The translations under genes were made by a program, and so were the position numbers. The notes below the pieces were generated by a model. That model was not told the DNA's origin, ran no database searches, and saw only the letters and a program-made list of their open reading frames with translations. Positions 1 through 64,000 of a stretch of DNA of 64,000 nucleotides are shown here, one piece after another. Within the stretch, counting starts at the first letter, position 1; each line of letters begins with the position of its first letter. Source of the stretch: Chiridota heheva (Eukaryota > Echinodermata > Holothuroidea > Apodida > Chiridotidae); contig JAIGNY010000696.1 in the NCBI GenBank assembly GCA_020152595.1, positions 146,001 through 210,000 of the forward strand, read 5' to 3'.

Positions 1-1061
1 GAGAGAGACTGATTGATAAAATGAGTGGGGGGGGACGGGGATGTTAACACAATCCTTTAACAACAAAAAAAGGAATAGGGTCGAGGTTTGCAGCTTTTTG
101 ATAGAGATTTCAGAATGAGCTTGCAGACTTTATCCATTGTAGCTGGTTGAAAATAATCAAGTTTAGAGGTATATTAAAATACCATCTTCAATATCCATGA
201 CGTGGGGGGAGGGTGTATAACCCATGAATCAACTAAATTTATTAGCAAGCACTGTATCAGATTCACACTTAGGGAGATGAGAATCTTTCTCCGTATGGAG
301 GAGTTGATCAGCAATCTTAAAAAGTCGTTTTTGATCAATAAACAGTTCATAATTAGAGATTAAAAATGCAAGTTTTTTGCTTTCCAAATAAGGGATTTAA
401 CTTTGTTGCGCTGGTCACAATCAATCTGGTGATCAACTTCAAGCTTGGACTTACGCCACTATTTTTATCCAGATGGCATTTTTCCTTTTTTGCTACTGGA
501 ATCGCCTCACTATATACTGCGGGGTATTTGGTCCTACAAGAACATTTCGGTTTATTCAGTAGGGTATGGTTGTCAAGAAGAAATTCAAGGACATTGTTGT
601 AGTTGTCAAATGATCATATAACGACAGTTCATGCAAAGTGGACATTAAAAAAACGTTTGAAATATGGTGGGGTTTTTTTCAACTTTGAACATTGATGTTG
701 TTCAAGTTCCTAGTTACGGCAGTTTTCTTCAGCGTTTTTGAAGAGGAATGTTACATAATATTGCAGAATGATCAGAAAGACCTTCCCTAACTTGGATATT
801 TGATAATAGAAAGTCATCCGTAGTCTGAGTGATAAGACGGTCCAAAATGTGACCATTTGTATGAGTTGAAGTGGTAATATGTTGTTATAAGCCATTAGGG
901 AAGGACAGAAAACTGCTTTGCCTCATTGCAATTAGAACTGTCAACTTGACTGTCAATTTTTTGATGATGATTTTGTAGATGTTGCTTATAACTTGACGTG
1001 TATGTTTGGATTTATCTTTTGCTAGTAGCTCTGATTTTCACCATTGTGACAAGGGAACCAA
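1..1061. other. No gene seen; AT-rich sequence, probable intron
   Basis: Only short ORFs with no recognisable family or splice context. It starts with a GA run and has a G-rich patch at 26-40. Probably intron of the M6/PLP gene, by position. Confidence 0.4.
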
Positions 1062-1515
1062 ACTGTAGAATATTTCATATGCATTTGACTGTAGAATATT
1101 CATATGCATTTGACTGTAGAATATTTCATATGCATTTGACTGTAGATTATTTCATATGCATCATTTGACTGTAGAACATTTCATATGCATTTGACTGTAG
1201 AATATTTCATATGCATTTGACTGTAGATTATTTCATATGCATTTGACTGTAGATTATTTCATATGCATCATTTGACTGTAGAACATTTCATATGCATTTG
1301 ACTGTAGAATATTTCATATGCATTTGACTAGAATATTTCATATGCATTTGACTGTAGAATATTTCATATGCATTTGACTGTAGAATATTTCATAAACATT
1401 TGACTGCAGAATATTTCATATGCATTTGACTGTAGAATATTTCATATGCATTTGACTGCAGAATATTTCATATGCATTTGACTGTAGATTATTTCATATG
1501 CATTTACATTTGATT
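1062..1515. repeat. 26-bp minisatellite, about 17 units
   Basis: Tandem copies of GACTGTAGAATATTTCATAT followed by GCATTT. Variants include TAGATTATT, TAGAACATT, a CATCATTTG insertion and one unit lacking CTGT. Units also contain ATATGCAT, rich in octamer-like ATTTGCAT/ATGCAT words. Confidence 0.95.
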
Positions 1516-3123
1516 GTGAATTGGCACATTTGACTCTGACTGTCGCAATGCTGTTAAACATCAACAAACCAAACCAACCTTTGACTGACAAACTTGAATC
1601 TTTCAGTTTGTTTCACATCCCACTCACTCTGCAGATTCGCATTTTCCACACTACGGAAGCTGTTAGATGTAATTAGAAAATTCCAATGTTTTATTACAAA
1701 ATCCTTAGGGGGTTGTTTGTGCCAGTAACATTATTTATTCATCAGATCTTCTGGAAGTGTGTGTGTGCTGTAAATGTTTTGTTGTTGTTTGTTTTTAGTC
1801 TCATCGGTGTTTACATCCCATTGCGTTTCAAAATCAAATATTAGCATCCAGAACGTTAGCGTAGGGTATACCAAAAATCTCGGCAAAAAAGGGTGGTGAA
1901 AAGCAAAAAAGCAATGATATCATAATTTAATTAGTGATAGCTAGGTTGCCAAATTTTATAGTAAAATTTAATGATAACAGCCAAACAAAAAATTGTTTAA
2001 CCTGCATGCTACCTCACTCACTCATCATGTAATCAAGCTGGTCGTTGAGGCACCATTACATTCCTATAAATGCTTTTAACTCAGAGTAGCTCTTAGAAGG
2101 CAAGAAGTTGGATCCCTTGTCATAGTATTTTTTGGAATTATTTCAAACATTTCTTATGGACAAATATTACAGCCTTAAAATTTGTCAGCCATTTTTTGTG
2201 TACATGTGCAGTATGCATCGAACGTCCAGTGCAAGTATGTACAGCTCGGTGAGATTTGTGTTCTTTTGTGAGTCAGTCTCTTATTAACAAATGTGCCATG
2301 TTATTGATTACCTTTCATTTATGTCTCAATAAAAGAAGAAGACTCTATTATCAGGAGTAAAAAAATCCTTCAAACAAATCAAGCTAGATTGTATTGGTGC
2401 TGTTTACATTGATTTTGGAGCAAATGAACCAGATAGTCTTGAAAGTAAAAATAGCTCCTAATACTGACATTAGAAGAAGTGATTGGTACTTCTGAAAATT
2501 AGCACATTTCCTCGCCCTATTTTCACATCAATTTGGTGCTGAAAAAGGAGGTCATTTTAAGATGTGGGTCATATTAATATGATCGATCCCATAGGTATTT
2601 TATTGTAGGCAACAAATTCTGAATTGTAATTACGAGCTGAATTGTAATTAAGAGTAGAGAGCAAGCTCCTTTTCTCATTATACTGATGCACCCTTCTCAT
2701 TGGAGGGGAGGATCCGCCATTAGCAATGCAGACTCGTTAATTGAATCTCCAAATAATTTTTACTAAGGTCACCGTACATTCTTTTAATCAGAGCAAATTC
2801 ATAAACTGCAAAATGCCTGTGATTTTCTGATATAGTTCAAGATATCTAAATAATATATTGTCAAGTTTAGCAAAGATATGTTTATATGTGGAAGAGCTTT
2901 ATTCTGAACAGAATTGTTTTTGAAAAGCTTATTAATGGTGTTTTTAAAGCTTATTAATGGTGTTTCTGAGGTATATTTATGACATGTTATGTAAAATCCA
3001 AATTTTTGAACCATTGTCGAACGTACTATGGAGAGAAATTACACAGATTTTGTAAAGTTTCTGATTCTCTTTCAAGTACTCGGCTGTCCAGCGAAGGGTT
3101 CCGGAACCCTAGCTTGATCCAGA
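1516..3123. other. No gene seen; AT-rich, probable intron
   Basis: I see no exon, RNA gene or array. A short direct duplication (AAAGCTTATTAATGGTGTTT) occurs near 2925-2965. Confidence 0.4.
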
Positions 3124-3214
3124 AAGGGGCAGGAGGTCACTGACCAAAAGTGGTATTAATAAGGCATCAAGGGGCAGGATGTCACTGAACAAAAGGGGCA
3201 TTAATAAGGCATCA
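3124..3214. repeat. 45-bp tandem duplication beginning AAGGGGCAGG
   Basis: AAGGGGCAGG, then GTCACTGA-CAAAAG and ATTAATAAGGCATC, occurs at 3124 and again at 3169. More GGGGCAGGGT words follow up to 3412, just before the large 39-bp array. Similar GGGGCAGG sequence on the opposite strand lies near 17490. Confidence 0.7.
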
Positions 3215-3530
3215 AGGACATTTTGAGAGCAGGTTTGAGGGCACTTGAAATGTAAATAAGGGAGTAATCAATACGACAAGTAGTGTCCCTGCATCTTTTT
3301 ATGCAGGGGAAGTAAAATCAGCATGAAAAGAAGGCAAAATAGTTCTTAAAAGTATGTTTAAAGAGCTTAGTGAAAAGGGGCAGGGTTGAGTCAATGAGGG
3401 GCAGGGTGGAGCATTGCTCTGAGAAAGCGAAACTAGGAGTCTGATTTTGTTCTATTTTTAAGATCAAATATCCTGCAAATGAGGCTCTAATATATTACCA
3501 AGTAATTCATAAGAAGAATCGACATTATTT

Positions 3531-6500
3531 GACATATCCCACACTATCGAGCCCCTTGGTAAGCAATCAGACATATCCCACACTATCGAGCCCCTTGGTA
3601 AGCAATCAGACATATATCCCACACTATCGAGCCCCTTGGTAAGCAATCAGACATCCCACACTATCGAGCCCCTTAGTAAGCAATCAGACATATCCCACAC
3701 TATCGAGCCCCTTGGTAAGCAATCAGACATATCCCACACTATAGAGCCCCTTAGTAAGCAATCAGACATATCCCACACTATCGAGCGCCTTGGTAAGCAA
3801 TCAGACATATCCCACACTATAGAGCCCCTTGGTAAGCAATCAGACATATCCCACACTATCGAGCCCCTTGGTAAGCAATCAGACATATCCCACTCTATCG
3901 AGCCCTTTAGTAAGCAATCAGACATATCCCACACTATCGAGCCCCTTGGTAAGCAATCAGACATATATCCCACACTATCAGGCCTTGGTAAGCAATCAGA
4001 CATCCACATTATCGAGCCCCTTAGTAAGCAATCAGACATATCCCACACTATCGAGCCCTTTGGTAAGCAATCAGACATATCCCACACTATCGAGCCCCTT
4101 GGTAAGCAATCAGACATATCCCACACTATCGAGCCCCTTAGTAAGCAATCAGACATATCCCACACTATCCAGCCCCTTGGTAAGCAGTCAGACATCCCAC
4201 ACTATCGAGCCCCTTAGTAAGCAATCAGACATCCCACACTATCGAGCCCCTTAGTAAGCAATCAGACATCCCACACTATTGAGCCCCTTGGTAAGCAATC
4301 AGACATATCCCACACTATCCAGCCCCTTGGTAAGCAGTCAGACATATCCCACACTATTGAGCCCCTTGGTAAGCAATCAGACATATCCCACACTATTGAG
4401 CCCTTAGTAAGCAATCAGACATATCCCACACTATCGAGCCCCTTAGTAAGCAGTCAGACATATCCCACACTATTGAGCCCCTTGGTAAGCAATCAAACAT
4501 ATCCCACACTATTGAGCCTCTTGGTAAGCAATCAGACATCCCACACTATCGAGCCCCTTGGTAAGCAATCAGACATATCCCACACTATCGAGCCCCTTAG
4601 TAAGCAATCAGACATCCCACACTATCGAGCCCCTTAGTAAGCAATCAGACATCCCACACTATTGAGCCCCTTGGTAAGCAATCAGACATATCCCACACTA
4701 TTGTGCCCCTTGGTAAGCAATCAGACATATCCCACACTATCGAGCCCCTTGGTAAGCAATCAGACATATCCCACACTATTGTGCCCCTTGGTAAGCAATC
4801 AGACATCCCACACTATCGAGCCCCTTGCTAAGCAATCAGACATATCCCACACTATTGTGCCCCTTGGTAAGCAATCAGACATATCCCACACTATCGAGCC
4901 CCTTGGTAAGTAATCAGACATATCCCACACTATCGAGCCTCTTGGTAAGCAATCAGACATATCCCACACTATGGAGCCCTTTGGTAAGCAATCAGACATA
5001 TCCCACACTATCGAGCCCCTTGGTAAGCAATCAGACATATCCCACACTATCGAGCCTCTTGGTAAGCAATCAGACATATCCCACACTATCGAGGCTCTTG
5101 GTAAACAATCAGACATATCCCACACTATCGGGCCCCTTGGTAAGCAATCAGACATATCCCACACTATCGAGCCTCTTGGTAAGCAATCAGACATATCCCA
5201 CACTATTGAGCCCTTTGGTAAGCAATCAGACATATCCCACACTATCGAGCCCCTTGGTAAGCAATCAGACATATCCCACACTATCGAGCCCCTTAGTAAG
5301 CAATCAGACATATCCCACACTATCCAGCCCCTTGGTAAGCAGTCAGACATCCCACACTATCGAGCCCCTTAGTAAGCAATCAGACATTCCACACTATGAG
5401 CCCCTTAGTAAGCAATCAGACATCCCACACTATTGAGCCCCTTGGTAAGCAATCAGACATATCCCACACTATCCAGCCCCTTGGTAAGCAGTCAGACATA
5501 TCCCACACTATTGAGCCCCTTGGTAAGCAATCAGACATATCCCACACTATTGAGCCCTTAGTAAGCAATCAGACATATCCCACACTATCGAGCCCCTTAG
5601 TAAGCAATCAGACATATCCCACACTATTGAGCCCTTGGTAAGCAATCAAACATATCCACACTATTGAGCCTCTTGGTAAGCAATCAGACATCCCACACTA
5701 TCGAGCCCCTTGGTAAGCAATCAGACATATCCCACACTATCGAGCTCCTTAGTAAGCAATCAGACATCCCACACTATCGAGCCCTTAGTAAGCAATCAGA
5801 CATCCCACACTTGAGCCCCTTGGTAAGCAATCAGACATATCCCACACTATTGTGCCCCTTGGTAAGCAATCAGACATATCCCACACTATCGAGCCCCTTG
5901 GTAAGCAATCAGACATATCCACACTATTGTGCCCCTTGGTAAGCAATCAGACATCCCACACTATCAGCCCCTTGCTAAGCAATCAGACATATCCACACTA
6001 TTGTGCCCCTTGGTAAGCAATCAGACATATCCCACACTATCGAGCCCCTTGGTAAGTAATCAGACATATCCCACACTATCGAGCCTCTTGGTAAGCAATC
6101 AGACATATCCCACACTATGGAGCCCGTTGGTAAGCAATCAGACATATCCCACACTATCGAGCCCCTTGGTAAGCAATCAGACATATCCCACACTATCGAG
6201 CCTCTTGGTAAGCAATCAGACATATCCCACACTATCGAGGCTCTTGGTAAACAATCAGACATATCCCACACTATCGGGCCCCTTGGTAAGCAATCAGACA
6301 TATCCCACACTATCGAGCCTCTTGGTAAGCAATCAGACATATCCCACACTATTGAGCCCTTTGGTAAGCAATCAGACATATCCCACACTATCAAGCCCCT
6401 TGGTAAGCAATCAGACATATCCCACACTATAGAGCCCCTTGGTAAGCAATCAGACATATCCCACACTATCGAGCCCCTTAGTAAGCAATCAGACATATCC

Positions 6501-9500
6501 CACACTATTGAGCCCTTTGGTAAGCAATCAGACATATCCCACACTATAGAGCCCCTTGGTAAGCAATCAGACATATCCCACACTATAGAGCCCCTTGGTA
6601 AGCAATCAGACATATCCCACACTATCGAGCCCCTTGGTAAGCAATCAGACATATCCCACACTATCGAGCCTCTTGGTAAGCAATCAGACATATCCCACAC
6701 TATCAAGCCCCTTGGTAAGCAATCAGACATATCCCACACTATTGTGCCCCTTGGTAAGCAATCAGACATCCCACACTATTGAGCCCCTTGGTAAGCAATC
6801 AGACATATCCCACACTATTGAGCCCTTTGGTAAGCAATCAGACATATCCCACACTATCGAGCCTCTTGGTAAGCAATCAGACATATCCCACACTATCGAG
6901 CCCTTTGTAAGCAATCAGACATATCCACACTATCGAGCCCCTTGGTAAGCAATCAGACATATCCCACACTATCGAGCCCCTTAGTAAGCAATCAGACATC
7001 CCACACTATCGAGCCCCTTAGTAAGCAATCAGACATCCCACACTATCGAGCCCCTTGGTAAGCAATCAGACATATCCACACTATTGAGCCTTGGTAAGCA
7101 ATCAGACATATCCCACACTATCGAGCCCCTTGGTAAGCAATCAGACATATCCCACACTATCGAGCCCCTTAGTAAGCAATCAGACATATCCCACACTATA
7201 GAGCCCCTTGGTAAGCAATCAGACATATCCCACACTATCGAGCCCTTTAGTAAGCAATCAGACATCCCACACTATCGAGCCCTTTAGTAAGCAATCAGAC
7301 ATATCCCACACTATAGAGCCCCTTGGTAAGCAATCAGACATATCCCACACTATCGAGCCCCTTGGTAAGCAATCAGACATATCCCACACTATCGAGCCCC
7401 TTAGTAAGCAATCAGACATCCCACACTATCGAGCCCCTTAGTAAGCAATCAGACATATCCCACACTATAGAGCCCCTTGGTAAGCAATCAGACATCCCAC
7501 ACTATCAAGCCCTTTAGTAAGCAATCAGACATATCCCACACTATTGTGCCCCTTGGTAAGCAATCAGACATCCCACACTATTGAGCCCCTTGGTAAGCAA
7601 TCAGACATATCCCACACTATTGAGCCCCTTGGTAAGCAATCAGACATATCCCATACTATCGAGCCTCTTGCTAAGCAATCAGACATATCCCACACTATCG
7701 AGCCTCTTGGTAAGCAATCAGACATATCCCACACTATCGAGCCCCTTGGTAAGCAATCAGACATCCCACACTATCGAGCCCCTTGGTAAGCAATCAGACA
7801 TATCCCACACTATTGTGCCCCTTGGTAAGCAATCAGACATCCCACACTATTGAGCCCCTTGGTAAGCAATCAGACATATCCCACACTATTGAGCCCCTTG
7901 GTAAGCAATCAGACATCCCACACTATCGAGCCTCTTGCTAAGCAATCAGACATATCCCACACTATCGAGCCTCTTGGTAAGCAATCAGACATATCCCACA
8001 CTATCGAGCCCCTTGGTAAGCAATCAGACATCCCACACTATCGAGCCCCTTGGTAAGCAATCAGACATATCCCACACTATCGAGCCTCTTGCTAAGCAAT
8101 CAGACATATCCCACACTATCGAGCCCTTTGGTAAGCAATCAGACATATCCCACACTATCGAGCCTCTTGGTAAGCAATCAGACATATCCCACACTATCGA
8201 GCCCTTTGGTAAGCAATCAGACATATCCCACACTATCGAGCCCCTTGGTAAGCAATCAGACATATCCCACACTATCGAGCCCCTTGGTAAGCAATCAGAC
8301 ATCCCACACTATCGAGCCCCTTAGTAAGCAATCAGACATCCCACACTATCGAGCCCCTTGGTAAGCAATCAGACATATCCCACACTATTGAGCCCCTTGG
8401 TAAGCAATCAGACATATCCCACACTATCGAGCCCCTTGGTAAGCAATCAGACATATCCCACACTATCGAGCCCCTTGGTAAGCAATCAGACATCCCACAC
8501 TATCGAGCCCCTTAGTAAGCAATCAGACATATCCCACACTATAGAGCCCCTTGGTAAGCAATCAGACATATCCCACACTATCGAGCCCTTTAGTAAGCAA
8601 TCAGACATCCCACACTATCGAGCCCTTTGGTAAGCAATCAGACATATCCCACACTATAGAGCCCCTTGGTAAGCAATCAGACATATCCCACACTATCGAG
8701 CCCCTTGGTAAGCAATCAGACATATCCCACACTATCGAGCCCTTTAGTAAGCAATCAGACATCCCACACTATCGAGCCCTTTAGTAAGCAATCAGACATA
8801 TCCCACACTATAGAGCCCCTTGGTAAGCAATCAGACATATCCCACACTATCGAGGCCCTTGGTAAGCAATCAGACATATCCCACACTATCGAGCCCCTTA
8901 GTAAGCAATCAGACATCCACACTATCGAGCCCCCTTAGTAAGCAATCAGACATATCCACACTATAGAGCCCCTTGGTAAGCAATCAGACATATCACACAC
9001 TATCGAGCCCTTTAGTAAGCAATCAGACATATCCCACACTATCGAGCCCCTTGGTAAGCAATCAGACATATCCACACTATCGAGCCCCTTAGTAAGCAAT
9101 CAGACATATCCCACACTATCGAGCCCCTTGGTAAGCAATCAGACATATATCCCACACTATCGAGCCTCTTGGTAAGCAATCAGACATATCCCACACTATC
9201 GAGCCTTGGTAAGCAATCAGACATATCCCACACTATCGAGCCCCTTAGTAAGCAATCAGACATATCCCACACTATCGAGCCCCTTGGTAAGCAATCAGAC
9301 ATCCCACACTATCGAGCCTCTTGGTAAGCAATCAGACATATCCCACACTATCGAGCCCTTTGGTAAGCAATCAGACATCCCACACTATCGAGCCCCTTGG
9401 TAAGCAATCAGACATATCACACTATTGAGCCCCTTGGTAAGCAATCAGACATATCCCACACTATCGAGCCTCTTGGTAAGCAATCAGACATATCCCACAC

Positions 9501-10812
9501 TATCGAGCCCCTTGGTAAGCAATCGGACATATCCCACACTATCGAGCCCTTAGTAAGCAATCAGACATATCCCACACTATGAGCCCCTTGGTAAGCAATC
9601 AGACATATCCCACACTATCGAGCCCTTTGGTAAGCAATCAGACATATCCCCCACACTATCGAGCCCCTTGGTAAGCAATCAGACATATCCCACACTATCA
9701 GCCCCTTGGTAAGCAATCAGACATATCCCACACTATAGAGCCCTTTGGTAAGCAATCAGACATATCCCACACTATCGAGCCCCTTGGTAAGCAATCAGAC
9801 ATATCCCACACTATCGAGCCCCTTGGTAAGCAATCAGACATATCCCACACTATAGAGCCCCTTGGTAAGCAATCAGACATATCCCACACTATCGAGCCCC
9901 TTGGTAAGCAATCAGACATATCCCACACTATCGAGCCCCTTGGTAAGCAATCAGACATATATTCCACACTATCGAGCCCCTTGGTAAGCAATCAGACATA
10001 TATCCCACACTATCGAGCCTCTTGGTAAGCAATCAGACATATCCCACACTATCGAGCCCTTTGGTAAGCAATCAGACATCCCACACTATCGAGCCCCTTG
10101 GTAAGCAATCAGACATATCCCACACTATTGAGCCCCTTGGTAAGCAATCAGACATATCCCACACTATCGAGCCCCTTGGTAAGCAATCAGACATATCCCA
10201 CACTATCGAGCCCCTTAGTAAGCAATCAGACATCCCACACTATCGAGCCCCTTAGTAAGCAATCAGACATCCCACACTATCGAGCCCCTTGGTAAGCAAT
10301 CAGACATATCCCACACTATCGAGCCCCTTGGTAAGCAATCAGACATATCCCACACTATCGAGCCTCTTGGTAAGCAATCAGACATATCCCACACTATCGA
10401 GCCCCTTGGTAAGCAATCAGACATATCCCACACTATAGAGCCCCTTGGTAAGCAATCAGACATCCCACACTATCGAGCCCCTTGGTAAGCAATCAGACAT
10501 ATCCCACACTATCGAGCCCTTTGGTAAGCAATCAGACATATCCCACACTATCGAGCCCCTTGGTAAGCAATCAGACATATCCCACACTATCGAGCCCCTT
10601 GGTAAGCAATCAGACATATCCCACACTATCGAGCCCCTTGGTAAGCAATCAGACATATCCCACACTATCGAGCCCCTTGGTAAGCAATCAGACATCCCAC
10701 ACTATCGAGCCCCTTGGTAAGCAATCAGACATATCCCACACTATTGAGCCCCTTGGTAAGCAATCAGACATATATCCCACACTATCGAGCCCCTTAGTAA
10801 GCAATCAGACAT
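3531..10812. repeat. 39-bp satellite-like array, about 187 units, 7.3 kb
   Basis: The unit is CATATCCCACACTATCGAGC followed by CCCTTGGTAAGCAATCAGA (39 bp). Recurrent variants are CCCTTAGTAAG, CCTCTTGG, CCCTTTGG, TATAGAG, TATTGAG and TATTGTG, plus a 36-bp form lacking three bases in ACATATCCC. Because 39 is a multiple of three and the unit has no stop in several frames, long open frames of 13-residue repeats appear on both strands; they are by-products, not genes. A higher-order duplication of about 1.15 kb lies within 4180-6480. The array sits in a probable intron of the M6/PLP gene. Confidence 0.98.
4800..6480. repeat. Higher-order duplication inside the 39-bp array (offset 1146 bp)
   Basis: Rare unit variants recur in the same order at a constant offset. 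GGTAAGTAATC is at 4905 and 6051, CTCTTGGTAAAC at 5095 and 6241, and ATCGGGCCCC at 5128 and 6274. The blocks are about 4.80-5.33 and 5.94-6.48 kb. Further similarity upstream (GCAGTCAGACATCCC at 4184 and 5339, offset 1155) suggests the duplicated block is larger. Confidence 0.85.
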
Positions 10813-11118
10813 CACATACACAATTCATCACATGAAGATAAATCTAGAATTGCTTGTGAATCTCATACTTACATGACATAAACTAATTTTGCAATGTTTT
10901 AATAGCTGTCGGCACCCACTTCAGTATGTTTTCATGCTGTGACAGTAATTAGGATTAGGTATCTAATACAGTGTAATATGGATATCAAAACATGAGAAAT
11001 GTATGCTTGAAATTTTGTACCATCAATGTAACGTGGATTTTACATGGATGTATAACTTGAGTAGGTAAAAAGATGTTGTATTTGAACTTCCACATTTAAA
11101 TGGAATAGGGTAGGCCTA
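10813..11118. other. No gene seen
   Basis: AT-rich single-copy-looking sequence between the 39-bp array and a LINE fragment. Confidence 0.4.
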
Positions 11119-11745
11119 TCATACAGAATTATTTGAGCAAGAATAATAATAATATACAGTTCTTATAAAGCCTAACACACACTTAAGTCTCATTGCGCTG
11201 ACAAAATTAAAAAAAGGAGGGAAAATAGGGAACAAAACTATAGAATTGAGAAAAGATCCTCTTTGATGTGAGTTGGGAGATTGTTCCAGAGAAAAGCAGC
11301 TGAAGTTTGAAATGAACGATGACCATCTGACTTTGTAGAAACAGAAGGAGGTAGGAGCAATAACTTTTAACTGGAGCGTAGATGGCGAGTCGGAGTGTAC
11401 ATGTGGATAAGATCCTGTAAGTAAGTGGGAGCAAGGTTGTGGACACATTTGAATGATAACTGAAAAACTTTGAGGTTGATCGCGATTTAACAGGAAGCCA
11501 GTGTTAAGTTGTGAAAGGATTGAAGTTACAGAAGTGAAAGGTTTAAAACGTGTAACAAGTCTTGCAGCAGAGTTCTGTATGCGTTGCAGTTTAGCCAGTT
11601 GACAATCGGGAAGACCATATAACAAGCTATTACAGCTATTTTAGCGTGAGGCCACAAATGCACGAACAAGAATTGCAGTTGCTTTTTTATCCAAGCAGTT
11701 ACAGATTTTTCTAATCTTATGGAGAGCATGAGAATGCAATGGATT
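11119..11745 (-). mobile_element. CR1/L2-type LINE 3' fragment (reverse transcriptase C-terminus, frameshifted)
   Basis: On the minus strand, broken frames read NSCNSLLYGLPDCQLAKLQ and then RIQNSAARLVTRFKPF. This is the conserved SLLYGLP...LQRIQNSAARL motif at the end of CR1/L2/Rex reverse transcriptases. A shifted frame gives SFQTSAAFLWNNLPTHIKED, the matching AAxxLWNxLP motif. There is a stop (about 11642) just before NSCNSLLYG, and at least two frame changes. It is an inactive, 5'-truncated copy. The encoded protein would copy LINE RNA into DNA at the target site; only the end of the domain is left. A (TTATTA)-like tail near 11142-11158 on the plus strand fits the element's 3' end. Confidence 0.85.
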
Positions 11746-13179
11746 ATTATTGTAAGGATAATAGTTTTAAGCTCAATAAATCATGTGAACTATAAAATTC
11801 AGTTGAGAAAAAGGTTGTCTTTTCTTATCAAAAACCGGTTTACTTTTCCTCGTTTAATTTATTTGGTGCTCTAGGCCATCAGCCCTTGTCGCATTTGCAA
11901 TATCATACATACAAATTATTTGACAATCACATGAGGTGCGCATGTTGTGAAAAGGAAGAAAGGTGCTTAACTTAATAAATCAATAATAATAATTAGAAAT
12001 CATATGAAGTATGATTACATATATTATATAATCCAAGGTATAAATAGGACCTTTCATATGACAACATAACTTTGCTTGAGCTGTTCAAACAACTGTATTC
12101 CAAACAAGATGTTTGAGATATATAATGAATGACATAGGGAACAAAAGAGATATGCATAACTGCATGTCAGGCTGGTTCAATGCATGCATTACAAAATTTG
12201 AAGAGAAAAAAACAGTTTTGGAGTCACTATTTAGGAGAGAGCTTAATTTATGCAAGTCATGGATTGGTTGAATAATATAGAGGAATGTATTTTGAGTGCA
12301 CAACTGAATGGAATGAACAAACTAATAAAAGATGTAACTCATCATCAATATTCCCGCTATTACAAAATGAACAGACTATTTTGTACTCAATGTTTTTAAT
12401 GCGCCATATGTTCACATTAATATCAATATAGCCACGACGGAACTTATGGCCAAAATTTTATTTGATTATAATTATGAAGATAAAAAACATAAGGTTGTAC
12501 ATATTTTTCACATTTAAACAACTTACAGGTACGTAAATAATCAAATTCATGGAGAGAACTCGTCCAATCCTGCCTATCAATGTCCAAATCCATTGCTATC
12601 AATGTCTAAATCCTTTGCTTAAAAGTATCCATGAATAAATTATCATCACCAATACCTTGGTTATAACATACATGACCAACACCTTGGTTATACCATACAT
12701 GACCAAAACCCGTGCTACAAAGAATAGTTTTAATATATAATCCCCAAGATTGGAATTCAATATTAGCAAAGTAGGTCCGTTCAGAAAGACATAATGTGGT
12801 GCATCTACTGTTGCTATGCTTAGTAATTTTTAACCAATAATGAATTTGTTTCACACAAGTAAAGAGTTTTAAAGAAGGTTTACAAGCTCCCCTATTGCTA
12901 GAAGGTTTATTATATGCATAATCTATAATGTATTCCAGTTGTGAGATCAGGTAACAAATGAAATTATTCCCAGCTTCCAGAGAAATAGCCCCCCTCCCCC
13001 TGCAAGGTATATCTGTACCCTCCTCCTTGCATAAAATCAAACAAAAATATATACAAGGGTATATGAAGAATCTGTGCAAGTGCCCCCTCTGAATTGCTTG
13101 CCCCATATTGAAAAGTCCTGGTTACACACGTGATCATATCCATGAAGGGTTGTGATATGTTAATTCCCATCAAGCCTCA
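11746..13179. other. No gene seen; AT-rich, small duplication at about 12646-12712
   Basis: Short ORFs only. ACCTTGGTTATA-CATACATGACCAA is present twice in tandem with a period of about 30 bp. A run of Cs near 12990-13002 is flanked by unremarkable sequence. Confidence 0.4.
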
Positions 13180-13440
13180 AGGGCTATAGAGCCGGTGCTT
13201 GTACCCGGTTTCCATGGTGATAAGACAAGAGTACTCGACTCCCCTGGATGGGGACGTACACCAGTTCATTGCAGGATAACTCCCAGATGAAACTGGCACT
13301 CATACCACAGCTGAGTGCACTGGAGCAAATGGGATAGAGTGTCTTGCTAAGGACACAGCACAGCACCCTGGCTGAGATTTGATCCAGGTACCTTTTGAGT
13401 ACGAGCCACTGGGTTACTGCACTACTTGTAATATGTACAT
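13180..13440 (-). mobile_element. tRNA-derived SINE-like element
   Basis: Read on the minus strand it starts with GTAACCCAGTGGCTCGTACT, then a B-box-like CTGGATCAAATCTCAGCCAG and the body motif GTGTCCTTAGCAAGACACT. It continues through ATCCAGGGGAGTCGAGTACT to CATGGAAACCGGGTACAAGC. This layout (tRNA-like head with B box, then a conserved GTCCTTgAGCAAGrCACT body) is typical of SINEs in marine invertebrates and fish. No TSD was identified. Confidence 0.65.
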
Positions 13441-13996
13441 AGAAATAATTCCTATTGTAGATCCTTGATAATTCCATGTACATTCTTTTGGAAGCTTATA
13501 TCACCATTGCCTTGGTTCCACTTGACATAGTTTAACTTGCTAATTTTTCCCCTGTCAGTCATCAGAGCTGGTGAATCATCCCTCTTACTGTCCCAAGTCT
13601 ACATTAGATAATTGCAAACGGATGCTCAACGTGCAATTTCTTTTTTATCACTTATTTTTCTCTCATCCATAACTTAGTGTTTTCCCATGTTATGGTAATC
13701 ATGCATTGACGACATGGAGACAGTGGATTGGAATTAAGTTTTGTAATTGATATAATGTGTGTGGTTCATTTGTAGTATATGCCTCAGTTGATAGCATATC
13801 TGAACGTTTCTGATTGTCAAATATGCCTTTAACATAAACACAGGATGAAATTTGCATACTAAGAAATTATTTCTGAAATTTCATCAAAGTCACAGAAAAA
13901 TTGCATTTTTTGTTTGATGATCATTAGGTGGAATAAATTCTCTGTGTAGATATTGTTCTTTTATAATTCTAGTAGCAGATTGTTGGGGGATCTCTT
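13441..13996. other. No gene seen
   Basis: AT-rich sequence with no exon, array or recognised element, up to the TSD of a LINE copy. Confidence 0.35.
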
Positions 13997-14008
13997 AAAA
14001 GCTGCTAA
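13997..14008. repeat. Left target-site duplication of LINE copy A
   Basis: AAAAGCTGCTAA, identical to 14738-14749. Confidence 0.9.
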
Positions 14009-14737
14009 CCCTCTGCAGGAAAAGTGTTCTTTTCTTCTGATACCCAGCCATGTTGGCATCCCTGGCAATGACAGGGCTGATACAGCCGCTAAAGCTTTGC
14101 CTTAACCTCCTCCCTTCCCCTTTTCCCAAAACCCTCTCTGACATCAAACCGCTTATCGCTTCTCTTGTTCGTGACCGCTGGCAAACCTTATGGAACTTCC
14201 AAATTGATAAGAAACTCCATGTTATCCAGCCCACAATCCCGATCAATTCCACCATCAACAACCTTTCTCGATCGACAACGTTCATATTACCCGTCTTAAA
14301 ATTGGTCACACCCACCTCACTCACTCCCACCTCCTTATTGGTTCCCCCAACCCCTCTGTAACAATTGCCACTGCATCCTCACAATCCAACACGTTCTCCT
14401 TGCTTGCCCCCTGTACAACCTTCCCAGAGCTTCTCTCGCTCCCACAACTCAATTGCTGAGTTCTTCCAAAAATCCTCCAGATAAAATAGTCTCCTTCCTT
14501 CAGCATGCATCCCTCTACAACCATATTTAATTCTCCTCTTCCACCCCCTCTCTACTTTGTTTTTAGTTTTACCCATGCACCTCCTCTCTCGATCACAGCT
14601 TTCTGGCTTTTGTTCTTGAATTTCTCTCATTCTTCCCCTGGTCTCTTTCCTTACTACCTCTAGAATGATCTGACCTCTCAGGCACAATTTGACCTTCGTT
14701 GTCGTGGTGCCGTTAAGACCTCATCAAACAAACAAAC
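14009..14737 (+). mobile_element. 5'-truncated copy (A) of the I/Jockey-type LINE with RNase H; 12-bp TSD
   Basis: Flanked by a perfect 12-bp target-site duplication AAAAGCTGCTAA at 13997-14008 and 14738-14749. It begins within the RNase H domain: frame pieces read IPSHVGIPGNDRADTAAKA, then LIASLVRDRWQTLWNFQID. It ends GTGCCGTTAAGACCTCATC plus (AAAC)n. It aligns along its length with the 3' end of the larger copy at 26765-31912 and with 36940-37369. 5' truncation, a short A-rich tail and a TSD are the signature of target-primed reverse transcription. The frames are broken, so the copy is dead. Confidence 0.92.
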
Positions 14738-14749
14738 AAAAGCTGCTAA
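14738..14749. repeat. Right target-site duplication of LINE copy A
   Basis: AAAAGCTGCTAA immediately after the (AAAC)n tail. Confidence 0.9.
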
Positions 14750-14850
14750 AGTTAATTGACATGAGTAAATCTAGTAGACTTAAGATTTTGCTTTTCAGAA
14801 TCATAAATCTATAATTATCTTTACTTTGAGTGCCTGCACCCTTTCTTCTT

Positions 14851-14982
14851 ATAACCTTATGGTAACCTTATGGTAACCTTATGGTAACCTTATGTAAGCT
14901 TATGGTAACCTTATGGTTAACCTTATGGTAACCTTATGGTAACCTTATGGTTAACCTGATGGTAACCTTATGGTAACCTTAT
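14851..14982. repeat. 11-bp minisatellite GGTAACCTTAT, about 12 units
   Basis: Tandem GGTAACCTTAT with occasional 12-bp units (GGTTAACCTTAT), one missing G and one CTGAT variant. Each unit carries the near-palindrome GGTAACC/GGTTAACC. Confidence 0.95.
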
Positions 14983-16177
14983 ATCTATAGTATCCTTTTT
15001 TCCCACTGATATAATGGTTACCTTTCCCTCTTACAGAATGATTCCACTTCAACATGAAACTACTGAAATCAGACTAGTTGTGATGTCATAGCCTCAGTCT
15101 TTATGTATTCTATCATATTTTGTCCTGGAATTTTGTGGCTTAAAAACTATTGGATGTCAGGAAAGTAGTCAAACAGAATCTTTCAAGGGTAATTATAGTT
15201 TTCAACCTGATGAAAGTTTAAGAAAAAATAATTCAAATAAAAAAGTTATATAAACTTTCTTTAAAATACATTAACAATTGTTAAAAATGTGACGATGAAA
15301 GTACCCAACTTCCATAGTAGACTTACTACACCAGTCATTTTTACACATATAAGACATAACTTTAAACTTGAATATCTCCTGAACAGAATACACATTTTTA
15401 CCATTGTGTTTCTATTGAAGTTCTCTTTTATATAAGATGACCTTGCATGAACTAATCCTTAACTTGTTGAACAAACAGAAACACTCATTTGTAGCTTTAG
15501 TGAGCTAGCTTGCACAGTATAAGCTCACAAAGTAGCGGAAGTTTTGAGTCACTGAAGTTAAGGATGAATTCATATACAAATTATAGCAGCAAGCTCGCAC
15601 GAGCTCAACAGCCTGCAACCTTAAATTGAGCTCACAGTTTTTTTTCTTATGTTTTTTGTAAGGGACAATCATAGGAAAGATTCAAATTTGTACATAGTAT
15701 CTTGTAATGTTGTATCATACACTGTACCATGCCCTAGCATACAGTGCAAATTACTGTAGGCTGAGATTTTTTGAGTCATGATCTTGGGATTGAATTATTT
15801 CTCTCAGATACACTTGAAGCTCAAAGTGGTAGAAGTTTCATCGACCGGTGACATTAGATGCTTCATCTTTATCTATACGTGGTATGACTCACTACTTGGG
15901 CAACATTTGCATTGCAAAACCCAAGCATTTAATCAGTATACCTTTTTTTAATTTTTATAAAGTGCAAGTGTGAACATTAGCCACACCAGAAGATAACTAA
16001 GTAGCTACGATGGGCCAATCAGAAGGTTCACTGCGGTCAGAGAAATAAGAACAAGTACACAAAACCACACACAAAAATGGGAAAAAGTAGCAGAAACGGA
16101 AAGCTAAAAACAAGGGAGTTATAAACATCACATAGCCAAGGCAGTTTAATAGTACGCACTAATATGGCTGTCAACCA
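14983..16177. other. No gene seen
   Basis: AT-rich; several scattered AGCTC/GAGCT words near 15500-15640, but no exon or RNA gene is recognised. Confidence 0.4.
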
Positions 16178-16825
16178 CTACACACCGATCCAAATCCTGG
16201 AGCATCTCACAGACTGGAGATAATGATGGACACGGGTCTTAAAAGCTTGGATGCTGTTATCTGTTATATTACCAACAGCATCAACTGGAAGGGTATTCCA
16301 TATTCTGGTGGCAGTATGGAGGAAACTTTTGTTTAAAGAGTTTGTCCTAGCAGCAGGCAAAGAGAGAGCATGATTGGGTGCAGAAGTACTTGATCTTGAC
16401 ATCAAAGTGTAGGCAAGGACTGAAGGTCTGCATTGCAATGGCTAGTGTACTTCTGGTACCCTACAGTAAATGCTGCAACCTGTCCTCTATGGTGGAGACT
16501 ATTGATGGAGCGCATGTTTGTGGCAGTGACCTTGTCCACACCTATCATTTTCAGTGCCTTCCTTTTGATGGTGTTGAGAAGGACCAGGGTTGTAGGGGAT
16601 GCATTCATGCAAGCTAAACATGCATATTCCATGATATTTCCAACCTGAGCTTTGTAGACAGTAGCTCTGCCAGTAGCTCTGTCAAGTTTATTAGCAACTT
16701 TTCACAGTGCTCCGAGCCTTTGACCAGCTTTATTTGCAGTTTTGCAAGAATTTTGGACCATGAGAGCTTGCTGTTTATTGTAACACCAAGAAACTTCAGC
16801 TCTTTCTTGATATTTAACTTGTAGT
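16178..16825 (-). mobile_element. Jockey/CR1-type LINE reverse-transcriptase fragment
   Basis: On the minus strand, from 16825 down, frame pieces read KELKFLGVTINSKLSWSK, then ANKAGQRLGAL, ANKLDRATGRATVYKAQV, MEYACLACMNASPTTLVLL, IKRKALKMIG, INSLHHRGQVAAFTVGYQK and finally SFLHTATRIWNTLPVDAV with QAFKTRVHHYL. The order (LGVTIDxxLSW, YKAQVxxxxEYA, LxxxQRxALxxIG, LxHRRxVAAL, RxWNxLP) matches the thumb and C-terminus of Jockey/CR1-group reverse transcriptases. At least two frame changes and a degraded A(S/C)LxW motif show it is a fossil. Palm and endonuclease regions are absent; the sequence upstream (16847-17165) is simple repeat. Confidence 0.87.
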
Positions 16826-16846
16826 TTAAAAAATAAAAAGTGTGCC

Positions 16847-17078
16847 TCCTCTTTTGGTCAGCCTCACCTCCTCTCTTGGTCAGCCTCGCCCCCTCTTTAG
16901 CCCACTCCTCTTTGGCCCGCCCTGCCCCCTCTTTGGCTCACCCTGCCCCTCTTTGGCTGCCCACCCCTCTTTGGATGGCCCCCTCTTTGGCCCACCCCTC
17001 TTCGGATGGCCCCTTCTTTCTTTGGCCTGTCCCACCCTCTCTTTGGCCTGCCCAGCCCCTCTTTCGCTCACCCTGCCC
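16847..17078. repeat. C-rich imperfect tandem repeat (CCCTCTTTGGCCCACCC)
   Basis: About a dozen diverged 15-20 bp units of CCTCTTTGGCYCRCCCTGCC, strongly C-rich on the plus strand, so open frames over it are low complexity. Confidence 0.85.
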
Positions 17079-17109
17079 CTATATATATATTATATGTGCC
17101 CCTCAAAAA

Positions 17110-17118
<9 letters not shown>

Positions 17119-17164
<46 letters not shown>
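17119..17164. repeat. (TA)n microsatellite
   Basis: About 23 TA units after an A tract at 17106-17118; a short TATATATATTATA lies just upstream. Confidence 0.97.
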
Positions 17165-17169
<5 letters not shown>

Positions 17170-17355
17170 TCTTTCAATGATTTGTATTTTAGAGGTCAAC
17201 TTCTTTAAAAACTTCATAATCTTAACCTTATATGTGAAATTCTTTACATTGATACAGATTACAGAATGATAGCATAGTGAGAAATTGTCCTGTTTGGCTC
17301 ATTAGAATAGTTTCATTCTGAGGTATGATAGCTAAAATTCCAGAACCATTGCTTT

Positions 17356-17379
17356 GACATTTCCCACACTATCGAGTCC
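17356..17379 (+). repeat. Isolated single unit of the 39-bp satellite
   Basis: GACATTTCCCACACTATCGA plus GTCC matches the array's GACATATCCCACACTATCGAGCCC at 22 of 24 positions. The preceding ATTGCTTT resembles the ATTATTT before the first array unit. It is 6.5 kb beyond the array, in the same orientation. Confidence 0.8.
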
Positions 17380-18021
17380 TGATCATCAAATGCTCACATC
17401 TTAAGGCTTTAGCAGTCTCTTGGACCTCACACCAAAATAGTGCAGTGCGTCACACTCATTAATGTGCCCCTCAGAAATTCTAGCACCCTGCCCCTTTTCA
17501 AATCAAGCCAGGGGTCTGTCACTGGCTCATATTGCCTAGCTTAGATGAGCTTGTTTCTGATATGCAAGCTCATCAATGTTCTGTTTGCAAGCTCGCAGCA
17601 AGCTTGTGGCCATGCAGCTGTGGATATCTCGATATTATTTTTTCCATAATATCAAACATACCCTGACGAACATGTATCATAATATGTCATTTTCACACGT
17701 AAACTGAATAATAAAGCAAAAACCTGTGAAACAGAATGTCAGAAATATTTCAATGAATTAGACTTAAACAGAAAATTTGCAGCAAATCTTAATTCAATCG
17801 ACTAGCTTTTAGGCTTTTTTTCCTTACATCTTAAACTTGAACTGAAAAATTGAGATGTGCATGCTGAAAACCGAGCCGTTTTCCGAAATGAATGATAACA
17901 CAGATATTGTTATATGGTCAGATATCGCAATATTTTTGTCTACGATAACCGATATCTTATTTACCCATATTGTGTCAGCCTTACTAATTTTAAGCTTAAA
18001 AGAGACACAAATTTACAGCAG
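17380..18021. other. No gene seen
   Basis: AT-rich. Near 17480-17500 the complement strand carries AAGGGGCAGGGTG, like the GGGGCAGG words upstream of the 39-bp array. Confidence 0.4.
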
Positions 18022-18255
18022 CGCTAGACTGAAAAGTGAGGCCGTATTTTAAGGGGGTTACCCCCCCCCCCCCCCAAAAAAAAAATGCTTATCTAGCACG
18101 CAATGGTATAGTAATTTTCTGGTTAATATGAACTTTAAGTCTCCTTTACCCTCGCGTCATCTGTGGGCTATGGATACATGAAGTTTATCAATCTGTTGTG
18201 GATGATATATCTGTGAAATTTGCAAAAACAAGCGCCCTCTCTTTTCAGTCTAGTG
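18022..18255. mobile_element. Short inverted-repeat (MITE-like) element
   Basis: A perfect 13-bp inverted pair CTAGACTGAAAAG at 18024-18036 and its complement at 18241-18253. Similarity extends to about 24 bp (CRCTAGACTGAAAAGNGAGG). The 234-bp interior has a C16A10 homopolymer junction at 18060-18085 and no ORF. No clear target duplication was identified. Confidence 0.6.
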
Positions 18256-19716
18256 CCTCTTTAAGTCAAAAGTTTTAACTTGATATATGGTAGAGAGTTA
18301 AAAAAGAAACCAAATGCCAAAACCTGCATCTTAAAAGCCTATTCTATTCTCAATTATCCATGTTTAAAGTTTTAACGTGGAGACTGCCATTTTATGTAGC
18401 ACCAATAATAACATCATTTTGCCCATTTATTAACACACAATAAACTGTATAATTATTCTTGAAATATTCCATCATCCTGTATACTTTGACTTGCAGTTCT
18501 AATGGCTTATATCAGTAAATTATTCATGAACAAATACAAATTTGTAGACCATGCAAAGGAAAAATAATTTATTGTAAGCTAGAAAATTTAAATGTATAAA
18601 ATAAATACATTGTATTTTTTGGGGACTGTGAGGAAAAATCTATGGCTGCTCCCCGGGCCATGTAAGTTATTTATGATAAAATTAATCTTTTGATTAATTG
18701 GAAAATATAAGTAGTTTATGATAAAATTAATGTTTTGAATAATTGGAAAATATATGTCAGATTGCTTTGAAGATGTGAAATTTGAGTAAATTGCTTCTCA
18801 GTATCGTAACAAAGGAAGGAAAATACAGACTTTTATGTCTCCTGTTTATTTCTGTAAAGGACATATTAATTGCAAAAGCATATTGATAAGAAATTGTTAT
18901 TCTTACATATTAAGCAAGGCAATACTTAATCAGAAATATATTCAAAAGTGAAAAGAAATTTGTTATGACAATTCTAACATATGTTCGAAAAATATCCTTA
19001 AAAAAACAAGTTCCATTGCTCCCTTAATCAAAGATCTGGAAGCAAATTTTGACGATTTTTTCTCATTAAGAGAGTCTACTTTTCCTGTTGGGGCTTAGAT
19101 AGTGAGAAATATAAATTAGGTAATGAATAATTGATGATGTTGAGGAGAAGATGAAGCCATCCATGAAGCCAAGTTGTCATGCTGCAATGAGTAGGCAGGT
19201 CAATACATGTTTACCATGTATGTTGAAGCGTGGAACCGGCTGGATATTTTGGGTTATTTTCTTGTAATGCTATATGTGTATACTGTTGTGTATTTGGTAC
19301 AGTAGCGTGATGCATGGAAGATCTTAAAGTACAGATGAAGAGGCGTTCATGTGCAACTGTTTTTGTTTTGTTTGGGGGTTAGCATATCTCAGTGTCATTT
19401 AAATGAATGGAAATAATATTTTTGTTAGTTTACATAAACCTAAAATGTTAGCAGTTTAGCAGTCCGAGAGAGTCTAATTGGAAGGTTACATGAAATGGGA
19501 GATCTACCATTTAAGTGATATAAGCCTTGCTACCCTTACATTTAAACTTTATATGTTTGAAGTTTTAAATATCTCTGAATAAAATCAAAGTCAATAAAAA
19601 CTTACCATGTGCTTACTTACAAAAATCAAATTGCACCACTTTTTGGCCCAAAGTTTTTTCCTAATAAGCGCTCATGCGTGGGGTTCACATACAGTGTGAT
19701 ATTCCAACTGCAATGT
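18256..19716. other. No gene seen; 45-bp tandem duplication at 18671-18760
   Basis: TTATGATAAAATTAATSTTT with TGAWTAATTGGAAAATATA occurs twice, offset 45 bp. Otherwise AT-rich and featureless. Confidence 0.45.
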
Positions 19717-19984
19717 ACATATCGTCCCTGTTCTGACATAGTGGCAAATGTGCAAAAGAACTTATTGGTTTTGTCATAGTGACGAATGTGCAATTAACAA
19801 AGTTTAATTGGAAATGAATATGATTTACTAGTATCTGGTTTTTGTGAATTATTTACAGTTGAAATCATTTATTAGTTATAGAAAGCAAGGAAAATAACCT
19901 ATAAATGATTGTAATATGTGTTTAAAGACATTCGCCACTATGTCAAAACGAAAAAAGGGCTTTTCCAGTCAAAACGGACGATAT
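19717..19984. mobile_element. Fold-back (MITE-like) element
   Basis: TGACATAGTGGCAAATGT at 19734 is inverted at 19928-19945 with one mismatch (perfect core TGACATAGTGGC). Outer arms ATATCGTCC (19719-19727) and GGACGATAT (19976-19984) also pair; the right arm has about 26 extra bases. A third related word, CATAGTGACGAATGTGCAA, lies inside at about 19776. No ORF. Confidence 0.6.
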
Positions 19985-20640
19985 AAGTGAATTGGTTTTA
20001 TTTTAGCGGCACAATAACCATCACAAAAACATTGTGAGCCTCGCACCCAAAATTAGCAAAGAACGTGACAAAACTGGAGTATTTAAATCTTCAAATTAAT
20101 CAAATGAATTAAATTATCAGTCAAAAAATGTTGGATCAGCGCATATTAGAGCAGGGGCGCTTAATTTATCAAATACAGTGACCTTAATATTATTGAGTAC
20201 ATGAAGTGGGTGATAATACCTAAAGTTCTGTAATTGTGTTATTTTCCTTAAAAGCAAGCTCATCTTAAGCTCACCATGAGCTTGCAGTGTAAACAGTGGT
20301 GGCGCTACAGGGGGGCATGGGGGAATTTCCCCCGTAAGATTGCTTTGCCCCTCCCCCACATACTCCCTCCCCTGACTTTTCATGACTTCTCACCATAACT
20401 GGCAGCTCCCTGCATGGACAAGTCAAAAACAACAAGCACTGACTTGCATCAATGATCACAGATCATTAAGTATTAATGAACAATGCAGGGAATACTTTCA
20501 TTAGAAGTAGTCTTGCGTGGATTTAGACTATTAAAGAACAAGGATTAATTGAGAGGTGTCATTAGAGTACTTGATTGGATCATGGAGCTTTCAGTTAATA
20601 ACTCCATGAAGAGGTATGAGCCTTTGGCATCGAAGGAGCC
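19985..20640. other. No gene seen
   Basis: Contains a G-rich/C-rich patch at 20305-20375 of a type frequent in repeat-rich invertebrate DNA, but no gene. Confidence 0.35.
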
Positions 20641-20830
20641 TCTGGCCATGTTCACACTGATCCTTGCATCATAATCCTGACGATAAACCAGTTTGGATTT
20701 CTTCACCTGCTGCGGATCATGATCCTACCTTTGTCTAGAATCAACATCAAGTGACGGATCATTTAAGATAAGCGTTCTCACACTGAAAAAATTGGCGGAT
20801 CTGATCACCTGCAGTGGGTCTAATGGAGAG
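20641..20830. repeat. GATC-rich dispersed repeat, copy 1
   Basis: Has GCGGATCATGATCCTACC (20713-20730) and GGCGGATCTGATCACCTGC (20803-20821). Both occur as reverse complements side by side at about 36718-36753, and GATCACCTGC recurs at about 37380. Ends resemble GTTCWCACTGA. Probably a DNA-transposon-derived family; class unknown. Confidence 0.5.
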
Positions 20831-21540
20831 CTGGTACACAATTGAGAATACATACTGTGTTTGTAGGATAACATTATCTGCTGTATATGCCATAGATAAC
20901 CTTACCAGTTGTACAGCCTGGTATTGGAACTTGCTGGGGATGGCTTTGGGAGGGGAGGGTGGGTGGAAAAATCCAAAATGTTTTAAGACATATATGCACA
21001 GGATTTCTTTTTTATTTAGTCCACTCTTATTTTACAGGGTGGACTTAAAGCTGTTTTTTAGTACCATTACACTGGGGGAAAGGAGGGTCTCTCTGCCCAA
21101 TTTGATATAGACTTCTTCGTGTTATTTATGTAATATAACAATCAGAAATGGATGAGACAGATCAAGGATTCATTGGGATGTAATTTGCATGCATCATATT
21201 TTACCATGGTGATTTGAAAAAAAACATTTTCTCCCAATTTTTTTTCTGCTGATGCATATGAAAGATTAGCACTGGGTGATGGGGAAGGTGGTATAGCATT
21301 GTTAATTGGGGATGTGGATTAAGTTATAACTCATCAAAGTAATTCTTACTATATTATGCAAAGCATTTCACTGTACTGGGAGTGTCAAATCTGTATAATT
21401 ATTTGCTTCAAATTAATCATGGTGACCTCTAAATTTTTCTCCTCATTGTTGAAATTGCGGCCTTGATCACGTTTTATAGAAATTCTTTTGTCAGGTACAT
21501 GCAGTGATGAGTGGTTTGTGGCACAAGAAAATAAAGTGCT
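20831..21540. other. No gene seen
   Basis: Has an ORF of 98 codons at 20814-21110, without a recognisable domain or splice context. Otherwise AT-rich. Confidence 0.35.
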
Positions 21541-21881
21541 CTTTAACTGATGACATCACACACTTGCATATCTTTAACTCATGACATCACACATTTGCAT
21601 ATCTTCAACTGATGAAATCACACATTTGCATATCTACAACTAATGACATCACACATTTGCAGATCTTCAACAGATGACATCACATATTTGCATGTCTTCA
21701 ACTGATGACATCACACATTTGCATATCTTTAACTGATGATATCACTCATTTGCATATCATCAACTGATGACATCACACATTTGCATGTCTTCAACTGATG
21801 ACATCACACATTTGCATATCTTTAACTGATGATATCACTCATTTGCATATCATCAACTGATGACATCACACATTTGCATAT
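21541..21881. repeat. 31-bp minisatellite, 11 units, with a 93-bp higher-order period
   Basis: The unit is CTGATGACATCACACATTTG followed by CATATCTTTAA. The last six units are two copies of a three-unit block (CATGTCTTCAAC at 21691 and 21784; offset 93). It ends 89 bp before an exon of the M6/PLP gene. TGACATCA, once per unit, resembles the CRE/AP-1-like TGACRTCA. Confidence 0.95.
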
Positions 21882-21970
21882 TTTTTGAATAATTAAACTT
21901 ACAATTTGAACTTTTTAATTGGCATGAGGATTTAATTTACAATATTTGTTATATTTTGTTTTCTTTTCAG

Positions 21971-22077
21971 GCATGGCACCATCAGTAGATTCAACGTCAA
22001 ATCCTCCTGACAGCACCCCTGCTCCAGTATTAAAGACAGAAATATGTGGAACAGAATTGCAAACATTCTGTAATATG
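21971..22077 (+). CDS. Internal exon of an M6/PLP-family proteolipid gene (end of extracellular loop 2)
   Basis: A 107-bp exon with a good acceptor (TTTTCTTTTCAG before it) and donor (ATG/GTAAGG after it). It starts in phase 1 (two bases completing a codon) and ends in phase 0. It encodes a Ser/Pro/Thr-rich stretch, then KTEICGTELQTFCNM. CGTELQTFC matches the PLP/M6 family pattern CGSNLLSIC: two cysteines eight residues apart, which form a disulfide in the second extracellular loop of PLP. Human PLP1 exon 5 (74 bp) has the same phases. M6/PLP proteins are four-pass membrane proteins, best known in neurons and glia. The product here should be the same type, with this segment outside the cell just before TM4. 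The exon is about 33 bp longer than its PLP1 counterpart; the extra residues form the Ser/Pro/Thr stretch. A 31-bp minisatellite ends 89 bp upstream and a TTAA element starts 71 bp downstream. The ATG at 21973 is internal, not a start. Confidence 0.83.
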
Positions 22078-22147
22078 GTAAGGATATCTCAAGTAGAAAG
22101 TTTCTCCTGTCCTGTTATCCATATTAGTCATTTTGTCAATGGGATAT

Positions 22148-22372
22148 TTAACCCTTACTCTCTACCATACGGCGATAGTGGGCGGCCTACTGGGTCACTG
22201 GAGCGGAACGAGTCGGACTCTACTGCTCGGAAGACAGAGGACCCTTCAATAATCAGCCTGTGCTTAACCCATACTCTACCACGCGGCGATGTTATTGCCG
22301 TTTTGGGTGCCGTATCTTTGACCCCGCCTCCCAAGCGAATTTTCAAAATAGTGCCGGTAGAGTAAGGGTTAA
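22148..22372. mobile_element. TTAA-flanked piggyBac-like MITE
   Basis: Left end TTAACCCTTACTCTCTACC (22148-22166); right end GGTAGAGTAAGGGTTAA (22356-22372). The ends are inverted repeats starting CCC directly inside TTAA, as in piggyBac elements, which duplicate TTAA on insertion. The 217-bp interior is GC-richer than its surroundings and has an internal direct repeat (CCATACGGCGAT near 22164, CCACGCGGCGAT near 22278). It has no transposase. It starts 71 bp after an exon donor. Confidence 0.75.
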
Positions 22373-24230
22373 GTAACCAGTTCAATCAGTTATTCAAGTA
22401 ATCATCATTTGGTCTGAAGTCGTTATGTCTCTGCGTCATATTGAGTCAGTCAGTCAAAGATGATGTACGTCTTGAACAGTAAATGATCCAGATCATTCAA
22501 TCGTTGATCAGAAATTCATATAGTCAGTCATTTGCATCATTCATTAGATCAGTAAGCACATCATTCACAAAGTTTTCACTTTGCCAAAAATCCACTAAAG
22601 AATCAATTGATGAGTCAGTTAATTGTTTTATTTATCAGTTTATCAGTCCATTATTTATCTCTCAAATGTGCAGCTTGTACGGAAGCCCTGTAATACGGCT
22701 AATTAGCCGATCTGCTAATTTAAAGCTCTAAATATTTAGGCAATTAAATCAATATTTAGCCAATTTTTTGCCCATCTATTCTTTCAAGTAATAATTAATC
22801 AATGCATTTTGTTGAATGCATCAGTAAATAATTAATAGATCATTCAAAAAGTGATCATTCGATCAGTAATAATATCAATCGTTGGTCAGTAAATCAAACA
22901 ATAATCATTTATTTGATCAATCTAATAAACCAATTGAAGTTCAATTTATCCATTAATCCACTCTTGGATCATTTCTTTTCTCTTCAAATTAATACCTATT
23001 TTATGTAGTGTGTCGTGCAGTTCTTGATATTCAGTATTTCAGAAAATTTGTCGTTGATTTATCTTCAAAGTTATTTAATTATCTTCCAAGTCATTTAATT
23101 GGATAACGACCTTGTGTTTGTAGTGGAATCCAATGTGGCAATGACGCCAAAACTGCTATTTATATCTGAATTTCCCTGAGGTTATGTCTGATTATGGATT
23201 GTGCACCATGATTTTCTGCATAAAGCAGCACAAATTTCAGCCAATCACATCTTAGTATCCTACACGTTTTATTACCAGAGACAGGAGTTCTTGAACGCCA
23301 AACGTCCTCATCAAACCATGTCATAGGAAATGTGAAGGACGTAAAGCATTTGAAAACATTGAATTGCAAAGAAATTAATTGTAAGACTAACAAAACTACT
23401 GTTAGCATGTTTGATGAAATTATTGTGGCTGGAAATTACATTTCCTTTGGTCAAATTTTTGTAGAGTTGTGTGAAAGGTTATCTAATCAGTAATAATATT
23501 GTAAAAAAATAACTTGCTTATAAATGAAAAACAAAAGTAACGTAATGATTTCTTATTAAATTTTGTAAATAAGAATATAAGATAATACAATGAATTATGG
23601 CATAATTTTCATAAGTGTCAAGGCTTAAATTAATGTAATGAATTCTTGTTAGAATTTGAATTTAATCCATATAATTTTTGAAAGAGTATTTGCCAAAGCA
23701 TGTTTAGAGAAGGTTATCATAGCTTTAAGCAGAATAACTACATCTTATTTGCAGTTTTCCAAGTTAGCAAACTCATCACAAGAACATATTTATTGAAAAC
23801 AGATTTTCTATTTAACACAAATGTGAAAATCCTTTAATATAATTTTTTTTTCTTTTGATTTAAATTTCAAGATTTTTGCAACTTCTGTGACAAGCAACTG
23901 TCAGAATTATTTGCAAACTTGAGGCCAGCTTAAGCCTCTGTCAGTAAGAATATCATTTTAAAGGAGGAAATTGATCCAATGCAATGGTTTGAATAAAGAT
24001 CAATAGTACGTAGGAGGTGAAAGCCAATTGAGTGACATGGTTGAGTGGAGTACGTGTGAATTGCTTTCGCTCTTGAGAAATTGGTCATATCAATGAAATC
24101 ATGCAGCTTGTTATTTCATCACCCACATATACATATATGCGGGAACGAGATATTGTAGTCACTTTGCTGTATAGGCAAAGAACTGCATGTACCTCCTACA
24201 CTACATGGCCACCCCCCTTGGTATTAAAGG
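22373..24230. other. No gene seen; AT-rich intron
   Basis: 22480-22970 is unusually rich in ATCA/GATCA/TCAGT words without a clean period, like a strongly decayed tandem repeat. The rest has no recognisable feature. Confidence 0.4.
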
Positions 24231-24589
24231 GGCTGGTAGGGCCCACCAGGGGTCTCATATGATGACCTCATATCAGGGGTTAGGGGTATAAGTTTTTGGA
24301 ACGGGACAAAATTTGGTGATATTTGCATCTGTCCGTGTGTTTGTGTGTGCATGTATGCAACAATTGATTTTGTGTCTCCTAAAACTAAAAAAAATGTAAT
24401 ACACCCATGAACCAAAAGCGGTGGATGGGTCCCCCTGGCCCTGAACTTTTGTTTCCAAGGTTTTGGGGTACAAAGGTCACAGGTCAAATGGGACAAGTTT
24501 TTGGTAATAACTGTATCTTTTGAAGGAATTACTTAATATCTTTACAAATTACATAGGTGGGTAGGGTTTAACATTCTAAGAAAACTTTA

Positions 24590-25440
24590 AGATAGTTGGA
24601 TGTCAAAAGGTCATGGGTCAAAGGTCAAATAAGTGCTTTTTATGCAAAATGTTGCAGATTCTTAAACTCAAAAAGTACAAGACCTAAGCCAACCCTATGT
24701 TGTACCATTTTACCTTGGTACATGAATTTGTGTCCTGCATAGACTGAGGTCAAAAAGTCAAAGGTCACAGATTTATTGACCTTTTCACTATTTCCCCTAT
24801 AGTTATGGAATGGTACATGTGACATGATCATGAGTGGTGTCATACAGTAGGATATGATAAATGTGAAAAATTTCAGAAGTTATTTTAGTGAATAGGGTCA
24901 AGGGTCAGAGGTAAACTATTTGATTTTAGAGATGATTATGTACTAATTTGAACATTTTTGTGGCATTTTAAACTGAAAAAGTACAAGACCTATACCAACT
25001 GTATGTTGTACCATGACATCTTGGTACATGTAGTAGTATACCGTAGATTCTGAGGTCAAAGGTCACAGAGCTATTGACTTTTTCACCATTTTCTCCAATA
25101 GTTATTGAATGGTATGGGTGACATGAGCATGAATGGTGTCATACAGTAGGGTATAATTGTAAACAATTTCAGAAGCTATTTCAGTGATAAGGGTCAGAGG
25201 TCAAATTTGTGATTATAGAGGGTAATTATGTACTAATTTGTTCATTTTTGCAGCATTTTTAACTCAAAAAGTACAAGACCTATACCAACCTTATGTTGTA
25301 CCATGATACCTTGGTGCATACATGAATGTGTACCATAGCCTTTTAGGGTCAAAAGGTCTGTTTGTACTTGCATGGGCAGTACAATCTTTTTTTGAAGTCA
25401 CAGAGCTATTTTGACCTGATAGCTATTTCTCCCACTATGC
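24590..25440. repeat. Three tandem diverged ~300-bp units (GTCAAAGGTCA family)
   Basis: AAAAGTACAAGACCTA, then CCAAC and TATGTTGTACCAT, recurs at about 24670, 24976 and 25266 (spacings 306 and 290). Each copy is followed by CCTTGGTRCAT, GAGGTCAAAAGGTCA-type words and GTCATACAGTAGG. The flank 24230-24590 carries related GGTCAAAGGTCA words and may be a partial fourth unit. Confidence 0.85.
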
Positions 25441-25511
25441 TGTACGCATATGAGATGAGATCAGCAACTCCATGGATTGCTTTCTTGTTTACTCAGTAGA
25501 TGGGTCAGTTA

Positions 25512-26137
25512 TTAGTCAAGAATTAAACTGAATCAGCAGACTTAATTCATTATGAGTCAAGAGTTAAACTGAATTAGCAGACTTAATTCAGTATGAGTCA
25601 AGAATTAAACTGAATCAGCAAACTTAATTCAGTTATGAGTCAAGAATTAAACTAAATCAGCAAACTTAATTCAGTTATGAGTCAAGAATTAAACTGAATC
25701 AGCAAGGTTAATTCAGTTATGAGTCAAGATTTGAACTGAATCAGCAGACGTAATTCAGTTATGAGTCAAGAATAAAACTGAATCCACAAAATTAATTCAC
25801 TTATGAGTCAAAAATTAAACTGAATTAGCAGACTTAATTCAGTTAAGAGTCAAGAATTAAACTGAATCAGCAAAATTAATTCAGTAATATGAGTCAAGAA
25901 TTAAACTGAATCAGCAGACTTAATTCAGTTATGAGTCAAGAATTAAACTGATTGGCAAACTTAATTCAGTTGTGAGTCAAGAAATTAAACTGAATCAGCA
26001 GACTTAATTCAGCTATGAGTCAAGACTTAAACTGAATCAGCAGACTTAATTCAGTTATGAGTCAAGAATTAAACTGAATCAGCAAAGGTTAATTCAGTTA
26101 TGAGTCAAGAGCTAAACTGAATCGGCAAACTTAATTC
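25512..26137. repeat. 42-bp minisatellite, about 15 units, self-complementary
   Basis: The unit is GAGTCAAGAATTAAACTGAA followed by TCAGCAGACTTAATTCAGTTAT. AACTGAAT and ATTCAGTT inside each unit are inverted repeats, so each unit could fold into a hairpin with an 11-nt loop. Confidence 0.95.
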
Positions 26138-26753
26138 TCCCACAACCACTGGCAACATCTCAACCCCCAAATGCAATGTTGCTCTAAAAATCACACATAG
26201 TATGCTACATTTTAATGTCTTCAAAGAAAAGCAAGCAACCTTTCCACTTACAAACTTAGAACTGTCCTTACAAATTTATTCAAGAAAATCTCTGCCACTC
26301 AAAGAGCTATAACAGCATAAATTGTGATATGATGCACACCAGGGTATTAATTCATTATAGAATGTCACACACTTTTGAAAAACATGTCAAAAATCTTCCC
26401 ACGAAAAATCATGACAGAAATAGTATTAATGCAGTAAATACAGATCTTAATTGATATACTTACTCTTTCACAATTTAATGTACCATTCATCACACATGGG
26501 GGACGTTTTAGAGCACATATTTACCACATTATACTGTTGCTTACTCAAGAAATCTATAAAAAAAAAACCTTTAATGAAAAAATTAATTCCTGCCGCAAAT
26601 TCCCGTTTTTCCCACTGTAATAAACGCCATAACTGTATATATTTTCCAGGTCTGATTGCTGACTCTCTCACAGGTCTGCTGTCTCGTTATTTGCTGCAAA
26701 TCACTACACTCCTACCATACAATACACATTTTGACCCAACCTTTTTGCTCTCT
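26138..26753. other. No gene seen
   Basis: AT-rich sequence ahead of the LINE insertion; short ORFs only. Confidence 0.35.
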
Positions 26754-26764
26754 CTCATTCCATA
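26754..26764. repeat. Left target-site duplication of LINE copy B
   Basis: CTCATTCCATA, identical to 31913-31923. Confidence 0.75.
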
Positions 26765-27011
26765 AATTTGGTTTTATATCTTCATTTTCCGGGATTTTCT
26801 TTCTGTGGATGGGCATCTGCTTTCAAAGAGATCGTTTTTTTTTTTTTTTTCCTTCTGTTCTGACTTGACTTTCACACCTTTTTGTTACCTGTACAGCGGT
26901 TCTCCTATAGTAGTTCCGCAAAAAAAAATTCTAGTTGGTTCAGGTCAAAAAAAAAAAGCCAAGGTTTCACCTTGGTTTTTTTTGTCTTTATCATAACAAA
27001 ACGCTTCAGCC

Positions 27012-27850
27012 TTGACCCTCCTTCCCTCCCGTGACCCACCTGCAATCTCCATTGACCATTCTTCATCCCCAGTTGACAATTCTTCAGCCACAGTCCCCAA
27101 AAATCTAATAATACAGGCCACCAATAAACTAGATACTTTTAAAAAAGTTTCCCCTTCTCTATTTCACAAAGCGCTCCAAGGCCTTGTCGGTACCCTCCCA
27201 AGGTCTCCACCCTCAGAGACTGAGACCAGAGACACTCAAGCCACCACCCTCCTCACCGCTTGCCAATTCTGGTATTGATGATACAGTCGTCCCCCTCCTC
27301 CCACCATTCCCTAAACTCCAGCAAAGTGTGCTTAGAACCAGAGACCTAGCCTACCTGACCGATGAAGACCTCGTAGAGGAACTTGCTAATCAACACGTTA
27401 CTAAAGCCCGTCGTCTCGTCCTCAAGAGAGACAGCGCCGAAACACCTACCAATACCATCTTCCTGACGTTTTCCACACCATGCAATTCTCCCCTCCCACA
27501 TCACTGCTGGCTACCTGAGAATCCCAGTCACTCCTAATATTCATACAATTTCTTGCTTCTTTCCACACTAAACCATCTCACTTGAGAGCAGTCTCCTCTA
27601 ACACCAATATACCCCCCGCCCCCCTAACACAACTAAAACTGACTCACATACCCAAACCGACCTCACCTGGCTCTTCTTACTCAGTCCTAAGCTTATCACC
27701 ATTGCCAACAACCCAACCACACCCATTACCCAAACCACCTCCACCACCACCACTTCTCTCCCCAACCTTCATTCCTCCTGTAAGACTCCTGCCATCTCCT
27801 ACCTCAACACCTCTAATGCCATCAAACTCAAGCCAAGCTGGCTAACAATC
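27012..27850 (+). pseudogene. LINE ORF1 (gag-like) remnant
   Basis: Starts MTLLPSRDPPAISIDHSSS in a Ser/Pro-rich N-terminus. After a frame change it reads RTRDLAYLTDEDLVEEL, then VTKARRLVLKRD and TNTIFLTFSTP. A second frame change gives HITAGYLRIPVTPNI, matching the F(I/L)LTF...P..I.AGYLR..V.PY motif of LINE ORF1 proteins, which bind the element's RNA. The zinc-knuckle cysteines that normally follow are not found; sequence jumps to a Pro-rich tail, so a deletion near 27550-27600 is likely. At least two frameshifts. Confidence 0.75.
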
Positions 27851-28086
27851 ATCCAATCAACAAACAACAAACCAAGAAACAACCAATCAACAAACAGCCC
27901 ACCATCCAAACCCACACATATGACACGGAAGAGAACATGGATTGTTCGATTACCGAACATACTTCTCATCCAACTTTCAAAAACACTTGTTTCCAAAGAA
28001 ACAGGGACAGATCCAAAATAAAATAAGGCAACTCAGACCCAACAGATCTTCCTCAAGATAGCCCCCTGCCTGCTCCCTGCCTTCTT

Positions 28087-28752
28087 ATGGCGTGCAACAT
28101 AAACAATTACAATAACATTCACAACATTATACAATGGAACATAAGGAGCCTTAAAGCCAGTTCTAAAGAAATTGACCTTCTGGCCACCACCTTCAACCTG
28201 GTCGTCTTCTGCCTACAAGAAACCCTCTTGAAAACCACTGACTTTTATTCCCTCAACAACTTTGCTTGCTATCACAAACATCAAGTGGTCGCCGACAAGG
28301 CCTGTGGGGGCATCTCCATTCTTGTTGGACACGATATCCCACACAGACCTGTTCATGTGCACACTGACCTTCAGGCCATCTGTATGTCTATCTCCCTCCA
28401 CAAAAAGCTTCACTCTTTGCAATATCTATCTCCCCCCAATGCCAACATTCAGCCAACCAGCCTTAACAATAGTGACTTCAATGCCCACAACCCTCTGTGG
28501 GGCTCTAATACCACCACCTCCAGAGGCAAGCTCATCGAAGACACTCTTTGGCAGCACAGCCTCTCCTTGCTCAACACTAACTCCCCGACCTACCTTCACC
28601 CTGCCACAGCTAGGCTCCCTAATACCTGTATTGACCTATCTATCTGTTCCTTCAACCTCCTCTTTGATTTCGGCTGGAGAGTCACTGCTGATTTCTGTGG
28701 TAGTGACCATTACCCTCTTCTTATACACTCCAACCTTCAAACCCCCCACTGA
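28087..28752 (+). pseudogene. LINE ORF2 AP-endonuclease domain (internally deleted)
   Basis: Begins MACNINNYNNIHNIIQWNIR. Endonuclease motifs follow in order: IIQWNIRSLKA (the N/W-N metal site region), CLQETLL (catalytic Glu), DFNAHNPLWGS (DxNxH) and GSDHYPL (catalytic SDH). This nuclease nicks target DNA to prime reverse transcription. About 30 residues are missing between NIQPTSLNN and DFNAHNPLW, where LLLGDFN normally lies; a shifted frame over the same bases reads FTLCNIYLPP, showing an adjacent frame change. The frame ends at 28752, before the RT. Confidence 0.88.
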
Positions 28753-29599
28753 CCACATGCCCAATTGGAACCTCGAGAAGGCTGACTGGTCCCTTTTCAA
28801 AACCCACTGTGACCCCCCATCTTCCCCATTATCTCCCCCATTATTTCCCCATTATCTCCCCATTATCTCCCCCATCATCTCCTTGAAGCTGAGAATCCAT
28901 GTCAAACTTCAGTAATATCCTTATCAACATCGCCACCTGCTCAATTATCCAAACCTCCAAACCCCTAACCACTCCCACCCCCACCCCACTTTCTTCTCCA
29001 ACCCCAACCCCACCCCCTCTCCAACTCTGAAACTGCCATCAAAAACAGGAAAAGACCCTCAGGAACTTCAAAACTAACCAGACCACCCACAACCTCAACC
29101 TCTTTCACATCAGCCGTGCCAAGGCCAGGCGCACTATTAAAGACAGTAAAACCAACAGTTGGAACAACTTTATCTCTTCTCTTACCACCCCCACCCCCTC
29201 CACTAAGAAGATTTGGAGAATAGTTAACAGCTTCCATGGCAGGGTGGGCAAATCTCCCATCTCTCCCGGAATGGTGACTTTCTCATCGCGAAAAAGGACA
29301 TCGTTAACCACCTCACCTCGCCGCCTCTTTCAGCAATATCTCGTCCTCGGCCAACTACCCCAATGCTTTCAAAATCAAAAAAGCTTGTGATGAAGCCCGG
29401 AGTATCACCTTCCCCTCTGACAACTCCAAGAGCTACAACACCCCTCTCACCCTTTCTCAATTAAACCAAGCCATCCACGATGCTGGCTGCACCTCCAAGG
29501 GCCCAGATAACATCCACTAACACTTCCTAAAACACCTTTCCAACTTGGCCACCACTACCCTACTCACCATCCTCAACCACATTTGGTCCTCACACTCCT

Positions 29600-31020
29600 T
29601 TCCTATCCTATCTGGAGGACAGCTATTGTCATTCCCGTCTTAAACCGGGAAAGGACAATACCGACCCCTCCAGCTACCGCCCCATCGCCCTCACCTGCTG
29701 TCTCTGTAAATTTATGGGAAGGATCATTAACCAGAGACTAAACTGGTTCCTTGAGACCAACAGAATCCTCTCACCTCACCAAAGCGGCTTCCGGAAACGT
29801 CGCAATACCCTAGACTAGTTAATTACCCTCGACACCATTATCCGGGAAACCTTTGCAAAAAAGGAACACCTCATTGCCATTTTTTTTGACCTCGAGAAAA
29901 CTTTCGACATTACTTGGAAATACGACATTATCCGCAAACTTTACACCATCGGTCTCAAAGGCTGTCTCCCCATCTTTATCCAAATCTTCCTCTCCCCCAG
30001 GTAGTTTCAAGTTCGTATTAGCCACACCCTCTGTAACCCCTACCCCCAAGAAGAGGGCGTCCCCCAAGGCAGCATCCTCTCTCCCACTCTCTTCAATCTG
30101 AGCATTAATGACATCGCGGATAACCTTGGCCCCAACATCAAACGTACCCTCTACTTAGACGGCATCGCTATCTTCTACTCCCCTAGCTTTCCTTTTGTCA
30201 AAATAGACTCCAATTCAGCCTCAACCAGCTGCAAGTCCGGTGCAACAATATCAGCTTAAATTCTCCAAAGACAAGACAGTCTGCATGCACTTCCGTCATT
30301 TCAACAACTTCCACCCCAACCCGAACCTTGTGCTTAATGGCAATTGCATCCCTAAAGTTGAACACATGAAGTTCCTGGGTTTAACTGTAGACCCCAAGCT
30401 CTCCTACAAGCAACACATCACCAACCTGAAACTGAAATGCAACAGCTTCCTTAACATTCCCTGCCTCCTCTCCAACACCACTTGGGGTGCGAACCGCCAT
30501 GCTCTCCTCAAAATCTTAAGGCTCACCATTTGTGCCAAGCTTGACTACGGCAATATTGTCTACTGTGTTGCTCACAACTCATACCTCAACCACATCAACA
30601 CCATCCAAAATGAAGCCCTCAGGCTTTGTCTAGGTGCCTACAGGACCTCCCCAATCACCAGCCTTCATGCTGAAGCCAAAGAACCCCCCTTTCTACTTAG
30701 ATGTAGAAAGCTTAGCCTCTCCTATGCTTTTAGAGTCCTCACCAACACCCAGAACCCTGTTTACAACCTCATTAGGTACCCCAATTTCTCCACCCTCTTT
30801 GATAGGACTAAAACCCTATCCCCTCCCTTTAGCTTATGCCTTAAATCAAACCTCCTCCATCTCGGCATCAACCCCGCCACTCTCAGCACTTTCTCCTGGC
30901 CCACTTTTTCTCCTTTGGCCACCCCCCTCCCTTCTATCCACCTGGGCCTCTCCACTCATCACAAAACCCAAACCCACCGTAACCTTTTCATCAATCTCCA
31001 CAACCAAATCAAAGACCAAC
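29600..31020 (+). pseudogene. LINE reverse transcriptase, catalytic motif lost
   Basis: Frame pieces show RT motifs in order: VIPVLKPGKDN and SSYRPIALTCCLCK (29635-29715), SPHQSGFRKRRNTLD (about 29773-29815, then a stop), FFDLEKTFD (29884-29910, normally FDLEKAFD), GVPQGSILSPTLFNLSINDI (about 30055-30115) and YLDGIAIF (30152-30175), where the family has Y-A-D-D; the second catalytic Asp is Gly. A long open stretch from 30240 gives the thumb: MKFLGLTVDPKLSYKQHI, KLDYGNIVY, IQNEALRLCLGAYRTSPI. The enzyme would copy LINE RNA at the nick; this copy cannot. Spacer 28753-29600 has WNLEKADWSLF and many stops. Confidence 0.9.
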
Positions 31021-31028
31021 TCTTAAAC

Positions 31029-31330
31029 TACACCTCCATCTATACTGATGGCTCCAAGGAGGGCAACAAGACAGCTACTGTCATCCAAGACATCACCATC
31101 AGTAGCAGACTTCCCAAATACTCGTCCATCTTTTCAGCCAAAGCAAAGGCCATCCTCCTTACTCGAAGGCTGTTCTTACTTCTTTACTCAATCTTAAATA
31201 TACATCCCACCTCCTCCTCCAGAAACTGATTTCGCCCACCCTTTGCAGGAAAAGTATTCTTTTCTGAATACCCAGCCATGTTGGCATCCCTGGTAATGAC
31301 AGGGTTGATGCAGCCGCTAAGCTTGCCCTC
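31029..31330 (+). pseudogene. LINE RNase H domain remnant
   Basis: SIYTDGSKEGNKTA (31036-31080; first catalytic Asp in YTDGS), then IFSAKAKAILL (the expected SxxxAExxAI site, Glu replaced by Lys). After frame change it reads SHVGIPGNDRVDAAAKLAL (about 31275-31330), the HxGIxGNExAD motif holding the last catalytic residues. RNase H would remove RNA from the RNA:DNA hybrid. The tail to 31912 codes in shifted frames for DRWQSSWDSQIDNKL and a CP....R motif, also present in the other two copies. Confidence 0.87.
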
Positions 31331-31912
31331 AACCTCCTCCCTACCCCATTTCCCACACTCTTTCTGACATCCAACCGCTTATCGCTTCCCTTGTTTGTGA
31401 CCGCTGGCAAAGCTCATGGGACTCCCAAATTGATAACAAACTCAACAACATCCAGCCCACCATTCCGATCAAACCCACCATCAACAACCTCTCTTGTGTC
31501 GACAACGTTCATATTACCCGTCTTAGAATAGGTCACACCCACCTTACTCACTCTCACCACCTTATTGGCCCCCCCAACCCCTCTGCAAAAATTGCCATTG
31601 CACCCTCACAGTCCATCACGTTCTCCTTACTTGCCCCCTGTACAACCTTCCCAGAGCTTCCCTCCCTCCCCACAACTCAATCGCCGAGTTCTTCCAGAAA
31701 AACCCTCCCGATAAAATTATCTCCTTCCTTCATCTTGCTTCTCGCTATAACCATATTAAGTCCTCCTCTTCCACCCCCTTTCTCTACTTGTATTTCTCTC
31801 ATTCTCCCCCTGTTTTCTTTCCTTCCTACTTCTAGAATGATCTAACCTCTCAGGCACAATTTGACTTTCATTGTTGTGGTGCAGTTAAGCCTTCACCAAA
31901 CAAATAAACTAA

Positions 31913-31923
31913 CTCATTCCATA
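31913..31923. repeat. Right target-site duplication of LINE copy B
   Basis: CTCATTCCATA directly after the A/C-rich tail. Confidence 0.75.
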
Positions 31924-32425
31924 GGTATTATCATTTTTTATTTTTTTATTTAGTTATTTTTAGTTTTAGTACGAATCTCAAAATGTCAGATTTGAGAATT
32001 TGTGGTGATGGTGAATGGTCACATCCAGCATTCACTCTAACCATCACACACAAACCACACCATATTTTCATGGAGTATTTGTTCCAAAATGTTTCCTATC
32101 TACTACATTTCAAGTCTTTCTATATTACATTTCATTCCTTCTTTGTTGTATAAGATACAACAAAGAAGGTTGTCTTTGCAAGTACACTAAATGGTTGTTT
32201 TACAGGGTCTCTTATAAGGATGGGAAAATGTATTTTAAGGAGTACCAAGAAAAATACATTTGTAGAGTTCCAGCCAAATGATATACCAGTACGGGATGAA
32301 TAAATGAAAACAGCCTCAAGGAGAAATAGTGTATAATAATTTAGCGGTGTGTTTTACTGTACAAAAGAAGTTGTACATGAATGCTTGTAGTGAAAAGATT
32401 TACTGGCTTGCCATATATGCTCATT
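31924..32425. other. No gene seen; perfect 15-bp hairpin at 32137-32169
   Basis: CCTTCTTTGTTGTAT (32137-32151), AAG loop, ATACAACAAAGAAGG (32155-32169). The stem is perfect. No gene in the surrounding sequence. Confidence 0.6.
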
Positions 32426-32540
32426 AAATGCAGTCGAGTATGCCTAATTGCAGTCAGGTGTGCCTAAGTGCAGTCAGGTGTGCCTAAATGCAGTCAGGTG
32501 TGTCTAAATGCAGTCAGGTGTGCCTAAATGCAGTTAGGTT
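32426..32540. repeat. 20-bp minisatellite, about 6 units
   Basis: CAGTCAGGTGTGCCTAAATG with point variants (GAGTATGCC, GTGTCTAAA). Confidence 0.95.
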
Positions 32541-32695
32541 AGCCCAAACTTTTCATATATTTGTCTTTGGATTGTTTCAGACTGATTAGAAATTTCTTGT
32601 AACCTCAATTCCTATCAAAAGAAATTTGATATTCATTAATTTGGCAATCAGTTTTGTTATACTCATCAGTCATTTAATTGATCAATCAATTATAT

Positions 32696-32867
32696 GGGCC
32701 AATCAGCCATTTACCAATTAGTTTTGTGGCCAATCAGTCATTTGGCCAATTAGTTATAAAGCCAATCAGTCATTTGGCCAATCAGTTGTTTGGCCAATCA
32801 GTTATTTGGCCAATCAGTCATCTCGCCAATCAGTTGTTTGGCCAATCAGTTATTTCACCAATCAGTT
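32696..32867. repeat. 16-bp minisatellite, 11 CCAAT boxes
   Basis: Units of GGCCAATCAGTTATTT with 15-17 bp spacing. CCAAT occurs at about 32699, 32715, 32730, 32746, 32762, 32777, 32793, 32809, 32825, 32841 and 32858, most as GGCCAATCAG, a close match to the NF-Y consensus. Confidence 0.92.
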
Positions 32868-33494
32868 TGAAAAATGATTTAGGTGGCATGTCTGATACCA
32901 CATAAAGATAAACCCCAGTATGAAAATGCTAAAGAAGCAAACTTCTTGAGTGTTGTTAAGGCATAATGATATTTCCTCAGAATAAAGAACTGTTACCAAG
33001 GACAGACTTGCATGAAAAGTGAATGTGTATTATTCTAGGATCGGAACACTTCTCCTTTGCCAAAATAGTGCTGAATATCACCATTTCTACTGAATCCCAA
33101 CTCTAGTCACTCAATAATGTAGTCGATGGTTGAACACAAGATTGGACTTCTCTTGAAAATCCACATAAATTTTCCCAAAATAACTTCCTATAAAAATCCA
33201 CATAAATTTGCCCAAAATAAACTATTACACCTTTCAGTTTGAGGGCTCCTTCAAGTCAAAGACCTGTACCCTGCTTGAAAATATATGTACAGGTAGCAAC
33301 AACATCAGCTGACAGGGGCGACCTGGGAGGCGAAAATATTGCGGACCAGATTTACCAACGGCCCACAAAATACGAACTGATGGAGGGGGAGACTACATTT
33401 GAAAAGTTTTTAATCTGCTGCATGGGCACTATTTCATTGGTTTTAGAGCGAAATGTGTCCCTCTGTTTCTTCGCCCCCTTTCTTTTGTTGTGCC
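32868..33494. other. No gene seen
   Basis: AT-rich; CCACATAAATTT-CCCAAAATAA is duplicated near 33161-33225. A 98-codon ORF at 33239-33535 lacks any family motif or splice context and runs into the next repeat. Confidence 0.35.
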
Positions 33495-34018
33495 TCTTTA
33501 AAATTGCGATCAATATTTTGGGAGCTGCTAGCTAGTCTTGTGCCTGTGCCGCCGGATACGCCTCTGTAAAGGTCCTATCAATAATTTGAAAGCTGCTAGA
33601 TACACGTGTGTGTGATGGTGGCGTGGGATGCACCTCAGTAAAGTTTGTACATTGGAATAGTTTGTAAGCTGCTAGCTAGTCTTGTGTGCCGGTGGCGCCG
33701 GATACACCTGAAAAGTTCCTATCAATAGTTAAGGTGGCAGGGATGCGCCTCTGTAAAGTTCCTACCTTGGAATAGCTTGGAAGCTGCTAGCTAGTCTTGT
33801 GTGCCGGTGGCGCCGGATACACCTGTAAAGTTCCTATCAATAGTTAAGAAGCTGCAAGATACACGTGCAATGGTGGCAGGGATGCGCCTCTGTAAAGTTC
33901 CTACCTTGGAATAGCTTGGAAGCTGCTAGCTAGTCTTGTGTGCCGGTGGCACCAGATACACCTGTGTAAAGTTCCTATCAATAGTTTGGAAGCTGCTAGA
34001 TACACATGCAATGGGCGC
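33495..34018. repeat. Complex tandem repeat of 115-145 bp, about 4 units
   Basis: GCTGCTAGCTAGTCTTGTG recurs at 33523, 33668, 33783 and 33921. The alternating half-unit is GCTGCTAGATACACRTGCAATGG. Units also share CCTGTAAAGTTCCTATCAAT and GTGCCGGTGGCGCCGGATAC. GC-richer than the surrounding intron. Confidence 0.9.
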
Positions 34019-35020
34019 GGGACCTTGTCCATTGGACCTGTAGGCCAGTCTACCCTTGTCAGCTGAAATAGTTGAAAATGTACTAAAATTCATGAAAACG
34101 GCTACAAGGTTATACAAATCGGTTTAAAATTGACCATTCTACAGCATTTTAAAACTTTTGATCTCAGAATAGGACAGCTAGAAAATTGCCTATGTTAACT
34201 TAATGTTTTTCCTTTCTTTCCCCAAATATTTTGAATGGGATAAGTTGGCTATAGTGAACAGGAAATTGTATTTCATTATAACTTTGACCCAGATTTAGCA
34301 GTTGAACACAATTTGAGAACATTTGATATTTGAAATGTGGGAAAGAAATATAAAGAATTACATTAAGGACTTTTAGCTGTATTCCTGTTCATACATGGTC
34401 ACTTTTGTGCATGCTGAAATTTTGTACAAATATGAATTTGTCATAATTTGAAACAAGTGCTATTGTGACCATGTAAAGACTGCTCTGCTCAGAATTTGAT
34501 GCTCTTTTCATCTGGATGAAAACTCTCTACCTGTACATATACCTTTAATTATGTCTTTGGGAACATCTCCCATGAACAGTGGCACATTAAGGCTCATCTT
34601 TCCATATTCCTAACTGGAAAATATAACAGAAATATACAGGCTGTATCCCTGCAAACATTAGTTTCTGTCTTCACTTTTTCAGCATTATTTTCCAAACTGC
34701 TCTTCGCTCTTTTATGTAACATCCAGGTTTCTGTTGACCTTCATGCTATACTTAGTGAGTCACCTGCTGTTTTTGTATTTTTTGATTGCTAAAAAATGAA
34801 AAACTTTAAACATTAAGTGAATACCATTAAAAATTAAGAATACAAAATCTCATCATAGGGTGCAAACTTAATGAGGCATTGCACTGTTGCCATGGCAACT
34901 CATTACTTCATGGGAATAAGAAATGTTATCAACCTGTTTTCTACATATGTGATCAATTCAAATCGTGGCCATAAATTGAATATATTAATTTGAACTGATT
35001 GTTGCATTTAGCACCTGCAG
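34019..35020. other. No gene seen
   Basis: AT-rich intronic sequence; nothing recognised. Confidence 0.35.
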
Positions 35021-35738
35021 TTTTCAATGCAGATGTATTTGCATTTAGAGATAACTAAAGTTTCAGTGCTAATGTATTTGCATTTAGAGATAATGACTGT
35101 TTCAGTGCAGATGTATTTGCATTTAAAGATAACTAATGTTTCAATGCAGATGTATTTGCATTTAGAGATAACGACTTTTTCAGTGCAGATGTATTTGCAT
35201 TAAGAGATAACTAAAATGTTTCAATGCAGATGTATTTGCATTAAGAGATATCGATTGTTTCAGTGCAGATGTATTTGCATTTAGAGATAACGACTGTTTC
35301 AGTGCAGATGTATTTGCATTTAGAGATAATGACTGTTTCAGTGCAGATGTATTTGCATTTAGAGATAACTAAAATGTTTCAATGCAGATGTAATTGCATT
35401 TAAAGATAACAACTGTACCAGTGCAGATGTATTTCATTTAGAGATAACGACTGTTTCAGTGCAGATGTATTTGTATTTAGAGATACCGACTGTTTCAGTG
35501 CAGATGTATTTGCATTTAGAGATAACGACTGTTTCAGTGCAGATGTATTTGCATTTAAAGATAACGACTGTTTCAGTGCAGATGTATTTGCATTTAGAGA
35601 TAACTAAAATGTTTCAATGCAGATGTATTTGCATTTAGAGATAACGACTGTTTCAGTGCAGATGTATTTGCATTTAGAGATAACGACTGTTTCAGTGCAG
35701 ATGTATTTGTATTTAGAGATAACGAATGTTTCAGTGCA
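35021..35738. repeat. 39-bp minisatellite, about 18 units
   Basis: The unit is GTTTCAGTGCAGATGTATTT followed by GCATTTAGAGATAACGACT. Variants carry CAATGCAG and AACTAAAAT. It is unrelated in sequence to the 39-bp array at 3.5 kb despite the equal length. Confidence 0.96.
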
Positions 35739-36607
35739 ACAGGATGATGTTTTGTTGTTAACATTAATGTGGCAACTTATTTGGCTTCAAGTGTGGTGTG
35801 TAACAGGTATATATGAGCAAACAAGAATGTATTGTAAGGGGGAGCAGGGCCAGCAGCCATACATATTATGGTAGAAGAAGAAGGATGTGACAAAGAGGTG
35901 CAATAAAGCATTGAATGAGGGGAAGGGGTGGGACCTGAGGGATGACAGCTTCATCATCATATTTTGTAAAGAGGTCATTTTGGCATTACAACTTTATACA
36001 CCTGCCAAAGTATAAGAACAAAGATGCTGAATCATTTTTGCCAAAGCCACATAATAATCAGGTTTTTGTTTTAAGTATTAATGTAATGTACAATACTCTT
36101 TTTTTTTAATTAACTACATAGATTTGCTTAAACATATACTTCATGTAAGAACAGCTTAGCTGCTCCTTGTGATAGATACTGGGGTTGGAAATAAATGTAA
36201 AATCCTGCGATTGAGGAGAAATGTTTTTTTTTTTATTGTTAACAAAGTAAAAGCTAACAAAGCCTTTGCGATGACAATGTTTGTGATGACAATTTAAGGT
36301 TTCCCCCATTTTGGAAAATTCTGTTTCTCCCTCATCAGGATATCTCCCAAACTTCATTTTGATCCAAATATTTGCACCATTAGTAAAATACATCTAAGCA
36401 TTCTGCAAAAAATCAAACAAAGACCTGCTATGCCCTTTTGATAATGATGAAAAATAAAGGTGCTAAAATATAGATAACGAATTCAATCACGGAAATCAAG
36501 TTACTTTCATTTTGGTGCAATAATTTTTTAAAGCATGGTTACTGGATGCGCTTGAATGCAACAATGAAATATGATATAGAACTGCCTCTGGTCGAGCTCT
36601 TGTAAAT
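35739..36607. other. No gene seen
   Basis: AT-rich with A/T homopolymers at about 36100 and 36223; no gene. Confidence 0.35.
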
Positions 36608-37501
36608 CTGTGTTCTCACTTGAGTAGAGCTCGCAATCAGACTCACCCATCAGATCAAACAATTTTTTACTGCTCGCCAGATCTGATCCCAGTCACTTGA
36701 TCTTGATCCTAGTCGAGGGTAGGATCATGATCCGGAGCAGGTGATCAGATCCACCAATAAGATTCTCAAGAAATGTGTGTGAATGCAGATCATAACATGT
36801 GATCAAGCAAGTTATGCAGTATCCTGTTGTATTTTTTTTTTTTTTGCTTGAACAGTTATCATGCTGTTTTTTTTTTGTGTTTTTTTCCACGGACTTTTTA
36901 ATGACCAATTTTTCAACTTAAGATTCATTCATGCCCTGTAACCTCACTCACTCCCACCTCCTTATTGGCTCCCCCCAGCCCCTCTGCAACAATTGCCACT
37001 GCACCCTCCCAATCCATCACGTTCTCCTTGCTTGCCCCCTGCACAACCTTCCCAGAGCTTTCCTCGCTCCCCACAACTCAATTGCTGAGTTCTTCCAGAA
37101 AAATCCTCCGGATAAAATTATCTCCTTCCTTCATCATGCTTCCCTCTACAACCATATTTAATTCTCTTCTTCCACCCCCTCTCTACTTTATTTTTGTTTC
37201 AACCATGCACCTCCCCTCTCGATCACAGCTTTCTGACCTTTTTTGAATTTCTCTCATTCTCCCCTGTTTCCTTTCCTTCCTATCTCTAGAAAGATCTGAC
37301 CTCTCAGGCACAATTTGGCCCTCGTTGTTGTGGTGCCGTTAAGCCCTCATCCAAAAAAAAAAAAAAAAACCTGTTATCAGATCACCTGCTATGGGTCGGA
37401 TCGTGAGCTTGCACTTGAGATCACATGATACTAATTTACCTACAATCACTGAGCAAGGTAATCATCAGCTAATCATAATCTGAGCATAAGTGAGAACGCA
37501 G
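36608..37501. mobile_element. Inverted-repeat element interrupted by LINE copy C
   Basis: CTGTGTTCTCACTT (36608-36621) and AAGTGAGAACGCAG (37488-37501) are inverted repeats with one mismatch. GATC-rich interior parts lie on both sides of the LINE insertion (GATCAGATCC at about 36744, ATCAGATCACCTGC at about 37377) and are shared with 20641-20830. Without the LINE the element is about 460 bp. No transposase. Confidence 0.6.
36940..37369 (+). mobile_element. 5'-truncated copy (C) of the I/Jockey-type LINE
   Basis: Starts at ACCTCACTCACTCCCACCTC, aligning with 14310 of copy A and 31535 of copy B, and runs to GTGCCGTTAAGCCCTCATCC and a 17-18 A tail. One frame is open for 76 codons: LTHSHLLIGSPQPLCNNCHC, then IHHVLLACPLHNLPRAFLAP, the Cys/His CxxC...H...C motif at the end of this family's ORF2. 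TSD unclear (CCTGT at most). The pure A tail and the open frame suggest this copy is younger than the others. Confidence 0.9.
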
Positions 37502-38226
37502 TCATAGAAGCAAAGAGAAAAGAACAAAGAAATAATTATTTCTTTTATTCCCCCTTTGCTTATGCAGTGTGAATTGTAAAAACACCCCATTAAACTGTTG
37601 CCTGCAGAGTCTATATTTTCATTCAGAAAAACATATTATATTTGCCCAAATTTATCATTTGTGCAACAAAAGAAAGACAAGGTGATGTTGACTTGACAAT
37701 TTTTCAACCAGAGGTTTAAACCTGGTGAGATATGATTTATATATATGGAAATTTAATTTGCCCTCCAGCAACCAGCGTATGTGTTATGAATAACTGATGT
37801 AATATTGTCTTTGAAATTTCATCAGACTTTTTCAAGTGAAGTTTTGTGGATTGTTGGGGCTCTGTGAGGTTTTAAATCATTTGTGGCTGTCTGCAGATCA
37901 AGTAACACATTTGACAATGAAATCCTGAAACAAAGAAGTTATGTGATAAAGAAATGGCTTCCAAATATTAGATTTGTGCATTGTTAATTATGAATTTTGA
38001 TAAATAGAGCTTAGAAAACATGGATATTGAAATCAGTTAAGTACTTCAGATTTTGGACGTCTGATACACTCATTACAGCAAGCTGTTGAACTGTACTTCT
38101 ATGTGTTTGGGGTATGTTAAGATGTACAACTTGGTTCTTTGAAAATTCATGGTAAAGAAATACCAAATATCTACTTCAAATTTTTTATAATTGCTTCACT
38201 ATGTTTTACGAACCCGCACTGGTAAA
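37502..38226. other. No gene seen
   Basis: AT-rich intronic sequence. Confidence 0.35.
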
Positions 38227-40632
38227 GACTTTGCATGTTTTATCAATATCTCCTGGCGATAATACTAGTCAAGACCTTGCATGTTTTAGAAATATCTCCT
38301 GGCGATAATACTAGTCAGAACCTTGCATGTTTTATAAGTTTCTCCTGGCGATAAAACTAGTCAGGACCTTTCATGTTTTATAAGTATCTTCTGACATTAA
38401 CACTAGTCCGAGGACCTTGCATGTTTTATAAGTATCTCCTAACATTAACAATAGTCAGAACCTTACATGTTTTATAAGTATCTTCTGACAATAACACTAG
38501 TCCGAGGACCTTGCATGTTTTATAAGTATCTCCTAACATTAACAATAGTCAGAACCTTACATGTTTTATAAGTATCTTCTGACAATAACACTAGTCCGAG
38601 GACCTTACATGTTTTATAAGTATCTTCTGACAATAACACTAGTCAGAACCTTACATGTTTTATAAGTATCTTCTGACAATAACACTAGTCCCAGGACCTT
38701 GCATGTTTTATAAGTATCTCCTAACATTAACAATAGTCAGAACCTTACATGTTTTATAAGTATCTTCTGACAATAACACTAGTCCGAGGACCTTACATGT
38801 TTTATAAGTATCTCCTAACATTAACAATAGTCAGAACCTTACATGTTTTATAAGTATCTTCTGACAATAACACTAGTCAGGACCTTGCATGTTTTATAAG
38901 TATCTTCTGACAATAACACTAGTTAGGACCTTGCATGTTTTATAAGTATCTCCTGACATTAACACTAGTCAGGACCTTTCATGTTTTATAAGTATCTTCT
39001 GACAACAACACTAGTCAGGACCTTGCATGTTTTATAAGTATCTTCTGACAATAACACTAGTCAGAACCTTACATGTTTTATAAGTATCTTCTGACATTAA
39101 CAATAGTCAGAACCTTACATGTTTTATAAGTATCTCCTAACATTAACAATAGTCAGAACCTTGCATGTTTTATAAGTATCTTCTGACATTAACAATAGTC
39201 AGAACCTTACATGTTTTATAAGTATCTTCTGACATTAACAATAGTCAGAACCTTGCATGTTTTATAAGTATCTCCTAACATTAACAATAGTCAGAACCTT
39301 ACATGTTTTATAAGTATCTTCTGACATTAACAATAGTCAGAACCTTGCATGTTTTATAAGTATCTCCTAACATTAACAATAGTCAGAACCTTACATGTTT
39401 TATAAGTATCTTCTGACATTAACACTAGTCCGAGGACCTTGCATGTTTTATAAATATCTCCTGACAATAACACTAGTCCCAGGACCTTGCATGTTTTATA
39501 AGTATCTCCTAACATTAACAATAGTTAGAACCTTACATGTTTTATAAGTATCTTCTGACAATAACACTAGTCCGAGGACCTTACATGTTTTATAAATATC
39601 TCCTGACAATAACACTAGTCCCAGGACCTTGCATGTTTTATAAGTATCTCCTAACATTAACAATAGTCAGAACCTTACATGTTTTATAAATATCTCCTGA
39701 CAATAACACTAGTCAGGACCTTGCATGTTTTATAAGTATCTTCTGACAATAACACTAGTCAGAACCTTACATGTTTTATAAGTATCTTCTGACAATAACA
39801 CTACTCAGGACCTTGCATGTTTTATAAGTATCTCCTGACAATAACAGTATTCAGAACCTTACGTGTTTTATAAGTATCTTCTGACAATAACACTAGTCAG
39901 GACCTTGCATGTTTTATAAGTATCTCCTGACAATAACAGTAGTCAGAACCTTACATGTTTTATAAGTATCTTCTGACAATAACACTAGTCAGGACCTTAC
40001 ATGTTTTATAAGTTTCTTCTGACAATAACACTAGTCAGAACCTTACATGTTTTATAAGTATCTTCTGACAATAACACTACTCAGGACCTTGCATGTTTTA
40101 TAAGTATCTCCTGACAATAACAGTAGTCAGAACCTTACGTGTTTTATAAGTATCTTCTGACAATAACACTAGTAAGGACCTTGCATGTTTTATAAGTATC
40201 TCCTGACAATAACAATAGTTAGACCTTACATGTTTTATAAGTATTTTCTGACATTAACACTAGTCAGGACCTTACATGTTTTATAGGTATCTCCTAACAT
40301 TAACACTAGTCAGGACCTTACATGTTTTATAGGTATCTCCTAACATTAACACTAGTCAGGACCTTACATGTTTTATAGGTATCTCCTAACATTAACACTA
40401 GTCAGGATCTTACATGTTTTATAAGTATCTCCTGACAGTAACACTAGACACTAGTCAGGACCTTGCATGTTTTATAAGTATTTTCTGACATTAACACTAG
40501 TCTGGACCGTGCATGTTTTGTAAATATTTCCTGACATTGACACAAGTTAGGACCTTTCATGTTTTATAAGTATCTTCTGACAATAACACTAGTCAGGACC
40601 TTGCATGTTTTATAAATATCTCCTGAAAATAA
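38227..40632. repeat. 46-bp minisatellite, about 52 units, 2.4 kb
   Basis: The unit is ACCTTGCATGTTTTATAAGT followed by ATCTCCTGACAATAACACTA and GTCAGG. Alternating subtypes are CTTACATG or CTTGCATG, ATCTTCTGACA or ATCTCCTAACA, ACACTAGTCCGAGG or ACAATAGTCAGA. Repeated subtype orders, for example near 38400-38830 and 39470-39670, indicate multi-unit duplications. Confidence 0.97.
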
Positions 40633-41082
40633 TTTACACTTACTTTAAAAGATCAGTTCAGAGGCTCTGAAAAAAATTAAATATATATAGTGTTCAGTCG
40701 TATCCATATTTGACCAAGGACACAAGAGGTACACAATTATGATGATTACAATAGAACAAACTTTCCAAAAAAAAAAAAAAAATTACTGCAGTGAAAATTT
40801 TTGTTAGGAAATTGATGTTTTTAGGTAGATAGAACATCATAATCTTTGAAGGACAGTCTTTAAATTGTTTTAAAAGCTAATGATGCCTCGTGGTGTCAAT
40901 ACCACTACTTTTAAGTTTCTGATACGTTTTTCACCTATTCTTCTTTATAGGTGTATGAACAGGTGCAATAGGTTTCTGTTCAATCAGGCACTGAATAGAA
41001 CCAGTAAATCCTTAGTTTATTATTTTTTGAATTTTCAAATACCATGTGTAGTTTTCAACTTACAAGTTGACCTTGGACCCCT
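40633..41082. other. No gene seen
   Basis: AT-rich; A tract at 40768-40782. Confidence 0.35.
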
Positions 41083-41320
41083 AAAGCAGGCGCCTGGACC
41101 CATAAAGCAAGCCCCTGGACCCCACTCTAAAGGTACACAGGCATTCAGCAATCAGCATGTTTGCTACAAAAATACTAGCGGGAAATACAGCTACTATCAT
41201 TTTATGTTTGTGGGTAGAAATGTAAGGTATACCTACCCTGAATTTTGTCCAAGATTGTAGGTCAGGCTGTTGTCTGCTCAGAACCTTCAAACTGAATCTG
41301 TTTATTCATGTGTTTACAAT
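41083..41320 (+). repeat. Dispersed repeat copy with about 3 units of a 21-bp motif
   Basis: Three units of CTGGACCCCTAAAGCAAGCC type, then about 200 bp (GGTACACAGGCATTCAGCAA through CTGTTTATTCATGTGTTTA) nearly identical to 44873-45069, where the same motif is expanded to about 19 units. Confidence 0.9.
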
Positions 41321-43661
41321 GAGTAATCAAAGTTTGAACATTTTTTGATATGTTATGTGATGTATGAACAGGAAAACACCTGTATCATCACCTTTATGTG
41401 ATGTATGTTCAAAATGTCTTCTGAGGTTGGTTCCCGGGGGTATGGTAAAGATCAAGTCTCCTTTATTAAAATTATCTTCGCTTTTTACTAGAGAAATGTC
41501 AGAGGGTAAAAAACAATGGATTTATATAACAAAATAAGAGACTTTTGTCACGTTCATTAGATCACAAGAGTAAAGCCAAATTGTGCACATTTGAACAAGT
41601 CTTCAAAAGCTGTAAAATGGCCAATTTGTAAAATGGCCAATTTGTGGCTGGGTTGTAGATTGTTGTGCTTGCTTCATGTTTTTTTAGTAGACTTGAAATC
41701 AATGTAGCTTTTGTTGCCTCTACCTCACCATATACCTATAACACTGCTGATACTTGATGGCAGGTCAGTTCACTTGAATCATTTAATTAATTTTTAATTT
41801 ATATTTTGTTCAAAATATAAAAAAATAGATACTTCTTATGCCTTTAGTGATGCGCCATGCCTATTTTACTTGCATCCTCATAAATCTGATGTTGGAGTCA
41901 CCATATAATTCTACCTGTTTTTGCCCCACGCGTTGGAAAGAATCATTTTTTTGTTCAATCTTGTGTTACGATCGATGCATCATTTTTTAAACTCTTGTCC
42001 TTTCTTACTCTGTCGATCTGTCACTGTCACTGATTTCTGCATTGCATTCATTATAAGGATGATATGTAAAGGTTACTGCTGCGTGCTTCAGGATAAATGT
42101 TACATTTTCCACTTCGGAACCTGTCTTTGCTTTTTAAAAGATTATAAAACCCTCCCGTAAGGTTTAGCTGAAGTGCTGTACAAGGACAGTTATATTAAGT
42201 GTATGACATTTAGGAAATCTCTGAGAAAAATGCTCTCTAGTTGAACTTACAATTAGGAATGTTTTTTGTTTTTTTTGTAACGTTTTTCACATTTTGTACA
42301 ATCAGGCGGGGGAAAGATGTGTTTTGCTATACAAGTGTGAATGTGTTTTGTAAGCAACTTTATCAGTATAATTGGATTGTAATATGGAGATAGAAGCAGG
42401 GAGCACATTCTCTGTCTTGTGTAAGTTAAAGAACCAACATTAACTTGGCAATAAAAGTCAAGGGAAAGTAACAATTCCCACAAAAACCAAATTTAAAGCA
42501 TAGTCAATTTTCAAGTCTAAATAATGCGTAAAAAATATGTAAATTTGTGATGTCATGAGTAGAAATTTCTGAATTATGTAAATCCATGTACCTTATTTTT
42601 TTCCCCATGATGATATGAATAAACCACAGGTGTGTCTGACTTGTCTAAAACTATAATCACCTCTCCCCCCCCCCCACTCAACATATTACCCCCGGGGAAG
42701 AACATCGGTCGAGGGCTGTAATTCCTGTGGGGGTCAATTAGTTCCCACTTTCCGGCAAAATTTTAGAAGAATATGTAAGGTCTTGGAAAACACTGCCCCC
42801 ATTATTTGTCAAAGAATGGTATGGACACATTCCCCCACCCCTCCACACACACACACACACATTTTGTGAAGCAGAATTAAATTAAAACCCTGCATCAGTC
42901 ATCACAAAAACTACAGAATTACATTAACTGATCATAGTCATGACTTCAACTTACTTTGTCATTCCCATTTGTAAATATTCGGAACCCTTCGAACTTTACT
43001 TAGAAACAAAAGAGGTTTATTTTTACTGTTTAAATCGGTTCCTTTCAATACTTAATGATCTTCTGAATATAGACATATGTTGTCACTAGTACCTAAAAAA
43101 AGTGCCCTTTTCTGCATGAAAATATCTTTGTTCCTTTAATGTTGAATAAGTGTTCCTTTTCAACATCACTTTCAAAATTACGCAATCAGAAATTGCTCCT
43201 TAAAAACTGTGCCCCAGAAGTTTACAAATAATCCTCTGCTACACCTGTCATAATCGGGTGCTTTGGCCCATCGACAGTCACAGTCTGTAAGTGAATAAAT
43301 ACCAAATATAAGCAAAAATGTATCAAATGTAGTTTCTTGCACCTCCACCATGTATTTTCTAGCCCCACACACTCAAGAACAAAATCACACATCCTTGTGT
43401 GTCAACGCCTCTTTGAGGATATCATTGTTTTCTTACAGATGTTGGTATTTGCTTTGATTCATCTCATTTGGATGATCACACTATTTTGTATCAAAAGGAT
43501 CAGTGGTCAAACTTCTCTATATTGTATGTATGGACAACAGGATTAGGATTGGAATCTGTTGAAAGGATTAGGTACTGTTTAAAGGATGGATCAGTGACCT
43601 GTGACACCTGTCTGTCTTGTATAAAAGTCACTGTGACGTGACTGACATTATCTGTCTACTA
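41321..43661. other. No gene seen; poly-C at about 42664-42676, (AC)n at about 42844-42861
   Basis: AT-rich intronic sequence with short simple repeats. No exon, RNA gene or recognised transposon. Confidence 0.4.
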
Positions 43662-43800
43662 ACTGTGGTGTAGCGATTATCATACATGTCTACAGACCAC
43701 GAGACCCTGCGTTCAAAGCTGGGTTGGGTAGACACGCCAGTGCACCACAACTGGTTATCAAAGGCCGTGGACATTGACTTGGTTGTTGATGCTTTGTCTG
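43662..43800 (+). mobile_element. tRNA-derived SINE-like element
   Basis: GTGGTGTAGCGATTATCAT (A-box/D-arm-like), then CTGCGTTCAAAGC (B-box-like GGTTCAAAYC), then the body word ACAACTGGTTATCAAAGGC followed by CGTGG, shared with the element at 52950. No TSD identified. Confidence 0.65.
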
Positions 43801-44474
43801 TTTGTACGTCGTACCTGTATTCTCGTCCAGTCGTATTAAGCGTTTTGTGATAGCATCGTTACTATCATAACCAAATACGCAGGCGACGACCCCGTCATTG
43901 TAATTGTGTGTTCACTCGTCGTTTTCGACTGACATTATATAACTTCTTCTGTTCAGGAGATAAAACATTTTTTTTAATTTTTGTGTTTTTGCCTAATTTA
44001 ACAAAAAAGCAAAAATATGCGATGGTCAACATTGAATGGGGTTAAGGTATGGTAGGTCAATGGACTTCAAGGAAATTAGGCAAAGTCCTAAGAATTAAAA
44101 AAAATACCCAATTAAAAATAATAGATTAAGGATTGAAGAAAGGGGCGGTATTTGAAGAATATATTGGTGTTGAATAATAGAAAAGCATGATCATAAAAGC
44201 AGTACAAATATTCCTGAAGTGTTCCAACAAGTCAAACTTGGAAAACCAAGAATGCCCCGTGAAACCATGTTCACGAGAAATCCGTCGATCTTAAACAGAA
44301 ATAGTCACTTAGCAAAAAAAATATATATTCTTTCAGAGAATTCCAGTTTTTTTCTGTGGTTATAAGTGCCGGAACCATTGCATTTTTTCCAGTTCTGTAT
44401 AATATGGAAAATTTAAGGAATTAATGCCCAGGTAAAAAGGATGAATTTGAATGCCTTTTCAGTACTTTAAAATA
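43801..44474. other. No gene seen
   Basis: AT-rich; may include the SINE tail at its left. Confidence 0.3.
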
Positions 44475-44872
44475 CCTCCTGGACCCTCCCTTAAAGCAAG
44501 CCCCTGGACCCTCCCTAAAGCAAGCCCCTGGACCCTCCCTAAAGCAAGCCCCTGGACCCCTAGCAATCCCCTGGACCCCTAAAGCAAGCCCCTGGACCCC
44601 TAAGCAATCCCCTGGACCCCTAAAGCAAGCCCCTGGACCCCTAAAGCAAGCCCCTGGACCCCTAAAGCAGGCCCCTGGACCCCTAAAGCAAGCCCCTTGT
44701 TCCTTAAAGCAAGCCCCTTGTTCCCTAAAGCAAGCCCCTGGACCCCTAAAGCAAGCCCCTGGACCCCTAAAGCAAGCCCCTGGACCCCTAGAGCAAGCCC
44801 CTGACCCCTAAAGCAAGCCCCTGGACCCCTAAAGCAAGCCCCTGGACCCCTAAAGCAAGCCCCTGGACCCCA
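44475..44872. repeat. 21-bp minisatellite, about 19 units
   Basis: AAGCAAGCCCCTGGACCCCT plus A, with variants TTGTTCCCT, ACCCTCCCT and a shortened AAGCAATCC unit. Three-unit relative at 41083. Glycine/leucine-rich open frame on the minus strand is a by-product. Confidence 0.95.
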
Positions 44873-45069
44873 CTCTGAAGGTACACGGGCATTCAGCAAT
44901 CAGCATGTTTGCTACAAAAACACTAGCAGGAAATACAGCTACTATCATTTTATGTTTGTGGGTAGAAATGTATGGTATACCTACCCTGAATTTTGTCCAA
45001 GATTGTAGGTCATACCAGGTTGTTGTCTGCTCAGAACTTCGAAACTGAATCTGTTTATTCATGTGTTTA
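44873..45069 (+). repeat. Second copy of the dispersed repeat flanking the 21-bp motif
   Basis: About 200 bp nearly identical to 41115-41320; differences include ATACCAGG inserted near 45014. Confidence 0.9.
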
Positions 45070-45214
45070 ATCGATATTTAACAACTAGGCCTGCTTCCCT
45101 AGCATCCAGGGAGTATTTCTTAGCGCATCTGAATCAAGAGCTCTTCCCATCGCCTCCTTGAAATTGAACTTTTGATACTGTTTTCAGATAGAGCGAAGAT
45201 CGATGAAGAAAGTG

Positions 45215-45272
45215 ATATATTGCCCAACATACAAGGAGGTTAAGCCTCCTCCCTGTATGTTGGGCAATATAT
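45215..45272. repeat. Long near-perfect hairpin, 25-bp stem
   Basis: ATATATTGCCCAACATACA (45215-45233) and TGTATGTTGGGCAATATAT (45254-45272) are perfect complements. Inside them AGGAGG pairs with CCTCCT (5-nt loop TTAAG, CCC bulge). The loop is shorter than in usual microRNA precursors. Confidence 0.9.
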
Positions 45273-46307
45273 TTGGATTGGCGCTGCAAAACAGAAAGGG
45301 ATTACCTAATTGTAAATGGGTTAATCTTTAGGCAAATTTCAGGGTTGGCACCAGGGTTTGCTTGATAAGGGAGGGGAAAGGGGGCTACCTCAACAAGGGC
45401 AATAAGAATCAAGTATATATGAATTGTATTCAGTATTTTTTGTACAATCTCTATTAGGCTTGCACGGTGTACTGGTTTTGTAACTAAAACCGGTTTCAGG
45501 AAACCATGGTTTCGGTCTGATTCGTATTTTATGAAAAACCGGAAGTATTGAAAATAACAAAATCACTACAAAGAAATTGCCAAAAGATGGTAAAAATCTG
45601 TTTTATTTAAATGAAAAGAAAGTTCATAATTTGTGTCAACATGATTTTTGTAGTATCTTTTGATATATTTGTGAAAATATGTGATATTTATGCAGATTCA
45701 ATTAATAAATATGATTGAGAATGTTTGGAAATAAAAAGTCATTATGTACCTGTAATAACAGGTTCGATGATGCTATGTATTTGCGTCTTCTTTCCTGGCT
45801 AATATTTCCCTGACTACATCAAATTTATTCTCCCTTTATTTGAAGTCATGTAGATCCTCTCCTGAGTCCTTTAGAATACTTGGGAATCCATATTAAATCC
45901 TGACAAATATATCGCAAATCGCAAGCCAAGTATTACCAGACCATTTACGAATTCGCACCCCGGCCAACCACGCCCTACTGTACTGACTGACGCTATGCAT
46001 GTACATAGGGCTAGTACAAGTTATAACACATTATTCAATGTGTATATGGGTACTTGGATACAAATGAAACTGTGAATGACCCTAGATTCAAGTGTTGTGA
46101 TAGTAAGATGATTAATGAAAGGGTTTTCAAGGGTTGTCGTATCATTTCGAAAGTATTTAAAAAAAAAATTGAATTCAGCAGCTTATGCCGGGAAAAACTG
46201 TTGCTATAAATAGCTGTAGCAGTGTTGAGAGGAGCTTGAATTAATTGCGTGATTGTTATGGAATAACAATGTGCTGTAAAATTTAATCAAATTATCCCTG
46301 TGCTATC

Positions 46308-46340
46308 ACCAGCTTGGTTTGTGAATCAAACCAAGCTGGT
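46308..46340. repeat. Perfect 13-bp hairpin with 7-nt loop
   Basis: ACCAGCTTGGTTT, GTGAATC loop, AAACCAAGCTGGT; inside the hAT-like element. Confidence 0.9.
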
Positions 46341-47622
46341 ATGATTCACATTTCACAATGAGATTGCAAATGGAAACAACCATTCATTCCCTCAAAAAGT
46401 TTGTATTCCTTCCCTTCATCTCATTTTCACCTCTGAAAAACAGTCCCGGTTAAAATTGTTCAGATTTTAAAAGAACGAAAGATTTCATGCATTTTGTTTT
46501 TTGTTGAAAAATTTCTTTTGTTTTCCTGTAATTATGTTTATTCATAGTAGAAGCCTACAAGCGATGGAATCTTCCATTCCAATCATGTGTTGTATGTAAT
46601 TGACCAATACCAAGCATTATTCGCTTAGGGGTACAAGCTCAAATGATTTCATTGGTTCGAAGTGGAGCGAGTTTATATAGATAGGTTTTGTTGCGGACCT
46701 GTTGGTATGCATAAATTAATAATATTATCTCTGCATATCATTTCACAAGTAGAAAGTACAAACAGAATGTCCAAATACAGATGTGTTTTGCTGTTTTATA
46801 CGATTCTGAATGACCAAAAATATTGTTTGTCATTGCTAAATGTTTCAAATCAATGTTGAACTTATTTGCAGAGTGCCAAAGAATTGCTTTTGCTTGGGTG
46901 CGTAGCATGTGTTGCAAAAAGATAATGTTTTCATAGCTTCTTATTGTAACAAGGTCTGGTTTGGTTTAAGTACGGAATACAACGTATTTCAGTTTTATTT
47001 TCAATCCTGATCCGTACAGAGATTGCAGGTAATACACTTTTATTTTATTTATTTTTTCATTTTGATGAAGAAAATATGAATTTGGTGTGGAGGTGGGACA
47101 CTACTTTTACTGTAGGCTTTTCTGCCTTTTTACACTTCCGTAATTCACACAGTTTTATGGCGCATTAAAGAAGGCGAATACCATATTAGGCTATAGGGCG
47201 GGAACCTTTGGGCTTAAGTATAATAGAAAATGCCACTGCGATGCACAAACGGGGCCTGTTTAAAGTAAAAGCATAGCAAGAATGATTAATGAACTTGAAA
47301 AATAACAGAGGGATTTATGAGGATTTTTTTGGTTGACTTATTATTATTTTTTCAAATAGGATCCATGGCCTGGCTATGGTTAATGTTTCAAAGAAATGTT
47401 GAGTATCAAGTGGGTGGGATCTCAACTGTAAGATTTTCCCGCTGTAGGTTATATGCAAATCAGCAACAATTGAACTGCATTGTATCATTGATCAAGTGTG
47501 ATGCACTTAGAGGCTTAATTGATCTGTTTTACAAGTCCCCGAGAAATTTCTTTTCTTTTTACATGAAAGAAAATTTTAATCATAACTATGAGATAGAAAT
47601 TGTGAGCAAATAAGGGCATATA

Positions 47623-47942
47623 GATGGCCTGTCGACACAGCCTTTTTCACATCTTTTTTTACGTGACTGCCTTGGGACCTAGACTGACAAAGGGGTAAAT
47701 TCAGCAATATTTGGGGGGCCAATGGGGTATATAAAATCACTTTACATGCAAACAACATTAAAGTTTAGTAATACATTTTATTGATGGCCTGTCGACACAG
47801 CCTTTTTCACATTTTTTTTTACGCGACTGCCTTGGGACCTAGACTGACAAAGGGATAAATTCAGCATTATTTGAGGGGCCAATGGGGTATATAAAATCAC
47901 TTTACATGCAAACAACATTAAAGTTTAGTAATACATTTTATT
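47623..47942. repeat. 160-bp tandem duplication
   Basis: GATGGCCTGTCGACACAGCC starts at 47623 and 47783; the units differ at only a handful of positions (ACGTGACTG/ACGCGACTG, GGGGTAAA/GGGATAAA). Confidence 0.95.
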
Positions 47943-48166
47943 GATCAATGCCTCAGTTTTCATTTTCAAAATTATTTACAGAAAATACTGTGATACAAAC
48001 ATCGTTAGCAGCTATCATATAACAGTGCAGAACACTGTAATGCACTTTGGGTTCAAGGCTTGTTTACATTATAAGTGAAAAACCAGTTTTCCGATTAAAA
48101 CTGGTTTTAGTTTTGGAAACTGGCCAGTTTCAAGTCGGGGCAAAACGATGCAAGCTTATTCTCTAT

Positions 48167-48960
48167 CTGAATATTTCAATTTCTCTGAGAAGGGGTTAAT
48201 ATCTTAATTGACAGGACGACTATTGACTACGTGTGCATGAGTTTATATTTACCTATAATCATACTTTATCACATACAGTATGTTCAAGTCTAAGCAAAAC
48301 AAATGTATTTTATACTCACATCTTGTGTGCATGGGCCGTAATTCTCCTTCACAAAGTCCGCCCTGTCCCTCAAGAATTACGGCCGTGTGTGTGTGATTTG
48401 CATTACTTTTAAAAATACAGTAGAAGTACTTTACTTGCATGTTTAACCCCATGTTTATATGAAATCATTGAACATCCAGACTGTTATGCAAGAAAATTAA
48501 AATTACAAGTGTATTTAAATGCCGTAGCTCTTTTTGTTGACCTAAAAATAGCTTTTGTACATGTTTGCACTAGTATTAATCATGGATTCTCTACGGGTCC
48601 AGACTACGTGGTAATTATCCAAATTGCAGTCAAACGAGGTAAAAACCTGTCATTTCTTGCTCGGTAGAGATGCAATAAGAACCCTTGAAGTGCGATTGCA
48701 ATTTGTCTTTTTCCTATGTTTGGCCTCCTGAGAGGTCACATGGAACACAAAGTTATCATCTTAGCCAAGCGGATCCAATTGCAAGTAATGTATTTATTAT
48801 GAAGAGTATATTTGGTGATGACAGGCTTAGTCATATGTTTGCAGTTGCTTCATTTGAGAACAAAATTTAATTCAGGATAAACGAGAAAATTGATTAAGTT
48901 TTTCGGGGTCAGACAATTTGCAGTCATGATGGCGTGTGTGTGTATGTATGGGCGTATGTG
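48167..48960. other. No gene seen apart from the inverted repeat at 48334
   Basis: AT-rich intron sequence, GT-rich words near 48390 and 48930. Confidence 0.3.
48334..48384. repeat. 12-bp inverted repeat GGCCGTAATTCT
   Basis: GGCCGTAATTCT (48334-48345) and AGAATTACGGCC (48373-48384), 27-nt spacer. It could be a minimal MITE or the ends of a deleted one. Confidence 0.6.
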
Positions 48961-49540
48961 TGTATATGTGACAGCCAACTCGTAAACGTGATACTTTAAG
49001 AGCGGTACACTGGATGTATGTCATGTGGTACATAGATAGCCCATTGTCTGTAGGTGTGCCCTATTTTTTTAATGGTGATGTTATGCATATTAGTGAGTAG
49101 TAGGCTGGGCTAAAAATCTTGAAATGTTTATATTTTAACAAGAGCATGTCTGTTTTCTTTCATATTTGGTATAAAAATGATGTTAGCTGGTGTGTACATG
49201 TTCATGATGTAAAAGCATTGAATTCCATTAATATGTATATAGTGGGCGGGGCTTTATGATTTTGCTGAAAAAAGCTTGTAAATACAGTATTTCAAGAACA
49301 GTAAACTGGAGTAATGTCACATTTGGTACACAGATAGCCTATGGTCTGTAGATGTGCCCTATTGTTTTTGATGATGATGTTATATTAATGAGTAAGCAGG
49401 ACTTAAAGTGAATATCTTGAAATGCTTATATTTTAACAACCACATGTCTGTTTTGTTTCATGTATGGTATAAAAATGATGTTAGCTGGTGTGTACATGAT
49501 CATGATGTAAAAACATTGAATTTCATACATATAGGATTTC
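48961..49540. repeat. Two tandem ~305-bp dispersed-repeat units
   Basis: GGTACAYAGATAGCC, then TGTAGRTGTGCCCTATT and TGATGTTAGCTGGTGTGTAC, occurs in both units (GGTACA at 49026 and 49331). A related, more diverged unit continues to about 50200. Confidence 0.85.
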
Positions 49541-50220
49541 AAATTTTGGGTGTTAAAGAGACCTAAGGAATACCACCGAAAAAGGCCAATCTATGGCTCG
49601 AAAATGCCAAAGTTGACCTTTTGGGGCGAAATTTGGCCTCAGATTTTGTTTAATATTTTTTTTTTATTGAAACTTTTTTTTGCAGGAATTTTCTCCCTTC
49701 AATTATTTTGAAAATTTTGATTGAAAAAGTGATAAATGAGCAAGTAGGTCCATTTTGTGTCATATTGGGCATGGTAATTTTGTTGGTTATTGTGTACATG
49801 CTTGTCTTATTAGCAGATCTCATTGGTATGCATGGTGAGTGTGGCTTAATGTGAAAGTGCTAAATGATGTAAACACCATAAACGATATATCAGATTTATG
49901 CTACGTGTGCTACACAGATCTGTACATGGTCTGTACGTATGTTTTAATGTTGTGGTAGTGATATCATGAATGCTAATGAGTAGGTGTGGCTTGCCAACGA
50001 ATTCTTGAAATAGGATAAATGAGCAATCGTTTTTGCATCATACTTGCTTTGATGGTGTTGTTAAATATTGTGCAAATGCTAAATGCTAATAAATATCATG
50101 GAACAAATATTTTATGATATGCAATTACATGACAGTAAATACAAATTTTGCAAATCAATCAGCTTTTGAAAAAGCATTGGAATAACAAAACCTTTTGGTT
50201 CTGGTTCAATAACTGTCATT
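49541..50220. repeat. Dispersed repeat, second copy at 57300-57610
   Basis: GTTGTGGTAGTGATATCATGAAT, GAAATAGGATAAATGAGCAA and TTAATACAAATTTTGCAAATCA-type words recur in the same order at 57306-57600. Confidence 0.8.
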
Positions 50221-50383
50221 TTCTCTCCTATTTGTACATAGTATATTACTTCATTAGTTCTTGACGTGTCTTATTAGCGCATTAGTTAAGAGGTCAACCT
50301 TCTTTAATAGCTAAACACCTATCTGTTTCTCCAGGCTTTTCATTAACTATTTCTTTTATTGATTTGTTTTTATATTTCCGGGT

Positions 50384-50475
50384 GTGTAAAGCGCCGCTGA
50401 GTAAAATTGTTTTTGTAGAAGCGAGCGCTGTATAAGTTTGCGTAATAATAATATTTATAAATAATATATGACAAG
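50384..50475 (+). mobile_element. Possible SINE tail
   Basis: AGCGAGCGCTGTATAAGTTT followed by an AATAATAATATTTAT tail resembles the GCGCTATATAARTTYY plus (TTA)n 3' ends of many invertebrate SINEs. No tRNA-like head was recognised. Confidence 0.35.
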
Positions 50476-50633
50476 AGGACAATCAAAAGGTGCAGAAAGT
50501 AGAAATTTATCTGTTTAAAGCTCTGAACAGGTTTGTGCAGAAATGATTGGTTTCAGAACAGCTAGTAGAGATGTCATAATCTCACATTCCTTTTGATTTT
50601 GTTAAAACATTATTTTGATTTTATGACTAATTA

Positions 50634-51311
50634 TTAAAGGAAAGGTATCTTTCCTTAATAAATTAAGAAGTGACTGCTGCCACATGATGAAAAATTAAAA
50701 AGTCAGTTGCAATGGATTTTTAGTCCAATATCTTAAAGCCTACAAGGTTGAACAAAAACATCACCTAAAATCACTCATCAATAAACAAACAAAACCTTTA
50801 CTGTTAAATACCATCCTATTTGTAAATTATTACTTCAAGCCAGACACTTTGACCACAGGGGAATACTTTTGTCCTTGTGTTGAGTGTGAAAGCCAGTGCA
50901 GCTGCAGTGAAATTTGTTTACTGTCAATGTCAGATTATGACCATGAAAAGTGAGGTGAAGTGTGTGGAAATTCCTGGTGTAATTTTTAAATGCTTGTGCT
51001 GGATTGTGGTTTGTTTTGGAAGCAATATAAACCCCGACAGATTTGAGATTTGTGGGGCTTAAGACACAACATATATTGTAAGGTTTAGACTTAATGGTAA
51101 CGTATGTCACTTCCGGTTATTCATTTTCCTGATTGGTTGTGAGAAATTTGTGATGTTATTGATAACAAATGTAGGCTGCTATACATCTGGCGGATGTGCG
51201 ATCAATAACATCGCCGATTTCTCGTTATCAAGAGGGAAACTTGAAAACCGGAAGTGACGTTACCAGCACAACAGCGTCCACTTCTGAATACCTTCGATAC
51301 CTTTCCTTTAA
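50634..51311. mobile_element. TTAA-flanked inverted-repeat element (678 bp)
   Basis: TTAAAGGAAAGGTATC (50634-50649) and GATACCTTTCCTTTAA (51296-51311) are perfect inverted repeats with TTAA at both outer ends. Weaker similarity continues inwards about 45 bp (AGAAGTGACTGCTG and the complement AGAAGTGGACGCTG). TTAA targets are typical of piggyBac-type elements, but these ends lack the CCC start. The interior has ORFs of at most 91 codons and no transposase. Confidence 0.65.
51096..51264. repeat. 169-bp fold-back sequence inside the TTAA element
   Basis: The left arm starts GGTAACGTATGTCACTTCCG and the right arm, as complement, GGTAACGTCACTTCCGGTTT. The arms pair imperfectly over about 65 bp, down to GATGTTATTGAT on each side. 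Confidence 0.8.
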
Positions 51312-52099
51312 ACATTAGAAATGTTGACAGAGCATTAAAGCCGTGTCAAATGCAATCACGTAACTCTTAACAATTCTTTGAAAATATTTTAAAGGAGCAA
51401 AGATATGAAATGTATTAACAAATGGTAGTATAGTGAATATGAGACATCACATTGATTGCTGCTGTTGACTTTCTACCCTAATCATTTTCAGACAAGACAT
51501 CTTTAAATTCTAGTTCCCAAAAGGGACGAGATTTGAAGTAGTAAGTTCACAATGCTGTTGTGCCTTTTCGTCACCTATTGCACCAGATAGATATATCATG
51601 CTCCGTTAGAGGAATCTCTAAGTGAATATTGTTTGTAATAAGGATTCTATAATGCTTGCCAGAAAGAAAAAACACTAAAACTACTTTCATGTAGGAACTT
51701 TCTTTTATGAAAGATAACTTCACAGTTTTATCCAAGAGAAGAAGTGATTATCATCCATTTAAGGCTATTGTTTTGACATTTAATTGTCATAATGTTCACA
51801 AGATGTGGGAAATTAATTTAGACAGGATTGCTTTGACTTTTGGTATCACATTATTAAAGTCTCCTTTGGAGCTTGCAAGTAGCTTTAAGAGAATTATATA
51901 GGGCTATTTTCATGGCTTTATGCTTATCGACACAATCATTGTTTGAGGCTGTAAAGTGTGAGACATTGTGCAGGTGAACTAGAAATGTAGGAGAAAAAAG
52001 GTGTAAAACTGAGGGGACTAGAAAGAAAGATGGAAGGATAGTGAAAAGGAAAAAGATTTAAGCTAAATGAGTGGACTGCAAAGATCCTGTACAGAAAAA
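51312..52099. other. No gene seen
   Basis: AT-rich intron. Confidence 0.35.
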
Positions 52100-52650
52100 T
52101 CTAGCTTGCAGCACGGCGCTTGCGACAAGTAAACATTTTTAGCAAGTTTGCATTTGTTCCAAATACTAGCTTGCAGCACGCTTGTGACAAGTAAACATTT
52201 TGAGCAAGCTTGTATTTGTTCCATATACTAGCTTGCAGCACGCTTGCGACAAGTGAACATTTTGAGCAAGTTTGCATTTGTTCCAAGTACTAGCTTGCAG
52301 CATGCTTGCAGCATGCTTGCGACAAGTGAACATTTTGAGCAAGCTTGTATTTGTTTCATATTCCAAAGTGAACATTTTTAACAAGCTTGCATTTGTTCCA
52401 AGTACTAGCTTACAGCACGCTTGCGACAAGTGAACATTTTGAGCAAGCTTGTATTTGTTCCAAATACTAGCTTGCAGCGCGCCTGTGACAAGTAAACATT
52501 TTGAGCAAGCTTGCATTTGTTCCATATACTAGCTTGCAGCACGCTTGCGACAAGTGAACATTTTGGGCAAGCTTGTACAGTATTTGTTCCATATACTAGC
52601 TTGCAGCACGCTTACGACAAGTGAACATTTTTAACAAGCCAGCTTGCTGC
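52100..52650. repeat. ~62-bp minisatellite, about 8 units
   Basis: The unit is CTAGCTTGCAGCACGCTTGC, GACAAGTGAACATTTTGAGC, AAGCTTGTATTTGTTCCATA, TA. One shortened unit is near 52355. It lies about 1.5 kb upstream of the 66-bp exon. Confidence 0.95.
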
Positions 52651-52949
52651 AAGATAGTTTTTCTGTAAGTGATATTCTTTTCTTCAATTCTGTGACTGTT
52701 CAAATAGTTATGGATCATCTCTTTCAAAATCTGTAAACTTGATTACGGAAAAAAGTTGACACCTGAAATATGTGTAGAGATCAAGAGTATGGGATTAACA
52801 CCTTAATGAGTTCTACTGTAATTTAAAGAGATCAGTAAAAGGATCAGTGTTATGAAGTAATTTTGGAACCAGTAGCTTGCATTGGAAACTAGTTTGAGAC
52901 TCTATCAAGCCGGTATAAGATAACTGTAAGATAATAGGTATAAGCTACA

Positions 52950-53110
52950 GACCCCCATGGTGTAGTGGTTAGTGCTTTGCCCTCTCACCCACACACCTGG
53001 GTTTGTATCCCGGTGGGTCTGCAACCGGTGAGTTCACAACTGGTTATCAAAGGCTGTGGCCGTCTTGATATAAAATCCAGCACTGGATGCTTTCAGGTTG
53101 TTAAACCTTG
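52950..53110 (+). mobile_element. SINE derived from tRNA-Glu(CTC)
   Basis: The head (52950-53021) resembles tRNA-Glu: GACCCCCATGGTGTAGTGG TTAGTGC (A box), GCCCTCTCACCC with the CTC anticodon region, and CTGGGTTTGTATCCCGG (B box, mutated from GGTTCGATTCC), closed by GGTGGGTC that pairs with GACCCCC. The body follows: ACAACTGGTTATCAAAGGCT plus GTGG. B-box changes and the attached body rule out a working tRNA. Confidence 0.8.
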
Positions 53111-54170
53111 CTATGCTATGCTAAGCTAGCTGACTGTGCACTTGTAATGTTAATTACTATGAGGTAACTGCACACTTATTCAACCTAGCTGCTAAATGGA
53201 GATTGTACAGGCATGTGTACCCTTTAAGTACTGGCTCAGATTTCCTATGGCATTTGAATATGGTTTTTTCCTCTGGTAGCTGTCATTCCATTCATTCCTG
53301 TAATCCACATCAATTCATCAGGTTGTAATTTGTTGTCATTTGTGACCCAGAACAACTTACTTTAGAAATGCTCGTGATCCAGACCTTCAGAGGCCATTTA
53401 AAAAGGGTACTTTCAGGGTTCAATCTGGATCTTTGAAGTGAGGCCTCTCAAAGATGTACCTTGACCTATTTGAAAAAGTCAGTTCCCTGAAAGACACGAA
53501 AGCTACTGTGGCATGCAAAAACTATTGTGGACTCTTTTAGAGAAGGGGGTTCCGGGCCAAGGGTCATATGGGGTATGGGTCATAAGGGCCTGTGACAATT
53601 AAGGTGTGTTCAAACAACAAAGCTCCAAACATTGGCAAAAATTGGGTAAAATTGGAAGAGAAATGGGTGATGATTTTTTTTCTTTAGAATTTTTGGAGGG
53701 GCTCAATCATAAGCATGCCATACAGGACAGCAGGAGGCAAGTGTCACTCAATGCTCAGAAATGAGGCAGGACTTAAAGATTATGGAAATTAGATGCAAAT
53801 GCGACTAAGACGGTGATTAGGGTCAAAAAGCATGAAAGAAGAAATAACATCAACATGACAGTTGGCCTACTAGTTTTTGTACCAAACTTGAATCAAAATT
53901 GGGTAAATGTTTACAAGGAGGCAATTGAGGGTAGGGGGTGGGCATAACATTCTTGTCCACATATAAACTTTCAGATCTGTACATTTACTATGGAAAAACC
54001 ATGACCTTTGGATCGTTTTGATGTATGTGGTTCTAAGGTCTGAAAAATTGATGAAATTAGGTTGTAAAACTGCAGAGGAACATAAAAGTATGTTATAATT
54101 TATGCAGAGATTTACTTGTTGTAGATAACTTGTTTATTTGAACTTGTTTATTTTCTCTTTGTCTTTGCAG
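53111..54170. other. No gene seen; intron up to the 66-bp exon acceptor
   Basis: AT-rich sequence with no recognised repeat. Confidence 0.4.
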
Positions 54171-54236
54171 CACGATAGCATTACCTTGGACATATGGTTG
54201 ACCATTACAGCAAGTATTATTGTTGTTATTTCAATG
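54171..54236 (+). CDS. 66-bp exon of the M6/PLP-family gene (start of transmembrane segment 4)
   Basis: Flanked by an acceptor (CTCTTTGTCTTTGCAG) and a strong donor (ATG/GTAAGTAC). Its 22 codons, phase 0 at both ends, read HDSITLDIWLTI followed by TASIIVVISM: a short polar lead, then a hydrophobic membrane span. Human PLP1 exon 6 is also 66 bp and phase 0 and encodes the equivalent start of TM4, so length, phase and topology all agree. The upstream intron is about 32.1 kb and the downstream intron to the first alternative terminal exon is 5,096 bp. Residue identity to vertebrate PLP is low here, as expected for a membrane span. The assignment rests on position between the CysX7Cys exon and the ALAANHTY exons and on exon structure. 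No second candidate exon was seen between them. Confidence 0.82.
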
Positions 54237-55620
54237 GTAAGTACAGATCCAACCTGCTTCTTTAGAAAATCCAGTTTGATGCTATATGTATAGGAGGTAC
54301 CATTTTCATAGTCCAGAGAGGTTTGTGATTTGTGTCATTAGAGACTGTGGGGTGGGGTGGCAGGTGTAAATCGTCTTCCTTTTCTCTTATTTTCTGCATT
54401 TTTTTCGGATCTGTTCTGATCTCTGTCATTTGACTTCAAACACCACCTCGCAAGCACCTTTTAGCCGAGACTTCATATTGAAAAATCTTGCTTTTATGAT
54501 TTTTGCTGTGAAGAAAATGAAGAAGTTAATTTCAAATTAAGTTAAAAGAAATAGTGCTTGAGATGCAAAATTGAGCCATTTTACTAAAGCAGCAAGAAAA
54601 GTGATCAAAGCTGTAGATAAAGTAAGATTTATGAAAAGTGACACCGACAGTCAGTATCTGGTGTGTTATTTCGGTATTGATGGAAATTAAAGCCTTATAA
54701 GCTGAACCCTTCACACATTCACTCTTCACATCTTTCACCCCTTCAACACCATCACATATCTCTTTCACAACAACCCTCCCAGTATTCCTCACTTACCTAC
54801 AACACATTAACAACAGCATCTACCACAGCAAATCTCACCACTCATTCCTCACCCCTACCCCCAGAGTTACAGCTCCACTAACTTAGCAATCTCTACAAAT
54901 GTAGCCTCTTTGACACAATTTGAACAGATGATGCTGTCAAGGCATTGCAAAATCCCACCAGCCAAGCTAATCAAAAAAAAAATTCTCTTTTCCACAATCA
55001 CTTGCTTAAGGAAAGTCACAGCCACTCTGTCTAAACAGCAAATTCTATTTAGGACATAATTCTTTTCGCAAAATTGTACGCCTATTTGAAGTAAGTTAAA
55101 TATCCCATGCCAGATCATATTTGTACCACCTCGCAACATGCGCACTTCCTATCATTACGATCACAATCCTGTTGCAACTACTTGAGCACTTTCACCTCCT
55201 TGTTTATGTATTTTACCAGGGTGATAATACTTAACACAACTTATCATTTCTAATAAAAAAGCCAGAGATCCCCCTCTTACTTTCTGTTAGAGATAGACTA
55301 ATTACCTGTGCAAACTATCAAACAGAAGCTTTAATCTTATCAGCTGTATCACGAAGCAAATTTCCATTTTTGATTGGCCTGAAAGGTTTTTCCTTTTTAT
55401 GACATTGATGGTAATATTTTCTCATTATGATTTCCCATAGCTTAGTGCGGTGGAAGAGTAGTTTGTTTTTTTCTTGATTAAATCAGCAATCTACGCAACA
55501 AGAAGCTAAATGCAGGCTTTTGCAGTTCATTGACCTTTTCTTGAACCACTTCATCCAGTCTTAACTGTGCTTTCATTTGCTAGCTATTAAGGGTGCAAAG
55601 CTTTGTTAGTAGCAGGCCTC
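54237..55620. other. No gene seen; start of the 5.1-kb intron
   Basis: Starts with the donor GTAAGTAC. Minus-strand ORFs of about 90 codons lack domains. Confidence 0.4.
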
Positions 55621-56010
55621 CTGGTAAACCTTTAAAAACCTTTATAGACAATTTGAACCTTTATTCCTTTCAAAATAACCTTTAAAACCTTTAAAAACCT
55701 TTATTTTCAAAGTTAAGTAAGGTAAATGATTTGCGTGCCAAGGTTTTAGCTTCATTGGTAAGTATACACATCCATTTAATAGCATATTTGTTCTCAACAC
55801 ACATTTAAAAAGTAGCAGGACCAAAATAAAATTTCCACCTTCACGTAAGTAATGGACTTTTGGCGCCACCAACTGCCTTTTGCCCCAGAATATGCTCATT
55901 GTATGAAAATTTATTCCATGAGTTAACCTTTAAAAACCTTTTTATTTAAATCCAAAACCTTTAAAAACCTTTATTTCAACTTTTCCAACCTTTAAAAAAA
56001 ACCTTTTTTT
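55621..56010. repeat. Clusters of CCTTTAAAAA words
   Basis: AACCTTTAAAAACCTTTA occurs singly and in short tandem (11-bp period) at 55626-55700 and 55924-56005, separated by unrelated sequence. Confidence 0.7.
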
Positions 56011-57300
56011 AAAAAAGAGGCACTGGGAGGCATGTAGTAGGTCTATTTTTCATATCTTTATGTTAGTTTGTTTTCTTTTAGTCAACTTGCATTAAGATAA
56101 AAATAGAAATATTATTATAATGAACAGACGTATCCAAAATACCTGTAATGTTTTTTAAACACAACTGATACTTTTGCTTTGAAATTGATTTCTTTCTTCA
56201 TTTTAAAATAACCTATATATATCAAACAAAACAAATGGATTCAGAATTTTGAAATCTCTTCTCCTTTACAACTGATGATTACCCCTTCACCGCTTCCTTC
56301 TTTTTATTTCTCTACTACTGTGCTGTACGTCTCAACTTTACATTTTTTAAAATGTGCCATTGTCTGGCATGTAACCATTTGGGGGAGGGGGTTTGTCCAG
56401 ATTGGTTCTTCCTTCCCAAATTTATGAGGGCGAAATCCATAGCTACATGACCCTTATTTACATCCAAAAATTGTGTGGTTAATGGTACCATTGGTAAGGA
56501 GTGTAATATTTCATCCAAGCTGTCATCGAAATATGCCCCCTCAAATCGTCAGTTCTGACATTTTCTGTCTGGCACTACATGAACTTTATGGTCGATAAAT
56601 TTACATCTAATCAATCCATCACATTCATTACTGATCGTTATGTTTCAACAACATTGTCGCATGTCATCTTGCAAACTATTTCTTTCCTGTAATTCTGAAT
56701 GCTGTTGAACTCCTCTAAATACCAAGGACCAATTATAATGGTAATTTGCTAGTGATAAAGTGCCCCCAAGTCCTCATAGTGGAATGACTTCTAAATTAAC
56801 AAGAAACAGAACATATGTTTTTTTTTCTTCAAATGATGGTCTCTAAGGAAGCGCCAGATGCAAGTGTGTGCTTTGGTTTGAAAAATCAGATTGGAGCAAA
56901 TTAGTAAAGATGGTTTATGCTATAAGGGATGTAAGTGTTGTATGTCAAATGACATGATCCAAAATTGTCTTTTTTATCATGCATAAATGGCAGATTCATA
57001 TGGAATATTGTAATAGTAGTGTGCTACCAGGCCCCTTTGCCAATGCAATTTAGAGCATACTCTGGTACACAATAAATTATGGATAGTGATTTTATAGCAT
57101 AAGCTATATTTAGTGTCACTTTACTTGGAAGAGGGCAGTAGCATCAAAAATGGTGAAGAAAGATTTCAAAAACTTGTCCCCTACATCAAGGAAATAAGAT
57201 GTTTATGTTTTAAGATATATCAGACTGCAATGAGACTACACAGGCCCCCAACACAGGTCTGAGATTGTAGGAGGCAATGGCCCCTCGCCCCTCCCCCTCC
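56011..57300. other. No gene seen
   Basis: AT-rich intron. Confidence 0.35.
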
Positions 57301-57612
57301 ATATATGTTCTAATGTTGTGGTAGTGATGTCATGAATATTAATGAGTAGGCATGGCTTACTGACAAATTCTTGAAATAAGATAAATGAGCAACCGTTTTT
57401 GCATCATAATTGCTGTGATAATGTTTTTAATTATTGTGCAAATGCTAAAGTTGTCAACATGTTTATTGATATGCATGGTGGGTGTGGCTTATGCATACAT
57501 ATCGTGAAACAAATATTTCACGATATGCAATGACATGACAGTTAATACAAATTTTGCAAATCAACCAGCTTATAAAAAAATACATCGGAACCACAAAACA
57601 GTAGTCACACTA

Positions 57613-57613
<1 letters not shown>
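57301..57613. repeat. Dispersed repeat, copy of 49920-50210
   Basis: GTTGTGGTAGTGATGTCATG, AATAAGATAAATGAGCAACC and TTTTGCAAATCAACCAGCTT match the 50-kb copy; the copy is cut by the TA array, and an ACAAAACCTTTTGCTTCTGG piece of the family reappears at about 58360. Confidence 0.8.
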
Positions 57614-58131
<518 letters not shown>

Positions 58132-59332
58132 TTGTTTTTGGGAGGGTGGAGTTAAAAAAAAAGGAGGAGGGGGATTCGTTTTGAGAAAAAAAAAGGACAA
58201 AATACCCCAAAAGGCCAAAAATAAACAAATTGTCATTTTTCAGCATTTTCACTCCCCCCTCCCTTTTCCCCTCTCATTCTCCTCACTTATTTTTGAGGGA
58301 AAATTTGATAATATGTGCAGGAATCCTACAATCCCACACCTTAATATGAACACTGACACAAAACCTTTTGCTTCTGGTTCTCTGTGTGTAGGATGTTGGT
58401 ATATACAAAATTCACAAACCTAATCAGAAGCATCTTTTCATGTACACCTAATTGCAGAGCATATGCAAAAAAACAAGAACATTAGCAATTCGTGAACTTC
58501 GTTAGCAGTGCACATTTCTGCTTTCAAGTGTTCTTTAACGCTCTTGACATTTCCTCCCAGAACGCTAACATGCGTTAAGAGATGGCAGCCATGAAAATGG
58601 GATGAATGGCTGGGACTGATGAAAAATATTGATTTTTACATACTTTTAACATGCTTAGAAGGCAGCATCCATCAGTGCAAAGTGTATCAATGTGTATATC
58701 AGAACATCTATGATGTCCCCACATGTCCTGTCAACCCTCTCCTTTCCTTTACAACTGCATCCATCTTCCCCCCCCCCCACACGTTCCCCCTCCCACAGTT
58801 TTTCCGCTTGTAGGTTTTGGGGGTCTTGGTCCCCCGCCCCACCCCATCGAAAAGGTGACCATTCCTATGCCCCTAATCATCGGGATGAGTATAAATCATA
58901 TTATAGCACAAGGCAAGTGATGTATATTTGTCATGAATTTTTGCATGTAATAACCTACACTTTGTATCGTAAGTATGTTAGCACCAATAGCAAATAATAG
59001 TCACATGAATTGCTAACCTAGCTGTACTTGTTTTGATTCTAGTTTGATGGTTTCAATGTATTTGATCTCATACCATGTTAGTTTTTGTTAACAAATCACA
59101 TTGAATCATTTTTCATGCTAATTCATGTTTTAAATGCATACAGTAGAAGCAAAACTTGTTCAAAATGTTTTGTTTGAAATTGCAAAAAAGTTTACTGCAG
59201 ATTTTATTTGAGTAAACAATTTTTTTTTCTTTTTCGAAATGCATTTTACCGCTTAATTAAGAAAAATAGAGGGAGCTCTAGCTTTACATCTTAATATTTT
59301 GCAATTTGTTTTGTGCCTTCTTTTGCACTTAG
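58132..59332. other. No gene seen; end of intron up to the terminal-exon acceptor
   Basis: G/A-rich patch at 58140-58200, C-runs near 58770; no exon until 59333. Confidence 0.4.
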
Positions 59333-59461
59333 ATTCACTTCTTAATGGCGCTTGCGGCCAACCACACCTACACCCGCCTTTTCCACAAGGACCTGCCTAG
59401 CTCACCAAAATACAGCAACAACTTTGGATCACCAGGGTTGGCAGAAAGTCCCATTTACTAA
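59333..59461 (+). CDS. Alternative terminal exon A of the M6/PLP-family gene (short tail)
   Basis: Acceptor CCTTCTTTTGCACTTAG, then phase 0 codons IHFLMALAANHTYTR that complete TM4, followed by a cytoplasmic tail with SPKYSNNF and ending GLAESPIY and a TAA (59459-59461). This matches the family's last exon (LTFMIAATYNFAVL in PLP). The exon is a tandem paralogue of the exon 221 bp downstream: the first 15 residues are identical, while most of the base differences in that stretch are synonymous, so both copies look selected for protein function. No good donor follows. The simplest model is a choice of 3' splice site: using this acceptor ends translation here, and the second copy becomes 3' UTR. 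An AATAAA at 59462-59467 overlaps the region just after the stop and could allow early polyadenylation, but this is weak. Confidence 0.77.
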   Translation: MHFLMALAANHTYTRLFHKDLPSSPKYSNNFGSPGLAESPIY

Positions 59462-59553
59462 AATAAAAAAATCACAAAATATTCAAAGGGAGAAAAATGT
59501 GACTGTTCAGTTGATTCAAAGACAAAATGTTTTGTGCGTTTCCTTTGATTCAG

Positions 59554-59724
59554 ATTCACTTTCTAATGGCCCTTGCCGCCAACCACACTTACACACGGAT
59601 ATTCCAGAGGGACATGCGTAACAGCCCCAAGTACACCAACAGCTTTGCGGGGATGCGCTACAGCGACGGTGAGATGCCGCTGCAAGAACCACTAAACATG
59701 AGAGACGAGAACACCCAGTTTTAG
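59554..59724 (+). CDS. Alternative terminal exon B of the M6/PLP-family gene (long tail)
   Basis: Acceptor GTTTCCTTTGATTCAG, then IHFLMALAANHTYTR, completing TM4, and a 41-residue cytoplasmic tail with SPKYTNSF, GMRYSDGEMPLQEPL and the C-terminus DENTQF; stop TAG at 59722-59724. It follows exon A by only 92 bp. The last residues, NTQF, resemble the GTKF C-terminus of vertebrate PLP and fit a class I PDZ-ligand pattern (S/T-X-hydrophobic), which exon A (SPIY) does not. The tail is longer than in PLP1. PLP/M6 tails face the cytoplasm, so the two exons should give isoforms with the same membrane domain and different intracellular contacts. Family call is good; isoform use is inferred. Confidence 0.85.
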   Translation: MHFLMALAANHTYTRIFQRDMRNSPKYTNSFAGMRYSDGEMPLQEPLNMRDENTQF

Positions 59725-61037
59725 CAGCGGTCTATCCCATAAATCTTGCCATTTTCCAGAGCTTGGTGTTAATACCATGAATGGATGTATATATTTACTA
59801 AATATATATATAATAGCATGCAATGTTCAAATTGATGTGGTGTTGATTTAAATATGTATTTGCAATTGTACAAAAAAAAATTGACACATTTCATGACATT
59901 AATGCAGTGATTTTGTTACTATTTTTTTTTTCTACACCACAATTGTATGATAAATGTATGCAATCATTCGTATTATTATTGTCGCTTTTACCATTTTTCA
60001 GCAGGTGCCCGTTATATTTTGGACAAGTTTTGGACTTTTAGTATATATGCAAATATATGCAAGGAAATTTGCTTTGCATAGAGTGACATATAGATAGTTT
60101 GATCATATTTTAGTCAATTTTGAAGAACAAACAGTATTTTACGTTTTACTTTGTAATTTAGACCAAAGTGTGGATAATTTCAAGTTTGGTTCGGGGATAT
60201 TGGTTGGGGGATACAGGATCAGCACATTGTTCTCTGTGGGGTATTAACACTGTATGCTCATATCAAACAATCAATTCTTGAGCTGGCTCAGGACTTATAT
60301 TTTACCTATGTAAATTATCTTTTCTGAAATTGATATTCCCGAAGTGCGGATAAAAGAATATGATGAGAAAGTAATTTGTTTACCTCTTCTTACTTCATTT
60401 TAAGTTATTTGTTTTCAATTTTAAGAATATTGTATGTTTTTTTTGCACTCACTGAAAAGTGTGCCACTTAAATGAGACAAGTCATTTGTTTCATGGAAGT
60501 GTGTCATATGTTACACTCTAAGTTATTGAGAATAACAGTTAAGAAAGAAATTTCAAAAATCTTGATGAATAAGTTGTAATACCCAAAAGTGTGCAAACAA
60601 GTGTTTCACCTTAAGCTAAGAAACACATGGCAAATACTGAAATTCACAGATTTAAAGGTTTCATGTGTAAAAGATATAATTAAAACGTACATATTTAATA
60701 CCAAAGAACATGTTTTTGTATTAAAATGACCAGAGAGTTCCCCTCAAATGTTGTGCCCCTCCCCCTCCTTCCTAAATGAAACTTATCTTTATTCATGTGT
60801 GAAAAGAAAAAAACACAGTATTATTCGTTGGTTGTAGAATGTTGCAAATTTTTCTGGCAAAATTCAATGGATCACTGGCAGATCTGTGGTAATAAATCAA
60901 CAATTATTCAGTCAATATTATCTCACCTTCTAGAAATGTGCACCTGTGGTATGGACACCAGTGCATGTTGAAGTTATGATAGACCAAATTGCAAATCTCA
61001 AAAGTTGATGACACTGCGGTTCACAGAGAGGAATAAA
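59725..61037 (+). other. Probable 3' UTR of the M6/PLP-family gene
   Basis: Non-coding sequence after the stop of exon B. The first AATAAA hexamers I see are at 60891-60896 and 61032-61037, with a weaker ATTAAA at 60679-60684. This suggests a 3' UTR of at least about 1 kb. The true end is not determined. Confidence 0.4.
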
Positions 61038-64000
61038 ATTGCTCAGCCACTAAAAATTCAATTTTTTTCCAAAAATTCCGGAGGCTCTATTTTACTACAC
61101 TGAATGCAAGCATTACTAGAGATAGAGTCATTGTACTGTGTGCTCAATCAGTGCCACTATGTGAAGGTTAGCAAAATGCAAAAATAGCCATCGACGACAA
61201 GAGTTTACTTTTGCTGATGGCAATGTACGTATTAAGAATTCAACCATGATTTGTTCATAAGCTTGGATGAATAATCTTTAGTTCTTCAATTTTGTTGTCT
61301 TAATTGAGGTTTTATAAAAAAAAAAAGCTCCTCGGTGATTTGTTTTCTCTAATTTTAACGGAACAATTCTTTGTTATATTTTTCGACTGAGGTTTGAGAT
61401 TTAAAGACATATGTGTTTCCAATGTGACACGTTACATCCTCTGTAATATTGCTAAATCACATATGGAATATCACCTGATTAGGCACACAACAGCTCATTG
61501 GTTAATTCTTTACAGAAATGTTAGGCTCCATTTTGAACCTTTACGAAGTCGTATTTCTGAAATAAGCTTACAATTTCCTTCAAAGCAAACATCTCAGAAA
61601 ATCACCTTGTATTGATATAGGCCTACTCTTGAAATTTATAACTGCTTTTGCGATGAAAACTTATTCATATAGAGCTGATTTAATTTAAGCACAAAAGGTG
61701 AGATATTTTGTTACAATTCAAGTTTTTACTTGCTTTGTCGTTTAAAGAGTGAAATTTTAGAATGTCAAAAATTCCTTTCAAATTTCAGACAAGTTTGGAA
61801 ATTCAGGAAAACTAACACAATTATATCAACGGTAGTGTTATGAAATTTAAACCACAAACAAATTCCATGTAATTTCAAAAAAGATATTGTTAATTTATTT
61901 TGGTTCCCAGTTAAGAATGCCCTAGGAGTAGGTTTGAATTATCAGTTCCTTTGGAAACTTGTCACTTACATCAAACAATCTGTTTCATTTAAAAAAGCAA
62001 ATATTTGGAAATACTGTAGTGGATAAATTTTGCCCACAACCTTTTCATCAGAGCAAGTCATATTAAAAAAGGAATTACATTCTTTTGATTCAATGAGTTT
62101 TTCTTTTAACTCAGAAGCTGTTCTTTCTTCATTCTAAATTGTTCATCTATTATGAAAATGACACTGTTTGAGAATAATTTTCTTGACCGTTGAATTCCGT
62201 TGAGACTTTGGAGCATCTATCTGTCGTTTCGTTGTGATGAGCTGTCAGAGAGACATTGTAAAGCCAGTTCCCCCAAAGGGACAATCTGTTGTGGAAAGCA
62301 AGCAAACCGTTGTCATGACAACATGCATTTATGGAAAGCCACCTCATGCGTAAATGAGTGACAAACTTTTCTTTTGTCCTCCCAGGGAATGTAAACTATT
62401 GATCAAGCCTTGAATTTTTCATGAATTTAGATGATGCGACTCGCTCGAAATGCTATTAACCTGCAAAAAATGTTAAGAAACAATATCGGCGATAATTTTT
62501 TGTGCTTTGCAATTAAACTATTCACATGTTCAGTATCCCTATGCGATTGGTTGAACGTTTGGATTTGTCTTGTGGTGTATGTTAGGGAGAAGGATGAAAA
62601 GCAGGAGAATCATGACAATATGGTTGTATTGTTATTCTTTAAGATGGGTAAAGTTTGCATTAAGAATATGAAAGCTCACAGTAGAACAGAAGCAAACACT
62701 AGCATAGATTATTTGCATGAATTCTGAAAGATTGAAAATGGTGGTTATTTACCATTGATTAGATTAATGTCAGAATTGGTATTTAATGATATAGTTTCTT
62801 CAAATGGCGTGAAGTGCTTAAGGAAACATACAATTAAATTGTATAAGGCGACATCAGCACCTTAAAAATCCATCATTAGTAAAAAGCTCAAGTGTTGTTC
62901 CCATCAGAAGTGAATTTTATAAGTTCCCTGCACTGTAAGAATAGTTTTTATGTATATATATATATTTGTAATGTATATGTAAAGAATATTACAAATGTAA
63001 TAGCAGACAGAAATAATCTTTTCCACAAGATTTTTCAGAAGAAAAAGTTTCTGAGTTGATTATAATTTCAGTGCCTCTCCATAAAGTCATTTTCGGAGTA
63101 ATTTTGTTTATCTTTATGTATACATCTGAATTCTCCGTCTTTCAGAAATGTTATATGAAAGTATGTAACTGAGAATTGAGGAACAAATAAGGTTTGTAAT
63201 CATCTTGAGTGATATACAGAAAATGTGAGGGATTCTCATTATGTCCCCAGCAGCGCAGGTTCAAAATTTGTACATGAAGTAGAGGAACAGCATTGTGAAA
63301 ATTGCAGAGAAAACTCTGAAGATTTCTCTCATAAAAATCTGTTTCTTACTTAAAGTACACACTTTTCTTTCCTTTTGTCGTACATCTCTCAAGCCTTTCA
63401 ATAATGTTTGTCAATTGTGCAAACCTTTCCTAAAAATCAATCCAGCTTATATAGTTTTTGCAGATAACGAATCGAATTACGACTTCTTGATTTCATTTTG
63501 TGCTCAAACTATGAAAGAGACTTCATGACGTTGTTAGTTGGCAAATTTTGTGTTCTATTTTTTCTCCAATGAGTTGAATGAATGCATTTGTGCTAAAGGA
63601 ACCTTTTTGAAAAAGCTCACTTTTTATGTTGCCATAGCAACCCAGAAAAGCATTTGAAAGTGAAACAAAATAATGCATTTATGTTTGAGGGGTTGACTAA
63701 AATACATGATGTTAGTAAGGTTAGCTTTATTCTGTTGGTTTTGCTCTCAAATGTTAGAAAGAGTATTTGATTCCAAAGTAAATCAAGTGAGGAATCTAAA
63801 CAAGGGTGAGTGTTTTGGTCATAGCGATACAACTTTCGCAAAAGTGTTTTGTGTAGTGCAACTTTATTCTGGTATTAATTAAAATAACTGACAATTTTAA
63901 GATGTAAGGTATTTGCATATTGTTTTCATGTCTAAGTATTCTTGATTTAATTTCATTCATTTTTGTATTCTTCTACTGAAGACAGCATCAAATGTTTAAG
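61038..64000. other. No gene seen; downstream of the M6/PLP-family gene
   Basis: AT-rich with short ORFs (up to 98 codons at 62431-62727) that show no family, repeat or splice context. Some may still be 3' UTR if the gene's poly(A) site is farther on. Confidence 0.4.

Follow-up and report, generated by a model that had tools for sequence, protein, structure and literature searches.

A tandemly duplicated last exon in an echinoderm M6/PLP gene, with both copies probably kept as alternative C-terminal exons

We predict that the last exon of an echinoderm gene of the M6/PLP family of nerve-type membrane proteins was duplicated in tandem long ago and that both copies have been kept as alternative C-terminal exons (probability about 0.82). 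The two exons, 7A and 7B, lie in the window, a 64-kb stretch (bases 146001-210000) of the 1.38-Mb contig C693, which is part of a 1.1-Gb draft genome in 3744 contigs. On the best reading, the cytoplasmic tail that follows the fourth transmembrane segment (TM4) is exchanged through a choice of 3′ splice site or of last exon, and the cell can probably give one M6/PLP protein either of two tails. From the exon 6 donor, which follows 54236, splicing into 7A would yield a protein with a predicted length of 262 residues; the 7B acceptor lies 221 bases downstream, and its use would yield one of 276 residues. Both isoforms would finish TM4 with the same 15 residues, and the difference would be confined to the cytoplasmic tail. 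The sequence establishes the gene model, both open exons, their acceptors and the selective constraint on each copy. We further infer that cells splice both exons and regulate the choice between them, and that each tail has its own binding partners.

Table 1. Positions in the window of the paired last exons, their acceptor tracts, two upstream exons and candidate poly(A) signals
Feature	Position	Strand	Description
Exon 5	21971..22077	+	107 bp, second extracellular loop, ...ICGTELQTFCNM, phase 1 to 0; top of loosened scan
Exon 6	54171..54236	+	66 bp, phase 0/0, most of TM4, donor ATG/GTAAGT
7A acceptor tract	59307..59332	+	TGTTTTGTGC...TTAG
Last exon 7A	59333..59461	+	end of TM4 and tail, 42 residues, ends SPIY, stop TAA; open frame, acceptor
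AATAAA behind 7A stop	59462..59467	+	possible poly(A) signal of transcripts with 7A alone; motif only
7B acceptor tract	59528..59553	+	TGTTTTGTGC...TCAG
Last exon 7B	59554..59724	+	end of TM4 and tail, 56 residues, ends NTQF, stop TAG; open frame, acceptor
AATAAA	60891..60896	+	would serve as poly(A) signal of a long 3′ UTR, as would a second one at 61032; motif only

Sequence and selection in the paired exons

Both exons have acceptors and start in phase 0, as an earlier note on this DNA had claimed (TTAG followed by ATT in 7A, TCAG followed by ATT in 7B). They open with the same 15 residues, IHFLMALAANHTYTR, and have different ends, again in agreement with that note. Its statement that the first 45 bases differ mostly at synonymous sites holds without exception, with 7 of 7 differences synonymous. 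The copies had also been said to diverge after this common start; the ends do differ, but there is no simple divergence past codon 15, and likeness runs to codon 31, with 23 of 31 residues identical and SPKY[ST]N[NS]F common to both. Similarly, the proposed duplicated unit of about 221 bp, splice site included, agrees with the 221-bp spacing, but the local alignment spans just 59307 to 59426 and the size of the unit is inferred. The exons are adjacent, homologous and of equal phase, each with its own acceptor and its own stop, as in homologous tandem terminal exons.

A dN/dS comparison of the copies, which takes in 15 to 31 codons and 10.5 to 18.8 synonymous sites of one genome, gave dN 0, pS 0.667 and dS 1.65 for codons 1-15. 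For codons 16-31, pN is 0.26 and dN 0.32, and for all 31 codons dS is 1.07 and dN 0.15. Because all seven differences are synonymous and dN is 0 over the 45 bases, purifying selection has acted on both copies since an old duplication (0 non-synonymous and 7 synonymous differences in 15 codons, within one genome). By sequence comparison, the part that finishes TM4 is frozen; the tail is freer, yet not random.

Tandem duplicates are frequently lost, and just one of the two exons may be in use, the other being a relic of the duplication. We consider this improbable, since a dN of 0 beside near-saturated synonymous sites needs constraint on both copies, and the acceptors and frames of both exons are intact. 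Had one copy drifted freely over half the distance, the 15 codons would have escaped any amino-acid change with a probability of about 4e-11 (6e-8 at dS 1.07). In simulated free drift, all 15 residues were kept in 1 of 20000 copies at distance 0.3 and in 0 of 20000 at each of the distances 0.5, 0.8 and 1.0. The chance that the pair is an assembly artefact, with two alleles or collapsed reads placed side by side, is negligible: the assembly is a draft of many contigs, but a 67% synonymous difference and different tails far exceed allelic divergence, and each copy was found once in the genome. Given identical amino acids alongside near-saturated synonymous sites, we rejected a dead copy, an assembly artefact and recent gene conversion, and the duplication of the last exon looks real and old.

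A protein search of the 1.1-Gb genome for a third or other copy of the last exon, with the best candidates scored, gave two matches up to E 10, which are 7A and 7B. The two forward matches of a degenerate-pattern search of the genome are the same exons, with 0 matches in the reversed control.

An open frame per se is weak evidence that 7A and 7B are exons. In freely drifting simulated copies, 31 codons stay open in 32 to 59% of cases, and of the window's 291 pyrimidine-rich + strand AGs, 34 (7A and 7B included) precede 42 open codons. The weight of the case is therefore on the synonymous pattern and the family match. The GC content of the exons is 0.49 and 0.52, compared with 0.28-0.30 in the spacer and near flanks. 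The 7B tail has a GC3 of 0.76, and its GC is reached by 80 of 4937 intron-6 windows. The 7A tail has a weakly coding-like composition and past codon 31 is without a homologue to test against; it is the least certain piece because its GC3 is 0.52 and 320 of 4979 intron-6 windows reach its GC.

The host gene and its relatives

The gene had been assigned in the earlier note to the M6/PLP family, and the joined products bear this out with matches to Pfam Myelin_PLP (PF01275) at E 4e-28 over residues 5-238. The scores are 99.2 and 99.3 bits (residues 5-237 and 5-238), well past the curated cut-off of 23.8, and positions 6-229 and 6-230 of 231 are covered, which is nearly the whole profile. The C-terminal piece alone (exon 6 plus exon 7) gave E 1e-4 with 22.7 and 22.5 bits, slightly below the cut-off. 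The translation reads MALCRC at the N-terminus and has four Cys between TM3 and TM4 (SFC, SC, IC and FC), so it carries the conserved N-terminal Cys and large-extracellular-loop Cys of the PLP/M6 family. By its profile match and these Cys the predicted host gene is a member of the M6/PLP family. Family proteins have four TM segments and both ends in the cytoplasm, and the hydrophobic stretches of the product may correspond to such a layout, judged by eye and from the profile coverage.

The rebuilt gene spans about 114 kb from the ATG and has six coding exons per product, of 173 (from the ATG), 160, 154, 107 and 66 bp, followed by 129 or 171 bp. All introns of the model are GT-AG, with phases 2, 0, 1, 0, 0. 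GT-AG and phase were imposed as scan conditions for exons 3 and 5 and observed for the remaining exons; the signals and phases of exons 3 and 5 are therefore not independent evidence, and the independent check of the model is the Myelin_PLP match of the joined product. The exon plan (these phases, imposed for exons 3 and 5, and the 66-bp penultimate exon) may match the family plan as seen in PLP1. The joint after 54236 in the earlier note fits the model, this being the donor end of the 66-bp exon that bears most of TM4.

A Myelin_PLP profile search of the genome (E up to 10) gave five weak matches. These include the TM1 exon at C693:91280 (22.6 bits, E 0.05) and the TM3 exon at C693:130212 (16.5 bits, E 2.5), each singly below the cut-off of 23.8; both are on the same strand as the window and upstream of exon 6. 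A match on C3248 (E 1.8) has two stops inside and was taken as noise. Both missing exons were the top matches of a loosened scan for AG/GT-bounded open stretches, with the phase expected from the PLP1 plan, and lie at C693 124018-124177 (TM2) and 167971-168077 (exon 5 in Table 1). Stricter AG/GT scans for them, one up to 99 bp, found nothing. A tblastn search of the window with PLP1 and M6 proteins gave nothing above noise (last exons at E 3 to 4 and 0.8), and neither last exon searched alone matched NCBIfam. The PDB sequence search returned two matches only, at E 0.09 and 0.3, both to unrelated transporters. A second exon 6 is absent from the 154 kb of C693 examined (next match E 0.49).

The genome also encodes a paralogue on C1822, with a TM2 exon (704779-704938), a TM3 exon (709041-709212), a 60-bp exon (714046-714105) and a probable 74-bp loop exon at 713225, one of five scan candidates. 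Its last exon, at 724690, is a coding stretch of 336 residues that starts VHYIINFSANFAKLR, and a second copy of it was absent from the 40 kb examined. Since the paralogue shows a single, different last exon in those 40 kb, the pair belongs to this gene and is not common to all members of the family in the genome. Most of the paralogue's last exon is a repeat-rich tail (SREPHSSRETYPS..., YAGSVHDQ...) that ends EYFI; PLP/M6 tails are not known to come anywhere near the length of this 336-residue stretch. An exon-2-like match at C1576:235530-235643 (- strand, 25.8 bits) is the sole one of the five genome matches above the profile cut-off and may belong to a third gene of the family. The rest of that gene, last exon included, was not convincingly found within the 20 kb examined.

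The window holds several other features. Intron 6 of the M6 gene contains about 500 bases of mostly TA repeat (57617-58130), and 52100-52655, about 1.5 kb upstream of exon 6, is a tandem array whose unit, judged by eye, has about 62 bases (tactagcttgcagcacgcttgcgacaagtgaacattttgagcaag...). On inspection of the ORF list by eye, long overlapping open stretches at 28027-31845 resemble the endonuclease and reverse transcriptase of a LINE-type element in decay. A tandem repeat at 35008-35747 has the translation ADVFAFRDNDCFS, with long stretches open on both strands. Two near-alike stretches, at about 41147-41257 and 44805-45008 (SNQHVCYKNTS.KYSYYHFMFVGRNV.YTYPEFCPRL), are probably a dispersed repeat; the second adjoins KQAPGPL repeats. 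Elsewhere in the genome there is a bindin exon (E 7e-34), with 0 matches in 14 control genomes. Bindin being a marker of such animals, the exon points to an echinoderm, and probably to a sea urchin or a close relative.

Choice between the two tails

The earlier note had argued that a transcript ending in 7A escapes nonsense-mediated decay, its stop being in the last exon. This agrees with the donor count: none of the 8 GTs within 59333-59553, which is 7A plus the spacer, makes a good donor, and the best has 5 of 9 donor consensus letters. For this reason splicing from 7A to 7B is unlikely. The two exons would thus hardly be strung together, and a transcript would take one acceptor or the other from exon 6. 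The same note held that the choice of 3′ splice site changes the tail only. Both exons do complete TM4 and supply the tail, but the AATAAA at 59462 allows separate poly(A) sites too, and the choice may therefore be between terminal exons with their own poly(A) sites as well as between 3′ splice sites. With 7A joined and the transcript running on, 7B would become 3′ UTR; with cleavage after this AATAAA, 7A would be a terminal exon of its own.

A variant of this explanation is that alternative polyadenylation decides as much as splicing does. Exon 7A would be a full terminal exon that has a poly(A) site to itself and almost no 3′ UTR, and 7B would come into use when that site is skipped and the 7B acceptor prevails. 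We hold this variant tentatively, at rather less than even odds. The AATAAA starts on the base after the 7A stop, and one would start no more than 3 bases from any given point with a probability of about 0.002, a coincidence noticed post hoc; about 0.06 are expected in the 92-base spacer, and the + strand of the window has 43. U/GU-rich stretches follow downstream, at about 59497-59545. On the other side, the motif by itself is no proof, a 3′ UTR of just a few bases is unusual, and cleavage would fall just 55-80 bases or so upstream of the 7B acceptor.

The likeness of the pyrimidine tracts reported in the earlier note comes down to ten bases, TGTTTTGTGC, at -26 to -17 of both acceptors. Neither strand of the 64-kb window has this run at any other position, and when the letters of the two tracts were shuffled 20000 times, an equally long identical run in the same register never arose. 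That it has survived beside near-saturated synonymous sites hints at a part in splicing. The 7A acceptor is of the TAG type, commonly weaker than CAG, which we counted against the reading that both exons are used.

Competing RNA pairing could also set the choice, with the two TGTTTTGTGC copies as selectors that vie for a single docking site in intron 6. With G-U pairs allowed, a stretch at 58906 can form 10 base pairs with each copy, and PGRP-LC is described as a precedent among fly terminal exons (PMC9013439). Four shuffled introns, however, gave best pairings of 9, 9, 10 and 9 bases, so that the 10-base pairing is no better than in shuffled sequence; we rejected it as a switch and regard this explanation as very improbable.

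Tail function and comparison with known systems

The predicted tails differ in character. The 7A tail is short and has three Ser-Pro pairs, and the 7B tail is longer and more charged. Class I PDZ ligands have the C-terminal form [ST]-x-hydrophobic, T-x-F included, and the NTQF end of 7B is a possible ligand of this class. PLP1 ends TKF where 7B ends TQF. These features are functional leads. A tail swap would be expected to matter because the C-terminal end of rat Gpm6a is needed for filopodia and for association with clathrin, with K250, K255 and E258 as key residues (PMC6131581). In zebrafish M6Ab, S263 of the tail is needed for filopodia (PMC3197635). The mapping of M6a in COS cells speaks against a leading part for the tail: membrane-tubulating activity was assigned to the N-terminal half, and the C-terminal half was without significant activity (PMC3230579).

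An animal with two tails on one M6 body would be a natural swap experiment on tail function. A more elaborate possibility is an ancient echinoderm M6 switch, kept across echinoderms and used by tissue, in which the poly(A) signal behind the first stop competes with the second acceptor about 90 bases on and toggles between a PDZ-binding 7B tail and a Ser-Pro-rich 7A tail. We think this doubtful as a whole; if true, such a switch would re-address a membrane-protrusion or junction protein without a second gene.

The closest known proteins are those of the PLP/DM20/M6 family (GPM6A, GPM6B, PLP1 and Drosophila M6). The likeness consists of the Myelin_PLP match over residues 5-238, a pair of Cys at the N-terminus with four more in the large loop, and a last exon that bears the end of TM4 and the tail, as in the exon plan of PLP1. 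Mammalian M6B isoforms were reportedly treated by Werner in 2001. The Cys features of the family, at the N-terminus and in the large extracellular loop, are described in PMC3438117. Isoforms of Drosophila M6 differ in the N-terminal cytoplasmic part, and M6-D loses TM4 through a frameshift (PMC11698045, PMC3438117). The variants there are N-terminal, in contrast to the C-terminal pair here, and the available portions of these two papers mention no paired last exons for M6. Neither paired last exons in PLP/M6 nor an echinoderm M6 gene came up in the literature searched, which took in few subscription papers, so that absence is unproven.

In VEGF-A exon 8, two 3′ splice sites 66 bp apart in one terminal exon swap the C-terminus (PMC5852594). 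The likeness is the swap through a pair of 3′ splice sites; the available text of that paper does not present those of VEGF-A as products of exon duplication, whereas the present sites are 221 bp apart and homologous. Human capping protein beta has homologous 3′-terminal exons with mutually exclusive use, and Drosophila pip (homologous) and PGRP-LC have neighbouring terminal exons, exon groups or 3′ regions that are also used in a mutually exclusive way (PMC3228551, PMC9013439). These genes share neighbouring terminal exons with the M6/PLP gene, and in capping protein beta and pip, going by the same sources, the exons are homologous, as they are here. The present pair has a 92-base spacer, an AATAAA directly behind the first stop, and a strict 15-residue membrane part with freer tails, and is a clean case of terminal exon duplication, with the membrane part frozen and the tail freer. 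Homologous tandem terminal exons are thus already known from other genes, and the predicted M6/PLP pair is a further case.
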